From NCBI RefSeq assembly GCF_001403635.1, contig NZ_LN879468.1, positions 1,519,501 to 1,583,500 on the forward strand: a DNA stretch of 64,000 nt, in the 5' to 3' direction. The position numbers and the translations under genes were made by a program. Position 1 is the first letter of the stretch, and the number at the start of each line of letters is the position of its first letter. The notes beneath the pieces were generated by a model that saw only the letters and a list, made by a program, of their open reading frames with translations, searched no databases and was not told the DNA's origin. This document shows positions 1-64,000 of the stretch, piece by piece. This DNA is from Clostridium massiliamazoniense (GTDB lineage: Bacteria > Bacillota > Clostridia > Clostridiales > Clostridiaceae).

Positions 1-200
1 ACTATAGCTTCCTTATTCTTATCTATACTTGATATAGCCAACTTTTTATTATCATAGTCACTTTGTAATGCAGTATACTTACTTTCAACTTCCTTCACCT
101 TTTCCCTTTGAGGAACAAATACAAATTGGTAATATCCAACACTTAAAGCTACAATCCCAACTATAGCTAAAAGAGTTTTTTCCTTATTACTTATTTTCAT
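1..200 (-). CDS. pilO: PilO-like type IV pilus assembly protein (partial, runs off left edge)
   Basis: Only the first 66 codons are inside the window. The start ATG at 198-200 follows a strong GGAGGAGG ribosome site with six bases of spacing. The visible protein has a short cytoplasmic N-terminus, one membrane segment (about residues 9-27) and the start of a charged, probably coiled-coil stretch. This is the usual layout of PilO, the inner-membrane alignment protein that pairs with PilN. The reading frame overlaps the end of pilN by 14 bases, so the two are translationally linked. Identity rests on position after pilM-pilN and on topology rather than on a sequence motif. Confidence 0.75.
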   Translation of the reverse strand, partial: MKISNKEKTLLAIVGIVALSVGYYQFVFVPQREKVKEVESKYTALQSDYDNKKLAISSIDKNKEAI

Positions 201-756
201 AATATTCCTCCTCCATTTCACAATTAATTGTAAAAGTAAATGTTTCAGAAGCCTCTAAATCTGATGTAATAGATGGCACATGACTACCCTTAATAAATTC
301 TAAATTATTAATGTTATATTGGAGCTCTGCTATAGCATTTTCTGAACTAGATTCCCCTGCTATAGTTATTTTTCCACCATTTATTGAAATATTTTTAAAT
401 AATACTCCTCCAGGCACAGTTCCATAAATTGATGTCATTAATTCCTCTTTCACCATAGCCCTATTCTTCATGGAAGTATAAATATCCCTTAAAGTACTAT
501 CATAAGTTGTTAGGATGTCCTTTTCTTTAGCTATAGCCGTTGCCTCAATATACTTTTCTTTAAAAGCAGCATCATTTAACTCATTAGTTAAAGTCTCTAT
601 AGCCTTATTATGCTTTGCCATAGTATAGGTATTATATCCTAATGACCCTGCTGCTAAGGTTACTGCTACACAACTAGCTACTAAAATAACATTATTCGAA
701 CTACTACTTTTTTCTTTTTCTAAAATATACGGTTCAAAAAAATTAATATCTGTCAT
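187..756 (-). CDS. pilN: PilN-like type IV pilus assembly protein
   Basis: A 189-residue bitopic protein. The N-terminus (MTDINFFEPYILEKEK) resembles the conserved PilN segment that docks into a groove of PilM. A single transmembrane helix follows at about residues 22-42, then a coiled-coil region and a small C-terminal alpha/beta domain expected to pair with PilO. It forms the inner-membrane alignment subcomplex between the cytoplasmic PilM ring and the envelope. It starts 14 bases downstream of pilM and overlaps pilO. Gram-positive pili lack an outer-membrane secretin, so the partner on the outer side is unknown. Confidence 0.8.
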   Translation of the reverse strand: MTDINFFEPYILEKEKSSSSNNVILVASCVAVTLAAGSLGYNTYTMAKHNKAIETLTNELNDAAFKEKYIEATAIAKEKDILTTYDSTLRDIYTSMKNRAMVKEELMTSIYGTVPGGVLFKNISINGGKITIAGESSSENAIAELQYNINNLEFIKGSHVPSITSDLEASETFTFTINCEMEEEYYENK

Positions 757-770
757 AATAGTTCCTCCCC

Positions 771-1970
771 CTAAAGTCTTAATAATGTACCAATAGCATT
801 TAAATATTGGTCTATATTATTTATAGCTACTGATTTTGATATTTCTATATTATCAACTGTTTCTATTTTTACCACTTCTATATTTACCCTATTTTTTATA
901 TACTCACCCAAGCCTTTTAACTTAGATGTACCACCATAAATATATATTCTATCTATCCTTTTCTTTCTTTTATTCCCATAAAAATTAATTATTCTTTCAA
1001 TTTCATCTGTCCATTGCGCAACAATTTCTCTTGCAAAATTATTAGCTTCACTTTCATTATGTTCTCCAATGTTACACTTCTCTATTTTTAAATCCTCTGC
1101 CTCTTTGACATGAACACCAATTCCTAATGCTATGTTTCTATCAATTTCAAAACCACTTCCTTGAATTGATCTCATAAATTCAAGAACACCTTCATTTAAA
1201 ATAGAAATATTAAAGCTTGCAGCTCCCATATCTATAAACATAGCTGCTTCTTTTTTATTTATCTTAGTTCCATTAATAGTATTTACATGGTTATAAATCT
1301 TTGTTATAGCATTATTAGTTATATCCAAGGCATAAGGCTTCTTTTTCTCACCTATATCCTCAGCAACTTTTAAAAATCCCTTAACAATTGACCTTGGACA
1401 AACAACCACTAAAACCTTTATTCTAGGTTGCCCATCAACATTAAACTTCTCTATTTCTTTATATTGAATATCATAATCTTCCATATTAATAGGTAAGTAT
1501 TGAGCAAGTTCATTAGCTATTAATATTCTAAATTCCTTCTCACTTATTTCACTATTATAAATTACAGAGATTTCCCTACTTATTATTTGATTTCCACCCA
1601 TTACAAAAACTAAATCTTTAGTATTCATATTTTTTTGAGCAAAATTAGTTTTTAACAAATTAACTATGTTTGGTAAACTATGCAAGTCACCATTTTTAAC
1701 ATATTCAGAAGAAGATTCTATTTTAGCTGCATTTAAAATTTGAATCTTATCCTTTCTTTTACGCCCTTCAACAACCTTAATAAAACTAGTTCCTACATCA
1801 ATAGAAATAAATTTATTATCCTTAACCTTTCTTAATTTAGGCTCCTTTTTAGTAGGTTTCTTCTTAGCAAAACTAATTTTTTTCTTTTTCTTAACCTTAA
1901 TATCTTTATCAATTTCTTTAATACCTAACTTTTCCTCAGCTAGCTTTTCTACATCTAACCCATTATTCAT
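771..1970 (-). CDS. pilM: PilM-like actin-fold pilus assembly ATPase
   Basis: A 399-residue cytoplasmic protein of the actin/FtsA superfamily. The phosphate-1 motif is visible at about residue 57 (SIDVGTSFIKVVEG), and a second glycine-rich nucleotide segment (FIDMGAASFNISIL) and an adenosine-type motif (IYIYGGTSKLKGLGEY) follow. It has an unusual lysine-rich N-terminal extension of about 50 residues, rich in KKK runs and longer than in typical PilM. It is expected to bind the PilN N-terminus and organise the inner-membrane platform. It lies after the pilA terminator, so it is probably transcribed by read-through at lower level than pilA. Confidence 0.85.
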   Translation of the reverse strand: MNNGLDVEKLAEEKLGIKEIDKDIKVKKKKKISFAKKKPTKKEPKLRKVKDNKFISIDVGTSFIKVVEGRKRKDKIQILNAAKIESSSEYVKNGDLHSLPNIVNLLKTNFAQKNMNTKDLVFVMGGNQIISREISVIYNSEISEKEFRILIANELAQYLPINMEDYDIQYKEIEKFNVDGQPRIKVLVVVCPRSIVKGFLKVAEDIGEKKKPYALDITNNAITKIYNHVNTINGTKINKKEAAMFIDMGAASFNISILNEGVLEFMRSIQGSGFEIDRNIALGIGVHVKEAEDLKIEKCNIGEHNESEANNFAREIVAQWTDEIERIINFYGNKRKKRIDRIYIYGGTSKLKGLGEYIKNRVNIEVVKIETVDNIEISKSVAINNIDQYLNAIGTLLRL

Positions 1971-2175
1971 ACCCTCACCCCTTAAAAGATTTTCAGAAAT
2001 TTATTTTTATATATTTTTTAAAATTAACCTCCTACCATAATCCTTGCAGGAGTAAGATAATCTATATTATTAAAATTTCGTATATTTTCCCATAAAACTT
2101 AAGTTTTATATACTTAATAAAATATTATTCACTAAATAAAAATAAGCCCACACTCAAATTGTTAACTAAAACAAT

Positions 2176-2200
2176 AAACTCAGTCAAAATGACTGAGTTT
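2176..2200 (-). terminator. Intrinsic terminator or attenuator between pilA and pilM
   Basis: A perfect 11-bp stem (AAACTCAGTCA / TGACTGAGTTT) with a three-base loop, starting 41 bases past the pilA stop, followed on the minus strand by a modest T-rich stretch (ATTGTTTTAG). A smaller hairpin (CTCAAC/GTTGAG, about 2212-2232) sits just at the stop codon. This suggests partial termination that keeps the major pilin abundant relative to PilM-N-O. The rest of the 270-base gap shows no gene. Confidence 0.65.
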
Positions 2201-2240
2201 ACATTCTTAAACTCAACTCACTTATTGTTGAGTAATTTCA

Positions 2241-2651
2241 TTACTTTGTTTCAACCTTAACCGTTGGATTTGCAGTAGTTGCATTCTCTATTTTTATTTC
2301 ATAGTGAGTTTTTCCATTTTCTTGTGGTGGATTAGATGTAGTACCTAAAACTCCACTTATAACATTTGAATAATCATTAGTACCTGTTGAACCAGTTGCT
2401 TTAGCTACTGTACTTCCATTATATTCATAAGTCCCATCCTCTTTTATATCACCACTTTGAACTAATAATGTTACTGCTTGATCAATATGATTGCTACTAC
2501 TTTCATCTGATTTAATTTTTGAATTTTCTCTTATCTTATTAAAGTTAGGAATAGCTATAAGCGCTATAATTGCCAATACTGCTAAAACAACTATTAACTC
2601 AATAAGAGTAAACCCTTTTTTCTTTTTATTTTGTTTTTTTGTCTTTAACAT
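2241..2651 (-). CDS. pilA: Type IV major pilin-like prepilin
   Basis: A 136-residue prepilin. A lysine-rich leader of 13 residues ends in G13, and the class III cleavage site KKGFTLIELIVV places F14 as mature residue 1 and the conserved glutamate as mature residue 5. A hydrophobic helix of about 25 residues follows, then a small globular C-terminal domain rich in Ser, Thr, Asn and Gly and without cysteine. It would be cleaved and N-methylated by the PilD encoded at the head of the cluster and assembled by PilB and PilC. It sits 55 bases downstream of pilC. The short, cysteine-free head is typical of clostridial pilins. Confidence 0.93.
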   Translation of the reverse strand: MLKTKKQNKKKKGFTLIELIVVLAVLAIIALIAIPNFNKIRENSKIKSDESSSNHIDQAVTLLVQSGDIKEDGTYEYNGSTVAKATGSTGTNDYSNVISGVLGTTSNPPQENGKTHYEIKIENATTANPTVKVETK

Positions 2652-2706
2652 AAAAAAACTCCCCCTTATTTTTTAATTTATATCAATTACCTTTCGTAAT
2701 TAATAA

Positions 2707-3918
2707 CTACATCATTACGTTATACATTTCAAACATTGGTAGTAATATTGAAATTATTAAGAAACCAACTATTATTCCCATCACTATAAGCATTATTGGT
2801 TCAATTATTGTTGATAATGCCTCTATGGTTCTATCTAATTCTTCATCATAAAAATCTGCTGTTTTTTCTAGAATTCCATCTAAGGAACCTGATTCTTCTC
2901 CAATTTTTATCATGGAACTCAACATTAGTGGAAATATGCCAACATCCCTTATAGGTTCTGACAAACTTTCCCCTTTTAATACTCTTTCTTTAACCTTTGT
3001 TATTTCTACCTTTGCAAATTTATTTCCAAGAACTCCACCTACAACATCTAAAGAATTATTGATTGTAACCCCTGCACTTAATATAGTGGATAAACTTCTT
3101 GTAAATCTTGATACTACTATTTTTTGATGTATACTCTTTAAAAGAGCATATTTTAACTTGTATTTATTATAGCTATATTCTCCTTGCTCTGTTTTTCGAG
3201 TGTAATAAAAAAATCCACCTGCTGCTGCAACTACAGCTAAAAAAACTATATACCAATAATTACTTAAGAAATTCCCAAGTCCTAAAGTTATTTTTGTCAT
3301 TCCAGGAAGTTCTGCTCCTTCCTGTGCAAACATGTCTATAAACATTGGCATAACAAACATTAATATAAATCCAATTACAAATACTGTTGTTAATGCTAAT
3401 ATAACTGGATATATCATAGCATTTCTTATTTTTCCATTCATCTTATTTTCTTTCTCATAATAAGTTGCCATTCTATTTAATATAGAATCTAAGGTACCAC
3501 TCATTTCTCCAACTTCTACCATATTAACTAGTAAAGGTGGAAAATAATCTTGTTTTTTCCCCATGGCCTCTGAAAGAGTCACACCTTTTTTAATATCTTC
3601 ACTAATTTCCCCTAGAACTCCTCTAAGCTTTTTACAAGGTAACTGTTCTGCTAACATATCAATAGCTGTATTAATAGTTACTCCTGCCTCAATCATAGTA
3701 GAAAATTGTCTACAAAAAATAGCAATATCCTTTGTTCCAACTTTAGAAGTAAAGTTAAAATTTATCTCTTTACTTGTACTAAGTTCTTCAATAGACAAAG
3801 GTGATAAACCATTAGATAAGAGCATGGAACGCAAATCCTGTTCAGATTCTGCTTCATAATCTTTCTGCTCATTAATCTCACCAGTTTTACTAAGTGCTCT
3901 GTATTTAAACTTAGGCAA
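2707..3918 (-). CDS. pilC: Type IV pilus inner-membrane platform protein PilC
   Basis: A 403-residue GspF/PilC-type platform protein. Two repeated T2SSF cytoplasmic domains (about residues 68-190 and 270-390; e.g. FCRQFSTMIEAGVTIN and FTRSLSTILSAGVTIN) alternate with three membrane helices. It transmits the PilB ATPase motion to pilin subunits. Translation begins at a TTG (3916-3918) preceded by AGGGGGGAGAGG; no better ATG exists in frame. It lies between pilB and pilA in the usual order. Confidence 0.93.
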   Translation of the reverse strand: MPKFKYRALSKTGEINEQKDYEAESEQDLRSMLLSNGLSPLSIEELSTSKEINFNFTSKVGTKDIAIFCRQFSTMIEAGVTINTAIDMLAEQLPCKKLRGVLGEISEDIKKGVTLSEAMGKKQDYFPPLLVNMVEVGEMSGTLDSILNRMATYYEKENKMNGKIRNAMIYPVILALTTVFVIGFILMFVMPMFIDMFAQEGAELPGMTKITLGLGNFLSNYWYIVFLAVVAAAGGFFYYTRKTEQGEYSYNKYKLKYALLKSIHQKIVVSRFTRSLSTILSAGVTINNSLDVVGGVLGNKFAKVEITKVKERVLKGESLSEPIRDVGIFPLMLSSMIKIGEESGSLDGILEKTADFYDEELDRTIEALSTIIEPIMLIVMGIIVGFLIISILLPMFEMYNVMM

Positions 3919-3976
3919 ACCTCTCCCCCCTTTATATAATCCAACCCCTTAATTAATTCTTAATTTTTAAACTTTA

Positions 3977-5671
3977 CTATCCAAGGAAAAGTAAAGATAC
4001 TAACTCTTCCATGGTAGTTTGTCCACCTAAAACCAATTCTTCACAGCTTTTTGCTAGGGTTTTCATTCCCTTAGCCACTGCCATATCCTTTAATTCATCT
4101 GAATTCTTTGATGTTATTATTTTATCTTTTAACTCTCTATCTATTTGAAGTATTTCATAAACCCCTATTCTTCCTGTATACCCTGTATGTCCACAGGCAA
4201 TACATCCCTCTCCTTTATAAAGAATTAAATCTTCATATTTATTTATCCCTAATATTTCTTTTTCTTTTTCATTAGCTTCATAAGCTTTTCTACAATTTGG
4301 ACAAATCTTTCTTACAAGTCTTTGTGCTATAACTCCTTTTAATGAAGTTGATACCAAGTAAGGCTCTATGCCCATATCTATAAGTCTTAATACTGAGGAT
4401 GCAGCATCATTGGTGTGAAGTGTACTTAAAACTAAGTGACCTGTGATTGCAGCTCTTATTCCTATTTGAGCTGTTTCACCGTCTCTCATTTCTCCTATCA
4501 TTATTATGTCTGGATCCTGTCTTAGCATAGATCTAAGACCTGCTGCAAAGGTTAGTCCAGCTTTTGAGTTAACATTTACTTGGTTTATTCCACCAACTGT
4601 ATATTCCACTGGATCTTCAATTGTTGTTATATTCTTATTCCCATCATTAAGTTCATTTAGAACTGTATAAAGTGTTGTACTTTTACCACTTCCTGTAGGA
4701 CCTGTTACTAAGATTATTCCATAAGGTGATTTAATTATATTATCTAAAAGTTCTAAATCCCTCTCACTCATTCCTAGTTTTTTCTTTCCTATTTTGTAGT
4801 TTCCTTTATCAAGTATTCTTATAACTACCTTTTCACCAGTAATTAAAGGAATGATAGATACCCTCATATCTACAGGTCTATCTCCAATAGTTGTTACTAT
4901 TCTTCCGTCTTGAGGTACTCTTTTTTCTGCTATATTCATATTTGATAAAATTTTTATTCTTGTAATTAATGCGCCTAGGGATTCTATATCTAAATTTAGA
5001 AGTGTCTTTAAGGTGCCATCAACTCTGTACCTTATTCTTATAGTATCTTCGTATGGCTCTATATGTATGTCTGATGCTCTTTGTTTAACAGCATCCTCTA
5101 AGATTTGGTCTACCATTTTTACCGCAGGGGCATTTTTTATATCATCTAATTCTATTTCTTGCTTCTTAGCTTGCCCTAACTTTTCTCTCTCTTTTGAAAG
5201 TTCCTTTGCAGCACTTTTAACATGGCTTCCTGAATAGTATCTATCTATAGTACTCTTTATGTCTTCCTCAGTTGAAATATATTGTTTTATCTTATACCCA
5301 GTAAAACTTATATCATCTAAAGCAAAAAGATTTAATGGATCTGAAAAGACCACCTTCAATCTGGTTTCATATTCAAATTTATCTTCTTCAAAACCAAAAG
5401 GAAAAACATTATGTGTTCTACAAAGACCTTCACTCAATAATTTTACTGCCTTTGGATCAACTTCTATAGTTCTAAGTTCTATACGTTCTATATCTAACTG
5501 CTCTTGTAAAATCATTATTATGTCTTCCTGAGAAATGATTTCTTGAGATATTAAAATCTCACCTAATCTCTTGCCCTCAGTTCTTTGAATTTTTAAGGCA
5601 TTATTTAGTTGCTCCTCTGTTATTTTCCCATGTGTAACTAACAAATCACCTATCCTAAGTCTATCCCTCAT
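3977..5671 (-). CDS. pilB: Pilus extension ATPase PilB with MshEN domain
   Basis: A 564-residue assembly ATPase. The N-terminus (about residues 1-65) carries two tandem MshEN-type motifs (RIGDLLVTHGKITEEQL, then RLGEILISQEIISQEDI), a fold known to bind cyclic di-GMP. The C-terminal motor has a Walker A (GPTGSGKSTT), an Asp box and Walker B (DPDIIMIGEMRD), a His box and a four-cysteine zinc site (CPNC ... CIACG). It powers pilus extension together with PilC. The start ATG follows GAGGTAATTT. A GGDEF-EAL protein at 55966-58113 is a possible source or sink of the ligand. Confidence 0.95.
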   Translation of the reverse strand: MRDRLRIGDLLVTHGKITEEQLNNALKIQRTEGKRLGEILISQEIISQEDIIMILQEQLDIERIELRTIEVDPKAVKLLSEGLCRTHNVFPFGFEEDKFEYETRLKVVFSDPLNLFALDDISFTGYKIKQYISTEEDIKSTIDRYYSGSHVKSAAKELSKEREKLGQAKKQEIELDDIKNAPAVKMVDQILEDAVKQRASDIHIEPYEDTIRIRYRVDGTLKTLLNLDIESLGALITRIKILSNMNIAEKRVPQDGRIVTTIGDRPVDMRVSIIPLITGEKVVIRILDKGNYKIGKKKLGMSERDLELLDNIIKSPYGIILVTGPTGSGKSTTLYTVLNELNDGNKNITTIEDPVEYTVGGINQVNVNSKAGLTFAAGLRSMLRQDPDIIMIGEMRDGETAQIGIRAAITGHLVLSTLHTNDAASSVLRLIDMGIEPYLVSTSLKGVIAQRLVRKICPNCRKAYEANEKEKEILGINKYEDLILYKGEGCIACGHTGYTGRIGVYEILQIDRELKDKIITSKNSDELKDMAVAKGMKTLAKSCEELVLGGQTTMEELVSLLFLG

Positions 5672-5860
5672 AAATTACCTCTTTTTGTTATTACTTGAAT
5701 ATTTTTTCTTAAACAATAATATTATAAGTCGTCTATTGTCATAAAACAAGATAAATAATACGTTTTTTTTCGACAGCTCTTCTATATTTTTTTATTGCTT
5801 TATAAACCTTTTTAAAATTCATTTTAAAACCCTTTTTCTACACTTGTAAATAATATACTT

Positions 5861-6628
5861 TTAAAAATTCAATAGATATTTGCTTATAATATTATTGCCA
5901 ATAATCATTGATAAATAAGCTGCCATAGCGAGACTTGGTCCAAAAGCTATGTAATCATTTCTAGATTTTTTCTTACTTATAATCAAAGCACCTCCATATA
6001 TTCCACCTATGATAAATGAAGCTAAAATCATAAAAATAGTTAATTTAAATCCAATAACTAAACCTATTAAAGTTGCTATTTCTATATCGCCTTCACCCAT
6101 AGCTCCTGTTAAATAGCAAATTGCCCCAATTACTAATGTTCCTACAATTCCACCACTACATCCTCTAATTACATTTTTAATATATTCTAATAATCCAACT
6201 GATATTCCTCTGTTTTCTACTAAGATAAAAACAATCATTAAAAAAATAAATGGTATTGTTGTCATACTATATACATCAGTAGTATCAAAGTCTATTAAAG
6301 CAATAACTATTAATACTATGGTTAATAAAGAAAACTTAAAAAAGCTATATGTTAGTCCATATCTTAAATAAAGTAAAGTTACTAAAGTTCCTGTCATAAA
6401 CTCTACTAAGGGATATCTCATAGAAACTTTTTCTTTGCAGTATCTACATTTTCCCCCTAAAGATAAATAACTAAATATCGGTATTAAATCTTTCCACTTT
6501 AAAGTTGTGCCACAACTTCCACAGGAAGATGCTGGCCTTACTATAGATCTTTCAGCTGGTATTCTATAAATGCATACATTTAAAAAGCTACCAATTACAA
6601 TACCATAGATAAAAACTATAAATGTCAT
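5861..6628 (-). CDS. pilD: Prepilin peptidase / N-methyltransferase PilD
   Basis: A 255-residue polytopic aspartic peptidase. It shows the N-terminal GSFLNVCIYRIP signature, a two-pair cysteine zinc site (CGSCG ... CRYC), and both catalytic aspartate motifs: ALIDFDTTDVYSM and GEGDIEIATLIGL (the GxGD motif). It cleaves and N-methylates prepilins such as PilA. It is the first gene of the pil cluster, separated from pilB by 189 bases that contain no gene. Confidence 0.93.
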   Translation of the reverse strand: MTFIVFIYGIVIGSFLNVCIYRIPAERSIVRPASSCGSCGTTLKWKDLIPIFSYLSLGGKCRYCKEKVSMRYPLVEFMTGTLVTLLYLRYGLTYSFFKFSLLTIVLIVIALIDFDTTDVYSMTTIPFIFLMIVFILVENRGISVGLLEYIKNVIRGCSGGIVGTLVIGAICYLTGAMGEGDIEIATLIGLVIGFKLTIFMILASFIIGGIYGGALIISKKKSRNDYIAFGPSLAMAAYLSMIIGNNIISKYLLNF

Positions 6629-6780
6629 TCCATCACCTCTCCCCTATATTATTCTACCAATACTTTACTTTTCCTCCTTCTTTTTAAAAAAAATTTTTGA
6701 CTATATTCTTTTAATTTTTAATATTACTTTATCACTTTTTGTAGGCTAATAAACCATTTAACAATTAATTATAATTAACA

Positions 6781-6835
6781 AAAAAAGAATCTTATAGAAC
6801 AAGCTTTTTATTTGCTATTCTACAGATTCTTTTTA
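6781..6835 (-). terminator. groESL terminator
   Basis: A long imperfect hairpin with outer arms AAAAAGAATCT / AGATTCTTTTT lies about 30 bases past the groEL stop and ends in a run of seven T on the minus strand. The remaining gap to pilD (6629-6780) holds no recognisable feature. Confidence 0.8.
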
Positions 6836-6865
6836 ATATTTATCTTATATATTTATTTTTAAATT

Positions 6866-8497
<1,632 letters not shown>

Positions 8498-8502
8498 CTA
8501 AA

Positions 8503-8787
8503 TTAATCAACTATTGCTAAAATATCTTCTTCTTTAAGTATAATGTATTCTTCTCCTGAAACCTTAACATCTATACCTGCATATTTAGTATATAAAACCT
8601 TATCTCCAAGTTTAACTTCTAAAGGAATTCTTTTTCCTTCAACCATTTCTCCTGGTCCTACAGCTACTACTTCAGCTTCCTGTGGTCTTTCTTTTGCTGC
8701 TCCTGTTAGAATAATTCCACTAGCTGTTTTTTCCTCAGCTTCTAGTCTTTTTAAAACTACTCTGTTTCCTAATGGTTTAATATTCAT
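8503..8787 (-). CDS. groS: Co-chaperonin GroES
   Basis: A 94-residue Cpn10 protein with the mobile-loop region [16 protein letters not shown] and the conserved start [13 protein letters not shown]. It forms the heptameric lid on GroEL. The start has a GGAGGGG ribosome site. It is the first gene of the heat-shock operon and directly follows the CIRCE-containing leader. Confidence 0.96.
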
Positions 8788-8894
8788 TCAAACCCCTCCT
8801 TGTATTTATATTACTGATTTTAAATTCAAATTAGTCTATCTTTAATGCTTTTTAATTCACTGGTAAAACCTTTTTCTTTAAGTACGTTAAATCT

Positions 8895-8921
8895 TTAGCA
8901 CTCATTAACTCAGAGTGCTAA
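8895..8921 (-). promoter_or_regulatory. CIRCE operator (HrcA site)
   Basis: A perfect match to the CIRCE consensus: TTAGCACTC, nine bases, GAGTGCTAA. It lies about 110 bases upstream of groES and directly downstream of the -10 box. HrcA bound here would repress groESL and release on heat or unfolded-protein stress. This is seen directly in the sequence. Confidence 0.97.
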
Positions 8922-8926
8922 CACTT

Positions 8927-8932
8927 ATTATA
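8927..8932 (-). promoter_or_regulatory. -10 box of the groESL promoter
   Basis: TATAAT on the minus strand, six bases upstream of CIRCE, so the operator covers the transcription start. No ideal -35 is visible: TTGAAT lies 20 bases upstream and TTTACT 15 bases upstream. The rest of the 8941-9188 stretch is AT-rich with no other feature seen. Confidence 0.7.
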
Positions 8933-9188
8933 ATAGACAAATTTGCAAGTAAATTCAATGATTAATTGTTTTTATTTTATTCCTTTTTTTAATATTATTC
9001 TTTCTTATTCTAAATTATCTATTTAATTCTTGATTTTTCTTTATTTTTCTAAGATTTATAATTTATTCACTTTTTTGTTTTTAATAAACCTTATTTGGCC
9101 ATAATTTAAATATCATTAATTCTCATTATAAACCTTGACTAAAATTCAAATAAATATAATTTTATTTAATATTCTTAGGAGATTTATT

Positions 9189-9803
9189 ATGCTAAAAAAA
9201 TCAATTTCTTTATTATTATCATTTATAATATTACTATCATTAATTTTATTTAATGCCATTATATTATTAAATTCAACTTTTATTTTTAAACTATATATGA
9301 TTAAAACAAATATTCCTTCTACACTCTCCATCCCCCTTAATAAAATTTTAGCTGATTATAAAAATATGATTTCTTATCTTAGGAATCCCTTTATAAAAAA
9401 TTTATCCTTTGATTATTTTACTTTAAGTAACTTTGGAAGAATTCATTTTTTAGAAGTTAAAAATATTTTTTTATTTATTTATTTTTTCCTTGCTTTATCA
9501 GTAATATTTTTTATCTTTTTATTCATAAAAAAAAGAGCTTTATTAAAAAGCTCCTTAAAATATTTATCTTTTATTACTATATGTTTTTTTATAGGATTAT
9601 TATGCTCATTTATAATAGATTTTAACCACATTTTTACTTTATTTCATAAACTCTTTTTTAATAATGATTACTGGATTTTTGACCCTATAACAGATTCTAT
9701 AATCACTGTTCTTCCCGAAAGCTTTTTTTTACTTAATGCAGTTATAATTTTAATTCTTCTCTTAATAGAAAACTTTTTTATTATGGTTTCTTTAAAAAAT
9801 TAA
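9189..9803 (+). CDS. DUF1461/TIGR01906-type membrane protein, candidate lipoprotein intramolecular transacylase (Lit)
   Basis: A 204-residue protein with four hydrophobic segments (about residues 5-30, 94-113, 125-144 and 176-200). The start at 9189 is chosen because TAGGAGA lies just upstream; an upstream ATG in frame has no ribosome site. Two family-defining motifs are visible: GRIHFLEVKNIF (His86) and FHKLFFNNDYWIFDP (His153), both in the predicted extracytoplasmic loops. This family includes Lit, which moves an acyl chain within lipoproteins to give the lyso form. Family membership is recognised from motif memory; the Lit function is inference. Confidence 0.7.
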   Translation: MLKKSISLLLSFIILLSLILFNAIILLNSTFIFKLYMIKTNIPSTLSIPLNKILADYKNMISYLRNPFIKNLSFDYFTLSNFGRIHFLEVKNIFLFIYFFLALSVIFFIFLFIKKRALLKSSLKYLSFITICFFIGLLCSFIIDFNHIFTLFHKLFFNNDYWIFDPITDSIITVLPESFFLLNAVIILILLLIENFFIMVSLKN

Positions 9804-9847
9804 TTATTAAAGTTTTATTTCATAACTAATCTCTGTTTATATTGTAA

Positions 9848-10561
9848 CTAACTCTCTCTTTCTGCTTCGCTTTTTATTTTGTTTATATGCTTTCTTGTTA
9901 CTAAAAATAAAGCACCAAATATTAATATAAAAATTGCAGTTAAAAAAATTATGTAAGTCCAATTTTTAGTTGATACTTGGTCTCCAAACATACAAGAAAA
10001 AAATAATGCAGGTGCTCTACCAATAGTTGATATTATTAAAAACTCCTTTAAACTAATATCTGCAACTCCACAAATATAAGCTAGCAAATCTTTTGGTATG
10101 CCTGGAATTAAGTATAAAATAAAAATAAGCTTTCTAGGATCTCTATTTGTTCTTTCACCAATCTTATTTTTATCTAGTTTCTTAACTAACCATAAATTAT
10201 TTTTCCCACAAATTTTTTGTAAAAAAGGTTTCCCAAGTTTTCTAGTTATTAAAAATGCCATAGCACTTCCAATAACAGCACCAACCATACATAATAGAAA
10301 ACTTATATAGGGTCCAAAAATATAACCTCCAGCAACTTGTACTACTTCACCTGGAATAAAGAAAAATACTATTTGAATTATTTGAATAAATAAAAATACT
10401 AAAAAAGAAAAACTACCATAAGAATTTACAGTTGTTTTAAATTGTTCTATATTAGTAAACATTGATTTATGATTAAAACCATATTTCATCATAATTAATA
10501 ATATTATTAAAGCTAAAATACTTGAAACTATAACCAAAATCCTTCTTCCCATTTTATTCAT
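9848..10561 (-). CDS. TVP38/TMEM64 (DedA/VTT-type) membrane protein
   Basis: A 237-residue polytopic protein. An N-terminal membrane helix (about 8-26) is followed by the VTT/SNARE-associated core: FFIPGEVVQVAGGYIFGP, GAVIGSAMAFLITRKLGKPF, YLIPGIPKDLLAYICG and further helices. Members are implicated in lipid scrambling or undecaprenyl-phosphate flipping, but the substrate here is unknown. The ATG follows AAGGGGGAT. It is convergent with the Lit-like gene, with 44 bases between the stops and no strong terminator. Confidence 0.85.
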   Translation of the reverse strand: MNKMGRRILVIVSSILALIILLIMMKYGFNHKSMFTNIEQFKTTVNSYGSFSFLVFLFIQIIQIVFFFIPGEVVQVAGGYIFGPYISFLLCMVGAVIGSAMAFLITRKLGKPFLQKICGKNNLWLVKKLDKNKIGERTNRDPRKLIFILYLIPGIPKDLLAYICGVADISLKEFLIISTIGRAPALFFSCMFGDQVSTKNWTYIIFLTAIFILIFGALFLVTRKHINKIKSEAERES

Positions 10562-10806
10562 AGGTTATTATCCCCCTTAACGTTAAAATCAAATATTTTA
10601 TACAATTCTTTTTAGTTGATAATCTCCTTAATTATAAATATAATTTAATTTGATACTATATTACAAATAACTTATTTACTTAAAAATATATGTAAATTAA
10701 GTTTTTAATTATTTTCCTTGCTTTAAATTATAAAGTAAAATAATTACATTTTTCTTACATATAAAATTAAAATTTTACTAAAAACATAGAAAGGTGGCCT
10801 AATACA

Positions 10807-11106
10807 TTGACTAAAAAAATTTGTGAACTCTGTGGAAAAGAGTCAAAAACCTTATCAGAACACCACCTTATACCAAAACAATGTGGTGGAAAAAATTCAC
10901 CTGTAGTTTTATTATGTATTAATTGTCACAATCAACTACATGCTTTATTTACTAACCGTGAATTATCCTATAAATTTAATAGTATAAATAAAATTAAAGA
11001 ACAAGAAAGAATTAAACCTTATCTGAACTTTATAAAAGACAAGAATCCTGATATAGAAATTCCTATAAAAAGGTCAAGATATGTTAGGAAAAAAGGTCGC
11101 TATTAA
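10807..11106 (+). CDS. Small HNH-type zinc protein
   Basis: A 99-residue protein starting at TTG with AAAGGTGG eight bases upstream. The zinc-finger HNH layout is clear: CELCG (first CxxC), EHHLIPKQCGGKN, then CINCHNQLHALF (second CxxC and the HN...H segment). The C-terminus is basic. HNH proteins of this size are often nucleases, but many housekeeping copies have no known role. No phage genes are nearby. Function is not assigned. Confidence 0.75.
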   Translation: MTKKICELCGKESKTLSEHHLIPKQCGGKNSPVVLLCINCHNQLHALFTNRELSYKFNSINKIKEQERIKPYLNFIKDKNPDIEIPIKRSRYVRKKGRY

Positions 11107-11122
11107 AACTTTAAATATAGAA

Positions 11123-11158
11123 AAAAGCCCATGCTATCTTTATAATAGAATGGGTTTT
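11123..11158. terminator. Bidirectional intrinsic terminator
   Basis: Hairpin AAAAGCCCAT-g-CTAT / ATAG-a-ATGGGTTTT between the convergent HNH gene and the ogg gene, flanked by A- and T-rich tracts on the two sides, so it can serve both directions. Confidence 0.75.
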
Positions 11159-11207
11159 CTTTATTTTAAAATAACTATATACTAATATCCTAAAATAAAC
11201 TCTATGC

Positions 11208-12140
11208 TTATAGTTTTATTCCTTTCTCTCTGACATAATAGAATAAATACTGTTGTACAAATCCTGAAAACTTCTTAAATCTATCTCTTGCAAAATCTCT
11301 TATTTTATTTAAAGATCCTTCTTCTGCATTATAAAAATACACCATTGCTCTTTGTACCCATCTATCTACTGGAAAAGCAGAAGTTTTCCCCATTGAAAAT
11401 AACATTATACAATCTGCTACCTTTGCTCCTATACCAGCATAGTTTTGTAAGGCTTTGTGGCAAGCATCATCCTCTAAATTTACTATTCTCTCTAGGTCAT
11501 AGTTTTCTAAAAACTCTTCTTTATTTTCTACTTCTAACTTTCCTTCTTTTATTTTTATTGCATCATTTATCTTTTTTGATGTATCTACTATATACTTACT
11601 TCTAAATGACCCTCCAGCTTCTTTTACTTCCGCTTCTGTTAATCCCGCTAACTTTTCTACAGTTGGAAAAGCATAATATTCTTTACCTTTGTATTCTATT
11701 TTTTCTCCCCATCTTTTTGATATTTCATTTATAGTTCTGCTTATTACAGGAATACTGTTTCTTGCTGATATTATAAATGAAATTACAAGTTCAAAAGGTT
11801 CTTGATTTAATACTCTTATTCCATAACCAAATTCTACTGCTTCCCTTAAAATTTTATCCTTTGCAAGTTCTTTTTTAATAGTACTATAATCTCTATCTAA
11901 ATCAAAATAGTTTCTCCATATATTCTCAAAATCTTCCTTATTGGTATTCTCTAATATTATGTCATCCCCTTCTTGAATTACCTCTAATACTCTTCCATAT
12001 GCAACACCAATAAAATTATTATCATTTATTTTTTCCCATCTAAAACATTGACCACACTCAAAGGTTTGTTTTATATTAAAATTTTTTGCTGCCCTTATAA
12101 TTACTTTATTTTCTTGGAATTCTATAGCTCCACGGTCCAT
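11208..12140 (-). CDS. ogg: 8-oxoguanine DNA glycosylase/AP lyase (OGG1 type)
   Basis: A 310-residue base-excision repair enzyme of the OGG1 family. The N-terminal TBP-like domain contains FECGQCFRW. The helix-hairpin-helix (LQNYAGIGAKVADCI, about residues 231-245) is followed by the catalytic aspartate in FPVDRWVQ (D259). The Schiff-base lysine is K182 in GGSFRSKYI, matching human OGG1 Lys249. It removes 8-oxoguanine and nicks the abasic site. Similar genes occur in clostridia in place of MutM. It is 44 bases upstream of the next gene and may share its transcript. Confidence 0.92.
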   Translation of the reverse strand: MDRGAIEFQENKVIIRAAKNFNIKQTFECGQCFRWEKINDNNFIGVAYGRVLEVIQEGDDIILENTNKEDFENIWRNYFDLDRDYSTIKKELAKDKILREAVEFGYGIRVLNQEPFELVISFIISARNSIPVISRTINEISKRWGEKIEYKGKEYYAFPTVEKLAGLTEAEVKEAGGSFRSKYIVDTSKKINDAIKIKEGKLEVENKEEFLENYDLERIVNLEDDACHKALQNYAGIGAKVADCIMLFSMGKTSAFPVDRWVQRAMVYFYNAEEGSLNKIRDFARDRFKKFSGFVQQYLFYYVREKGIKL

Positions 12141-12184
12141 TTTTATTCTTCCTTCCTAAATTGATTACGCTTACTTTATATTTT

Positions 12185-12595
12185 CTAGTTTTCTTTTTCC
12201 AATTTAATAACTTCTTCTAATGCATCTGCTGCTGTTTCTATCATTATTAAACATCTTCTAGAATCGTTATATTTGTATTTTTCCTTTAATTCCGTACATT
12301 TATAAGTTCCTAATTTATCATAAAATTTATTCATAAATAGCTTTGTTAATTCTCTTGTTTTAGGACTTTGATGTCCTCTTGTTTCAGTAAACATTATTCC
12401 TATAACTGCTACAGCTCCTGCTGCTGCTCCACAAGTTTCTCCTATGGCAAAACCTCCACCAAAGGATGACATTACTTTTAATGTGTCCTTGCTTAAGTTT
12501 AAATTATAAAAATCATTAGCTGCATATAATATTGTTTCTGCACAATTTAAGTCATGACTAACATCCCACATTTCAACAGCTTTATTTTTTAACAT
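12185..12595 (-). CDS. C_GCAxxG_C_C family protein
   Basis: A 136-residue protein from the ATG at 12593-12595, which follows ATAGGAGTGAAG; an upstream in-frame start has no ribosome site. The defining pattern is visible: Cys in DLNCAE, GETCGAAAGAV, and later cysteines in YKCTEL and RRCLIM. This family is thought to bind a redox or metal centre, but its reaction is not established. It lies just upstream of ogg on the same strand. Confidence 0.88.
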   Translation of the reverse strand: MLKNKAVEMWDVSHDLNCAETILYAANDFYNLNLSKDTLKVMSSFGGGFAIGETCGAAAGAVAVIGIMFTETRGHQSPKTRELTKLFMNKFYDKLGTYKCTELKEKYKYNDSRRCLIMIETAADALEEVIKLEKEN

Positions 12596-12657
12596 AAACT
12601 TCACTCCTATCATTTTCTTATTCCTTACAAAAATACTCTACTTTAATTTTACAAAAA

Positions 12658-12683
12658 AAGACATGCTTTTTCAAGCATGTCTT
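12658..12683 (-). terminator. amt terminator
   Basis: Perfect 11-bp stem AAGACATGCTT / AAGCATGTCTT with a four-base loop, ending in seven T on the minus strand, 11 bases past the amt stop. Confidence 0.9.
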
Positions 12684-12693
12684 ATATTATCAA

Positions 12694-13905
12694 TTATTCA
12701 TCTGCTTCTGAATATTCTCCAAGTAAAGCAATATCTAATCCTTGTTCTTGTTGTTCTTTAGTTGTTCTGATTGAACCTGTTAAGTCACATACTTTGAATA
12801 TGATGTATGTTATAACTATTGTCCAAACACCAACTATTACAACTCCTAATAATTGAATTAAGAATTGGTGTACACTAGCTTGTGTTCCGTTAACTGCTTT
12901 GTTAGCGAAGATACCTATTAATAATGTACCAGTTAATCCACCCATACCGTGAACTCCCCATACATCTAAAGCATCGTCCCACTTCATTTTCTTAGCGAAT
13001 ACAACGCAGAAGAAACATACTATAGCAGCTATTATACCAATAGCAACTGATGATAATGGAGTTACATATCCAGCACATGGAGTGATTGTTGCACATCCAG
13101 CTATAGCTCCAGTTACAAGCTCTAAGAATGAGAATCTCTTATGCTCTAAGTAAGCTATTATCATCCAAACTACCATAGCTACTCCAGCAGCTACTCCAGT
13201 ATTTGTGAAAGCTATTGCAGCAGTTTTACCACTTGCTAATGCTCCACCTGAGTTAAATCCAAACCATCCAAATAATAATAATCCTGTACCAATAGCAACT
13301 AAAGTTAAGTTACCAGGGCCTTTTTTACCTTTAACAAGTCTTGGTCCGAAGAACCAAACACCTACTAATCCAGCAAATCCAGCTGTTATATGAATAACTG
13401 TACCACCAGCATAGTCAACGAATCCTAATTTAGCTAAGAATCCGCCACCCCAAATCCAGTGAGCTACTGGGAAGTAAACAAATATCATCCAAAGAACTAA
13501 TACTTTTATCCATCCACCGATGTTTATTCTGTTAGCAAAAGCACCTGTCATTAATGGAGCAGTGATTATTGCGAACATTAATTGATACATAAAGAACATT
13601 AAAAATGGTATATGACTACCATAGTTAGGGTTTACTAAGAAATCCATTCCACGGAAAGCGAAGAATTGAGCTGGATTTCCTATAACTCCTCCTATATCAT
13701 TTCCGAATACTAAACTGAATCCTCCAAAGATCCACATTATTGTTACTATACCGATAGCTACGAATGATTGGAACATCATTGTTAATGAGTTTTTCTTCTC
13801 AACTAATCCGCCATAGAAAAATGCTAATCCTGGAGTCATTACTGCAACAAGAACTGTTGCAATGACCATAAATGCCACGTCACCGTGGTTTATTACTGGT
13901 AACAT
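12694..13905 (-). CDS. amt: Ammonium channel Amt
   Basis: A 403-residue Amt/MEP/Rh channel with 11 predicted helices. It shows FFYGGLVEKKN near the N-terminus, the twin-histidine pore region (VHITAGFAGLVG and WGVHGMGGLTGT) and the family signature DYAGGTVIHITAG. It conducts ammonium or ammonia across the membrane. The ATG follows AATGAGGAGGAATAAGA. No glnK/PII gene is adjacent, unlike many amt loci. The upstream 319 bases hold two unexplained inverted repeats but no gene. Its neighbour is the orphan ureEF pair, which also concerns nitrogen. Confidence 0.96.
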   Translation of the reverse strand: MLPVINHGDVAFMVIATVLVAVMTPGLAFFYGGLVEKKNSLTMMFQSFVAIGIVTIMWIFGGFSLVFGNDIGGVIGNPAQFFAFRGMDFLVNPNYGSHIPFLMFFMYQLMFAIITAPLMTGAFANRINIGGWIKVLVLWMIFVYFPVAHWIWGGGFLAKLGFVDYAGGTVIHITAGFAGLVGVWFFGPRLVKGKKGPGNLTLVAIGTGLLLFGWFGFNSGGALASGKTAAIAFTNTGVAAGVAMVVWMIIAYLEHKRFSFLELVTGAIAGCATITPCAGYVTPLSSVAIGIIAAIVCFFCVVFAKKMKWDDALDVWGVHGMGGLTGTLLIGIFANKAVNGTQASVHQFLIQLLGVVIVGVWTIVITYIIFKVCDLTGSIRTTKEQQEQGLDIALLGEYSEADE

Positions 13906-14085
13906 TTCTTATTCCTCCTCATTTGTTTTTAAGTTTTATTTATTGAAAGTCTTTAATTCCAAATTTAATGTTCTGATAATATATGTACTTTATAATTTCT
14001 ACAGAATCAAAGACATTCTTACTATATTGATTGTGATATAAACAAAATATAAGATAATTTTTTTATTTATATTTTATTTCTTACA

Positions 14086-14143
14086 ATTTTATCTATTGCT
14101 TTAACATATTTTATTTTAAATATACTAAAGCAATAGATAAAAT
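14086..14143. repeat. Perfect 18-bp inverted repeat in the amt leader region
   Basis: ATTTTATCTATTGCTTTA (14086-14103) and its exact complement (14126-14143) are separated by 22 bases. It sits between ureF and amt. Neither strand has a proper T tract after it, so a standard terminator is unlikely. It could be a leader-RNA hairpin or the binding site of a dimeric regulator. Confidence 0.7.
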
Positions 14144-14186
14144 CTAATTTCTTATATTTTATTTTAAAATTTTTAGTATTCATAGC

Positions 14187-14228
14187 ATAATTGGCTACCA
14201 AAGCATAGCTTTGATAGCTGGTAATTAT
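14187..14228 (-). other. Imperfect hairpin overlapping the ureF stop codon
   Basis: Outer ATAATT/AATTAT arms and an inner CTACCAAAGC/GCTTTGATAG pairing enclose a three-base loop, and the ureF stop falls in one arm. It may protect or end the ureEF transcript, although no T tract follows. Confidence 0.5.
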
Positions 14229-14935
14229 GACATAAATAATCTAAATACTTGTGTTTCGTGATTTATTTGAGATAACTCTATTCCAGGAGTATTAGCCCCA
14301 AATGAATCATAATCAAGTTTTTCTATTTCTTTGTATAATTCATCAAATTTATCTGAGAATCTTTGAACTAATAATTGACCATCTTTTTGTCCTAATGGTA
14401 TAGCTCTAACAGCATTTTGTATTAATGTTGATGTTGTACTATACATATGGAATTTAATTGCTTCTTCCTCTGTCATTCCAAATTCGTACATTAATAATCC
14501 AAATACTACTGCTGGATGCCCATAAACTTCCTTAGCATATACTTTTTTTCTGTATTCTTTTAATGATTCTATATCATATAAATCTAAGTAAATACTTAAC
14601 ATTCTGCTTGCAACTAATTTTGCAGCATTTCTTGTTTCTCTAGCAACGCTTTGTGCTATTAATAAATGGTCTAACTCCCAAACTGCATCCATATTATTAT
14701 TTTCTAAAGCATCATATAACATTCTTATAGCTAATCCATCAGATGTTATAAATTGATGAGTTAAATACATATCTACCCACTTACCAAAGCTTTCTGTATC
14801 GGTAATTTGGTTATTTCTTAAATAAGTTTCCATACCATATGAGTGGTTAAATGAACCTATTGGAAAGTTTGAATCACATAATTGTAATAATCTTAAAACT
14901 TCTAATGTTTTATTAGTTGTTGATGAAGTTAACAT
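14225..14935 (-). CDS. ureF: Urease accessory protein UreF
   Basis: A full-length 236-residue all-helical UreF. Conserved segments visible are LQLCDSNFPIGSFNHSYG near the N-terminus, ARETRNAA in the middle and GHPAVVFGLL followed by STTSTLIQNAVRAIPLGQ near the C-terminus. UreF scaffolds UreG during nickel insertion into urease. It overlaps the end of ureE by 23 bases. No ureABC, ureG or ureD lies in the window, so this is an orphan chaperone pair. The frame is intact with no sign of decay. Confidence 0.9.
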   Translation of the reverse strand: MLTSSTTNKTLEVLRLLQLCDSNFPIGSFNHSYGMETYLRNNQITDTESFGKWVDMYLTHQFITSDGLAIRMLYDALENNNMDAVWELDHLLIAQSVARETRNAAKLVASRMLSIYLDLYDIESLKEYRKKVYAKEVYGHPAVVFGLLMYEFGMTEEEAIKFHMYSTTSTLIQNAVRAIPLGQKDGQLLVQRFSDKFDELYKEIEKLDYDSFGANTPGIELSQINHETQVFRLFMS

Positions 14936-15362
14936 GTCTAAACGCCCTCTTTAATTCTATATTTTCTCTTGTAAAATCTATATGTTCTTTTTTTAGTTCA
15001 TCTTCAACTAAGTAGTCATATTGAACTATCATTGTTTCGCCTTCAAATTGTGCTGGTAAATGTTTATTTCCTAATTTATGTGCTATATAACCCATTTCTG
15101 TAACATCTTTAGGTTTTATAATTAATACATCTTCACTATTTACCTTTACTATAATTAAGTTATGACCTTCTTTGTAAAGAATGTCTCCATCTCTTAATTT
15201 AGCTCCCTTTTCTAAAGATATTCCATGCTCATTTCCGTGATCTGAAGTTACTCTTATTATTCTTTTTAATAAATCATCACTATCCAAGTATATTTTTTCT
15301 GCATGATAATGTTCTTTATTTTCTAAGTCTTCTACGTTTCCTAGTATTTTTTCAAAAAGCAT
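14913..15362 (-). CDS. ureE: Urease nickel chaperone UreE
   Basis: A 149-residue UreE. The ATG at 15360-15362 is chosen because AAGGAGG lies nine bases upstream; the longer open frame to 15440 lacks a ribosome site. The N-terminal domain (MLFEKILGNVED...) and the C-terminal metal-binding domain (VTEMGYIAHKLGNKHLP, with the key His) are both present. The C-terminus lacks a histidine-rich tail. It normally hands nickel to urease. Here it has only ureF beside it, so either the rest of the urease set is elsewhere, or it serves another nickel enzyme. Confidence 0.9.
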   Translation of the reverse strand: MLFEKILGNVEDLENKEHYHAEKIYLDSDDLLKRIIRVTSDHGNEHGISLEKGAKLRDGDILYKEGHNLIIVKVNSEDVLIIKPKDVTEMGYIAHKLGNKHLPAQFEGETMIVQYDYLVEDELKKEHIDFTRENIELKRAFRHVNFINN

Positions 15363-15909
15363 ATAGAAAGTCCTCCTTTTTTCGGCTTTAATTCTAAATA
15401 ATTTGTAAAAATTGCTTATAGTGATTTTTATTAATATCATCTCTCACTTTTTACAAATTATTCATCCTAATCTTCAATTCAATATGTTATAGTTGAAATT
15501 ATAATCTCTATTAATTAAACTTTTTGTTAAGTTTGTGAATATGTAATATATGTTTTGAATATTTTTATCTTCCTTTATTCAATTTATACTTTGAAATTGA
15601 TTATGTCAACTTATCTAATTAATAGTTTTTTATTAAAAGACATAGCATTTTGCTTTTTTATTAAAATTTAATTGTTAATATTAGCTAATGGTAAAAATGA
15701 AGTTGTTACCATCATAAAATTCAAATTTATTAATAGATTTTTAACTTTTTATTAATATTCTTTTATCTCTTAAATCCTTAATATAATACATGATTTCCCC
15801 TAAAATTAAAGATACTCTTTTCCATTTAAACTATTAATTTACTCAGTAAAAAATGGACTTTTATGAAATTAATATCTTATTTTCTATTACTTATATAAAT
15901 GTATCTCTT

Positions 15910-15980
15910 CACCTGGTGAGGTGGTTATATAACTAGCTAATAAACAAAAAGGATGTATATAATTTGATACATCCCCTACT
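15910..15980 (+). repeat. Degenerate arm copy of the long-inverted-repeat family, with nfnB terminator hairpin
   Basis: Contains the family words CCTGGTGAGGTGG, ATATAACTAGCTA and then the hairpin GGATGTAT / ATACATCC (15951-15958 and 15967-15974). The hairpin lies directly 3' of nfnB and can act as its terminator on the minus strand. The rest of 15363-15909 (over 500 bases) is AT-rich intergenic DNA. No ureC, ureG or other coding remnant could be seen in it. Confidence 0.6.
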
Positions 15981-16000
15981 TTTTAAATATAATATAGTTT

Positions 16001-17386
16001 TTACTTAATTGCCTTTAAATATTCATCTATTCCCTTAGCAGCCTTTTTCCCTGCTCCCATTGCCAATATAACTGTTGCAGCTCCTGTAACAGCATCTCCT
16101 CCTGCAAATACAGCTTTTTTTGTTGTTAATCCATTGTCTTCATTAATAACTATACATTTTCTTTTATTTAATTCTAATCCTTTTGTTGTAGAACTTATTA
16201 ATGGATTAGGTGATGTTCCAAGAGACATTATTACAGTATCAACATCCATAACAAATTCTGAACCTTTTATTTCAACAGGTCTTCTTCTTCCAGAGGCATC
16301 AGGTTCTCCAAGCTCCATTTTCACACATTTCATTCCTTTAACCCAACCTTTTTCATCTTCTAATATTTCAACAGGGTTAGTTAAAACATCAAAAATTATT
16401 CCCTCTTCTTTCGCATGATGAACCTCTTCAAGTCTTGCTGGTAACTCAGCTTCGCTTCTTCTATAAACAACATGTACCTCTGAACCTAATCTTAATGAAG
16501 TTCTAGCTGCATCCATAGCAACATTTCCACCACCTATAATGGCTACTTTCTTCCCTATATTTATAGGAGTATCATAATCATCATTGATGGCCTTCATTAA
16601 ATTACTTCTAGTTAAAAGTTCATTTGCTGAAAATACTCCATTAGCATTTTCTCCTTTTATACCCATAAACTTAGGAAGTCCAGCTCCTGAACCTATAAAT
16701 ACAGCTTCAAATCCATCTTCTAATAATTCATCTATAGTTATAGTTCTTCCTACTATGGTATTAGTTTCTATTTTAACACCTAACTTTTTAACATTCTCAA
16801 TTTCTGCTCTAACTACAGTTTCTTTTGGTAATCTGAATTCTGGTATTCCATAAACAAGAACACCACCAGCTTCATGTAATGCTTCGAAAATAGTAACATC
16901 ATATCCAAGTTTAGCTAAATCCCCTGCACAGGTTAATCCAGCTGGTCCACTTCCTATAACTGCTACCTTTCTACCATTTTTATTTATTTCTATATTAACA
17001 TCTATATTATTCTCTCTAACATAGTCAGCAACAAATCTTTCTAAAGCTCCAATGGCAACAGCCTCTCCCTTTATTCCTAAAACACACTGTCCTTCACATT
17101 GATTTTCCTGTGGACAAACTCTTCCACATACAGCTGGTAAAGCTGAAGCCTTTGCTATTACTTCTGCTGCTTCTTTTATTTTCCCATCCTTTACATAGGC
17201 TATAAATTCTGGAATACTAATTGATACTGGACATTTTCCAACACATCTAGGATTCTTACAATTTAAACATCTACTTGCTTCTAACTTAGCTGATTCTAAA
17301 TCATAACCCATAGAAACCTCTTTAAAGTTTCTTGCCCTTTCTAAAGGGTTTTGTTCTCTTACCTTAATTCTTTTCATTCTATCCAT
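16001..17386 (-). CDS. nfnB: NfnB: NADPH/ferredoxin-linked flavoprotein subunit (often labelled gltA or SudA)
   Basis: A 461-residue glutamate-synthase small-subunit-like flavoprotein. N-terminal cysteine clusters (CLNCKNPRCVGKCP and CGRVCPQENQCEGQC) bind two iron-sulfur centres. FAD binding is marked by GSGPAGLTCAGDLAKLG and NADP binding by GGGNVAMDAARTSLRLG. Paired with the upstream FAD/2Fe-2S subunit, it matches NfnAB, the bifurcating NADH-dependent reduced ferredoxin:NADP+ oxidoreductase of clostridia. Stop and start of the two genes overlap by one base. No large gltB subunit is present, which argues against glutamate synthase. Confidence 0.88.
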   Translation of the reverse strand: MDRMKRIKVREQNPLERARNFKEVSMGYDLESAKLEASRCLNCKNPRCVGKCPVSISIPEFIAYVKDGKIKEAAEVIAKASALPAVCGRVCPQENQCEGQCVLGIKGEAVAIGALERFVADYVRENNIDVNIEINKNGRKVAVIGSGPAGLTCAGDLAKLGYDVTIFEALHEAGGVLVYGIPEFRLPKETVVRAEIENVKKLGVKIETNTIVGRTITIDELLEDGFEAVFIGSGAGLPKFMGIKGENANGVFSANELLTRSNLMKAINDDYDTPINIGKKVAIIGGGNVAMDAARTSLRLGSEVHVVYRRSEAELPARLEEVHHAKEEGIIFDVLTNPVEILEDEKGWVKGMKCVKMELGEPDASGRRRPVEIKGSEFVMDVDTVIMSLGTSPNPLISSTTKGLELNKRKCIVINEDNGLTTKKAVFAGGDAVTGAATVILAMGAGKKAAKGIDEYLKAIK

Positions 17387-18276
17387 TATTTATCACCTCC
17401 ACAAAGTCCACATCCACCACTGTGAGTATTTCCTTCTAAGGCTTTTAATGCTTTTCTACCCTCTTCTGTTCTGTATATTGTTTGCCTTCTCATAGCTTCA
17501 TCAAAGTTAACTAAATGACCATCAAATTCAGGTCCATCAACACAAGCAAATTTAACTTCATCGCCAACAGTTACTCTACATGCTCCACACATTCCTGTTC
17601 CATCTACCATTATAGGGTTTAAACTAACAACAGTACGTATTCCTAATTCCTTAGTTAATAAGCATACAAATTTCATCATTATCATTGGACCTATAGCTAT
17701 AATTAAATCATAGTTCTTCCCTTTATTATTAACTAAATCCTTAATTAGGTCTGTAACTAAGCCCTTAGCACCAAAAGAACCATCATCAGTAGCAATATAA
17801 AGCTCACTACTAACCTTCTCCATAGGTTCTTTTAGTATAATCATATCTTTTGTTTTAGCTCCAATTATAACCTCTGCCTTTATGTTATTTTCGCTTAACC
17901 ATTTTACTTGTGGATATACAGGAGCTGTTCCAACTCCACCAGCTACAAATAATATCTTCTTATTTTTAAGTTCTGAAATTTCCTCATGTAAAAGTTCAGA
18001 TTCTTTCCCTAAAGGTCCTACAAAGTCCATAAAGCTTTGACCTACTTCTAAAGCAGCCATCTTTTTTGTAGAGCTACCTAATACTTGAAATACAATGGTA
18101 ACAGTTCCTTCTTCTTTATTATAATCACAAATAGTTAATGGAACTCTTTCACCCTTTTCATCAATTTTAACTATAACAAATTGTCCTGGTTTAGATGATT
18201 TTGCAACTCTCGGTGCATAAACATCCATCAAGTATATATTTTCTGCTAAAAGCTCTTTTCTTTTCACAATATACAT
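17386..18276 (-). CDS. nfnA: NfnA: NAD(H)-binding FAD/2Fe-2S subunit
   Basis: A 296-residue protein from the ATG at 18274-18276, seven bases after GGGGGG; the ORF extends further without a ribosome site. It has the ferredoxin-reductase fold: FAD segment (RVPLTICDYN), NAD segment (FVAGGVGTAPVYPQ), and a C-terminal 2Fe-2S cysteine cluster (GTGMCGACRV ... CVDGPEFDG), like DHOD subunit B. With NfnB it links NADH and reduced ferredoxin to NADP+, supplying NADPH in a butyrate fermenter. Confidence 0.88.
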   Translation of the reverse strand: MYIVKRKELLAENIYLMDVYAPRVAKSSKPGQFVIVKIDEKGERVPLTICDYNKEEGTVTIVFQVLGSSTKKMAALEVGQSFMDFVGPLGKESELLHEEISELKNKKILFVAGGVGTAPVYPQVKWLSENNIKAEVIIGAKTKDMIILKEPMEKVSSELYIATDDGSFGAKGLVTDLIKDLVNNKGKNYDLIIAIGPMIMMKFVCLLTKELGIRTVVSLNPIMVDGTGMCGACRVTVGDEVKFACVDGPEFDGHLVNFDEAMRRQTIYRTEEGRKALKALEGNTHSGGCGLCGGDK

Positions 18277-18398
18277 TGCAATTCCCCCCATAATCCATAA
18301 TTATAAATTATACCATTTTTTTCTTTAATTTAATATATATTGCTTTACTTACATTTATTGAAAATATCTTTTGTAACACTTTATTCAAAAATAAAAAA

Positions 18399-18429
18399 GG
18401 AGTTAAGCCCCTTTATTGGGGTTAACTCC
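18399..18429 (-). terminator. yhgE terminator
   Basis: Strong hairpin GGAGTTAA-g-CCCC / GGGG-TTAACTCC with a six-base loop, followed on the minus strand by six T, about 50 bases past the yhgE stop. Confidence 0.92.
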
Positions 18430-18477
18430 TCTTAAAATTTTCTTAATAAAATACTTTGTTATTATTTTTTAAATTGC

Positions 18478-20697
18478 TTACACATATTGATTAAAAGTTT
18501 CTTTTTCAGCTATAAGCTCTGATTTTTCTCTTAGAACTCTTTTATGTGTTATATGATTTCTAAAGTATCCAACTACAAATCCTAAAATTAAGAAGAATAC
18601 TATGAATACTATTAACATAATAATATCTTTATAAAATGCATTATAATCAATTCCACTTATAGCCATTCTCATAGAACTTACTCCATAAGTTAATGTAGCA
18701 AAATTACTTACAAATTTAAAGAATGGTGGTAACACAGCTACAGGATAAGATCCTCCACATGATGTGAATTGTAAAACCATTATTACCATAAGTGCTCCCT
18801 TCATTATAGGAGTAATAACATAATGTAATCCATTCATCATACTATAAACTGCCATTGTTGTTAATATATTAACTCCATAGAACCACGCTAAATTCTTTGG
18901 ATGTAATCCTAATCCAAAGTATAAAATAGTACTCATAAAGATTGCTTGAATTATACATATAGCTGTTCCTATTAAGTATCCCTTTGCAAATCTCTTTTGG
19001 AAGCTACCTTCAAATTTTCTTGATAATGCACTTATTACAAAGTAAGTATACATCGCACCAACCCATAGGCCTATGCACATAAAGTAAGGTGCAAATCCTT
19101 CTCCATAAGAAGATACAGGGTTTATAACTATTGTATTTAATGTTATTGGATCAGAAATGAAACTACTCATGTCTGCTGCTGAGAATGTAACATTATCATT
19201 TAAGTTTTTATAACCACTGCTAAGTCCTGAGCTTAGCTTTTCAGCTCCACTATTAGCTGATTCTAATCCACTATCAATTTTACTTGCTCCTGATTTTGCT
19301 GATTGAAGTCCATTACTTAATGAATTTATTCCACCTGAAACTGAACTAATTCCATTGCTTAATGCACCTGCTCCTGTAGATACACTGCCTATTCCATCAT
19401 TTAAAGCATTAGCTCCTACAGCTGCTGAATTTAATCCACTATTTAATGAATTCATTCCTGTTGAAACAGTACCAAGTCCGTTATTTAATTTACTTGCACC
19501 TGCTGTTGCTTCGTTAACACCATTACTTAATGAACTTACTCCATTTCCTAATGAGCCTAAACCTGCATTTATAGCTTGTGCTCCACTACTTACACTACCT
19601 AAGCCCTCATTTAAAGATTCCATTCCGTTTTTAATAGCATTACTTTGTTGAGAGATTTTTTCAGCTAAAGCTTTAGCTCCAGCAGTATCTCCTTTAGCTA
19701 TTAATGCATTTAATTCTTGTAATTCCTCTGTTATACCTGTTTGTCCAGCTACAAGTCCTTTTGAACCATTTTGTAACTTTTCAATTCCAGCTGATAAATT
19801 TGAAGCTCCACCTTGTAGTTTATTAACTCCAGATTGTAAACTTGCAGTTCCACCTTGAAGTTTTTCCATACCTGTAACAAGTGATTTTGAACCTTCATGT
19901 AATTGATTTATACCTCCAGTAAGTTTACTTGAACCATTTTGAAGTTTATCAATTCCAGTTGTAAGCTGACTTGAACCATTTTGAAGCTTATTAACTCCAT
20001 TTACAAGTTGATCTGAACCATTTTGAAGCTTGCCTACACCTGTTGAAAGTTGTTCTGCTCCACCTTGAAGCTTGTTCATTCCTGTAACTAAAGAACCAGA
20101 TCCATTTGCTAATTGATTTATACCTGATTTTAGTTGATCTGCTCCACTAGATGCTGTCTTAAATCCGTCCTTTGTTTTATAAATAGTTTGCACTAATACA
20201 TCAGAAACACTTTTAGAAATAGATTGTGCTACTGATTCTTTTATACTATTTACTCCACTTTTAGATACTTGTGAGAAAACATAGTTCTTTCCTTGATTTT
20301 GATAAAAGTCAATTTGAGGTTTTATAAAACCATCTGTTGATGCATTAGCAACTTTCTCTGAAAAATCTTTAGGTATAACTATCATTGCATAATATTTATT
20401 TCCATATACCCCAGATTTTCCATCATCATAATTAACAAATTGCCAATTAAGAGCTTTATTATTTTTTAAATTATTTATTATTGTTTTTCCAACATCATAG
20501 GTTGTTCCATCCTTAGTATAAGGTTGGTCTAAATCTACTACTGCTATTGGTACTTTATTAATTGCTGTTCCATTATTCCAATAAGATTTTAAATACATAA
20601 AACCATAGAAAGATGGAATAAATAAAATACTAACTAAAATTACGATAAGCCATATTTTTTTACTGTTTGCTTTTTTCTTTTGTTCTTCCATTTTCAC
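18478..20697 (-). CDS. yhgE: YhgE/Pip-family membrane protein
   Basis: A 739-residue protein of the YhgE/phage-infection-protein family. One membrane helix lies at about residues 14-34 and about five helices fill residues 530-720. The large external part between them contains a long array of short repeats such as LQNGSSQLTTGIDK and SGINSLSNGL, which should form an extended helical stalk. Relatives include Pip and the type VII secretion factor EsaA; many are linked to export or membrane stress. Start: GTG at 20695-20697, with an unusual hairpin between it and the AGGAGGGG ribosome site. No TetR regulator is adjacent. Confidence 0.88.
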   Translation of the reverse strand: MKMEEQKKKANSKKIWLIVILVSILFIPSFYGFMYLKSYWNNGTAINKVPIAVVDLDQPYTKDGTTYDVGKTIINNLKNNKALNWQFVNYDDGKSGVYGNKYYAMIVIPKDFSEKVANASTDGFIKPQIDFYQNQGKNYVFSQVSKSGVNSIKESVAQSISKSVSDVLVQTIYKTKDGFKTASSGADQLKSGINQLANGSGSLVTGMNKLQGGAEQLSTGVGKLQNGSDQLVNGVNKLQNGSSQLTTGIDKLQNGSSKLTGGINQLHEGSKSLVTGMEKLQGGTASLQSGVNKLQGGASNLSAGIEKLQNGSKGLVAGQTGITEELQELNALIAKGDTAGAKALAEKISQQSNAIKNGMESLNEGLGSVSSGAQAINAGLGSLGNGVSSLSNGVNEATAGASKLNNGLGTVSTGMNSLNSGLNSAAVGANALNDGIGSVSTGAGALSNGISSVSGGINSLSNGLQSAKSGASKIDSGLESANSGAEKLSSGLSSGYKNLNDNVTFSAADMSSFISDPITLNTIVINPVSSYGEGFAPYFMCIGLWVGAMYTYFVISALSRKFEGSFQKRFAKGYLIGTAICIIQAIFMSTILYFGLGLHPKNLAWFYGVNILTTMAVYSMMNGLHYVITPIMKGALMVIMVLQFTSCGGSYPVAVLPPFFKFVSNFATLTYGVSSMRMAISGIDYNAFYKDIIMLIVFIVFFLILGFVVGYFRNHITHKRVLREKSELIAEKETFNQYV

Positions 20698-20699
20698 TT

Positions 20700-20720
20700 C
20701 TTGTAATATATTATTACAAG
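20700..20720 (-). promoter_or_regulatory. Hairpin between ribosome site and yhgE start codon
   Basis: A perfect 9-bp stem (CTTGTAATA / TATTACAAG) with a three-base loop lies exactly between the AGGAGGGGTG ribosome site and the GTG start. In linear form the SD-to-start spacing is too long; with the hairpin folded the spacing is six bases. It could therefore bridge the two, or be a palindromic operator. The remaining upstream 340 bases are AT repeats (TATATA) with no gene. Confidence 0.6.
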
Positions 20721-21028
20721 CACCCCTCCTTTTAAATTTTATGAATTTATGGTTTACCTCACTTAAACTATATTTTATGTATTTTTCAATTTCTTAATTT
20801 TTTTAATTATTTTAATCAAAAATAAAATAATTTATGTTTATTAGTGCTATATTTATTATAGCTCTAAAGTTATATAATTTAAAATATATATATATTATAT
20901 ACATATATATTTATATCTATATATAAAGTTATTGTAACATTTATGAATAAAAAATCTTGACATATAGCCATATATTAATGATATGTAAATATATAGTTTC
21001 TTTCACAATTAAAAATTCTAAATAAAAA

Positions 21029-21070
21029 AACTGCTTTAAGATAGAATTAAATCCTATCTTAAAACAGTTC
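21029..21070 (-). terminator. PAP2 gene terminator
   Basis: Hairpin AACTG-c-TTTAAGATAG / CTATCTTAAA-a-CAGTT followed by seven T on the minus strand, just past the PAP2 stop. Confidence 0.9.
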
Positions 21071-21082
21071 TTATGGAATTTA

Positions 21083-21670
21083 TTAATAAGAATAATAACC
21101 CTTCTTTTTTGTTCTAGGTGGTATTCGTAATATAGGGTCTACAATTTTATAAAGTCCTGCTCTATATATTATTAAAGCAATATAGAAACATATTGTTCCT
21201 ACTATAGCTCCCGCTATTACATCTGTTGGATAATGAGCTAGTAAGTATATTCTTGATATACTTATTAAAGCTGCTAATATAAATGCCCATAATCCCCATT
21301 TTCTTGCAAAATAAGCTATTGCAAAAGCTGCTGCAAATGACGCCGCTGTATGCCCTGATGGGAATGAATATGATGTAGGTGGCGTTATTATCATATGCAG
21401 ATTAGGTAGAGTTTGCCATGGTCTAGGCTCTTTAACAATATGTTTTATAATTTCTACCACAATTAAATTTATAAATGAAGCGAAAAATACCATAAATCCG
21501 CCTCTTCTAGTCTTCTTAAATATTAGCATCACAATTCCTATAAGTATCCATATAAGCCCTTCTTTACCTATATCAGTAAAGAATTTCATTATAGGATTTA
21601 ACCAGCTAAATTGTAAATTAGCTTGGACAAAGTACAGTGTGTCCGCATTCATCTGTTGTATAAAATGCAT
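21083..21670 (-). CDS. PAP2-family membrane phosphatase
   Basis: A 195-residue polytopic phosphatase with all three PAP2 motifs: KEPRPW (motif 1), PSGHTAA (motif 2) and SRIYLLAHYPTDV (motif 3 with the catalytic His). It probably dephosphorylates a lipid phosphate or undecaprenyl pyrophosphate on the outer membrane face; the substrate cannot be read from sequence. ATG with AGGAGGATC upstream. It appears monocistronic. Confidence 0.9.
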   Translation of the reverse strand: MHFIQQMNADTLYFVQANLQFSWLNPIMKFFTDIGKEGLIWILIGIVMLIFKKTRRGGFMVFFASFINLIVVEIIKHIVKEPRPWQTLPNLHMIITPPTSYSFPSGHTAASFAAAFAIAYFARKWGLWAFILAALISISRIYLLAHYPTDVIAGAIVGTICFYIALIIYRAGLYKIVDPILRIPPRTKKKGYYSY

Positions 21671-21987
21671 AAGGATCCTCCTAAAATTTTAATCTTTTGA
21701 TTAATTATTTCACCTTTAATATTAAAATAGTATTAATATTTCAAACTCACTATTAATAATATTATATTATTTTTGATAACTTGTCCACAAGTACAAGCAA
21801 TATTAATAATTAGTTTTTCTGTAAAAACTTAGAATCCCTTTTTAACTCTATCTATATTAGGTTTTATTTTATATATCATTTAATTTACTATGGAATTTTT
21901 CTCTTTTTAATAATTCTCTATACATTTCTCTTTCTTCTATGTAATTTCTTCTTAATACTACTTTACCTGCATTTCTTAAAATAATAA

Positions 21988-22010
21988 AAAGGAGCTAAAA
22001 TAGCTCCTTT
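21988..22010 (-). terminator. hbd operon terminator
   Basis: AAAGGAGCTA / TAGCTCCTTT with a three-base loop and a T-rich tail on the minus strand, 30 bases past hbd, ends the butyryl-CoA operon. The 370-base gap to the PAP2 gene otherwise holds only an open frame of about 38 codons (21869-21984) without a convincing start. Confidence 0.85.
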
Positions 22011-22040
22011 CTTCACTGCTTCAATCATTAAATTCATTAA

Positions 22041-22883
22041 TTAATATTGATGGAATCCTCTTCCTGATTTTCTTCCAAGCCATCCAGCTCTAACATACTT
22101 TCTTAAAAGTGTACTTGCTCTGTATTTGCTATCTCCAGTTTCTTTATATAAAACATCCATAATTGCAAGACATACATCTAATCCTATTAAATCTCCTAAA
22201 GCTAAAGGTCCCATTGGATGGTTAGCTCCAAGTTTCATTGATGTATCTATATCTTCTGCTGATGCTATTCCTTCTGATAATATTTCTGCCGCTTCATTTA
22301 TCATTGGAATAAGGATTCTATTTACCACAAATCCTGGTGCTTCTGCAACCTCTACTGGAGTTTTACCAATACTCTCTGATAATTCTTTTACCTTATCAAA
22401 AGTTTCTTGAGATGTAGCCATTCCTCTTATAACTTCAACAAGCTTCATAACTGGAGCTGGATTAAAGAAATGCATTCCTATAACTTTATCCGCTCTCTTT
22501 GTAGCTGCTGCCACTTCTGTTATAGATAATGATGATGTGTTAGAAGCTAAAATTGTATCTTCTTTACATATACCATCTAACTCAGCAAATATTTGTTTTT
22601 TGATTTCCATATTCTCAACAGCTGCTTCAACAACTAAATCACAATCAGCAGCTAGATTCATATCAGTAGTTCCAGTAATCCTTGAAAGAACTTCTTCTTT
22701 AACTTCCTCAGTTATTTTTTCTTTAGCAACTAATTTACTTAAATTTTTATTTATACCTGCAAGTCCTCTATCAACAAACTCTTGCTTAATATCTCTTACT
22801 ATAACTTCATACCCTTTTTGTGCGAAAGCTTGAACAATTCCAGCTCCCATAGTACCAGCACCTAACACAAAAATCTTTTCCAT
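22041..22883 (-). CDS. hbd: 3-hydroxybutyryl-CoA dehydrogenase
   Basis: A 280-residue NAD(P)-dependent dehydrogenase. Rossmann motif [14 protein letters not shown] at residues 7-20; the catalytic histidine region is [17 protein letters not shown] with downstream [11 protein letters not shown]. It reduces acetoacetyl-CoA to 3-hydroxybutyryl-CoA in butyrate formation. It is the last gene of crt-bcd-etfB-etfA-hbd, the classical clostridial order. No thiolase gene is present in this cluster, so acetoacetyl-CoA must be made by an enzyme encoded elsewhere. Confidence 0.96.
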
Positions 22884-22929
22884 ATTAAAATCCCCCTTAA
22901 CCTCTCAAATTTAACATCAATAAAACTAA

Positions 22930-23937
22930 TTATTGTTCTTCTTTCATTCTTCTAATTTGACTTATAAATTCAGGTAATACCTTATTTATATCTCCAACCA
23001 TAGCATAATCTGCAACTTTCATTATTGGAGCACTCTCATCTTTATTAATAGCTATTATAACCTCTGAATCTTGCATTCCTGCTACGTGTTGAATTGCCCC
23101 TGAAATACCACAAGCAACATATATAGTAGGTCTTACTGTCTTACCAGTTTGTCCAACTTGATACTCTTTGTCTATCCAACCTTTTTCAACTGCTGCTCTT
23201 GAAGCTGCTACTGTTCCACCTAAAACTGAAGCTAAATCTTCTAATAATGTAAAGTTTTCTTTTGAGCCCACACCTCTGCCACCAGCAACTAATATTTTAG
23301 CTTCTGATATATCAATTATATCCTTGTGCTCTTTTATTATTTCAATTATTTTTGTTCTTATATCATTTTCTTGTAAATTAACATTAACTTCTTCAACTTT
23401 AAATTCTCTATCTTCTACTGGAAGCTTTGAGAATACCCCTGGTCTAATTGTAGCCATTTGAGGTCTATGGTCTGGACATGCTATTGTAGCCATTAAGTTT
23501 CCACCAAAAGCTGGTCTTGTAGCTAATAAATCTCCTTTTTCAACATCAACATCTAAAATTGTACAGTCAGCTGTTAAACCAGTACTTAATCTAGCTGCCA
23601 CTCTAGGACCTAAGTCTCTTCCTATAAAAGTAGCTCCTATAAATAATATTCCTGGTTTTCTTTCTGTAGCAACTTCACAAATAGCTTTTGTATAACCATC
23701 AGTTGTATAATTTTTTAATAATGGATTATCTATAACTAAAACCTCATCAGCACCATGCTTTCCTAAGTCATTAGCTAAATCTTTAACATCATGACCTAAA
23801 AGTAATGCTGTTAATTTTACTCCTAATTTATCAGCAATTTTTCTACCTTCACCTAATATCTCTAAAGAAACCTTTTGCAAAACACCCTCTCTTTGCTCTG
23901 CAAAAACCCATACTCCACTAAAATCTGCTAAATTCAT
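22930..23937 (-). CDS. etfA: Electron transfer flavoprotein alpha subunit
   Basis: A 335-residue EtfA. The C-terminal FAD-binding domain shows GGRGVGSKENF, GQTGKTVRPTIYVACGISGAIQH and INKDESAPIMKVADY. With EtfB and Bcd it forms the bifurcating complex that couples crotonyl-CoA reduction by NADH to ferredoxin reduction. Spacing to etfB is 21 bases. Confidence 0.96.
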   Translation of the reverse strand: MNLADFSGVWVFAEQREGVLQKVSLEILGEGRKIADKLGVKLTALLLGHDVKDLANDLGKHGADEVLVIDNPLLKNYTTDGYTKAICEVATERKPGILFIGATFIGRDLGPRVAARLSTGLTADCTILDVDVEKGDLLATRPAFGGNLMATIACPDHRPQMATIRPGVFSKLPVEDREFKVEEVNVNLQENDIRTKIIEIIKEHKDIIDISEAKILVAGGRGVGSKENFTLLEDLASVLGGTVAASRAAVEKGWIDKEYQVGQTGKTVRPTIYVACGISGAIQHVAGMQDSEVIIAINKDESAPIMKVADYAMVGDINKVLPEFISQIRRMKEEQ

Positions 23938-23958
23938 TTTAAATACCTCCCATAAAAT

Positions 23959-24738
23959 CTAGATGTAGTGTTTTTCTTTTAATTTTGAAAGCACATAAGC
24001 AACTGCTTCATCAGCACTTTTATTTACTAATTCACCAGCCCCCTTAGCTTCTTTAGTCATTGACTTCTTAACCTTAGTTGGAGAACCTTTTAACCCTAGT
24101 TCTGCCTTATCTACATCTATATCATCTGCTGACCACATAGCTACTTCTGTATTCTTAGTTCCAAATATATGTTTAACATTCATATATCTTGGTCCATTCA
24201 ACTCTTTTATAGCAGTTAAAAGAACTGGTCCTTTAACTTCTATTATTTCGTGACCATCTTCTAATGCTCTATTGATTAATAAAGAATCTTCCTTAATTTC
24301 AACACCTTGAACATAAGTTACTTGTGGTATATTTAAATGCTCAGCTATTTCTGGTCCTACCTGTGCAGTATCTCCATCTATAGCTTGTCTTCCTGCAAAA
24401 ATTATATCGTATTCTAATTTCTTAATTGCTCCTGCTAAAGCCTTTGATGTAGCTAAAGTATCAGCTCCTGCAAATGCTCTATCTGTTATAAGAATAGCTT
24501 TATCAGCTCCCATACATAAAGCTTCTCTTAAAGCATTTTTAGCTTGTGGAGGTCCCATGCTTATAACTGTAACCTCAGCTCCATGATTATCTTTTAAATT
24601 TAATGCTTCCTCTAAAGCATGTTTATCTTCAGGATTTATAATTGATGGAACACCATCTCTTATTAATGTTCCTGTTTTTGGATCTATTTTAACAGCTGCA
24701 GTATCTGGTACTTGCTTTAAACAAACTACTATTTTCAT
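23959..24738 (-). CDS. etfB: Electron transfer flavoprotein beta subunit
   Basis: A 259-residue EtfB starting MKIVVCLKQVPDT. It has the AMP/FAD-type binding segments SMGPPQAKNALREALCMGAD and AGRQAIDGDTAQVGPE. In bifurcating Bcd-Etf complexes this subunit carries the second FAD that takes electrons from NADH. It lies between bcd and etfA with short spacing. Confidence 0.96.
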   Translation of the reverse strand: MKIVVCLKQVPDTAAVKIDPKTGTLIRDGVPSIINPEDKHALEEALNLKDNHGAEVTVISMGPPQAKNALREALCMGADKAILITDRAFAGADTLATSKALAGAIKKLEYDIIFAGRQAIDGDTAQVGPEIAEHLNIPQVTYVQGVEIKEDSLLINRALEDGHEIIEVKGPVLLTAIKELNGPRYMNVKHIFGTKNTEVAMWSADDIDVDKAELGLKGSPTKVKKSMTKEAKGAGELVNKSADEAVAYVLSKLKEKHYI

Positions 24739-24757
24739 CTCTCAATGCCCTCCTAAA

Positions 24758-25897
24758 TTATCTTAATTTGCTTCCTGCGATAACCATTTTTTGAACCTCT
24801 GAAGTTCCTTCATAAATCTCAGTTATCTTAGCATCTCTCATCATTCTTTCTACTGGATATTCTTTAGTGTATCCATATCCACCAAAGATTTGAACAGCTT
24901 TAGTTGTAACTTCCATAGCAACCTCTGCTGCAAATAATTTAGCTCTAGCTGCTTCTACTGAATAAGGCATTTTTGCTTCCTTTAAGCAAGCTGCTTTATA
25001 TACTAAGTATTTAGCTGCTTCTACCTTAGTATCCATTTCTGCTATCATCCATTGTAATCCTTGGAAAGCTGAAAGTGGTCTACCAAATTGTTTTCTTTCT
25101 TTCATATATGCAACTGCTTCTTCTAAAGCTCCCTCTGCTATACCTAAAGCTTGAGCTGCTATACCAATTCTTCCTCCATCAAGAGTTTTCATTGCTATGC
25201 CAAAGCCTTTACCTTCTTTCCCAATAAGATTTTCCTTTGGTACTACGCAGTTTTCCATAATAAGCTCAGTTGTTGAAGAAGCTCTTATTCCTAATTTATC
25301 TTCTAACTTACCTATTGAGAATCCTGGAAATGATTTTTCAACTATAAATGCTGAAATTCCTCTAGTACCTTGACTCTTATCAGTCATTGCAAATATTATA
25401 AATGTTTCAGCAACTCCACCATTTGTTATAAAGATTTTGCTTCCATTTAAGATGTAGTTATCCCCTTCTAATCTTGCAGTAGTTTGTTGACCTGCTGCAT
25501 CTGTTCCAGCACCTGGCTCAGTTAATCCAAAAGCACCTATTTTCTCTCCCTTAGCCAGTGGTATTAAATACTTTTCCTTTTGAGCTGGAGTACCAAATTC
25601 ATTTATTAAAGATGCGCATAATGAAGTATGTGCTGATAAGATAACCCCTGTTGTTGCACAAACCTTTGATAATTCTTCAACAGCAATTATATAAGATAAA
25701 GTGTCTCCATTAGATCCACCGTATTGATCTGAAAAAGGAATCCCCATCATTCCTAGTTTAGCCATTTTCTTTACATTTTCCATTGGAAATCTTTCTGTTT
25801 CGTCAATCTCAGCTGCTATTGGTTTAACTTCATTAATAGCAAACTCTCTAACCATTTGTTGTACTAGTTCTTGTTCTCTAGTTAATTGAAAATCCAT
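24758..25897 (-). CDS. bcd: Butyryl-CoA dehydrogenase
   Basis: A 379-residue acyl-CoA dehydrogenase. Signature GAFGLTEPGAGTDA and the second signature around the catalytic glutamate (KITEIYEGTSEVQK) are present, with FAD contacts in FITNGG. It reduces crotonyl-CoA to butyryl-CoA; with Etf it is ferredoxin-bifurcating. It is the second gene of the operon, 66 bases after crt. Confidence 0.96.
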   Translation of the reverse strand: MDFQLTREQELVQQMVREFAINEVKPIAAEIDETERFPMENVKKMAKLGMMGIPFSDQYGGSNGDTLSYIIAVEELSKVCATTGVILSAHTSLCASLINEFGTPAQKEKYLIPLAKGEKIGAFGLTEPGAGTDAAGQQTTARLEGDNYILNGSKIFITNGGVAETFIIFAMTDKSQGTRGISAFIVEKSFPGFSIGKLEDKLGIRASSTTELIMENCVVPKENLIGKEGKGFGIAMKTLDGGRIGIAAQALGIAEGALEEAVAYMKERKQFGRPLSAFQGLQWMIAEMDTKVEAAKYLVYKAACLKEAKMPYSVEAARAKLFAAEVAMEVTTKAVQIFGGYGYTKEYPVERMMRDAKITEIYEGTSEVQKMVIAGSKLR

Positions 25898-25963
25898 TTC
25901 CTATACCCCCACTATTTCCTTCTACTCAAAACTTAGATTTTATTTAAATAATTAATAACAAAT

Positions 25964-26746
25964 TTATTTATTTATGAAGTTTTTCTCTCTTCTTTCTAAG
26001 AATGCTGTCATACCTTCCTTTTGATCCTCTGTATTGAAGCATTTACCGAAGTCTTCTGCTTCTATGTTTATAGCTTTATCTATGTCAACTTGCATTCCTC
26101 TATTTATAGCATCTTTGCATAAAGTTATTGCTATTGGAGCATTTGCACTTATTAATTTTGCCATTTTCATAGCTTCCTCTAATAATGAATCATGTTCCAC
26201 CACTTTATTTACAAGACCTATTCTTAAAGCCTCATCAGCTTTTATTACTGTTCCTGTATAAATAAGTTCTTTAGCCTTTCCTTCACCAACTAATCTTGGT
26301 AACCTTTGAGTTCCACCAAATCCTGGAGTTATTCCTAATCCTGCTTCTGGTTGTCCAAATTTAGCCTTTTCACTAGCTATTCTTATGTCACAAGCCATAG
26401 CAAGTTCACAACCTCCTCCTAATGCAAAGCCTGGTATAGCTGCTATAACTGGCTTATTTAAATTTTCTAATTTTCTAAAAACCTTATTTCCTAATATACC
26501 AAATTCTTTTCCTTGCTCTTCATTTAAATCTTTCATTTCTGATATATCTGCACCAGCAACAAAAGCCTTCCCACCAGCTCCTGTTAATATAACAGAATAA
26601 ATATCATTTTCTTCTTTTAAGTAATCTAAAGCCTTATTTAAGTCTTCTAAAGTCTCTGAATTTAATGCATTTAAAGCTTTAGGTCTGTTCAATGTTACTA
26701 TGGCAACATGACCATTTTTCTCAACTAATATGTTCTTTAATTCCAT
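25964..26746 (-). CDS. crt: Crotonase (3-hydroxybutyryl-CoA dehydratase)
   Basis: A 260-residue enoyl-CoA hydratase. The ATG at 26744-26746 is used because GGAGGAG precedes it; the frame extends 15 bases further. The oxyanion-hole segments AFVAGADISEM and ALGGGCELAMACDIRIAS, and catalytic glutamates in FGQPEAGLGITPGFGGTQ, are visible. It dehydrates 3-hydroxybutyryl-CoA. It is the first gene of the operon, just downstream of a Rex-type operator. Confidence 0.95.
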   Translation of the reverse strand: MELKNILVEKNGHVAIVTLNRPKALNALNSETLEDLNKALDYLKEENDIYSVILTGAGGKAFVAGADISEMKDLNEEQGKEFGILGNKVFRKLENLNKPVIAAIPGFALGGGCELAMACDIRIASEKAKFGQPEAGLGITPGFGGTQRLPRLVGEGKAKELIYTGTVIKADEALRIGLVNKVVEHDSLLEEAMKMAKLISANAPIAITLCKDAINRGMQVDIDKAINIEAEDFGKCFNTEDQKEGMTAFLERREKNFINK

Positions 26747-26782
26747 ATTGCTCCTCCTCAATACCCTCTAGATTACAATTAA

Positions 26783-26800
26783 TTGTTATAAACTTAACAA
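26783..26800 (-). promoter_or_regulatory. Rex operator upstream of crt
   Basis: TTGTTATAAACTTAACAA matches the Rex consensus TTGTTAA-N4-TTAACAA with one mismatch. It lies 37 bases before the crt start and about 140 bases from rex itself. A promoter with TTGTTA and TGTAAT spaced by 17 bases would overlap it. Rex would repress the butyrate operon at high NAD+/NADH. Confidence 0.85.
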
Positions 26801-26814
26801 TTAGATAAAAAAAT

Positions 26815-26841
26815 AATTGAAGCCTTATTCAAGCTTCAATT
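26815..26841 (-). terminator. rex terminator or crt leader hairpin
   Basis: Stem AATTGAAGC / GCTTCAATT followed on the minus strand by ATTTTTTT. It lies between rex and crt and just below a promoter-like element, so it may end rex transcription or attenuate the operon. Confidence 0.65.
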
Positions 26842-26843
26842 AA

Positions 26844-26872
26844 ATTATAAATGTTATTTATTTCATTTGCAA
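26844..26872 (-). promoter_or_regulatory. Candidate promoter of the crt operon
   Basis: TTGCAA (26867-26872) and TATAAT (26844-26849) on the minus strand with an ideal 17-base spacer. Transcription from it would begin inside the hairpin below, so the alternative promoter overlapping the Rex site remains possible. Confidence 0.5.
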
Positions 26873-26942
26873 TATATTTTTAACTTATATAGAAAAAATA
26901 TACATTTATTTAATTTAAATATATATTTTATTTCAATTTGGC

Positions 26943-27581
26943 TTATTGTTCACTCTTTTCATTTAATAAGTAAATTAATGTTAACATACTTTCACTTAAA
27001 TGAACATTTTCAACTGTAACGTCCTCTGGAACACTTAAATCTACAGGAGCAAAGTTCCAAATACCTTTTACACCGTTTTTTACAAGTTTATTACAAACTT
27101 TTTGAGCATTTATTTTAGGTACACAAATTATTCCTATATCAATATAATTTTCTGATAAGAATTTTTCTAATTCATCTATATCTTGTATTTCTACATCTTT
27201 TATTTTTATTCCTAAAAGCTTAGGATTTGCATCAAATATACCATCTATGCTTACTCCTAATCTAGTAAATTGCGTATAATTAGCAATTGCTTGCCCTATA
27301 TTTCCAGCTCCTATTATTACTGATTTATAGCTTTTATTTAAGCCTAATATATTACTTATTTCATTATATAACGCTTTAACATTGTAACCATACCCTTGTT
27401 GACCAAAATCACCAAAACAATTTAAATCTTGACGTATTTGTGATGCTGTAAAGCCTATCTTTTCACTTAATTCCTTTGATGAGATTCTATCAATATCATT
27501 CTTCATAATTTCATTCAAATATCTATGGTACTTAGGTAATCTCTTTATTACCGCCATAGATATATTTTTTCTCTTTTCCAT
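26943..27581 (-). CDS. rex: Redox-sensing repressor Rex
   Basis: A 212-residue protein: N-terminal winged helix (about 1-80, with SSKELSEKIGFTASQIRQDL) and a C-terminal Rossmann domain with GAGNIGQAIANY. It binds DNA when NAD+ is high and lets go when NADH rises. It is directly upstream of, and codirectional with, the crt operon it is known to control in other clostridia. A second Rex-like site lies upstream of its own gene. Confidence 0.96.
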   Translation of the reverse strand: MEKRKNISMAVIKRLPKYHRYLNEIMKNDIDRISSKELSEKIGFTASQIRQDLNCFGDFGQQGYGYNVKALYNEISNILGLNKSYKSVIIGAGNIGQAIANYTQFTRLGVSIDGIFDANPKLLGIKIKDVEIQDIDELEKFLSENYIDIGIICVPKINAQKVCNKLVKNGVKGIWNFAPVDLSVPEDVTVENVHLSESMLTLIYLLNEKSEQ

Positions 27582-27610
27582 TAAATATCACCTCTTCTTA
27601 ACGCTCGTTC

Positions 27611-27628
27611 TTGTTAAATATATAACAT
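27611..27628 (-). promoter_or_regulatory. Possible second Rex site (autoregulation)
   Basis: TTGTTAAATATATAACAT matches the Rex consensus with two mismatches and lies 30 bases upstream of the rex start. Autoregulation is an inference from position. Confidence 0.5.
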
Positions 27629-27727
27629 ACTTCTTATATATTAACATATTTCTCTATTATATATATAGCTTTTTTAAAATTTTCCTAATATGTATACTAA
27701 GTAATCCTTAATTTTTCTCATAGTTAA

Positions 27728-27775
27728 AGACTGTAATACTCCTCTCTTCTATATGTCAAAGATAAATAGACACAA
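27728..27775 (+). repeat. Copy of palindromic repeat family 2
   Basis: Contains CTGTAATACTCC, TCTTCTATA, AGATAAA and GACAC in the same order as the copy at 31267-31337. It lies in the 458-base gap between rex and cadA, which has no gene. Confidence 0.5.
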
Positions 27776-27887
27776 GTCCCTATATGAAAATTACTAGAAT
27801 TCAGCCAAGGTCAAAACTCTATCTGAATTAAGTCTTAAATTTATGTATTTCTATTTTAGCTATTATATAAGTTTATTGTAATATAGA

Positions 27888-27929
27888 AATAAGGCCTATG
27901 TATAGAGCTAACTACACATAAGCCTTATT
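27888..27929 (-). terminator. cadA terminator candidate
   Basis: AATAAGGC-c-TATGT / ACATA-a-GCCTTATT hairpin about 110 bases past the cadA stop. The T tract is weak (ATTTCTAT), so termination may be inefficient. Confidence 0.5.
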
Positions 27930-28039
27930 CTAAAGATAAAGTTTTCTAAACTTCTACCCTGTATTGCCTGAACGTATTCTTACTTAACCTATTATATTTA
28001 ATAAAAACTTCACTGTCAATTATTTTTTTATGGTATTTT

Positions 28040-30805
28040 CTACATTTTTGCTTCAATTGGCTTGTTTTTTGCTATTGAATTTCCACTCTTGGGATTTATA
28101 GTATTTTTTTCTTTTTTCTTATTAGACATTAATATTCTCATTGAGTTTAATATTGCTATTGTTGCAACACCAACATCTCCAAATACAGCTTCCCACATAG
28201 TAGCATATCCAAATGCACCAGCTATTAATATAATAACTTTAACGCCTAATGCAAATATAATATTTTGCCATACGATAGTTTTTGTTTTCTTCGCAATATC
28301 AATTGCTTCTATTATTTTTTCAGGTTCATCGTTCATTATAACAACGTCTGCTGCTTCTATTGCTGCATCTGATCCTACACCACCCATAGCAACACCTATA
28401 TCAGCTCTTGCTAAAACTGGAGCATCATTTATTCCATCACCAACAAAAACAACATTTTCTTTCTCTCCTAAATCTGCCATAACTTTTTCAAGTTCTTCAA
28501 CCTTATTTTGAGGAAGTAATTCACTGCATACTACATCTAGTCCTAATCTTTGTCCTATAGTATCTGCAACCTTTTTATTATCACCTGTTAACATAACAGT
28601 TTTTATACCATGTTTCTTAAGCATAGAAATAGTCTCTTTTGAAGTTTCTTTCACATTATCTCCAATTAATATATATCCCATATATTCATTGTCCATAGCA
28701 AAATGTATAGCTGTTCCTATTTCATTAACTTCTTTATATGAAATATTATTTTCTTTCATTAATTTAGTATTACCTGCTAATATTTTCTTTCCTTCTAATG
28801 AAAGACTTACACCTTTACCAGCTATTTCTGAATAATCTTCAATTAATTCTTTATTTACTTTTCCGTTATAAGCTTCCTTTATTGATTCAGCAATAGGGTG
28901 ATTTGAGAAAAATTCACTATATGCTGCAAGTTCTATAAATTCATCTTCTTTTAACTTGTCACTAACTACTTTTCTTACACTAAATTTACCTTCAGTTAAA
29001 GTACCAGTCTTATCAAATACTACTGCTTTAACAGTATTTAATGCTTCTAAGTAGTTTCCACCTTTAACTAATATACCTTCCTTTGAAGCTAATCCGATTC
29101 CACCAAAGAATCCTAAAGGAATAGAAACAACTAAAGCACATGGACAAGATACAACTAAGAAAATTAATGCTCTTTGTAACCACTCTGTGAAAGTAGCACC
29201 TGGTATAACAAGTGGTGGTATTATAAATAAAGCAAGTGCTGTAAATACAACTACTGGTGTATAGTATCTTGAGAATTTTGTTATAAATTTTTCAGTTGGA
29301 GCTTTTTTATTTCCTGCATTTTCAACAAGTTCAAGAATTTTTGATAATGTTGATTCTTCGAACTCTGTTATAACTCTTAATTTTAAAACTCCACTTAAGT
29401 TTATACATCCACCAAGAACTTCATCACCTGTTTTTATATCTCTTGGCATTGACTCACCTGTTAATGCAGATGTATCTACGCTACCTGTTCCTGATAAAAC
29501 AACACCATCTAGTGGTATTCTTTCACCAGCTCTAACTATAATTGTGTCACCTAAACTTACTGACTCTGGAGAAACTTTTTTCTCTTCTCCATTGATTTCA
29601 ATTCTTGCGTAATCTGGTTTTATATCCATTAATTCAGTTATTGAGTTTCTTGATTTATTTAAAGCATATCCTTGGAACATTTCTCCTATTTCATAGAATA
29701 ACATAACTGCAACAGCTTCTGGGTGTTCACCTGTTGCAAAAGCTCCAATTGTTGCTATAGACATAAGGAAGTTTTCATCAAAGATTTCACCTTTACTTAT
29801 ATTCTTAACTGCTTTTGTTAATACTGGGTAAGCTAATAATAAATAAGCTATTACGAATAGTGAAATGCTAATTCCTTCTGAAAATCCACCCCATTGTCCT
29901 AGACCATAAATTATTATTGCTATAATAAATTTAATCACTTTATTTCTTGGGACTTCATCAAATCTTACTTTTTTCTTTGTTTCATTTTCTTTTATTTCTT
30001 TATAACCACTTTTTTGTTCTTCTACTCTGTTGACTATTACATCTGGTTCAAGCTTTTTAACTATTGCTTTTACTTCTGCTTCAACTTTGTCTTTTTTACT
30101 AGGGTCTTTTACTTCTATAGTTATAAATTTTGAAGCGAAGTTTAAGTTTCCTTCACTTACATCATCTAATTTATTTACTCTTTCTTCGATTTTTCCTGCA
30201 CAACCTGCACAATCTAAACCTTCTAAAGTTAATTTTAATCTATTTGGACTATTCTTTTTCGCCTTGGCTTTTTCCTTTACAACTACATCTGGTTCTAACT
30301 TCTTAACTATTGCCTTTATTTCACTAATAGCTTGAGCCTTTTCATTTGTATTTTTTAAATTTACTACTAATGTTTTAGTTGTAAAGTTTAAGTTTGCATC
30401 CTCAACTTTATCAAGTTTATTAGTTCTCTCTTCAATCTTTCCTGCACAACCTGCACAATCTAAGCCTTCTAATGACAATCTAAATTGCTTACCATTGTCT
30501 GATAAGTTTCTTGCCTTAGGTTTCTCATGATGATGATCTTCTCCACATCCACAGTCATCTCCATGTTCATGTTTGTGTCCATGCCCCTCGGGGTCACCTT
30601 CATCATCCGAATCTGATTTAGATTCACAGCCACAATTTTCATGGCTCTCATTAGATTTAGATTTTTTCTCTCCATGATCATGTCCACATTCACAGCCACC
30701 GTGATCATGAGTTGATTTTAAATTAGCCTTTTCATGGTCGTGATGTTTTCCACCACAATTACAATTTTCATGGCTATGATTTAATTTGTTTCTTACCTCA
30801 CCCAT
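28040..30805 (-). CDS. cadA: Cd/Zn/Pb-type P1B ATPase (CadA)
   Basis: A 921-residue metal-exporting ATPase. The first 100 residues hold 17 His and eight Cys in four CxC pairs. Two nearly identical heavy-metal domains follow, each with GLDCAGC (near 114-120 and 196-202). The core has SALTGES, the CPC metal motif in VVSCPCALV (554-556), the phosphorylated Asp598 in DKTGTLT and GDGINDAPVL. CPC fits Cd/Zn/Pb export. It lies 30 bases after the CadC-like repressor gene, forming an operon. The very long metal-binding tail is beyond the usual CadA length of about 700-800. Confidence 0.93.
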   Translation of the reverse strand: MGEVRNKLNHSHENCNCGGKHHDHEKANLKSTHDHGGCECGHDHGEKKSKSNESHENCGCESKSDSDDEGDPEGHGHKHEHGDDCGCGEDHHHEKPKARNLSDNGKQFRLSLEGLDCAGCAGKIEERTNKLDKVEDANLNFTTKTLVVNLKNTNEKAQAISEIKAIVKKLEPDVVVKEKAKAKKNSPNRLKLTLEGLDCAGCAGKIEERVNKLDDVSEGNLNFASKFITIEVKDPSKKDKVEAEVKAIVKKLEPDVIVNRVEEQKSGYKEIKENETKKKVRFDEVPRNKVIKFIIAIIIYGLGQWGGFSEGISISLFVIAYLLLAYPVLTKAVKNISKGEIFDENFLMSIATIGAFATGEHPEAVAVMLFYEIGEMFQGYALNKSRNSITELMDIKPDYARIEINGEEKKVSPESVSLGDTIIVRAGERIPLDGVVLSGTGSVDTSALTGESMPRDIKTGDEVLGGCINLSGVLKLRVITEFEESTLSKILELVENAGNKKAPTEKFITKFSRYYTPVVVFTALALFIIPPLVIPGATFTEWLQRALIFLVVSCPCALVVSIPLGFFGGIGLASKEGILVKGGNYLEALNTVKAVVFDKTGTLTEGKFSVRKVVSDKLKEDEFIELAAYSEFFSNHPIAESIKEAYNGKVNKELIEDYSEIAGKGVSLSLEGKKILAGNTKLMKENNISYKEVNEIGTAIHFAMDNEYMGYILIGDNVKETSKETISMLKKHGIKTVMLTGDNKKVADTIGQRLGLDVVCSELLPQNKVEELEKVMADLGEKENVVFVGDGINDAPVLARADIGVAMGGVGSDAAIEAADVVIMNDEPEKIIEAIDIAKKTKTIVWQNIIFALGVKVIILIAGAFGYATMWEAVFGDVGVATIAILNSMRILMSNKKKEKNTINPKSGNSIAKNKPIEAKM

Positions 30806-30835
30806 TTGATTTCATCTCCATTCATTAAAATAATT

Positions 30836-31198
30836 CTACTCCATAACGTGATTTAAACCTTCATTAAATATATTCTTTACATGATCATCATCTAAGGAGT
30901 AGTATACAACTTTTCCTTCTCTTCTAAATTTAACTAACCTGGCTTGTTTAAGCACTCTAAGTTGATGTGACACTGCTGATTGAGTTATATTTAAAAGAGC
31001 AGCCATATCACAAACGCACATTTCATGTTCAAAAAGAGAACATAAAATTTTTATTCTAGTTGTATCTCCAAAAACCTTAAATATTTCTGCTAAATCATAT
31101 AAAGTTTCTTCTTTAGGTAATTTTTCTTTTACCTCTTCTAATGTGTCTCTATGAATTATAGTGCAACTACAATCTTCAATAACCTTCTTTTCTTCCAT
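30836..31198 (-). CDS. cadC: ArsR/SmtB-family metal-responsive repressor (CadC-like)
   Basis: A 120-residue winged-helix repressor. It has both known metal-site types: N-terminal C10/C12 (DCSCTI) with C61/C63 in the recognition region (MCVCDMAALL), as in CadC, and the alpha-5 set D104, H106, H117, E120 as in SmtB. Cd, Pb or Zn binding would release it from DNA. It is the first gene of the cad operon, with a strong promoter and a large palindrome upstream. Confidence 0.92.
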   Translation of the reverse strand: MEEKKVIEDCSCTIIHRDTLEEVKEKLPKEETLYDLAEIFKVFGDTTRIKILCSLFEHEMCVCDMAALLNITQSAVSHQLRVLKQARLVKFRREGKVVYYSLDDDHVKNIFNEGLNHVME

Positions 31199-31266
31199 AT
31201 TAAAACCTCCACATAAATTAAGACTTAATTCAAATAAAGCTTTTACTCTAGCTGAATTTTAGTAGT

Positions 31267-31337
31267 CGTCATCTAGTGACGTGTGTCGGTTTATCTCCAG
31301 CTTATAGAAGATTGAAATATTACAGACACTAGTCATC
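31267..31337 (-). repeat. Palindromic repeat family 2, full copy in cad leader
   Basis: About 70 bases with terminal inverted arms (GACTAGTGTC ... GACAC / CACTAG) and a core CAATCTTCTATAAGCTGGAG on the minus strand. It lies in the untranslated leader of the cad operon between the operator and cadC. Related copies lie at 31473-31538, 27728-27775 and 39823-39856. Confidence 0.6.
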
Positions 31338-31342
31338 AGATA

Positions 31343-31368
31343 AACATATGAGTATATATTCATATGTT
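31343..31368 (-). promoter_or_regulatory. CadC operator palindrome
   Basis: A 26-base dyad: arms AACATATGAGTAT and ATATTCATATGTT are complementary at 12 of 13 positions. It starts eight bases below the -10 box, so it covers the transcription start. The ATATGA...TCATAT core fits ArsR/SmtB sites. Confidence 0.82.
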
Positions 31369-31375
31369 CACTTGT

Positions 31376-31404
31376 ATTATATGCAAAATCCAATAAATTG
31401 TCAA
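31376..31404 (-). promoter_or_regulatory. cadCA promoter
   Basis: TTGACA (31399-31404) and TATAAT (31376-31381) with a 17-base spacer, a perfect sigma-A promoter on the minus strand. Confidence 0.9.
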
Positions 31405-31472
31405 CAATTTTAGCACTTAAAATCACTTTTATTCTCTCGAAATATCCACTAAAATTCACATAAGATTTTAAG

Positions 31473-31538
31473 TTATCTAGTATCTATACTTCTTTATCTC
31501 TAGCTTATGAACATTTAAGTATTATTGATACTAATCTT
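31473..31538 (-). repeat. Palindromic repeat family 2, second copy
   Basis: Minus strand reads TTAGTATC ... AATACTT, core TTCATAAGCTAGAGATAAA, then AAGTATAGATACTAG, so the ends are inverted repeats and the core matches the copy at 31267-31337. Confidence 0.6.
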
Positions 31539-31551
31539 AATATAAAAATAA

Positions 31552-31580
31552 GGATATCAAAATTTATAATTCTGATATCC
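31552..31580 (-). terminator. Terminator of the GntR/RCK_C gene
   Basis: GGATATCA / TGATATCC stem with T-rich tail (TTATTTTTA) on the minus strand, 25 bases past the stop. Confidence 0.75.
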
Positions 31581-31604
31581 CCCTTTTAAATTTAAAGCCT
31601 TTTA

Positions 31605-32261
31605 TTATTTATTTTTATTGGAAATATCTTGTTGTATTGTTAATTCCATGTACTTGTTTATTGAATCAAGTATCCCTTCATTCCCAACTACTAATATAAC
31701 ATCATTATTTTCAAAAGTTAAATAAGGGCCTGGAGATATTATAAGGTCTCCTTGTCTTCTTATTCCTACTATTGTAGCACCTGTATTTTGCCAAAACTTA
31801 ACTTCTGAAATACTTTTACCTAATATACTAGAGCCTTCTGGTATTTCTATCTCTATAGGCGTTAATGGATTTGTATATTTTAATCTATTAGAATAATCTA
31901 CTATTTTTCCTATCATATCATTTATATTTTTTTCTATTTCATGCTTTTCTTGAAATAATGTATCTATATCTTGCTTTAAGGTTGTTATACTTTCTATGGA
32001 ATGGAATCTATTTATAAATTCATAGGCATTTTCCTTTGATGTTATATTTACGCCACTTCCTCTTGTTGAAACAACAACTTCCATATCCTCTAATAATTTT
32101 ATAGATTTTCTAACTGTTTCTGGAGAAACATTATAGTTGCTTGCTAAGGTTGATCTTCCTGAAATCTTTTCTCCAACTTTAAGATCCTCGTTATATATTC
32201 TACTTGCAATATCTAAGGCAATTTTTTTATATACCGGCTCCGAACTCATTTTATTTTCCAT
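31605..32261 (-). CDS. GntR-type regulator with C-terminal RCK_C (TrkA_C) domain, BusR-like
   Basis: A 218-residue protein: GntR winged helix (about 5-75, with SGRSTLASNYNVSPETVRK), a coiled-coil linker (about 88-125) and an RCK_C domain (about 135-205, GSSILGKSISEVKFWQNTGA and FENNDVILVVGN). This architecture is that of BusR, which senses cyclic di-AMP and represses osmolyte uptake. Here no transporter is adjacent; the gene is 13 bases downstream of a PLC-fold gene. Cyclic di-AMP binding is inferred from architecture only. Confidence 0.88.
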   Translation of the reverse strand: MENKMSSEPVYKKIALDIASRIYNEDLKVGEKISGRSTLASNYNVSPETVRKSIKLLEDMEVVVSTRGSGVNITSKENAYEFINRFHSIESITTLKQDIDTLFQEKHEIEKNINDMIGKIVDYSNRLKYTNPLTPIEIEIPEGSSILGKSISEVKFWQNTGATIVGIRRQGDLIISPGPYLTFENNDVILVVGNEGILDSINKYMELTIQQDISNKNK

Positions 32262-32274
32262 TTTAACTCCTCTT

Positions 32275-32859
32275 CTAAATACTAATTAAACTCTGAGATA
32301 CAGCACTGTTAAATTCAATACATTGAATTATATAATCTACTATGCTATTACATACATATGAAGCAAAAATTATATCATTTTCATAAGAATTTTCCCTTTC
32401 ATATATCTCATGAGCTTTTAATATGAAATACTTAACATCGTACTTCCCAAAAATATCTGTTCTTTTTTTAGGTAACACTACTGTTTTCGCTGCATTTGCT
32501 AGATCTTTCTCATATCTAACATGCTTATTCATACTATGCTTAAATTCCCATCTTTCACTATGTGGAATACAAAAAAAATCACATAGAAAATGACATATTA
32601 CCCCTACTTCTTGACTAAACTTACTTATAGATATCCACTTATTTATGTCGTTTTCAGTTAATGCACTTAAATTTTTTATTTTTACTAATATCATTTCTAA
32701 TGACTCATCCATATAATGTTTCTTAAGCTTATAAGTTGAAACCATATCTGGTTTTATATTTCCATATACAAAACTATTGTAATTTATAATTCTTTTTTCC
32801 TCTAATTCTAAATTATCATATATATGCTGTGCTAAAAGTATATGAGTATTAACTAACAT
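32275..32859 (-). CDS. Zinc-dependent phospholipase C-fold protein, cytoplasmic
   Basis: A 194-residue helical protein from the ATG at 32857-32859; a GTG 15 bases upstream is possible. It resembles the catalytic domain of bacterial zinc phospholipase C: NTHILLAQHIY at the N-terminus, FVYGNIKPDMV, and histidines in EVGVICHFLCDFFCIPH. There is no signal peptide, unlike alpha-toxin, and no C2-like domain. It is likely intracellular and its substrate is unknown. It is transcribed with the GntR/RCK_C regulator. Confidence 0.72.
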   Translation of the reverse strand: MLVNTHILLAQHIYDNLELEEKRIINYNSFVYGNIKPDMVSTYKLKKHYMDESLEMILVKIKNLSALTENDINKWISISKFSQEVGVICHFLCDFFCIPHSERWEFKHSMNKHVRYEKDLANAAKTVVLPKKRTDIFGKYDVKYFILKAHEIYERENSYENDIIFASYVCNSIVDYIIQCIEFNSAVSQSLISI

Positions 32860-32952
32860 AATTTTAAATGCCACTTCTTTCGTAAAAAACTTTAAAGTAT
32901 AAGATACTCAGTAAGTAAAATGTAGCTAAACACTTAGATACATTTCACTTTT

Positions 32953-33525
32953 TTAATAATTGTACATACTTGTATTTGAACAAAGTTCTATATTTAATAT
33001 TTTATTGTCTAGTGTTTTTTTGTATGAACATAAAAACTCATTCAATTCATTATCTTGCATATTTATATTTATAGAACTCTTTATTAATATATTTTCTCCA
33101 TCTAAATATATTTCTATGTCATTTAAATCATTTTTTATTTTGTAAGTTGTTACTACTTTATTTCCAATTCTTGCTTTATATTTTTCTTGGAAACTTAAAG
33201 TTTTTCTTACTTTTTCATAATCATCTCCAGTTGGCATTCCTCCAAAACTTTTTGGATCAAAGCCCATATTTTTAAGTTGTCCTTCTATATCTGAAGTACT
33301 GATTCCATATCTATTTAACATTTCTTTTTGTATGTTAAAAAATTTCTCTTGAGATATATTATTTTCATTCATGTATTCTTGTATTTTCTTACTGAACTCA
33401 AACATACTTAATCTGCCTTGAGTCATTTGAAAATATAAATCATACATGTAACTCTCAAATTTATCTATATCCTTATCTCTTGCTTTATTTTTCAATTCGT
33501 TAAAATCTACAATTCTTTCATCCAT
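32953..33525 (-). CDS. Conserved hypothetical protein (possibly DUF3867)
   Basis: A 190-residue soluble protein, helical and highly charged in the first 100 residues (RIVDFNELKNKARDKDIDK, FESYMYDLYFQM), with a predicted beta-rich C-terminal third. It resembles clostridial DUF3867 proteins from memory, without certainty. No catalytic motif or membrane segment is seen. It stands alone, with 93 bases to the downstream gene. The 396-base gap upstream contains only the manC terminator and AT-rich DNA. Confidence 0.6.
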   Translation of the reverse strand: MDERIVDFNELKNKARDKDIDKFESYMYDLYFQMTQGRLSMFEFSKKIQEYMNENNISQEKFFNIQKEMLNRYGISTSDIEGQLKNMGFDPKSFGGMPTGDDYEKVRKTLSFQEKYKARIGNKVVTTYKIKNDLNDIEIYLDGENILIKSSININMQDNELNEFLCSYKKTLDNKILNIELCSNTSMYNY

Positions 33526-33875
33526 AATAAACCCTCCAACATAATAAGAAAATCTATTTCTTAGCTAAATATTTAATCTCTATATTATATAGATATTAGT
33601 TAAATATTGTTTTAGCTATGTATAAATTTGATTAAAAATTCAAATCATCTTTGAAGTCAATTCTAATTTTATATATTAATTTTATCATATATTGAACTTC
33701 ATTTGTTATTATTAACATTTTTATAAGCTTTATTTACTATTAACTTTTGTAATTTATGAATTTTTATAATTAACCTTTTCTTTTTTTATTATATTTTAAA
33801 AATCTATGTTTATAATTGCTTATTCTATTATTTAGCTTTTATTTTATTAGATTTTTGCTACCTTTCTATAATAGA

Positions 33876-33912
33876 AAAAAGATATGAAAGCTTTTCTCTT
33901 TCATATCTTTTT
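33876..33912 (-). terminator. manC terminator
   Basis: Perfect 15-bp stem AAAAAGATATGAAAG / CTTTCATATCTTTTT ten bases past the manC stop, with T-rich ends on both strands. Confidence 0.88.
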
Positions 33913-33921
33913 AAACAAACT

Positions 33922-34989
33922 TTATAAATAATCCTTAAATTCATCATTTTTATTAATTGAATTTAATAAATGTTTTATTTCTTGATCTCTATTTTTATCC
34001 ATGATAAGTAAAACATCTCCAGCATCTACTATGACTAAATCTTTTACTCCAAAGCCTATAACTAGGCTTTTCTTACCAAAAACACAACAATTTTCACATT
34101 CTTCTAAATATACATTTTTACTTTTACTATTACTTTCTTCTTTATCTAGAAATCTACTTAAAGCTGTAAAGCTTCCAATATCATCCCAAGAAAAGTCACA
34201 CTTTATAGTATAAGCTCTTCTCGTTCTTTGCATAACACCAAAATCTATAGAAATACCATCAACAAGTTCATATTGTTCCTTTATAACTTCTTCTTCATCC
34301 GGTTCCCCTACCTTATAGTAAATATTCATGAGACATTTATATAAAGCTGGAATATAACGCTCAATTTCCTTAAGAATTATATCTGCTCTAAATACAAACA
34401 TTCCACTATTCCATAGATAAGTTCCTTTTAGTAAGAAGTCCTTAGCTACTTCTATATTTGGTTTTTCTGTGAATCTTTTTATCTTATAGGTTGGAATACT
34501 TCCTATAACTCTTTCACCCATTTCTATATAACCATAGCCTGTCTCAGGTCTAGTTGGCTCTATACCCATAGTTACTATAGCTCTTTTTTTATTAGCTATT
34601 TCAACTGCTTGTTTTAAAGTATCTAAATAATTTTTATATCCCTCTATATAATGATCAGAAGGTAATACTACCATAACAGCATCTTTATCTTTCTTTAATA
34701 ACTTAACAGCTGATAAACCTATACATGTTGCAGTCTCTTTATTAGCTGGTTCCGTAAAGATATTTTCAGCCTTTATATCTTTAAGTTCTGCTCTTATTTT
34801 ATCTTCATAATCTTTATTGGTAACAACATAAATATTCTCACTTGGAATAAGTGGAGTTATTCTTTCCACAGTGTTAACCAAAAAGCTTTTTTCATTTACA
34901 ATCTTTAAGAACTGTTTGGGTTCTTGACTCCTTGAAAGAGGATACAATCTTGTGCCTTTTCCACCTGCTAATATTAATGAATATAGCAC
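33922..34989 (-). CDS. manC: Mannose-1-phosphate guanylyltransferase
   Basis: A 355-residue nucleotidyltransferase. The pyrophosphorylase signature LAGGKGTRLYPLSRSQEPKQ is near the N-terminus, with VLPSDHYI and FTEKPN later. It makes GDP-mannose from mannose-1-P and GTP. It lacks the C-terminal isomerase domain of bifunctional ManC/AlgA. No glycosyltransferase genes are adjacent, so the use of GDP-mannose (capsule or glycolipid) is not shown here. Confidence 0.9.
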   Translation of the reverse strand: MLYSLILAGGKGTRLYPLSRSQEPKQFLKIVNEKSFLVNTVERITPLIPSENIYVVTNKDYEDKIRAELKDIKAENIFTEPANKETATCIGLSAVKLLKKDKDAVMVVLPSDHYIEGYKNYLDTLKQAVEIANKKRAIVTMGIEPTRPETGYGYIEMGERVIGSIPTYKIKRFTEKPNIEVAKDFLLKGTYLWNSGMFVFRADIILKEIERYIPALYKCLMNIYYKVGEPDEEEVIKEQYELVDGISIDFGVMQRTRRAYTIKCDFSWDDIGSFTALSRFLDKEESNSKSKNVYLEECENCCVFGKKSLVIGFGVKDLVIVDAGDVLLIMDKNRDQEIKHLLNSINKNDEFKDYL

Positions 34990-35114
34990 CCTTCCTTCAA
35001 CTCCACAAATTGCTTATAGTTTATTCTATGATATTTATTTAACTATGTGCAATAATAATTAATAAAGCTTTTTACCCAAATAAAATAAATTTATGAAACT
35101 TTCTCTCTTATTTC

Positions 35115-35915
35115 TTATGCCCACTGTGATAGTATCTCTCCATCTTTATGGCTTTGTGAAAAGTTTTGTGAACCAAAATAATCTGCCGGAGATATCTTCC
35201 ATTGGTCCCCATTTTCACTTGTATAAACAGCAGTCTTATTAACAAATATACCATATGGGTCTAAAGCAATATTATCTTCCTTTTCTGACTCTGCAAAAGA
35301 ACTAGCAAAAGTCGTGTCAACATTTATCCATCCCCCTAAGGATTTTATGTAAACCTGATTCCACATATGATTGCCCCAGAAAGTACCACTATATCCCTTC
35401 CCCGCTACTAGTCTCACTGGTATTTTTTCATGTATCATCATAGCCTCATATAATTCTGCAAAACCTGCACAAACAGATTCTCTATTTTTGAAGGTATTTA
35501 TTGCACTTATTTCTCCTGGTGGCAAAGTTGCTCCATTTGAAAGAGCTGTATCTTCCTTTTGGTCATAATTTATATTATACGCTATCCATTTATAAACAGA
35601 TTCAGCTTTTTCAAGGTCAGTTGTATCTCCTTTAGTTATTTCATCAGCCATTTTATTTATAGCTTCATCAGATTCTATAGCTACTGGTAAACTTGTTCCA
35701 TCTTCTATAATATTATCTATTGTTTTAGTTTCAGTAGGTGGGTTTGCTTTAGCATAATATATTTCTATATTTTTAGGTACCTGTGGTTCTATTAAATTAT
35801 TCATTTGATTATTAATACTTGAAAATATATTAGAATTTCCATGACCTTTAAATATAAGAAATAATAAAATTATCAAAATTAAACCTAACATAAAATTTAA
35901 TTTTTTCTTCCTCAA
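35115..35915 (-). CDS. Membrane-anchored transglutaminase-like protein
   Basis: A 266-residue protein with an N-terminal signal anchor (about 6-22) and an extracytoplasmic transglutaminase-fold domain. The catalytic triad is visible as C149 (RESVCAGFAEL), H183 (GNHMWNQVYI) and D200 (WINVDTTF). Such domains act as peptidases or cross-linking enzymes at the cell surface; the substrate is not known. Monocistronic as far as can be seen. Confidence 0.85.
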   Translation of the reverse strand: MRKKKLNFMLGLILIILLFLIFKGHGNSNIFSSINNQMNNLIEPQVPKNIEIYYAKANPPTETKTIDNIIEDGTSLPVAIESDEAINKMADEITKGDTTDLEKAESVYKWIAYNINYDQKEDTALSNGATLPPGEISAINTFKNRESVCAGFAELYEAMMIHEKIPVRLVAGKGYSGTFWGNHMWNQVYIKSLGGWINVDTTFASSFAESEKEDNIALDPYGIFVNKTAVYTSENGDQWKISPADYFGSQNFSQSHKDGEILSQWA

Positions 35916-36097
35916 AAGTTTCCCTCCTTTATTCTTTTATTCTTTTTTCTCTAATAAGCATTGTATAAATCTAATTTTATTATAATTACTTTTTAATTAG
36001 AATGATATCAAATTCTTTTCATAAAAAGGCTTTTTTCTTTTCTTTATTTTATAAAAATCATAAAAAAGTAAAATAAATAGAATAAAATATTAAATAA

Positions 36098-36124
36098 AAA
36101 GGCACTAGTTATACTAGTACCTTT
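36098..36124 (-). terminator. Terminator of the Hsp31-like gene
   Basis: AAAGG-c-ACTAGT / ACTAGT-a-CCTTT hairpin with T-rich tail on the minus strand, 24 bases past the stop. Confidence 0.85.
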
Positions 36125-36147
36125 AATCAATATTTTACTTTAATATA

Positions 36148-36828
36148 TTATTTTAATAACTCTAATACTTGTTGTGCTACAGCAGCTCCTGAAGCTGGGT
36201 TTTGACCTGTAACTACACGTTGATCTGTTATAGCAAATGGTGCCCAATCTTCAGCTTTTTCGTATTTTGCACCTCTCTTAACTAATTCATCTTCAGTTAA
36301 GTATGGTACAAGTTTATCTAATTGAACTGCTCTTTCTTCACTATTTGAGAATCCAGTTACTTTTTTGTCTGCTATTAAGTAGCTTCCATCTTCATTTTTT
36401 ATATTTAATAATCCAGCTGCACCGTGACAAACAGATGCTACTACACCATTATTGTTATAAATATCTATAGCTATTTTAGCTAATTTCTCATCATTTGGGA
36501 AGTCCCAAACAACTCCATGTCCACCTGTATAGTATATTGCTGAATACTCTTCAACATTTACTTCATCAGCTGATAATGTATTACCTAATTTATTCATAAA
36601 TTCTTTGTTAGTATAGTAATTCCAATCAACTTCAGTCATAAAATCATTCTCTAAGCTATGTGGGTCAATTGGTGTATAACCCCCTTTAGGACTTACATAA
36701 TCAACTTTATATCCTGCTTTTTCTACTTCATTAACAAAGTGAACAGCTTCTCCTAACCATAATCCTGTTGGTCTTTCATAGTTATCATACTTTGAAACAT
36801 TTGTTACTACTACTAAAATCTTTTTCAT
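36148..36828 (-). CDS. DJ-1/PfpI superfamily protein (Hsp31-like)
   Basis: A 226-residue class I glutamine amidotransferase-fold protein. The nucleophile elbow is C134-H135 in ASVCHGAAG, and the supporting glutamate is E27 in GLWLGEAVHF. Hsp31-type members act as glutathione-independent glyoxalases (methylglyoxal to lactate) or as holding chaperones; the WLGEAVHF motif fits this branch. It is flanked by long intergenic regions and has its own terminator. Confidence 0.85.
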   Translation of the reverse strand: MKKILVVVTNVSKYDNYERPTGLWLGEAVHFVNEVEKAGYKVDYVSPKGGYTPIDPHSLENDFMTEVDWNYYTNKEFMNKLGNTLSADEVNVEEYSAIYYTGGHGVVWDFPNDEKLAKIAIDIYNNNGVVASVCHGAAGLLNIKNEDGSYLIADKKVTGFSNSEERAVQLDKLVPYLTEDELVKRGAKYEKAEDWAPFAITDQRVVTGQNPASGAAVAQQVLELLK

Positions 36829-37046
36829 TCTCTTTTTCTCCTTTGTTTAAATAAATTTATTCAATATGTATTATTTCAATTCAACATGTATTATTTCTTT
36901 TTTTGTTGACTTTATTATATTTAAATTTTAATAAGTGTACAAGTACGAAATTTTTATTTATTAAGTTACAAAAAGTAAAGTATTTAGTATTTTCAACGAT
37001 TCTAGTTATTAATTAATATTTAATTTCAATTAAATAAAATAAAAAA

Positions 37047-37176
37047 GGTGCTGTCTCATAATAGAACTATTTTCTATATCCAAACAAGAGATAGAGAATT
37101 TTAAATGATATCATACTGTTTAAAGAAAAAGGGATTGTCTCTAAGTAGGAATTTTATTCCACCTTGAGACAGTCCC
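37047..37176. repeat. Short non-coding element with GCTGTCTCA-type terminal inverted repeats (MITE or IS remnant)
   Basis: Left end GGTGCTGTCTCA (37047-37058) and right end TGAGACAGTCCC (37165-37176) are inverted repeats matching at 10 of 12 positions. A third related word, GGGATTGTCTC, starts at 37131 and pairs with the right end as a hairpin. There is no transposase. It resembles ends of IS elements and non-autonomous derivatives. It is the left part of a 645-base gene-free stretch. Confidence 0.55.
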
Positions 37177-37198
37177 TTAATTTATATTATTTTTATAA

Positions 37199-37440
37199 AT
37201 ATATTTTTTCATCTGCCGAGATAGCTATATAGGTACAAAATGCTGTGACCATTGAACTAGTACTAGAAGCTCTTTATTTTTTAACAATAGTTTCGTGAAG
37301 AAATTTCCATTATTTGAACAAAGTGAGTTTGGAAATTTTAGAAACTGTTGTAGAAAAAAATATTAGAGCTTCTTTACGTAGGTGAGTGGTCACAAATGAT
37401 GAACCTATATAGCTAGATAAAAGGCAGAGAGAATATATCT
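37199..37440. repeat. Long inverted repeat element (two ~110-base arms)
   Basis: The left arm (37199-37308) is an imperfect reverse complement of the right arm (37331-37440). Shared words include AGCTATATAGGT, TGTGACCA, AGAAGCTCT, AGTTTC and AAATTTCC in mirrored order around a loop of about 22 bases. A single RNA of it would fold into one large hairpin. It lies 3' of the GntR gene. One-arm relatives occur at 49681-49790, 62181-62262 and, more decayed, 15910-15980. Confidence 0.75.
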
Positions 37441-37473
37441 ATGATTTAATACAGCCCCTAAATTATACATTTA

Positions 37474-38181
37474 TTAATGTCTATTTCTTATTACTAGAAA
37501 TCTCTCTTTTTTTCCTATATGAAAATCTATGGAATATTCAAAAGCTTGTCCATTATCTAAATAAACAGTAGATTCATTAACAAGAAGTGCTTCTCCTTCT
37601 TTTATCCCCAAAATCCGTGCAACCTTTTCTTTTGCTAATTCTGCTCTAAATTCATTAGTTGATTGTTGAATTTTATGATTTAACTCCTCTTCTATATATT
37701 TATATATAGAAGCTTTTATTATTTTTTCACTTAAACCTTTAACATATTTCTCTAAAAAATAACTATATTCTAAAACATATGCCTCATCATCTACTATTCT
37801 TAATCTTTCTACATAATAAACTATATCATATTCTTTACAATATAATTTTTTAGCTAACTCTTTGTCAGCTGCAATTATTTTAAAATCAATCATTTCACTT
37901 TTAATCTTTGCACCTTTAAGATATTTTGTTAATCCAAAACTCTTACAATCTCCTGAATAAGCTCTTCTTCTTACATCCTTTTTCACATAATTTCCACTAC
38001 CTTGAATTCTATATAACCACCCATTATCTATCAGCTTTTCCAATGCTTTTCTTATAGTCATTCTGCTAACTTCATACATTTCACAAAGTTGCATTTCCGT
38101 TGGTAACTTATCACCTTCTTTATAAGTGCCCTTATGTATTTTTCTTTCTATATCAGATGCAATTTTTAATGCTTTTGACAT
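37474..38181 (-). CDS. GntR-family regulator with UTRA domain
   Basis: A 235-residue HutC-type regulator: winged helix (about 1-70, with LPTEMQLCEMYEVSRMTIRK) and a UTRA ligand domain (about 90-230). UTRA domains bind small molecules such as sugar phosphates. No sugar operon is adjacent; the upstream neighbour is an aldehyde dehydrogenase gene on the same strand, 210 bases away. The ligand cannot be deduced. Confidence 0.9.
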   Translation of the reverse strand: MSKALKIASDIERKIHKGTYKEGDKLPTEMQLCEMYEVSRMTIRKALEKLIDNGWLYRIQGSGNYVKKDVRRRAYSGDCKSFGLTKYLKGAKIKSEMIDFKIIAADKELAKKLYCKEYDIVYYVERLRIVDDEAYVLEYSYFLEKYVKGLSEKIIKASIYKYIEEELNHKIQQSTNEFRAELAKEKVARILGIKEGEALLVNESTVYLDNGQAFEYSIDFHIGKKERFLVIRNRH

Positions 38182-38391
38182 TTTTCTATCCCCTCTTTAC
38201 CCTTTTATTCCTTAAGTTATCAAAATCATAAAACTTTAAATTACACATAATTTAAGTAAGTATTTATACATAATCATACCTTTATTATCATTATTTTACA
38301 ATTCATTGCAATTATATTTTATAATTTATTTAATTATTTGTCTATTATTTTTTAATTTATCTGAATGTAATTTTATTTTATCTATATGAAT

Positions 38392-39768
38392 TTACTTCAT
38401 TATTTTTTTTGCTAATCCTAATTTCCCTTTAAATGGGGCATATCTCAATGGAACGTCATACCAAGTTCCCCTATCAACAACTGCCTTTGCATTTGAAAAA
38501 GTATAAAAACTATTTTTTCCATGATATTTTCCTATCCCACTATTTCCTACTCCACCAAAAGGAAGATATGTTGTTGATACATGCATTAGAGTATCATTTA
38601 TAACCATACCACCTGAGGTTGTGCACTTTAAAACCTTCTCTATTTTCTTTTTATCATTACTAAAGTAATATAAAGCTAAAGGTTTTTCTCTATCATTTAC
38701 TTCTTTTATTACATCATCTAAATTTTCAAATTCTAATACTGGAAAAATAGGTCCAAATATTTCTGATTTCATTACTTTATTTTCCCAAGTTATATTATTT
38801 AATATAGTTGGTTCTATATATAATTTCTCTAAATCACAATTCCCACCAAATTCTAAATTATCTTTTTCTATATAAGACATAAGTCTATTAAATTCTCTTT
38901 CACTTACAATTTTCCCATAGTCCTCTGAATTTTTAGGATTTTCTCCATATTGTTTGTTAATTTCTTTCTTTAGCTCCTCTAAAAATTTTGATTTTACAGC
39001 TTTATGAACATATATATAATCTGGTGCTACACAGGTTTGTCCACAATTAATAAGTTTTCCCCATACAATTCTTTTTGCTGCTAATTCAATTTTTGCATCA
39101 CTATCTACTATACAAGGACTTTTCCCTCCTAATTCTAAAGTGACAGGAGTTAAAAATTCTGAGGCAGCTTTCATTATTATTTTTCCTACAGTTATACTTC
39201 CAGTAAAGAAAATATAATCAAATCTCATTTTCAGTAATTCTTCTACAACTTCTTTTCCTCTTGTAGGATCAATATATGCAACATATTCCTCATCAAAAGT
39301 TTCTTCTAATACTTTTTTTATTATATTTGATGTTGCCATTACATATTCTGACGGTTTTATCATAGCAGTATTTCCAGCAGCTATAGCACCAACTAAAGGT
39401 GCTAAATTAAGTTGAAATGGATAATTAAATGGTCCTATTATAAGAACAGTTCCATAAGGCTCATATTTTACATAACTTTTTGCTGGAAATAATGCTAAAG
39501 GACTTTTTGCCCTTTTATTTTTAGACCAACTTCTTAATTTTTTTAATGCTATATTTATTTCTTCGTAAATTAATGAAACTTCTGTAATATATCCTTCAAA
39601 ATCTGACTTTCCTAAATCCTCTTTTAGAGCTTTAAGTATTTCTTCTTCATTATTCTTAATAACACTTTTTAATTTTTTTAAAGCATTTAAGCGATATTCT
39701 ATATCTAGAGTTTTCCCCTCTTTAAAAAATTCCTTTTGCTTATTATAAACTTCTAAAATCTTACTCAT
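38392..39768 (-). CDS. Class 3-type aldehyde dehydrogenase
   Basis: A 458-residue NAD(P)-dependent aldehyde dehydrogenase. The ATG at 39766-39768 is chosen because GAGGAG precedes it by four bases. Motifs: PFNYPFQLNLAPL, the catalytic-glutamate segment VTLELGGKSP and the catalytic cysteine in NCGQTCVAPDY. The C-terminus has a hydrophobic/basic tail (LRYAPFKGKLGLAKKIMK), as in membrane-associated long-chain members. It probably oxidises medium- or long-chain aldehydes; the substrate is uncertain. Confidence 0.9.
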   Translation of the reverse strand: MSKILEVYNKQKEFFKEGKTLDIEYRLNALKKLKSVIKNNEEEILKALKEDLGKSDFEGYITEVSLIYEEINIALKKLRSWSKNKRAKSPLALFPAKSYVKYEPYGTVLIIGPFNYPFQLNLAPLVGAIAAGNTAMIKPSEYVMATSNIIKKVLEETFDEEYVAYIDPTRGKEVVEELLKMRFDYIFFTGSITVGKIIMKAASEFLTPVTLELGGKSPCIVDSDAKIELAAKRIVWGKLINCGQTCVAPDYIYVHKAVKSKFLEELKKEINKQYGENPKNSEDYGKIVSEREFNRLMSYIEKDNLEFGGNCDLEKLYIEPTILNNITWENKVMKSEIFGPIFPVLEFENLDDVIKEVNDREKPLALYYFSNDKKKIEKVLKCTTSGGMVINDTLMHVSTTYLPFGGVGNSGIGKYHGKNSFYTFSNAKAVVDRGTWYDVPLRYAPFKGKLGLAKKIMK

Positions 39769-39822
39769 AACTCTCCTCGCTATCAATTAATAATATTATT
39801 AATATTCCATTTTATTTATTTA

Positions 39823-39856
39823 ATGACTAGTATCTGTAATACTCCAATCTTCTATA
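39823..39856 (+). repeat. Half copy of palindromic repeat family 2
   Basis: TGACTAGTATCTGTAATACT followed by CCAATCTTCTATAA, nearly identical to the minus-strand first half of the copy at 31267-31337. It lies upstream of the aldehyde dehydrogenase gene. Confidence 0.55.
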
Positions 39857-39927
39857 ATCCTAATTATCTTTTTAAAATCCTCTCTTTATTATATCATTAA
39901 AAAATAGTATCCTTAACTAGGCCTTTT

Positions 39928-40635
39928 CTACCATATCTTAATTGCCATATTATTTTGTATACTTTCTTTTGGAATTAATATTTCTTGAATACCAGAAGCA
40001 TATGGTGCTATTTCATAAAGTTCAAATACTATAACTATACCTTTATCATTTATATAAAACTCTTGGTTATCAGAAATTCCTTTAAATTTATTTTCTTCAT
40101 CTTGGAAATAAAAACTTGGATTTGATGCTATTTTTTTGTTAACACTATCATTTATAAGTTTTTTGTAATCAAATCCTGGTTTAAATATATTAGCTAAAGT
40201 TAGCTTCTCTCCTGTTTTAGAATTTATATTATAAGCATCTAAAGTACTTAATCCGTGAGCACCACCTGTTGATTGATAAGTTATTATAAAAAAACTCAAT
40301 ATATCATTTTTATTAAAGGTAACTTCATAAGTAGAATTTACCTCATAAGGTTTAAAACTAGTACTTTCATTATCGTTTTTATCCATTTGAGCAAGTTGTG
40401 TAACATCAGCAACTGTATTTTCAAACTTATTTAATATACTATTACTTAATTCATTTCCAATCTTCTTATCAGGTGTACTTATTATTGGTAGTTGTGATGA
40501 TACCTTTATAAGTTTTGTTTCCCTATTTATATTCCTATCATATACAGTAACTCCAGTTTGTGCCTTGGCAAAGGAAAAAGTTAATGTTATGATAGAAAAT
40601 GCTATTGTAAAAATCATAGCTAATTTTTTTTTCAC
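39928..40635 (-). CDS. Secreted DUF4163/DUF3298 (RsiV/PdaC-like) protein
   Basis: A 235-residue exported protein. A signal peptide ends near AKA (about residue 25). The mature part has a DUF4163-like half (about 35-130) and a DUF3298-like half (about 140-230), as in the external domain of the anti-sigma factor RsiV, which senses lysozyme, and of PdaC. It lacks a transmembrane anchor and a sigma-binding domain. It starts at GTG with GGAGTG upstream. A cluster of DnaA boxes sits 100-190 bases ahead of the start. Confidence 0.75.
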   Translation of the reverse strand: MKKKLAMIFTIAFSIITLTFSFAKAQTGVTVYDRNINRETKLIKVSSQLPIISTPDKKIGNELSNSILNKFENTVADVTQLAQMDKNDNESTSFKPYEVNSTYEVTFNKNDILSFFIITYQSTGGAHGLSTLDAYNINSKTGEKLTLANIFKPGFDYKKLINDSVNKKIASNPSFYFQDEENKFKGISDNQEFYINDKGIVIVFELYEIAPYASGIQEILIPKESIQNNMAIKIW

Positions 40636-40735
40636 AGTTTATCACTCCATTCTATATACTACGTTGTTATTGTTTCCACAGAATATAGAATTATGTATAA
40701 ATAAAAACCTAGTTAAAATCAATGATTGTAAAAAA

Positions 40736-40827
40736 TTATCCACAAAATAAAAATAAAAAAATTATCCACAATTTATATATGTAATTCTGTGGATAAATTC
40801 ACAAAATTACATATAAGCTGTGGATAA
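40736..40827. promoter_or_regulatory. Cluster of four perfect DnaA boxes
   Basis: TTATCCACA occurs at 40736-40744 and 40762-40770 on the plus strand, and at 40788-40796 and 40819-40827 on the minus strand. The steps are 26, 26 and 31 bases. An inverted repeat TATATGTAATT / AATTACATATA (40776-40786, 40805-40815) encloses box 3. No origin genes (dnaA, dnaN, rpmH) are nearby, so this looks like an oriC-distant DnaA cluster or a DnaA-controlled promoter. Confidence 0.85.
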
Positions 40828-40839
40828 ATTATCATTAAA

Positions 40840-41865
40840 TCACTTTGCCCTTAAAGTAAATTCTTCTCCTGAATTATTAAATACTAATATGTACTTTCCA
40901 TTCTTATTTTCTTGATTAGCTACTATTTCCTTTAATCCCTTTAATTTTTCAAAATCTAAAGGTTCACCAGTTACAGCTACTCTAATAGTTCCATTTTGGG
41001 GAATCATATTATTCTTTTCTGCATAAATGAGTATTTCTGAAACAACTTTATCTACATTCTTATTATTTAATTCAAGATTATTAACAAGTTCCTTACCTTT
41101 TTCAGTAGGCGAATATACAGAAACTACTTTATCTAATTTATTAACTTCAATTTTTATGTCTGAAGTTGTTTTTAATAATATAGTAGAAGAAACCGAGTTA
41201 TAAAATATATTGCAAGCTTTTAAAACTATTATCCCTATTACTACTGCAATGACTATTTTATTAAAATATTTTTTTATACCTTGGTGTTTCTTCCCAACAA
41301 CTTCATCCCCTACTTCCCATTTATTATTATCTATAATCCTAAAAAACTCCCCTTGATTAGTTAATATTATTACCTTGCCATAGCGTTTTTTATATCTTAA
41401 AGCTATTCCCTTCTTTAAATCTCCATCACTATTATCAACAACAGGAACTAAAGATAGTTCATCTAATTCTCTAATTTCTATTCTTAAGTATTTATTTATT
41501 TCACTAAGCCTCTTATCTAAAAATAAAATAATATAAGCTAATATATATTTTTCATATTGCTTTATAAACTCCTCTTTTAACCTTGTTTCAAATGCAATAT
41601 CTCTAATGGGAATTTTCTTTTTCTTTTTAATTTTTTCTATTAATTTTTTTCTTTCACAAACGTACTTAGCTATATTTAAAATTACATTTTTTTTATCTAT
41701 TCTTGGCGTCTCATTACATAAAGAATTAAAACTAAGCTTAAACTCCTCAAGTTGTTCTTCATAAATTACTATTTCTTTAACCAACTTTTTTTTATCTAAA
41801 ATTTCTTTTTTTCTTACTCTCGTTGAAAAAATATACCTATCTTTTTGAAATACTTCTGTAGCCAC
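40840..41865 (-). CDS. Fusion of SigI C-terminal domain with RsgI-type transmembrane anti-sigma factor
   Basis: A 341-residue protein starting at GTG, eight bases after AGGGGGG. Residues about 20-130 resemble the C-terminal domain of sigma factor SigI (KEIVIYEEQLEEFKLSF, NIAKYVCERKKLIEKI, KKKIPIRDI, YEKYILAYIILF). Residues about 155-200 match the RsgI N-terminal anti-sigma domain (KKRYGKVIILTNQGEFFRI, WEVGDEVV). A membrane helix lies at about 208-225, then an RsgI-type external domain (IKIEVNKLDKVVSVYSPTEK). Sigma region 2 is absent. Domain matches are from memory. It is divergent from ispF. Confidence 0.78.
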   Translation of the reverse strand: MATEVFQKDRYIFSTRVRKKEILDKKKLVKEIVIYEEQLEEFKLSFNSLCNETPRIDKKNVILNIAKYVCERKKLIEKIKKKKKIPIRDIAFETRLKEEFIKQYEKYILAYIILFLDKRLSEINKYLRIEIRELDELSLVPVVDNSDGDLKKGIALRYKKRYGKVIILTNQGEFFRIIDNNKWEVGDEVVGKKHQGIKKYFNKIVIAVVIGIIVLKACNIFYNSVSSTILLKTTSDIKIEVNKLDKVVSVYSPTEKGKELVNNLELNNKNVDKVVSEILIYAEKNNMIPQNGTIRVAVTGEPLDFEKLKGLKEIVANQENKNGKYILVFNNSGEEFTLRAK

Positions 41866-42167
41866 AGTAAATGCCCCCCTAAAACTAATTTACTATATAT
41901 TTCACTTTAATAACTAATATGTATAATTATAACATAGTCTTTTCTTATATCTAACACAAACCAACACTTAATTTAGATAAAGTTTTAATTCTATCTCAAT
42001 TTTAAAAATTACTATCTATAAAAGTTTAAAATACTTCGACATTAGTTAACAGATATAAATCATAGTTATAATTAATTATCTAAACTATGATAAAATATAA
42101 TATATAATTTTATAGTGTAAATTTAAATCTAAATTATATTGTCTCACTTATGAAAGGAGGACTTTCC

Positions 42168-42635
42168 ATGAGAATTGGAATGGGCTATGATGTACACAAA
42201 CTAGTTGAAGGTAGAGATTTAATTATTGGTGGAGTTAACATAGAATTTGAAAAAGGACTTTTAGGACATTCAGATGCTGATGTTTTACTCCATGCTATAA
42301 GTGATTCACTTTTAGGAGCTGCTGCACTAGGAGATATTGGAAAACATTTTCCTGATACTGATGAAAGATATAAAGGAGCTGATAGCATAAAACTTTTAGC
42401 TCATGTAGGAAATTTATTAAAGGAAAACAATTATTCTATTGGTAACATTGATGCAACAATTATTGCTCAAAAACCTAAAATGTCTCCTCACATAGAAAAA
42501 ATGAGAGTTAATATTGCCAAGGCACTAAACATTTCTATTAATCAAGTTAACGTAAAAGCAACTACAGAAGAAGGACTTGGTTTCACAGGTGAAATGAAAG
42601 GTATCGCTGCACAAAGTATAGCTCTACTAAATTAA
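42168..42635 (+). CDS. ispF: 2-C-methyl-D-erythritol 2,4-cyclodiphosphate synthase
   Basis: A 155-residue IspF. The ATG at 42168 follows AAAGGAGG; an upstream in-frame ATG lacks a site. Zinc-ligand residues are in GYDVHKL and [18 protein letters not shown], with [18 protein letters not shown] near the C-terminus. It makes the cyclic diphosphate of the MEP isoprenoid pathway. It stands alone and is one of the few plus-strand genes here. Confidence 0.96.
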
Positions 42636-42664
42636 TATACTATCAAAAACTTTATACCAAAAAT

Positions 42665-42719
42665 AAAATGACCGCTATAAAGGTAGGATTTATTCCTCTT
42701 TATAACAGTCATTTTTTTA
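42665..42719 (+). terminator. ispF terminator (possibly bidirectional)
   Basis: AAAATGAC ... TATAAA / TTTATA ... GTCATTTT hairpin followed by seven T on the plus strand, between convergent ispF and the transporter gene. Confidence 0.85.
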
Positions 42720-42723
42720 TTTA

Positions 42724-44070
42724 TTAATTTATTAAAACCTTATCTTTCTCATCCTCTTTTTCTATCTTATCCATTTTCTCTATAGTTTTCTTTCCTCTTT
42801 CTTTATTAAAAAATACTATAAATATTACTGCACTTATGCCCATTAAATATGGATAAAATAAATTTTTCATTATGGCAAAAGGAGTAATACCTGCTAAAGA
42901 TGCTGCAGTTAATAATTGTGCTCCATAGGGTATTAATCCTTGGAATACACAAGAAAACATATCTAATATTCCTGCAACTCTACTTGAATCTAACTTATAC
43001 TTATCTGAAATTTTTTTTGCTATTGGTCCTACTGTTAATATTGCTATAGTATTATTAGCAGTAGCTATATCTGCTATACTTACTAAGGCTCCTATTCCTA
43101 ATTCTGCCCCTCTTTTTGTTTTTATTCTTTTAGTTATATTATATAGTAAGAAGTCTATTCCCCCATTTACTCGTACTAATTCAACTATTCCACCTATTAT
43201 AATTGATATTATCAATGTTTCGCTCATTCCTGATATTCCAGTAGAAATTGATGAAAACAATGTTCCTAAAGTCAAAGATTTTGTTATAAATCCGACTAAT
43301 GTTCCTAACACTATTCCCCCAGTTAACACTAAAATTACATTTACACCCATTAAAGCTGCTATTAATATGGCTACATAAGGAATTATTTTTATTATATTGT
43401 AGCTATAAGTAGCAGATGTTACAGAAACACCTCGCCCTAATATTACATAAAGTACTATGGCTATAATTGCAGCTGGCATAACAACCTTAAAATTTGTCTT
43501 AAACTTAGCATTCATTTCACAATCTTGTGTTTTTGTTGCTGCTATAGTTGTATCTGAAATCATTGATAAATTATCACCAAACATTGCTCCACCAACAACA
43601 GCTCCTACTATTAAAGCCAATTCTATAGATGTTTTTTCTGCAATTCCAAGTGCTATTGGAATTAAGGCTGCTATAGTTCCCATAGATGTTCCAAGTGATA
43701 TTGCTATAAATGATGAAATCACAAATATCCCAGCTATTAATATATTATTTGGCAGGATAGTCAGACCTAGATTAACTGTTGATTCTACTGCTCCCATTTC
43801 TTTTGCTATACCAGCAAAAGCACCTGCTAATAAGAATATAATACACATTAGCATTATATTACTATTTCCCGCTCCCTCACAAAAACTTTTTACGCTTTTA
43901 TCAAAATTCTTTCTTCCTCCCATACCTATCGCTACAAGTGTAGCTATTATTCCAGGTACTAAAACCGATACTGCATAAAAGTCTTTTAGTGCCATTGATG
44001 CTCCCAAGTAAATTACAACGAATAATACTAAAGGTAATAATCCTATTGCTTTTCCCTTATTTCTTTCCAT
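42724..44070 (-). CDS. metT: NhaC-family transporter under SAM riboswitch control (MetT-like, candidate methionine transporter)
   Basis: A 448-residue, 11-12-helix carrier of the Na+/H+ antiporter NhaC family (VGGAMFGDNLSMISDTTIAA and GTSMGTIAALIPIALG visible). The ATG at 44068-44070 follows AAAGGGGGAAG. The leader carries a complete SAM-I riboswitch with terminator, so expression follows methionine need. S-box controlled NhaC proteins have been called MetT and are thought to import methionine; this is genomic-context inference, so the substrate remains unproven. Confidence 0.82.
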   Translation of the reverse strand: MERNKGKAIGLLPLVLFVVIYLGASMALKDFYAVSVLVPGIIATLVAIGMGGRKNFDKSVKSFCEGAGNSNIMLMCIIFLLAGAFAGIAKEMGAVESTVNLGLTILPNNILIAGIFVISSFIAISLGTSMGTIAALIPIALGIAEKTSIELALIVGAVVGGAMFGDNLSMISDTTIAATKTQDCEMNAKFKTNFKVVMPAAIIAIVLYVILGRGVSVTSATYSYNIIKIIPYVAILIAALMGVNVILVLTGGIVLGTLVGFITKSLTLGTLFSSISTGISGMSETLIISIIIGGIVELVRVNGGIDFLLYNITKRIKTKRGAELGIGALVSIADIATANNTIAILTVGPIAKKISDKYKLDSSRVAGILDMFSCVFQGLIPYGAQLLTAASLAGITPFAIMKNLFYPYLMGISAVIFIVFFNKERGKKTIEKMDKIEKEDEKDKVLIN

Positions 44071-44140
44071 TGTGCTTCCCCCTTTTTGTATTTTCCTATA
44101 TTTAAACAAAGTTTTTTTCATTATCTTCTTTTTAAATATA

Positions 44141-44316
44141 AAAAAGCTCCTGTCTATAGACAGAAGCTTATTAATTACAAATACATTATTAACCCTTCTT
44201 ATCTATCAGTTATTTATAACTGCTGGAATTAGCACCTTCTTATATTTAAAAACCACTTTAAATATATTGGTTGCCGGGCTTCATAGGGCCAGTCCCTCCG
44301 CCTCTCTTGATAAGAT
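44141..44316 (-). ncRNA. SAM-I (S-box) riboswitch with terminator
   Basis: On the minus strand the conserved S-box core reads CTTATCAAGAGAGG, then GGAGGGACTGGCCC, TATGAAGCCCGGCAACC, and the P1 partner GATAAGA (44196-44316). It is followed by the hairpin AAGCTTCTGTC / GACAGGAGCTT with six T (44141-44169). High SAM would favour termination before the transporter gene. It ends about 70 bases ahead of the start codon. Confidence 0.96.
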
Positions 44317-44414
44317 AATTGAAAATCCTTATTTAAATTTAATGTTATTTTATCATCAAAATTTCTATATTTCAATATATATTTTTATAATATACTAATT
44401 ATTCTTTATAATTT

Positions 44415-45254
44415 TTATTTTATTAATAATTTTAAAGTTTTTTCTAGAAGTATCCCTTCTTTTGCTTCATAATCATAGTTACTACTAAGTTCCACTGACT
44501 TTCCTATATATTCGCTTGCAAACTTAGCTGATTCTCCTAAAGAAACTCCATTTATAAATTTACCTATTAAAACAGAAGCAAAAGCATCACCCGTTCCAGG
44601 ATAAGATTTATTTATTTTTTTTATTGAAATTCTAGCAAATTCATTTTTACCACTATCATAGCTTATGGTATCTAAGTAATCCTTTCCTTTTAAACTAGGA
44701 GCACTTGTTATTACAACCATCTTAGCTCCTAATTTCACTAAGTCATATAAACATTCCTCTATTTTTATGGGGTCATTAATTTCTTCAAAACTTTTTCCTA
44801 ACAATAGGGCTACTTCAGTTAAATTTGGTGTTATTAAATCTGCTATTTTAACCAACTCCCTCATAGCCTTTACCATGTCATTATCTAAAGAACTGTATAA
44901 TACTCCATCATCACCTAAAACAGGATCTACAATAAAAAGTGTTTCTTTCTTTTTAAAGTCCTTTGCTATATGCTTAATTATTTCACTTTGTTCTGAATTC
45001 CCTAAATATCCTGTATATATACATTGAACATCCAAATCAATTTCCTTCCAATGTTCCCTACACTTATCTAAAAAGTTGCTCAAATCTATCATTGCTGGTT
45101 TTCCAAAACCACCTGTATGTGTTGATAATATTGCTGTTGGCATAGGACAAACCTGTACTTCCATAACTGACATTATTGGAATTATTGTTGTCAATGAAGC
45201 TCTTCCATAGCAAGACAAATCATGTATTGCCATTACTTTTTTCATTGGATACAT
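44415..45254 (-). CDS. pdxY: Pyridoxal/pyridoxamine kinase (PdxY/PdxK-like)
   Basis: A 279-residue ribokinase-fold kinase starting MYPMKKVMAIHDLSCYGRAS, with STHTGGFGKP, the GDDGVLYSS segment and the C-terminal anion-hole motif YPGTGDAFASVLIGK containing the catalytic Asp. It phosphorylates vitamin B6 vitamers to give PLP. The ATG follows GGAAGTGAAGAT. PLP is the cofactor of MetY encoded elsewhere in the window. Confidence 0.88.
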   Translation of the reverse strand: MYPMKKVMAIHDLSCYGRASLTTIIPIMSVMEVQVCPMPTAILSTHTGGFGKPAMIDLSNFLDKCREHWKEIDLDVQCIYTGYLGNSEQSEIIKHIAKDFKKKETLFIVDPVLGDDGVLYSSLDNDMVKAMRELVKIADLITPNLTEVALLLGKSFEEINDPIKIEECLYDLVKLGAKMVVITSAPSLKGKDYLDTISYDSGKNEFARISIKKINKSYPGTGDAFASVLIGKFINGVSLGESAKFASEYIGKSVELSSNYDYEAKEGILLEKTLKLLIK

Positions 45255-45302
45255 ATCTTCACTTCCTTTTCATTAGAGTTCTCAACTTTTAACTAAAATA
45301 AA

Positions 45303-45328
45303 AAAAGCAGTATTAAAATACTGCTTTT
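45303..45328 (-). terminator. tRNA operon terminator
   Basis: Perfect 11-bp stem AAAAGCAGTAT / ATACTGCTTTT with a four-base loop and seven T on the minus strand, starting two bases after the tRNA-Lys CCA end. Confidence 0.93.
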
Positions 45329-45329
45329 G

Positions 45330-45406
45330 TGGTACGCCATCAGGGATTCGAACCCTGGACACCCTGATTAAGAGTCAGGTGCTCTAACCAACTGAGCTAA
45401 TGGTGC
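45330..45406 (-). tRNA. tRNA-Lys (anticodon CTT)
   Basis: Cloverleaf on the minus strand with anticodon loop CTCTTAA, D arm GCTC/GAGC, T arm CAGGG-TTCGAAT-CCCTG and encoded CCA. The acceptor stem has a G1-U72 wobble and an A3/C70 mismatch. It is the last gene of the tRNA operon. Confidence 0.92.
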
Positions 45407-45429
45407 TCAATAAGATTCATTTCTTTAAT

Positions 45430-45503
45430 TGGAGCGGGTACCGGGAATCGAACCCGGGTATCCAGCTTGGAAGGCTGGTGTTCTACCATTGAACTACACC
45501 CGC
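45430..45503 (-). tRNA. tRNA-Gly (anticodon TCC), copy 3 in transcription order
   Basis: Anticodon loop CTTCCAA in stem CCAGC/GCTGG, acceptor GCGGGTG, discriminator T and encoded CCA. Identical to the two other glycine genes. Confidence 0.97.
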
Positions 45504-45528
45504 ATGGATTTATATTTTATTTAATTTA

Positions 45529-45602
45529 TGGAGCGGGTACCGGGAATCGAACCCGGGTATCCAGCTTGGAAGGCTGGTGTTCTACCATTGAACTACACCC
45601 GC
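45529..45602 (-). tRNA. tRNA-Gly (anticodon TCC), copy 2
   Basis: Identical 74-base gene with anticodon loop CTTCCAA and encoded CCA; spacers between the copies are short, AT-rich and alike. Confidence 0.97.
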
Positions 45603-45629
45603 ATGGTGTTTATATTTTTATTTAATTTA

Positions 45630-45703
45630 TGGAGCGGGTACCGGGAATCGAACCCGGGTATCCAGCTTGGAAGGCTGGTGTTCTACCATTGAACTACACC
45701 CGC
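45630..45703 (-). tRNA. tRNA-Gly (anticodon TCC), copy 1
   Basis: Identical to the two downstream glycine genes. The roughly 100-base period indicates tandem duplication of gene plus spacer. Confidence 0.97.
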
Positions 45704-45707
45704 AGTG

Positions 45708-45782
45708 TGGCTGGGATAGCAGGATTCGAACCTGCGCATGACGCAGTCAAAGTGCGTTGCCTTACCGCTTGGCGATATCCCA
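45708..45782 (-). tRNA. tRNA-Gln (anticodon TTG)
   Basis: Anticodon loop CTTTGAC in stem ACGCA/TGCGT, acceptor TGGGATA pairing with TATCCCA, discriminator G and encoded CCA. Confidence 0.96.
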
Positions 45783-45785
45783 ACA

Positions 45786-45862
<77 letters not shown>

Positions 45863-45903
45863 ACATTTATGTATTTAGTTGCTAAGCACTAAGTACATAA
45901 ATT

Positions 45904-45932
45904 ATTATATTAAATGACTTTTATTTTGTCAA
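45904..45932 (-). promoter_or_regulatory. tRNA operon promoter
   Basis: TTGACA (45927-45932) and TATAAT (45904-45909) with a 17-base spacer on the minus strand, about 40 bases upstream of tRNA-Arg. Confidence 0.93.
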
Positions 45933-46006
45933 CATTTTATTTAAAATTTTCTAACAAGAAATTTACTTAAATAAAATATCCTTTAATATATTAAATTGAA
46001 ATTTAC

Positions 46007-46672
46007 TTATATCACCTCTGTTAACCCATTTATAAGAATTTTTTTAAAGCTCTCAGCCGCCTCTTTATCTTTTATAACATTATTACAAAGGCTTAACCAC
46101 TGTTCATGATTCAAAATACCTTGATTATAAGATATTTCATTTTTTCCTATGATTTCATTTGCATCTAATACAAATTCCCCTAATTCTCTTGCATCATTAA
46201 ATACTTTAAAATATAAAAACACATTTTCATTGCCCTTCCAATCTCTATTAAATTCTCTTTCTAGAGATTTTAAGCCTTCTATAATTTTTTCATCCTCTAC
46301 TTCCCATAACTCTCTTAAATGATTTGTCTCATTTATTATTTTTTCATTTTCTTCCTTTGTCAGCCTACTCCATATAGATAAAAGAACTTGCTCAATAGTT
46401 ATTATAGGTATTTCACGATTTGATTTATCCCTTGCCTCAACCCACTTATAATAAGCTTCCGGTAAAAAACAGTACTTTATATAACCTAAAAGCTTTTTAC
46501 TATTAGGCATAGCAATCCATCTATTTTCTATGCCAGAATTCTTAGTAAATATTATATAATGCAAAAATTTAGTTTCTTCAGTTATAGGTGCTTCTAAAAA
46601 CATTTTTTCATTAACTTCATCATCATTTATTAAATCTGTCCAATACTTTAAAGAATTTATATGACTTCTCAT
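46007..46672 (-). CDS. Hypothetical protein, unrecognised
   Basis: A 221-residue soluble, acidic, mostly helical protein, rich in Trp, Glu and Asn. No signal peptide, membrane helix, metal site or known motif was recognised. It starts with an ATG after AAGGAG. It lies downstream of nothing on its strand and upstream of the tRNA operon promoter, so it may reach into that region. No function is offered. Confidence 0.7.
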   Translation of the reverse strand: MRSHINSLKYWTDLINDDEVNEKMFLEAPITEETKFLHYIIFTKNSGIENRWIAMPNSKKLLGYIKYCFLPEAYYKWVEARDKSNREIPIITIEQVLLSIWSRLTKEENEKIINETNHLRELWEVEDEKIIEGLKSLEREFNRDWKGNENVFLYFKVFNDARELGEFVLDANEIIGKNEISYNQGILNHEQWLSLCNNVIKDKEAAESFKKILINGLTEVI

Positions 46673-46872
46673 TATTACTCCTTCCTTTTTCCCTCTCTAT
46701 TATTTCCATTATATTACATATATATATATTCCTCAATAACCTCATTAAAAATATGCAAATAATTTTTAGCAATTTGATTCTCTTCTCCTTTCATGTTATT
46801 TTAATTGTATAAACTAGTTATTATGATTAGTTCAACTTATTGTAAATATTTTATCTGAAAGGAGCGTTGTTT

Positions 46873-47271
46873 TTGTTTTACTGTGAAGTTTGTGGTGCTT
46901 CTGCTGATTTGCATCATATTGTTAATAAAAAAAATTATAATGTTGATTTTAAATTCAATTGTAAATATCTTTGTGAAAAACATCATAGGGGTCCTAGTGG
47001 TCCTCATAAAGACAAAATCATCGATACTCAATATAAGCTTGAACTACAAAATTACTTATATGAAGTTTTAGATAAGAAATTTTATTCCTTAAAGGAATTA
47101 ACATATATATTAGAACTATCTGTTAGTGGTAGTAAGAAACTAAAAAACTCTCTTAAACTTTTTAAAGAAGGCTACAAGAAAGAAGATGTAATTTTTTTCT
47201 TAATGGGAAATAAACATTACTCTGAAGAAATGCTAGAAGACATGATACTTCAAAATGCTGTTTGGAACTAA
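46873..47271 (+). CDS. Small zinc-ligand (HNH-like) protein
   Basis: A 132-residue protein starting at TTG (46873), eight bases after AAAGGAG; an earlier TTG at 46867 is too close to the site. The N-terminal half has CEVCG, ADLHHIV and LCEKHHRGPSGPH, an HNH-like set of Cys and His. The C-terminal half (SLKELTYILELSVSGSKK and KKEDVIFFLMG) looks like a helix-turn-helix. It may be a DNA-binding protein rather than a nuclease. It lies just ahead of the thrS T-box on the same strand. Confidence 0.7.
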   Translation: MFYCEVCGASADLHHIVNKKNYNVDFKFNCKYLCEKHHRGPSGPHKDKIIDTQYKLELQNYLYEVLDKKFYSLKELTYILELSVSGSKKLKNSLKLFKEGYKKEDVIFFLMGNKHYSEEMLEDMILQNAVWN

Positions 47272-47349
47272 GTATACTTTTCTTTAAACTTACCAATAAC
47301 TTTTTACGTATTTTGAATATTATTTATATAGTTTTTGGGTTTTATTTTT

Positions 47350-47645
47350 CTAAAAAAACTCTGTTGACAGTGAATATTTAAAGTTCTATAATTACATTAA
47401 CAATATTTTAATACGTTGATGAGACGAGTAAGCTTTGATAAGTCTACCAGAGAGAAATGCAATTTGCTGAGAGCATTTTTAGATGGAATTAGCTGAAAAC
47501 TACCTCTGAGTGACTCTAATCCAGTCCGTATAAACTGCGTTAAAGTTTTTAAAGTGGTGTAAATTTTTTTACACAATTTGGGTGGAACCACGGGAATACT
47601 CTCTCGTCCCTTTTCTTCTAGGAAAAGGAACGGGAGTTTTTTTAT
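47350..47645 (+). ncRNA. T-box riboswitch of thrS
   Basis: A leader of about 300 bases with the T-box motif GGGTGGAACCACGGG (47580-47594), which forms the antiterminator, followed by a terminator hairpin (CTCTCGTCCC ... GGAACGGGAG) and eight T. Upstream Stem I includes an AGAGAGAAATGC segment and a likely specifier region GAAAACTACCTCTG, in which both ACT and ACC are threonine codons. Uncharged tRNA-Thr would promote read-through into thrS. Confidence 0.94.
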
Positions 47646-47721
47646 ATCCGATTTTGTTCTCAGTACCTAGAATTCAAATTGTCATTAATATATATATAAG
47701 AAACAGGAAGGAGATTTTACT

Positions 47722-49653
47722 ATGATTAAAATTACTTTAAAAGATGGTTCAGTTAAAGAAGTTAAAGCAGGAAGCTCTATTTTAGATGTTGCTAATGAAA
47801 TAAGTGCTGGTCTTGCAAGAAATGCTATGTGCGGAAAGGTTAATGGTGAAGTTAAAGATTTAAGATTCCCATTAAATGCTGATTGTGAGCTTGAAATCTG
47901 CACTTTTGATTCTCAAGAAGGTAAAGATGCTTTAAGACATACAGCTTCTCACGTTTTAGCTGCTGCTGTTAAAAGATTATTCCCTGAGGCTAAAATAGCT
48001 ATAGGACCTGCTATAGAAGATGGTTTCTACTATGACTTTGATAAAGAAGGTTCTTTCTCAGCTGCTGAGCTTGAAAAGCTTGAAGATGAAATGAGAAAAA
48101 TAATAAAAGAGAACCCTGAAATAAAATACTTCTCACTTTCAAGAGATGAAGCTGAAGAGCTTATGAGAGATGAGCCTTATAAAATCGAACTTATTGAAGA
48201 ATTAGGTGAAGATGAAGTTATTTCATTCTACCAAATAGGTGATTTTGTTGATCTTTGTGCTGGTCCACATATAATGTCATTAAAACCAATGAAAGCTGTT
48301 AAATTACAAAAAGCTACTGGTGCTTACTGGAAAGGTAGCGAAAAAAATAAAATGCTTTCAAGAATTTACGGAACAGCATTCCTTAAGAAAGCTGATTTAG
48401 ATGCTCACTTAGAAGCTTTAGAAGAAGCTAAGAAAAGAGACCACAACAAATTAGGTAGAGAATTAAAATTATTCACTACTGATGAAAAAGTAGGTCAAGG
48501 TCTTCCATTAATGATGCCTAAAGGTGCTAGAGTTATCCAAACTCTTCAAAGATGGATAGAAGATGAAGAAGAAAAAAGAGGTTATGTTTTAACTAAAACT
48601 CCTTTAATGGCTAAAAGTGACCTTTATAAAGTTTCAGGACACTGGGATCACTACAAAGATGGAATGTTCGTTTTAGGGGATGAAGAAAAGGACGATGAAG
48701 TATTTGCTTTAAGACCAATGACTTGTCCATTCCAATACCAAATATACAATGCTGAACAACACAGCTATAGAGATCTTCCAATAAGATACGGTGAAACTTC
48801 TACTCTATTCAGAAATGAAGCTTCAGGAGAAATGCACGGACTTATAAGAGTTAGACAATTTACTCTTGCAGATGGTCATATAGTTTGTACTCCAGAACAA
48901 TTAGAAACTGAATTTAAAGAAACTCTTAACTTAATAAAATATGTTATGGAAACTCTAGGAATCGCTGATGATATTTCATACAGATTCTCAAAATGGGATC
49001 CTAACAATAAAGAAAAATATATCGATAACCCAGAAGCTTGGGAAAAAACTCAAGATATAATGAGAGAAATCTTAGTTCACTTAAATGTCGACTTCAAAGA
49101 AGCTGATGATGAAGCAGCATTCTACGGACCAAAACTTGATATCCAATTCAAGAATGTTCACGGAAAGGAAGATACAATCATAACTATTCAAATAGACTTT
49201 GCTCTTGCTGAAAGATTTGATATGACTTATGTTGACAAGGATGGAGAAAAGAAGAGACCTTACATCATCCACAGAAGTTCAATTGGATGTTACGAAAGAA
49301 CTCTTGCTATGCTTATAGAAAAATATGCTGGTGCTCTTCCAACTTGGATATCTCCAGTTCAAGCTAAAGTTCTTCCTCTATCAGATAAATATGCTGATTA
49401 CGCTGATGAAGTTGTTAGAAGCTTAAGAAACAGAGGAGTTAGAGTTGAAGCTGACCACAGAACTGAAAAAATAGGATACAAAATAAGAGAAGCTAGATTA
49501 GAAAGAGCTCCTTACATCCTAGTTGTTGGTGAAAAAGAAGCTGAAAATAAAGAAGTTTCTGTAAGAAGTAGAAAGAATGGTGAAGAAGGAGCAATGTCTC
49601 TAGATAGCTTCATCGAAAGAATTACTACTGAAATAGCTAACAAAGAAAGATAA
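47722..49653 (+). CDS. thrS: Threonyl-tRNA synthetase
   Basis: A 643-residue class II synthetase. The N-terminal TGS domain (about 1-60) is followed by the editing domain with HTASHVLAAA and the CAGPHI metal site, then the catalytic core (RPMTCPFQYQIY, motif 2 FRNEASGEMHGLIRVRQF, motif 3 SIGCYERTLAMLIEKY) and an anticodon-binding domain. It charges tRNA-Thr and edits Ser-tRNA-Thr. Ribosome site GGAAGGAG. Its terminator is joined to a dispersed repeat arm. Confidence 0.97.
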   Translation: MIKITLKDGSVKEVKAGSSILDVANEISAGLARNAMCGKVNGEVKDLRFPLNADCELEICTFDSQEGKDALRHTASHVLAAAVKRLFPEAKIAIGPAIEDGFYYDFDKEGSFSAAELEKLEDEMRKIIKENPEIKYFSLSRDEAEELMRDEPYKIELIEELGEDEVISFYQIGDFVDLCAGPHIMSLKPMKAVKLQKATGAYWKGSEKNKMLSRIYGTAFLKKADLDAHLEALEEAKKRDHNKLGRELKLFTTDEKVGQGLPLMMPKGARVIQTLQRWIEDEEEKRGYVLTKTPLMAKSDLYKVSGHWDHYKDGMFVLGDEEKDDEVFALRPMTCPFQYQIYNAEQHSYRDLPIRYGETSTLFRNEASGEMHGLIRVRQFTLADGHIVCTPEQLETEFKETLNLIKYVMETLGIADDISYRFSKWDPNNKEKYIDNPEAWEKTQDIMREILVHLNVDFKEADDEAAFYGPKLDIQFKNVHGKEDTIITIQIDFALAERFDMTYVDKDGEKKRPYIIHRSSIGCYERTLAMLIEKYAGALPTWISPVQAKVLPLSDKYADYADEVVRSLRNRGVRVEADHRTEKIGYKIREARLERAPYILVVGEKEAENKEVSVRSRKNGEEGAMSLDSFIERITTEIANKER

Positions 49654-49680
49654 TTCAAAATAATATTATATTAAATACTA

Positions 49681-49790
49681 AAGAGGATGTATCAAATTAG
49701 ATACATCCTCTCTTCCTTTTATCTAGCTATATAGATTCATCACTTGTGACCACTCTCCTACGTAAAGAAGCTCTAATATTTTTTCTATTC
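49681..49790 (-). repeat. One-arm copy of the long-inverted-repeat family, joined to the thrS terminator hairpin
   Basis: Plus strand begins with hairpin GAGGATGTATC / GATACATCCTC (the thrS terminator, 27 bases past the stop), then CTTCCTTTTATCTAGCTATA, TGTGACCACTC and TACGTAAAGAAGCTCTAATA, the same words as one arm of the element at 37199-37440. The remaining bases to 49875 hold no gene. Confidence 0.75.
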
Positions 49791-49875
49791 CAATCTTATA
49801 CTATAATTTTTCATTAATATAATTAAATTACACAAAATATTTTACAGGTTCTTAATTAATACAAATTTCCCATAT

Positions 49876-50166
49876 TCAATTTTCATTTCTACTATTGTTA
49901 CTTGAAAAATTATCTTGTTTTTCTCCAACCTCAGTTGTTTTTATCTTATAATAAGTTAAATCTTTCATTTTATTTACAGATTCTATAGCAGGAGTCATTA
50001 CTGCAACAATTAAGAGAGCAGCTATAATAACTTTTGGTACTTCTATTTCATAATTTAATGCTTTTCTAAGCTTATATTGTGGCTTTTTCTTCTCTTCTTT
50101 ATATTCTTCTTTTATTCTATTCTTAAGACTACTGCTAATCTTTATATTTTCAAAGTCACTATGCAT
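49876..50166 (-). CDS. Small single-pass membrane protein, candidate anti-sigma factor
   Basis: A 96-residue protein: charged cytoplasmic N-terminal part (about 1-43), one membrane helix (about 44-61) and a short external tail. Its start overlaps the end of the ECF sigma gene by eight bases. This gene order and topology are usual for anti-sigma factors that tether an ECF sigma to the membrane. No zinc HxxxCxxC motif is seen. The role is inferred from context. Confidence 0.65.
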   Translation of the reverse strand: MHSDFENIKISSSLKNRIKEEYKEEKKKPQYKLRKALNYEIEVPKVIIAALLIVAVMTPAIESVNKMKDLTYYKIKTTEVGEKQDNFSSNNSRNEN

Positions 50167-50719
50167 ATAAATCCTCCTTTTTTATATTTTTTGAAAGCTC
50201 AATTCTTCCTCTTCTAAGAAAAGTTTTTATAGTGTTCTCACTTTTTTCTAAAACACTACTAATTTCTTTAATAGACATATCATCATAGTAAAACATATAA
50301 ATGACATCTTGATATTTTTTATTTATCTTACTTAATCCATCTAGAATGATATTCTTGTTACATTCTCCTAAGTACTCCTCAAATCCAGATTCATCATAAG
50401 CTATATCCTTTTCTTTATCATCTGAAAAATCAACATAGGTCACTGTAGATTTTTCTTTACATAGCTTTCCTTGATACTTATTACAATTATTTATAGCTAT
50501 TTTATAAATCCAAGTTTTAAGTGAACACTTATTTTTAAATTTTCCTATATACTTAAAAACCCCTAATAAAGTTTCTTGTGTTAAGTCTTCTGCTACTTCC
50601 ATTTGAGAAGTCCTTATATAACACAATCTTAAAATATCATTACCATATAACTCTACTAATTTATCAAAGGCTTCATCCTCTCCATTTATCAAACCATTGA
50701 TTAACTGCCTTTCATCCAA
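50159..50719 (-). CDS. ECF-type RNA polymerase sigma factor
   Basis: A 186-residue ECF sigma factor. Region 2 is visible as YGNDILRLCYIRTSQMEVAE with DLTQETLLGVFKYI and KTWIYKIAINNC; region 4 as DVIYMFYYDDMSIKEISSVL and ENTIKTFLRRGR. It directs RNA polymerase to a small regulon, probably including this operon. It lies between a large membrane protein gene and a candidate anti-sigma gene. The inducing signal is unknown. Confidence 0.9.
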   Translation of the reverse strand: MDERQLINGLINGEDEAFDKLVELYGNDILRLCYIRTSQMEVAEDLTQETLLGVFKYIGKFKNKCSLKTWIYKIAINNCNKYQGKLCKEKSTVTYVDFSDDKEKDIAYDESGFEEYLGECNKNIILDGLSKINKKYQDVIYMFYYDDMSIKEISSVLEKSENTIKTFLRRGRIELSKNIKKEDLYA

Positions 50720-50743
50720 GCTGCTTCCCCCTTTTACATCAAG

Positions 50744-52633
50744 CTAATACCCTAAGTCTTTTTCTAAATAAAATTCTATCTGATTATGAATAGTAATATA
50801 TCTTTTTATTTGTGTATATATAGTTTCACTTTTAGTAATTTCTTTAAGTTCCTCATTTAGTTCTATAGCTTTATTTACATTCTTTCCATTCCCTAAATTA
50901 TCTACTCCTAGCACATATAACTTTATAAGTCTTTCCATCATATCTATATCTCTATTTCCTTTTTCATAAAGCCCCTCATAATATTTTAATAAACCTTCAA
51001 AGTCATCATTCTTTATATATTCTTTTTCCTTTTCATTATATGAAATTTTAATTGAGCTATAATCATCCATCTCTTCAATAAAGTATTGTGCAATGCTTAC
51101 AATGTTATTTAAATTAACAGCACTCTTAAATTTAGAACTTATTGAAGTATCCACATTAAATTCTTCTAAAAGAAAATTTTTAGATAGCTCTACACTTTGA
51201 CCTTTAGCAAAGTATTTACTAACATCAACACCTAAAATATCTCTTTCGAAATTATGATTACTCGTAGTACTCAAAATAATTTTATTTCCTTCTTCTCTTA
51301 ATTTAATCTCCTTATTTGCCTCTTCATCTTCATCATACTTTTCATTAAATATATTTTTATTATCTGAAATTCTTAAGTATTTTTTATTATCACTAATAAC
51401 AATATATTTTTCGTTATATTCTTTTCCTTCTTCAAGATTTTTTTTAGATACTACTTCTAAATAATTAGCTATAAACACCATTCTTCCTTGCTTTGTATTA
51501 TCTATTAACTCTAATCCACTATTTAATGCCTTATAGTAAGGTAAAACTATATTAACCTCATATATTCCTTCTGGAACATTATTAAAATAAAACTCACCTT
51601 TTTTATCTACATAAGAAAAAGTTGTTATTTCGTAAGGATATTCTTTTGAATCATCATTTGTATAAATCCCACCTCCTTGTGGAATTAACTTAATTAAAGC
51701 ACCTTCCATAGGCATTCCATCAATAATAAAATATCCTTTTACATCCCCTCTATTTTCAGCACTAACTATATTTTCTAAAACTACTTTTTTTCTTTTCTCT
51801 AATAATTTTTTATATTCATTATCTCTTATAAGATAATCCCTATAATAAAAATCTTTAAAATAAATTTTTTCATAATTTAATTCTTGCCAAATGCTTTTTC
51901 TGTTTTCTAATCCATATGAAAAATTTAAGGATTTATAAAATGCTTCCTTTGCTAATTTTTCTTCGCCCTTCAACATATATATCTGACCTAAATATCTATA
52001 AAAATCAAATTTCCCTTTCTTTTTATAGTCTTCCTCAAGCTTATTTAATGAAAACAAAGCTTTATCATAGTCTTGAAGCTTTACAAATAATATAGATTCA
52101 TTTAAATATCCTAAATTTTTTGTGTATCTACTTGCTGAATTTTTCATTTGTTCAACAATTGCTTTAGCTCCTTCAATATCCCCTTTTATATGATAAAGTT
52201 CAATTAATGCCTGAGCATTTTTATTGTAATAAATTTCACTATTTTTCCCCTTAATAGCTTTTTCATGGCACAGTATTGCATTTTCTAATCCTTTATAAGA
52301 ACTATATTGTGGTTCAATATTTTTGAATACTTCTCTTGTTATAATAAAATTATTTGTATCTGTCTTATAATAATTTTTTCCCATAATATAATAAGCAATA
52401 TCTTCAAAGGGAGATAATTTAGGCATCTTAACATAAATATTCAAAAATCCTTGTGTAAAAAAACTTGCTGGTATTTCTTTATTAGTAACTCTCCAATTCA
52501 TATCAAAAATAGTATAAGATATTCCAATTATTAAATTAGGTATAAAAATAAAAACAATAGCTAAACCCATTAAAATATGCTTAACTTTTATTCTAATAAA
52601 CTTACCTTTCTTATCTAATTTCAACCCCTTCAT
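50744..52633 (-). CDS. Membrane-anchored TPR / CarboxypepD_reg-like protein
   Basis: A 629-residue protein with one N-terminal membrane helix (about 18-42). TPR-like helices occupy about residues 110-260 (GYLNESILFVKLQDYDKALF, GQIYMLKGEEKLAKEAFYK). A beta-sandwich resembling a carboxypeptidase regulatory domain follows at about 295-380 (GYFIIDGMPMEGALIKL, YFNNVPEGIYEVNI). The rest is unassigned. It is first in an operon with the ECF sigma and probable anti-sigma genes and may be their sensor or target; that is inference. Confidence 0.7.
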   Translation of the reverse strand: MKGLKLDKKGKFIRIKVKHILMGLAIVFIFIPNLIIGISYTIFDMNWRVTNKEIPASFFTQGFLNIYVKMPKLSPFEDIAYYIMGKNYYKTDTNNFIITREVFKNIEPQYSSYKGLENAILCHEKAIKGKNSEIYYNKNAQALIELYHIKGDIEGAKAIVEQMKNSASRYTKNLGYLNESILFVKLQDYDKALFSLNKLEEDYKKKGKFDFYRYLGQIYMLKGEEKLAKEAFYKSLNFSYGLENRKSIWQELNYEKIYFKDFYYRDYLIRDNEYKKLLEKRKKVVLENIVSAENRGDVKGYFIIDGMPMEGALIKLIPQGGGIYTNDDSKEYPYEITTFSYVDKKGEFYFNNVPEGIYEVNIVLPYYKALNSGLELIDNTKQGRMVFIANYLEVVSKKNLEEGKEYNEKYIVISDNKKYLRISDNKNIFNEKYDEDEEANKEIKLREEGNKIILSTTSNHNFERDILGVDVSKYFAKGQSVELSKNFLLEEFNVDTSISSKFKSAVNLNNIVSIAQYFIEEMDDYSSIKISYNEKEKEYIKNDDFEGLLKYYEGLYEKGNRDIDMMERLIKLYVLGVDNLGNGKNVNKAIELNEELKEITKSETIYTQIKRYITIHNQIEFYLEKDLGY

Positions 52634-52744
52634 AAAATTCCCCCTAAAATTATTTAAATAAACTTATTTTAAAATTCTCTTCTTATTTTATTAGAGATTC
52701 GAAATCTAAGATAAGTTTCAAAAAAAGGATAAATTTTAAATAAA

Positions 52745-52802
52745 AAAATCTATCCATATGCTATATAGATAATTATTTTTACCTATATAATCATATGGAT
52801 AG
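52745..52802 (-). terminator. metA terminator
   Basis: CTATCCATATG / CATATGGATAG outer stem with an inner ATATAG/CTATAT pairing and seven T on the minus strand, 15 bases past the metA stop. Confidence 0.88.
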
Positions 52803-52816
52803 CTAATTTCATATTT

Positions 52817-53674
52817 CTAAAGAGATTTTACCCAATTTTTATATAACTTAACTCCATCTTCATGCCAAGTATAATTAACGCCTTCTTCTACATTATTATT
52901 TTTGAAATATCCCTTAGGAAGATTTATTTTTAAACCTTTATTTAAATCCCTTAAATATTCTTTTTTTAATGTATCCTTATCATATTCTATATGACCTAGA
53001 ATGTAATAATCATTATGACTTCCTTTCAGAAGATGCTGTTCTCCCTCTTCTGTTACTGTTAAAAGTTTTAATTCCTTACAATTTTCTATATCATTTTTAT
53101 TTAAAGATGTATGCCTTGACTGTGGTGCCTTAAATCCATTATCTATACCATCTAAAATTTCATCTCTTTCTAATATTTCGTTAGAAAATAATCCAAATAT
53201 CTTTTCTTCTTTTAATTCTTTTCTTATGGAATAAAAATGATTTAATGCAACCTGTGCTCCCCAACATATATGAAGTGAGTGTTTTATATTATTTTTTGTA
53301 TAATCTAAAACTTCTCTTAATTCATCTATATAATCAACATCCTCAAATTTTAATTTTTCAAGTGGTGCACCTGTTATGATGATTCCATCTAATTTTTCCT
53401 TTATTTCATTAAAGCTAACATAATTTTCACAAATATATTCATAAGATATATTTTTAGGTTTATAGGTATTTAATTTTATACATTCTACTCTAAGATTTTC
53501 TTCTGTTTCACAAAGAAGTCTTAATATTTGAGTTTCTGTTTCACATTTTGTTGGCATTAAATTTAAGATTCCTATGGTTTTTATTCCATCTTCAAATTCT
53601 TCTCTAACTTTTATATTAAATCTCTCTTTAAGAGGTTTTATCCCCTCTAAATTTTTAGATGTATAGATAGCCAT
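52817..53674 (-). CDS. metA: Homoserine O-acyltransferase (MetA family; predicted acetyl-CoA specific)
   Basis: A 285-residue MetA, slightly shorter than usual at the C-terminus. Catalytic C137 is in HICWGAQ, and the His-Glu pair is in GHIEYD. The acyl-specificity position equals E106 in TGAPLEKLKFEDVDY, matching Glu111 of MetA enzymes that use acetyl-CoA (Gly111 goes with succinyl-CoA). It makes O-acetylhomoserine. It begins two bases after metY ends, whose enzyme uses this product. Confidence 0.93.
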   Translation of the reverse strand: MAIYTSKNLEGIKPLKERFNIKVREEFEDGIKTIGILNLMPTKCETETQILRLLCETEENLRVECIKLNTYKPKNISYEYICENYVSFNEIKEKLDGIIITGAPLEKLKFEDVDYIDELREVLDYTKNNIKHSLHICWGAQVALNHFYSIRKELKEEKIFGLFSNEILERDEILDGIDNGFKAPQSRHTSLNKNDIENCKELKLLTVTEEGEQHLLKGSHNDYYILGHIEYDKDTLKKEYLRDLNKGLKINLPKGYFKNNNVEEGVNYTWHEDGVKLYKNWVKSL

Positions 53675-53676
53675 TT

Positions 53677-54960
53677 TTACTCTCCTATTGCCTTAAATGC
53701 TTGCTCGAAATCATTTATTATATCTTCAATATCTTCTATGCCCACAGAAACTCTTATTAAATCAGGTAATACACCTGATGCTATTTGTTCATCCTCTGTT
53801 AATTGACTATGTGTTGTACTTGCTGGATGTAAAAGGGTTGTTCTTGCATCACCTAAATGAACAACTAAAGTAACTAACTTTAATGCTTTTGTAAATTTTT
53901 TAGCACCTAAGACTCCACCTTTTATTCCAAAGGTCAAAAGCCCTGATGCTCCACCCTTTAAGATTTCTTTTGCTCTACTGTAATTCTTATTACTTTCTAG
54001 GAAAGGATAGTTAACCCAATTCACATTATGGTTATTCTCTAAATATTTAGCTAATGCAAGAGCATTTTCACTATGTTTTTTTATTCTTAGATGTAATGTC
54101 TCTAAGCCTAAATTCGTTAAAAATCCATTAAAAGGACTTAATATACATCCAAAATCTCTAAGCAATGTTACTCTTAATTTCGTAATATAAGCATCCTTTC
54201 CAAAATTTTCTATATATTTAATTCCGTGATAGCTTGGATCTGGTTCTACAAGTGATAAAAACTTTCCATTATCCCAATTGAAATTTCCACCATCAACTAT
54301 AATTCCACCTAAAGCTGTTGCATGACCATCTGAATATTTAGATGTCGAATGAACAACTATATTAGCTCCTAAATCTATTGGATTACAAAGACATGGACTA
54401 GCTATTGTATTGTCTACTATAAAAGGTATTTTATTATCTCTTCCTACTTTAGCAAGCTTCTCAAAATCTAAAACATTTAAACCAGGATTTCCAATTGTTT
54501 CTCCAAAGATTGCTTTAGTATTTTCATCTATTAAATTACTTATTTCTTCTTCACTTGCTTCTGGATCAAAAAATCTTGTTTCTATTCCCCAATTTTTTAA
54601 TGTTATATTAAATAAATTGAAAGTTCCACCATATAAAGTAACTGATGAAATAATATTATCTCCAGCCTTACAAAGATTTAATATGGATAAAAGAACTGCT
54701 GATTGTCCAGAGGATACTGCTACTGCCCCTACCCCATGTTCTAGTTCTGAAAATTTCTTTTCTAAAGAATCCAATGTTGGATTGCTAATTCTACTATAAA
54801 GATGTCCTTCTTCCTTTAAATCAAAAAGATTAGCTACAGTTTCTGGATCATCAAATTTATAACTAGTACTTTGATATATTGGAAGCACCCTTGGTTCACC
54901 TGTTTTTGGTGAATACCCTCCTTGAACACAAATTGTTCCTTCCTTTAAATTTTTACTCAT
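53677..54960 (-). CDS. metY: O-acetylhomoserine sulfhydrylase (MetY)
   Basis: A 427-residue Cys/Met-metabolism PLP enzyme. The PLP lysine is K208 in VVHSTSKYSDGH, and GQSAVLLSILNL and LHPASTTHSQL are typical of the O-acetylhomoserine branch. It condenses O-acetylhomoserine with sulfide to homocysteine. It heads the metY-metA operon below a SAM-I riboswitch. Cystathionine synthase activity is a less likely alternative. Confidence 0.92.
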   Translation of the reverse strand: MSKNLKEGTICVQGGYSPKTGEPRVLPIYQSTSYKFDDPETVANLFDLKEEGHLYSRISNPTLDSLEKKFSELEHGVGAVAVSSGQSAVLLSILNLCKAGDNIISSVTLYGGTFNLFNITLKNWGIETRFFDPEASEEEISNLIDENTKAIFGETIGNPGLNVLDFEKLAKVGRDNKIPFIVDNTIASPCLCNPIDLGANIVVHSTSKYSDGHATALGGIIVDGGNFNWDNGKFLSLVEPDPSYHGIKYIENFGKDAYITKLRVTLLRDFGCILSPFNGFLTNLGLETLHLRIKKHSENALALAKYLENNHNVNWVNYPFLESNKNYSRAKEILKGGASGLLTFGIKGGVLGAKKFTKALKLVTLVVHLGDARTTLLHPASTTHSQLTEDEQIASGVLPDLIRVSVGIEDIEDIINDFEQAFKAIGE

Positions 54961-55067
54961 AAAAAAAGCCCCCTTTTTACTTTTTACTTAGGATAAAAAC
55001 CCAAGTGATAATTTAGGTGGCCTATTATACAAGTGCAACTTTAATGCTAGATAATCCCAAAACAAAA

Positions 55068-55235
55068 AAAACTATTTTAATCTAAGAGATTGAAATAGCT
55101 TTATTCTAGGAAACAATCTCTTTTATCTATCAAAGGAATAAACTCCTTCGCAGGATTTAGCACAATTCTGATTTATGATATCAGCTGTTGCTAGGTTTCA
55201 TAGGGCCAGTCCCTCCACCTTTCTTGATAAAAGAC
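55068..55235 (-). ncRNA. SAM-I (S-box) riboswitch of metY-metA
   Basis: The minus-strand aptamer reads CTTTTATCAAGAAAGG, GGAGGGACTGGCCC, TATGAAACCTAGCAAC and the P1 partner GATAAAAG (55120-55234). The terminator CTATTT-c-AATCT / AGATT-a-AAATAG with eight T follows, and AAGAGATTG upstream can pair with CAATCTCTT as antiterminator. High SAM would stop transcription. Confidence 0.96.
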
Positions 55236-55306
55236 CTTTATTAACTTAATACTATTATATGCTAAAACTTCAAAATGTTCAACCATTTATTACTAATAAT
55301 TAAAAA

Positions 55307-55343
55307 AGAGAAAAGCATCTTTATTTCATACTCTTCTCTTTGC
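55307..55343 (-). terminator. Terminator of the folate cyclo-ligase gene
   Basis: AAAGAGAA / TTCTCTTT stem with a long loop and six T on the minus strand, just past the stop. Confidence 0.6.
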
Positions 55344-55351
55344 TTACTATA

Positions 55352-55909
55352 TTATTTTATTATTCTTTTTTCTGTTATTAAAATATCCATTTCCTTATCA
55401 AAATTTTCTACTTCTATTTCATCTAAAATTTGATACTCATAGCATAATGCAATTTTTATTGACTTATCATATTTAGCAAAAAATTTATCATAAAATCCTC
55501 CGCCATATCCAAGTCTTCTTTTTTTGCAATCAAAGGCAAGACCAGGTACTATAGACAAGTCTATTTCATTACTTATATTCTTTGCATCCATAGTTGGTTC
55601 TAATATGCCAAAAGCACCACTTTCACTTAAATCAGAAAAGCCCTTTATTTCCAAAGCCTCCATTGCTTTTAATCCTGTTATTACCTTAGGAACAGCTACT
55701 CGCTTTCCTTCTTTAAGCATAGTTTCTATTATATCTATAGTATTTACTTCATCACTCATGCTCACATATATAAATACAGTGTCTGCTTTTTTATACTCTT
55801 CACTATTTAAAAGGTTCTTTTTTATATTTTCATCCCATATTTTTTTATTACCTATCTCAACATATTGCCTTTTATCCATGATTATACTTCTTAACTCTTT
55901 TTTACTCAT
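55352..55909 (-). CDS. 5-formyltetrahydrofolate cyclo-ligase
   Basis: A 185-residue protein with the family signature LGYGGGFYDKFF near the C-terminus, PKV and the N-terminal KKELRSIIMDKR. It converts 5-formyl-THF and ATP to 5,10-methenyl-THF, rescuing one-carbon units. It lies 56 bases downstream of the GGDEF-EAL gene and may be cotranscribed. Confidence 0.93.
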   Translation of the reverse strand: MSKKELRSIIMDKRQYVEIGNKKIWDENIKKNLLNSEEYKKADTVFIYVSMSDEVNTIDIIETMLKEGKRVAVPKVITGLKAMEALEIKGFSDLSESGAFGILEPTMDAKNISNEIDLSIVPGLAFDCKKRRLGYGGGFYDKFFAKYDKSIKIALCYEYQILDEIEVENFDKEMDILITEKRIIK

Positions 55910-55965
55910 AATATTTATAGGGTACCTTCCCCTTACTCACCTCCTAAAAAAGTATATATTATTTT

Positions 55966-58113
55966 TTAATTTATTTTTATAGTTTCATCATTTTTTACTA
56001 CTTCATATAACTTTTGAATAGCCATAGGTTTGTAAAAAAAATATCCTTGCATATAATCACAACGTAAATTCTTTAATATTCTTGCTTGTCTATATTCTTC
56101 AATTCCTTCTGCCACAACTGAAAATCCTAAAATTTTAGAAACATCTATTATATATTTTATTATGCTTATATTTTTATCTCCACCTTGAACAAAAGTTTTA
56201 TCTATTTTTATAGTATTTATTTTAAATTCTTTTAAGTACTTTATACTACTATATCCTGTTCCAAAATCATCTATGGCAACAGATATACCTAATTGATTCA
56301 ATTGTTCAAAAACATTAACAACATATGTTGAATTAAAAATTCCTATACTTTCAGTTAATTCTATTTCAACATTTTTAAAGTCCATTTCTTCTTCTGCTAA
56401 TATTTTCTTTATTTTGTCTACAAAGTTTTTTTGCATAAATTGAATTGGAGATACATTTATAGCTACTGATATTTCTTTACCTAATTCATCGTTCATTTTC
56501 TTTATATCTCGAACAGCTTTTCTAAATATCCACTCACCAAAAGTTATTATAAAACCAGTATCTTCTGCTACCTTTATAAATTCCATTGGAGATATGTAAC
56601 CCTTTTCTTTGTCAAACCATCTAACTAAAGCCTCTGCTCCATCAATCTCATTAGTTTTCACATTGACCTTTGGTTGATAATGTACTTGAATATCTCCGTT
56701 GTATAATGCTTTTTGTATCATATCTATAGTTATCTCTTTTTTATGAGAAACTGTGAAAATTTCATAACCATTTTTCCTTTTTTCCTTAACACTGACCATA
56801 GCTAAATAAGCATTGTTTATTAACTCTGTTGTATTTTTATCTTTTTTACTCTTTATAGCTATTCCTATACTAGCTGATATAAAACTTCCCTTATCATGTA
56901 CTTTAATTTCATTTATTCCTTCTATTAATCCTTCAATGTAATTTTGTAAATCACTAAATATCTTTTCATCCTTAATTAAAATTGCAAACTCATCTCCACC
57001 AATTCTTGCAACCATATTATTTCCACTATATTTTAAGATTACTCTCGATACTTCTCTTAAAATTTCATCACCTTTTACATAACCAAAATTATTATTATAA
57101 TAAGAAAATCCATCTAAATTTATATAAATTAAAGCTAAAGCCTTCTCATTTTTTATCTCTACATCTCCTTCTTTTATAAAGGTCTCCCTATTTATAAGAG
57201 ATGTTAAACTATCATATTTAGAATAATAATCTACTATTTCCTTATATTCATGTACAGAGCTTATTATATTATTAATGTTATTCTCAATATAATCAATACT
57301 ATCTGTGTTTAATTCTTTTATAATTTCCCTTGGCTTATAAGGTTCTCCTAAAAGTCCTTTTATTCTATTTTCTAAACACTGAATTTTATGAAAAAATTCT
57401 TTATTTATTATTTTAAAAATTAAAATAAGGAAAATTAAACTTACAACACCATAAATAAATAATATACTCATTACTATATTTTTAACTATGCTACTACTTA
57501 TAGCTCCATGACTTACTCTTAAAGTTATATAATTATTTTTATTAAGGAAATCCTCTATTAATAAAACTTTATCTAAATTATTACTTTTTTTCTCTAAGAG
57601 TTTAATATCTAAAATCTCAGAATCTACACTAATTTCATTATATGACTCTAAATATTGTAAATCAGAAGATAAATAATCATAACTTATATTCTCTTTATTA
57701 CTTATTAAATTTATTTCTTCTAAACAAATTAAATTATTATATTTTTTTAAGAATAATAATTTTCCCTCCCTAATTATTATTCCCATATCCTTTTCTTCTT
57801 TAACTATATTGAATATAGTATTTTTATCAACAACTAATTTTCCTTGAACTTTTTTTACATTTCCTTCATCAATTTCATAAACAGAGTAATTCTCCCCATT
57901 ATTTTTTTTAATAGAATCATCTTTACTTAATTCTTCTAAGCTTAATTTTATTTCTTTTATTATTTCTGATTCTAACTTCGAATTCTTCTCTTTAATAGTC
58001 TTATTTAATTTATAATCAATATACCCATGGTTTATAAAGTAATATATACCTCCCAAAGTAATAACAAAAGATGCCCCTATAAGAATTAGCTTTCTTTTCA
58101 CATCTAACCTCAT
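55966..58113 (-). CDS. Membrane GGDEF-EAL protein (cyclic di-GMP turnover)
   Basis: A 715-residue protein with membrane helices at about 8-30 and 208-236 flanking an external sensor of about 175 residues with no recognised fold. The GGDEF domain (about 295-455) keeps GGDEF at 372-376 but has no RxxD inhibitory site before it. The EAL domain (about 460-705) keeps EALVRW (494-499), INVSPIQF, the glutamates near ELTES, DDFGTGYSS and KIDKTF. Both activities therefore look possible. PilB in this window carries a candidate receptor domain. Confidence 0.93.
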   Translation of the reverse strand: MRLDVKRKLILIGASFVITLGGIYYFINHGYIDYKLNKTIKEKNSKLESEIIKEIKLSLEELSKDDSIKKNNGENYSVYEIDEGNVKKVQGKLVVDKNTIFNIVKEEKDMGIIIREGKLLFLKKYNNLICLEEINLISNKENISYDYLSSDLQYLESYNEISVDSEILDIKLLEKKSNNLDKVLLIEDFLNKNNYITLRVSHGAISSSIVKNIVMSILFIYGVVSLIFLILIFKIINKEFFHKIQCLENRIKGLLGEPYKPREIIKELNTDSIDYIENNINNIISSVHEYKEIVDYYSKYDSLTSLINRETFIKEGDVEIKNEKALALIYINLDGFSYYNNNFGYVKGDEILREVSRVILKYSGNNMVARIGGDEFAILIKDEKIFSDLQNYIEGLIEGINEIKVHDKGSFISASIGIAIKSKKDKNTTELINNAYLAMVSVKEKRKNGYEIFTVSHKKEITIDMIQKALYNGDIQVHYQPKVNVKTNEIDGAEALVRWFDKEKGYISPMEFIKVAEDTGFIITFGEWIFRKAVRDIKKMNDELGKEISVAINVSPIQFMQKNFVDKIKKILAEEEMDFKNVEIELTESIGIFNSTYVVNVFEQLNQLGISVAIDDFGTGYSSIKYLKEFKINTIKIDKTFVQGGDKNISIIKYIIDVSKILGFSVVAEGIEEYRQARILKNLRCDYMQGYFFYKPMAIQKLYEVVKNDETIKIN

Positions 58114-58331
58114 CTCTCTACCCTCTATACCAATAATATTTACCTATATTTTACATAATACCATATTTTTCATTATACTTTTACTTCTCTTAATTTTTTT
58201 TCACTTTATTAACATTTTATTATCTATTTAAATTTAATTTTTATCCATTCAAAATACAATGATTGTATATACTATTTTAAATCTTATTTCACAGCTAAAA
58301 GCTATAATACTTATTATCATATAAATATTAA

Positions 58332-58372
58332 AACTCTATATAGAAATGTTATACACAAATCTATATAGAGTT
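58332..58372 (-). terminator. Terminator after the glmS / 54-residue gene pair
   Basis: Perfect 13-bp stem AACTCTATATAGA / TCTATATAGAGTT with a 15-base loop and a short T stretch on the minus strand. Confidence 0.7.
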
Positions 58373-58392
58373 CTCTAAATAATTTTATTTAA

Positions 58393-58557
58393 TTATTCTA
58401 TAGCTTCTAATCTCTCTAAATCCTTTATTATTACTTTAATTAAATCTAGTTTCCCTGTGGCATAATCCTTATCTTTAAGCCATTCCATACCCATTTCTAG
58501 ACATCTTTCTGTCTCTTTATATTCTTCTAATAGTTTTACTAATAATTCTTCTCTCAT
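58393..58557 (-). CDS. Small acidic helical protein (54 residues)
   Basis: An open frame with ATG at 58555-58557, nine bases after AGGGG, and TAA at 58393-58395. It encodes MREELLVKLLEEYKETERCL and so on, a charged amphipathic helix protein ending in KDLERLEAIE. It lies 30 bases downstream of glmS and ends just before a terminator. Spacing, ribosome site and terminator support a real gene. Its function is unknown. Confidence 0.65.
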   Translation of the reverse strand: MREELLVKLLEEYKETERCLEMGMEWLKDKDYATGKLDLIKVIIKDLERLEAIE

Positions 58558-58587
58558 TGTATTCAACCCCTATTATTAATTTAAAAA

Positions 58588-60414
58588 TTATTCAACAGTT
58601 ACTGACTTAGCTAAGTTTCTTGGTTTATCTACATCACAACCTTTTTCCTTAGCTACATAATAAGATAATAATTGTAATGGTATTACTGATAATACTGGTG
58701 TTAATATTTCCATTGTTTCAGGAATATATATCATACTTTCCATCATAGTTTCGTGTAGTCCTTCACTCTTTGTTCCTACTCCTAAGATTGAACCACCTCT
58801 TGTAACTACTTCTTGTACATTACTTACCATTTTATCTAGTAAACTTTCTTGAGTCATTAATGCAACAACTTTTATTCCCTTTTCTATTAATGCTATAGGA
58901 CCATGTTTTAATTCTCCAGCTGCATATGCATCTGAGTGAATATATGATATTTCTTTTAATTTTAATGATCCTTCTAAAGCTACTGCATAATCAAGTCCTC
59001 TACCTAAGAAATACATATCCTTTTCTTTAGCTACTTCTTTTGCAAATGACTTTATTTTTTCTTCATTCTTTAATACTTCTTCAACCTTTTCAGGTAATTT
59101 AAGCATTTCTTCTTTTACTTTTTCTATTTCATCACTAGCTAAATTTCCTTTTAACTCTGCAAAGTATAAAGCAATTATATACATTGCAATTAATTGTGTT
59201 ACATATGCCTTAGTAGATGCAACTGCTATTTCTGGACCTGCTAATGTGTAAAGAACATCATCTGCTTCTCTTGATATTGAACTTCCTACAACGTTTGTTA
59301 CTGCAAGTACTCTAGCTCCTTTTTTCTTACCGTCTCTTAAAACTGCTAAAGTATCTGCTGTTTCTCCAGATTGACTAACAACCATTAGTAATGTTCTATC
59401 TGTTATTATTGGATTTCTATATCTAAATTCTGAAGCAACTTCTACTTCTACTGGAATTCTACATAACTTCTCTATAGCATGTTTACCTATTAAACCTGCA
59501 TGATAAGCAGTTCCACAAGCAATTATATATATTCTATCAACATTTTCTAATTGCTCTTTAGTTAACTCTATTTTATCTAAGTTAACATTCTTTCCTAGAA
59601 CTATTCTTCCAGCCATTGTGTCTCTAATAGCTTTTGGTTGCTCATTTATTTCCTTTAACATAAAGTCTTCATAACCTGATTTTTCTGCTGCTTCTGCATC
59701 CCAAGTTACATTATAAACTTCTTTATTTATTTCTTTTTTATCTTCAGTTAATACTTTTATTCCGTCCTTTGTCATAACTACAAATTCATTATCTTCTAAA
59801 AGATAAACATCTCTTGTATAGTTTAAAACAGCAGGAATATCTGAAGCTATAAAGTATTCTTCTTTTCCTAATCCAACTATTAATGGACTATCTTTTCTTA
59901 CTGCTACTAATTTATCTGGCTCATTTTTGCAAATAACTCCAATTGCATAAGCTCCTTCTAATTTTTTAGTTGCTTTTATTACAGCATCTAATAAATCTCC
60001 ATCATAGTAGTAATCAACTAAGTTTGGTATTACTTCTGTATCTGTTTCAGACTTAAAGCTATATCCTTCTGATACTAACCACTCTCTTAACTCTAGGTAG
60101 TTCTCGATAATTCCGTTGTGAACTACACTTATACTTTGATCTCCATTGCTATGAGGGTGTGAGTTTCTGTCTGATGGCTCACCATGTGTTGCCCATCTAG
60201 TATGTCCTATTCCTATATTACCTAAAATAGGACTCTTCTCTAAGTTCTCTTCTAGATTTTTTAATCTACCTTTACGCTTATCAACCTTGATTTCACCATT
60301 TTCTAAAATAGCAACTCCTGCTGAGTCGTATCCTCTATATTCAAGTTTTGATAATCCATTAATAAGCACATTACTTGCTTGTTCTTTTCCTAAATATCCA
60401 ACTATTCCGCACAT
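58588..60414 (-). CDS. glmS: Glutamine-fructose-6-phosphate aminotransferase
   Basis: A 608-residue enzyme. N-terminal glutaminase: CGIVGYLGKEQA with Cys1 after Met removal, HTRWATHGEPS and HNGIIENY. C-terminal double SIS isomerase: ACGTAYHAGLIGKHAIE, SQSGETADTL and the end motif DVDKPRNLAKSVTVE. It makes glucosamine-6-P for cell-wall precursors. Its leader has a glmS ribozyme, and glmM lies 1.9 kb upstream on the same strand. Confidence 0.97.
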   Translation of the reverse strand: MCGIVGYLGKEQASNVLINGLSKLEYRGYDSAGVAILENGEIKVDKRKGRLKNLEENLEKSPILGNIGIGHTRWATHGEPSDRNSHPHSNGDQSISVVHNGIIENYLELREWLVSEGYSFKSETDTEVIPNLVDYYYDGDLLDAVIKATKKLEGAYAIGVICKNEPDKLVAVRKDSPLIVGLGKEEYFIASDIPAVLNYTRDVYLLEDNEFVVMTKDGIKVLTEDKKEINKEVYNVTWDAEAAEKSGYEDFMLKEINEQPKAIRDTMAGRIVLGKNVNLDKIELTKEQLENVDRIYIIACGTAYHAGLIGKHAIEKLCRIPVEVEVASEFRYRNPIITDRTLLMVVSQSGETADTLAVLRDGKKKGARVLAVTNVVGSSISREADDVLYTLAGPEIAVASTKAYVTQLIAMYIIALYFAELKGNLASDEIEKVKEEMLKLPEKVEEVLKNEEKIKSFAKEVAKEKDMYFLGRGLDYAVALEGSLKLKEISYIHSDAYAAGELKHGPIALIEKGIKVVALMTQESLLDKMVSNVQEVVTRGGSILGVGTKSEGLHETMMESMIYIPETMEILTPVLSVIPLQLLSYYVAKEKGCDVDKPRNLAKSVTVE

Positions 60415-60469
60415 AAATTTATTTTCCTTCCTCTTCTTTGTACTCTTTTGTTAAACACAAAATCAACTT

Positions 60470-60600
60470 TGTACTAAAAATCACTTTTTAGCTTTAATCA
60501 ATTTCTTACGATAGTGTTTATACCGTAGGGCATCCGCCGAATAATTTCGATACTCCCTATCCTCGTCAACTCTTCTCTCTGAGTTCTGGCGCTTTTAATG
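60470..60600 (-). ncRNA. glmS ribozyme
   Basis: On the minus strand: AGCGCCAGAACT at the cleavage end (60593 downward), then GACGAGG, GGAGTATCGA, GGCGGATGCCC and paired regions ending about 60480. These match the conserved glmS ribozyme core, which self-cleaves with glucosamine-6-P and lowers glmS mRNA. It ends about 60 bases before the glmS start. Exact 3' limit is estimated. Confidence 0.95.
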
Positions 60601-60836
60601 AAGTTTTTATCAACTTCTGAATCTATTCTATACCATATTATATTCTCTTTGCAAGTTTTTTGTTCAAAATTTCCTATTTAAAAGAATTATTTTTATTTTT
60701 CTTCTGTTTTCTCCGTTTTTCTCTGTATTAATATCTAAACATCTAGTTGTATAGACAAGTTCTTCTTTTTTCCTTGTATCATTGATTGTATTTCTTGAAT
60801 ATTATAAATATAAAGTTTATGTTTTAAGGAGTTTTT

Positions 60837-61355
60837 ATGTCTTATACAACGAATAGACAACCTCAAGGAACAGCCTTTTCTGTAGGTAATTTTTTGAGAG
60901 AAACAATGATTGGTGAACTAGTTGCTATTAATGACTACAGCGAACATATACATTTATGTAATTTAGATGAAGTCAATAAAATTTTACATCATATTCTTGA
61001 GGAAGAAAAAAAACACTATGGTATGCTTTTAAATGCCCTTAGAAAAGTTGATAAAGCACAAGCTGAAAAAGCTGAAGAAGTTAATGAACAACCTTCTATA
61101 AAGAGTAAACCTCTTAAGTATACAACAGAAAAAGGTAAAAATTGCTCTACTCTTTTGAATGCTATTCGATTTGACATTAAAGGTGAATTAGAAGCTATTA
61201 TTTCTTATGAAGATGTTTTTCAAAAATTAACCGATCCAGTACTTAAAGCTATGCTTAGGGAAATTATAAATGATGAAATTGAGCATGTAGAGGAGCTAAC
61301 TAGAATCTTACTATTTTTAGATAAAGATTGTTATGGCCCTCTTAACACTAATTAA
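60837..61355 (+). CDS. Ferritin-like di-iron protein (rubrerythrin type, no rubredoxin domain)
   Basis: A 172-residue four-helix-bundle protein with a complete set of di-iron ligands in two halves: E27 with E57xxH60 (EEKKHY), and E117 with E147xxH150 (DEIEHVEE). Two similar halves (GELVAINDYSEHI and GELEAIISYEDVF) show internal duplication. A C-terminal rubredoxin domain is missing. Likely roles are peroxide removal or iron handling; encapsulin cargo is possible but no encapsulin gene is nearby. ATG after AAGGAG. Confidence 0.82.
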   Translation: MSYTTNRQPQGTAFSVGNFLRETMIGELVAINDYSEHIHLCNLDEVNKILHHILEEEKKHYGMLLNALRKVDKAQAEKAEEVNEQPSIKSKPLKYTTEKGKNCSTLLNAIRFDIKGELEAIISYEDVFQKLTDPVLKAMLREIINDEIEHVEELTRILLFLDKDCYGPLNTN

Positions 61356-61407
61356 TACTGTATCTAGACTAAACACTTAATCACTGACACAAACTAAAAC
61401 TTAATTC

Positions 61408-61449
61408 AACTCTATAGAATCTTAGAATAATCTAAGTTTCTATAGAGTT
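61408..61449. terminator. Bidirectional terminator
   Basis: Long hairpin AACTCTATAGAA-t-CTTAGA / TCTAAG-t-TTCTATAGAGTT with a four-base loop between the convergent ferritin-like and Nudix genes. Confidence 0.8.
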
Positions 61450-61502
61450 TCTCCTTAAACTTAATTCTTTATAAATATTTTAAATAATAATTATTTTCTA
61501 TT

Positions 61503-62120
61503 TTAGTCAAAATAAGCTTCTTGATTAGAATTATTTTTCGCCTTAAAACATAGCTCTATTTGTTCTTTATTATTTCTTCCCTCTGAAAGCTTCGGCAGTT
61601 CTTCTAATTTGAAATATCCACTTTCTTCTGTTTCTATATTTTCTTTAAATTCTCCCTCTATAAGTTTACATAATACAAATATTTTATATATACTATATGG
61701 ACTTATAGGCTTATTGTTTTTATTTCTATCTTGTATTGCTATTATTCTTTCTGGTTCTACCTTTACCCCAGCTTCTTCAAAAGATTCCTTTATAACATTT
61801 TCTTTTACAGATAAACCAATGTCAGCCCATCCCCCAGGAAGAGACCAAGTTCCATCTAAACTTTCCTTTACTAAAAGAATCTTTTCATCTTTAAAAATAG
61901 CAGCTCTAACATCTACTTTTGGAGTTTGATAGCCTTTCTCATTGCAAAATAAATCCTTCACTTTACTCATACTTAAATCTGTATATTCTGAAATTATTTC
62001 AGCTGATATATTTCTTATTTCATCAAATCTTTCAATATCATACTTATCTTTAGAATACTCAAGTCCAGCTTGGGCAATTGATTGAAGTCTAGTTGCCCAT
62101 GTAAGCCATTTATCTTCCAT
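61503..62120 (-). CDS. Nudix hydrolase with Nudix_N domain (ADP-ribose pyrophosphatase-like)
   Basis: A 205-residue protein: helical N-terminal domain (about 1-65) with WLTWATRLQSIAQAGLEYSK, then a Nudix domain with LPGGWADIGLSVKENVIKE and SFEEAGVKV. The box is GGWADIG type, in which the usual first glutamate is replaced; the metal-binding EEAG is intact. This subgroup often cleaves ADP-ribose or related nucleotides. ATG after GGAGGTGAAG. It lies downstream of glmM on the same strand, separated by a repeat. Confidence 0.87.
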   Translation of the reverse strand: MEDKWLTWATRLQSIAQAGLEYSKDKYDIERFDEIRNISAEIISEYTDLSMSKVKDLFCNEKGYQTPKVDVRAAIFKDEKILLVKESLDGTWSLPGGWADIGLSVKENVIKESFEEAGVKVEPERIIAIQDRNKNNKPISPYSIYKIFVLCKLIEGEFKENIETEESGYFKLEELPKLSEGRNNKEQIELCFKAKNNSNQEAYFD

Positions 62121-62180
62121 GGTTCTTCACCTCCATATATTAATAATAACACTAAACCTACGAAATTCCACAAAAAAGAA

Positions 62181-62262
62181 TAGGTGAGTAGTCACAAATG
62201 GTGAACCTATATAGCTAGATAAAAGGCAGAGAGGATGTACCTACAATTCGATACATCCTCTC
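62181..62262 (+). repeat. One-arm copy of the long-inverted-repeat family, joined to the glmM terminator hairpin
   Basis: AGGTGAGTAGTCACAAATGG, then CCTATATAGCTAGATAAAAG, and the hairpin GAGAGGATGTA / TACATCCTCTC (62229-62262). The hairpin sits 12 bases past the glmM stop and acts as its terminator on the minus strand. It is a near match to the right arm of the element at 37199-37440. Confidence 0.75.
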
Positions 62263-62273
62263 AAATTAAAATA

Positions 62274-63620
62274 TTATTTTACTTTTTCAATTATCATATT
62301 AGCTAAATCATGTGCCATTTTATCTATTTCTGCTTGATTTTCACCTTCTAGCATTACTCTTACTAAAGGTTCTGTACCTGAAGGTCTTATTAATACTCTT
62401 CCTTTTCCTTGAAGAGCTGCTTCTATCTTTTTGATTTCGGCTATAATTTCTTCATCTTTTTCATGAATATCTTTTTTATCATTTGGAACTTTAGCATTTA
62501 CTAATACCTGTGGTAACTCTTGCATTACTTTTGATAATTCATTTAATGATTTTCCTGTGTCCTTTAAGATTTCTGCTACTTGAAGTGCTGTTACTACTCC
62601 ATCACCTGTACTATTTCTATTTAAAAGTATTATATGACCTGATTGTTCTCCACCTAATGTATAGTTCTCTTTTACCATTTCTTCTAGAACATATCTATCT
62701 CCAACTTTTGTTGTTACTACTTTTATTCCTTCTCTTTCACAAGCTAACATTAATCCTAAGTTACTCATTACTGTTACAACTAATGTATCATCTTTTAAAA
62801 GACCTTTATCCTTTAAGTATTTAGCTGTTATCATTAATAAAAAGTCTCCATTAACTAAGTTTCCTTTTTCATCTACAGCTAAACATCTGTCTGAATCTCC
62901 ATCAAAAGCAAATCCAGCATCACAACCATTTTCTTTAACAAACTTCATTAAATCTTCTGGATGAGTTGAACCACATTTCTCATTTATATTTGTTCCATCA
63001 GGAGTATTGTGTATAACTAAAACCTCTGCTCCTAATTCTTTAAATGCTTTCTCTGCAACTTTATAAGCAGCTCCATTTGCACAATCTAAAGCTATTTTTA
63101 ATCCTTCAAAGTTATGATTTACACTTTCCTTTGCAAATTTAACATAATCATCACTAGCATTTTCTTCTAAAATTTCTCTTCCTAGTTTTGTTCCAACTGG
63201 TGAAGGAACTCCTTCAAAACCACTTTCTATAACTTCTTGTATTTTATCTTCTAAACTATCCTTTAACTTGTATCCTTTTGAATTAAAGAATTTTATTCCA
63301 TTATATTCTACTGGATTGTGTGAAGCAGATATCATTACTCCTGCATCTGCACCATATTCTCTTATTAAGTGTGCTACAGCTGGAGTTGGTATTACTCCTA
63401 AAACTACAGCCTCTGCTCCAACAGATAAAATACCAGCTACTAATGCAGCTTCTAACATATCACCTGATATTCTAGTATCTTTGGCTACTAATATTTTAGG
63501 CTTATGTGTTCCTTCTGTTAAAACATATGCTCCTGCTCTTCCTAAATCATATGCTAAATTCGCTGTTAATTCAGTATTAGCGATACCTCTTACTCCATCT
63601 GTTCCAAATAATCTTGCCAA
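62274..63620 (-). CDS. glmM: Phosphoglucosamine mutase
   Basis: A 448-residue hexosephosphate mutase. TTG at 63618-63620 is preferred ([12 protein letters not shown]) because GAGGTG lies six bases upstream and the GTG further up is inside that site. The phosphoserine loop is [12 protein letters not shown], the magnesium loop DGDSDRC, the sugar loop GEQSGH and the C-terminal [12 protein letters not shown]. It converts glucosamine-6-P to glucosamine-1-P, the step after GlmS. The 380 bases upstream hold no gene that I can see. Confidence 0.97.
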
Positions 63621-64000
63621 ATCAATCACCTCTTGATTTATTTTATTTTTACTTATTTATATTCTATACCTTAGTTTTTTTTAAGTGAATTATTAAATAA
63701 ATTCTACTTTTTCAATCATAATTTTTTTTAACTTTTCATAAATATATATATGTTCAATTTAAAATTATTTCCATATAAAATTTTAAAGTTAAATACTATA
63801 AAGCTTTTATTTTTCGCATTTTAAATATAAACCATCTATAATTCTTTGTCAATTCTATCTAATTTCAATTACTTTGCATAATTTTTGATGTTAATACCCT
63901 TAAATATATTTTTATTTATTTCTTATGATATTTAAATTTTATTAACATACAATTTAAAAGAAAGTAAAAAATACTATAGATTGATTTTATTCTAAGTTAT

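Follow-up and report, generated by a model that had tools for sequence, protein, structure and literature searches.

A SigI C-terminal domain without sigma region 2 is joined to an RsgI-type membrane anti-sigma layout in one gene of Clostridium massiliamazoniense

In the 64-kb stretch of Clostridium massiliamazoniense DNA that we analysed (hereafter the window; GC content 28.7%), we confirmed a single intact coding unit in which the C-terminal domain of the sigma factor SigI (SigI-C) is joined to the layout of the membrane anti-sigma factor RsgI. The protein lacks sigma region 2, the residues with which SigI-C contacts DNA are eroded, and the external domain is without the Asn-Pro found in canonical RsgI. 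Our leading, though tentative, explanation is that the gene encodes a repurposed membrane complex of SigI-C and RsgI-N bound to itself, rather than a DNA-binding switch, and that the product would act, if at all, via protein contacts. The features on which the argument draws are as follows.

40840..41865, minus strand: the whole fusion gene, 341 codons (341 aa) with a GTG start (ORF listing, Pfam, NCBIfam, codon bias)
41926..41953, minus strand: weak candidate for a sigma-A-like promoter, TAGATA-16-TATAAT with TG, 10/12
41873..41880, minus strand: ribosome-binding site AGGGGGGC (AGGGGGG), read by eye from the sequence
41485..41799, minus strand: SigI C-terminal domain, residues ~23-127 (NCBIfam, PDB match, hhalign)
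41689..41706, minus strand: minor-groove loop, PRIDKK region, residues 54-59, replacing the conserved PKHxD and without His (alignment)
41539..41577, minus strand: recognition helix KEEFIKQYEKYIL, residues 97-109, replacing SRKTIERNRKYII (alignment with canonical SigI)
41419..41484, minus strand: linker between the sigma and anti-sigma parts, residues 128-149 (Pfam boundaries and alignment)
41293..41415, minus strand: RsgI_N (anti-sigma-I N-terminal) domain, residues 151-191 (Pfam, 26.2 bits, marginal against a cut-off of 25)
41200..41259, minus strand: single membrane helix, residues ~203-222, without an XAA motif (hydropathy; sequence reading)
41161..41166, minus strand: Thr234-Ser235, aligned with the Asn-Pro of canonical RsgI (alignment, PDB chain starts, hhalign)
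40900..41160, minus strand: RsgI_M external (autoproteolysis-type) domain, residues 236-322 (Pfam, 35.9 bits, cut-off 25.3)

The coding signal runs through the whole gene. In the frame of the fusion, the codon log-odds were +0.36 per codon (0.30 in the N-terminal and 0.41 in the C-terminal part), the five remaining frames scored from -0.31 to -1.43, and all 11 of the 30-codon blocks tested were positive (0.06 to 0.68), using a codon table trained on 27 window genes of our own choosing, with a mean of 0.55 and a minimum of 0.24. An assembly error or frameshift that joined two genes, which the original prediction had named among the findings that would undo it, was not seen; it is extremely improbable because the codon bias is continuous in a single frame, and no SigI region 2-like stretch lies upstream. 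We also simulated neutral drift in 400 random 341-codon ORFs, and 4.25% were still free of stops at 10% amino-acid change, 0.25% at 20%, and none at 30%. The intact frame therefore fits maintenance by selection, and is still compatible with a recent loss of function. In the region of the candidate promoter there were 22 promoter-like sites, compared to a mean of 11.7 (sd 4.2) in shuffles. The next gene upstream, which we take to be ispF, is separated from the fusion gene by a gap of 284 bp.

The N-terminal part of the protein is related to SigI. Ten NCBIfam SigI models matched within residues 18-131, every one through its C-terminal portion (best E 5.8e-15, profile positions 130-238 of 244), and none of the ten matches reached the whole-protein cut-off, as expected with half of SigI missing. 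The SigI6 chain in the PDB matched residues 23-126 with an E of 1.4e-8, the SigI1 chain matched the same stretch, and hhalign of the N-terminal half against four canonical SigI gave a probability of 96.9. The SigI-C domain is thus present, and the SigI-type region 2 (SigIN; -10 recognition, core binding) is absent from the protein, given that the NCBIfam models were matched at their C-terminal positions alone. A region 2 profile built from residues 1-140 of four canonical SigI had no match in six frames of the window, among stop-to-stop stretches of at least 25 codons and including the 284-bp upstream gap. The full SigI profile, applied to the same six frames, had the fusion ORF as its sole match (model positions 134-242 of 243), and the profile search found no separate sigI gene adjoining the fusion or anywhere in the window. 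Sigma-I promoters follow an ACCCC/CGAA-type pattern, and the pattern ACCCC-N12-22-CGAA had no match in the window. From its domain content, the product is predicted to be unable to serve as a sigma factor.

According to the alignments, the SigI-C scaffold of the fusion appears to be better preserved than its DNA face. The residues of SigI6 that touch the -35 element were identified by Li et al. (2023; PMC10575876), in whose account sigma-I binds the -35 element through SigI-C, in a winged-helix-like manner; the conserved contacts are the minor-groove His171 and Arg215, and the major-groove contacts mostly vary among paralogues. When the minor-groove His was mutated, Arg and Lys retained some activity and the five further substitutions tried abolished it (PMC10575876). 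Our alignment comprised the fusion and six canonical SigI, namely SigI6 and SigI1 fragments and four proteins from plasmid records. The fusion was identical to the canonical proteins in 5 of 78 comparisons at the 13 DNA-contact columns (six of the 78 fall on the gap that it has at the His column) and in 151 of 536 at the other columns; at the six recognition-helix contacts, there was no identity in 36 comparisons. The low contact identity had a P of 0.009 against random 13-column sets and of 0.0008 against conservation-matched columns, and the conservation-matched P for the recognition-helix contacts was likewise 0.0008. Five of the six canonical proteins agreed at 51-65% of contacts and 35-44% of positions elsewhere (conservation-matched P 0.41 to 1.0), whereas for SigI1 these figures were 29% and 35% (P 0.03). 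The fusion keeps 9 of 12 invariant non-contact positions and neither of the two invariant contact positions.

At the positions of SigI6 Arg214, Arg215, and Lys221 the fusion has Glu, and at that of Arg219 it has Gln. Its minor-groove His is either deleted or replaced by Arg55 or Ile56, according to the placement of the gap, which leaves neither of the conserved -35 contacts, His171 and Arg215, in place; Arg55 could come to lie at the His position if the gap is shifted. These changes weaken one proposal of the original prediction, that of a membrane-tethered, sequence-specific DNA-binding regulator, since the DNA-contact columns have diverged beyond the rest of the domain. We regard such a regulator as very unlikely, and on the alignment as the least likely biological reading, even though SigI-C is the -35 binder of sigma-I (PMC10575876), the domain carries a net charge of +9 (+2 to +12 in the canonical proteins), and six of the 13 contact columns hold a basic residue (net charge over these columns +3, versus +5 to +7 in the canonical proteins). 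The Glu and Gln substitutions and the minor-groove loop without His argue against it. A changed DNA preference of the domain is possible, as the contacts of SigI1 are also low and most major-groove contacts are not conserved (PMC10575876). Two other suggestions made at the same time, a self-inhibited relic and a decoy, are possible and fit better, since binding between RsgI-N and SigI-C is known (PMC10575876; PMC12203970).

The remainder of the protein has the layout of RsgI. The RsgI_N match is marginal, a single membrane helix follows, and the RsgI_M match covers profile positions 11-99 of 133 alone, so that the external domain may be incomplete. This half is the weak point of the domain reading, because of the marginal RsgI_N and because hhalign against two RsgI gave a weak match (probability 10, E 0.003). 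Both halves of the original prediction were nevertheless borne out, namely the C-terminal half of SigI without region 2 (by NCBIfam, the PDB chains of SigI6 and SigI1, and the region 2 profile) and the order of anti-sigma domain, membrane helix, and external domain (by Pfam and hydropathy), and the boundaries it had set, residues 15-135 and 150-341, proved good. Past the RsgI_M match the protein continues for 19 residues, and lacks the long outer region that follows RsgI_M in the two RsgI compared. An AlphaFold2 model of the fusion from single-sequence input had a pLDDT of 40 and a pTM of 0.28, too low to support any fold assignment.

Several features that are usual, if not universal, in RsgI are missing. 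There is no Asn-Pro in the external domain, and hhalign likewise aligned none; residues 203-222 contain no XAA motif, and no separate cognate sigI adjoins the gene. In five PDB chains, of which two are RsgI2, the RsgI external domain starts exactly at the Pro aligned to Asn-Pro, and on this basis we take Asn-Pro to be the RsgI self-cleavage site. In C. thermocellum, eight of nine RsgI are reported to contain the XAA motif, RsgI5 being the one without it. Normal release has been described as a self-cut in the external domain, followed by RseP cleavage of the membrane helix and removal of what remains by ClpXP (PMC12203970). A missing cleavage motif is no proof of missing signalling, given that RsgI8 of C. 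thermocellum also lacks it (PMC12203970) and that closing the cleavage site of B. subtilis RsgI is reported not to block signalling fully.

What the fusion retains is precisely the two domains that interact in normal pairs, where RsgI-N holds SigI-C and its binding competes with the flap helix of RNA polymerase (PMC10575876; PMC12203970), one surface of SigI-C serving both RsgI and the polymerase (PMC10575876). We therefore consider a self-occluded complex in one chain to be the most likely arrangement. A sigI-rsgI pair would have been joined in frame with loss of sigma region 2, and the product would be a single-pass membrane protein in which SigI-C is held in cis by its own RsgI-N. With most of its promoter-reading residues gone, SigI-C would probably not bind DNA, and with the Asn-Pro lost the external domain would not be expected to cut itself, so that the usual proteolytic release is not expected either. 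If the protein has any function, the loss of the promoter-reading residues and of the usual release would make protein contacts its most likely mode. It is conceivable, though rather unlikely, that the fusion is more specifically a domesticated sigma domain that no longer binds DNA, i.e., a non-cleavable single-chain complex that either serves the cell envelope in its own right or acts in trans on other sigma-I/RsgI pairs or on RNA polymerase.

Action in trans could also take the form of a decoy or anti-sigma factor, in which the fusion swaps partners with a full-length SigI or a further RsgI encoded elsewhere in the genome, or with the flap helix of the polymerase, and tunes sigma-I activity from the membrane. 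Both binding modules are present in the protein, the SigI-C surface is common to RsgI and the polymerase (PMC10575876), and potential partners are reported in other clostridia: separate sigI and rsgI genes in C. butyricum (PMC7690194), and SigI in C. beijerinckii and C. acetobutylicum (PMC6362236). However, binding to itself in cis would compete with such an exchange, and the window, of just 64 kb, contains neither a sigI nor a site of the ACCCC/CGAA type. We consider a decoy of this kind distinctly unlikely.

We also searched for relatives of the fusion. Scans of genome contigs for short exact peptide stretches, whose reach is that of close relatives, gave 370 pattern matches to the fusion and 48 to the neighbouring kinase (44415-45254), none of which was confirmed. 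In viral contigs, the fusion as query found no relative, and there was no match to alignments of canonical SigI-C and full SigI, or to an RsgI alignment headed by the C-terminal half of the fusion. By tblastn, the fusion had no match at E 1 in plasmids and phages. The DNA from 38392 to 46672 matched plasmids in short pieces alone (1-3% of the query), and those listed, 20 of 27 records, correspond to the tRNA cluster; tblastn of the aldehyde dehydrogenase gave no clostridial lead among the 10 matches listed. With SigI6 as query, tblastn matched four plasmid records at five places, and each record carries a canonical SigI (one place per record was examined, the second in the record of H34 being left out). 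Two of these SigI have an adjoining rsgI, one annotated as anti-sigma and the other, from Rossellomorea, as a hypothetical protein that we assigned to RsgI by alignment; for the two Priestia SigI, no rsgI was annotated or found as a nearby ORF.

That no relative turned up in the pattern scans of genome and viral contigs, or by tblastn in plasmids and phages, is what might be seen if the gene were a decaying relic, formed when a deletion took region 2 out of a damaged sigI-rsgI operon and fused the two genes, and giving a functionless product. The loss of region 2, of the DNA-contact residues, and of the cleavage site, together with an external domain that is possibly incomplete, makes up a pattern of loss that agrees with decay, as does the GC content at codon positions 1 and 2, which is lower in the fusion gene (0.37/0.23) than in 27 neighbours (0.44/0.34). 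In contrast, the 341 stop-free codons, the codon bias in every block tested, and the good ribosome-binding site are those of a maintained gene, and the losses are concentrated on the DNA face, with most invariant non-contact positions retained. A relic seems unlikely to us, and the self-bound membrane complex is the reading that we tentatively retain.

The closest known systems are the sigI-rsgI operons of the B. subtilis group and of C. thermocellum (SigI1-8/RsgI1-8), in which SigI-C, RsgI_N, the helix, and RsgI_M occur in the same order. The fusion differs from them in being one gene, in lacking sigma region 2, and in its altered DNA-contact residues and Asn-Pro site. It passes as a full member of neither family, since it has neither the defining part of the sigma factor nor a separate adjoining sigI partner. 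In C. thermocellum, RsgI8 resembles the fusion in having no self-cleavage motif and RsgI9 is an orphan with no known cognate SigI, but the published text, as far as it was available to us, describes a SigI domain for neither (PMC12203970). IutY of Pseudomonas putida, like the fusion, combines a sigma factor and a membrane anti-sigma factor in one polypeptide; in IutY, however, the sigma factor is a whole, active ECF sigma that is released by Prc and RseP (PMC5411451; PMC8999054), whereas the fusion has the C-terminal domain alone, from a different sigma class, and without a SigI-type region 2 it does not carry a complete, releasable sigma factor. ECF48, ECF52, and ECF53 are likewise expected to consist of a sigma factor fused to a transmembrane anti-sigma-like part, but in their case an ECF sigma is combined with an anti-sigma part that is likely of the zinc-finger type, and the available text of PMC8999054 gives no hint of a missing sigma region. 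No natural SigI-RsgI fusion was found in the accessible text of open papers, including PMC6056542 and PMC4711584. The fusion of a sigma factor to a membrane anti-sigma factor is in itself already known.

The surroundings of the gene provided several further observations. Four perfect DnaA boxes (TTATCCACA), two forward and two reverse, lie within 92 bp (40736-40827), and the cluster ends 12 bp beyond the stop of the fusion gene. They are the only perfect boxes in the window; over 100 shuffles the mean was 0.70, with 4 in a single shuffle. The looser box TTATNCACA was not enriched (6, versus 4.06 expected). The consensus is that for low-GC Firmicutes (PMC5749712). We rejected an oriC at this position, as there is no GC-skew switch and no dnaA was seen among the window ORFs listed, and our guess is that the boxes form a non-origin cluster for titration or regulation. 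The gene adjoining the fusion (39928-40635, minus strand) encodes PdaC and DUF3298 domains and, by eye, a signal peptide. An ECF-type sigma gene (50159-50719, minus strand) with Sigma70 r2 and r4, i.e., with a region 2 of its own, is unrelated to the fusion, and adjoins the gene of a 629-aa protein (the two span 50159-52633, minus strand; no Pfam match at E 0.001). Six tRNA genes are found at 45330-45862 (minus strand), including three near-identical tRNA-Gly genes that form a 101-bp tandem array with 98% matches. The window also contains two SAM riboswitches (44196-44316 and 55120-55233, both minus strand), a T-box leader (47407-47614, plus strand), and a glmS ribozyme (60449-60604, minus strand). 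The first of the riboswitches precedes the gene at 42724-44121, which we read as that of an NhaC-like transporter, and suggests that this gene is regulated by methionine supply.

If the fusion proves to be conserved, it would be a case of a sigma domain that has come to serve purely in protein interaction, and structural studies would gain a naturally single-chain form of the SigI-C/RsgI-N complex. It would also pose the question of how an RsgI-type protein operates without self-cleavage, which is the same question that has been stated for RsgI8.
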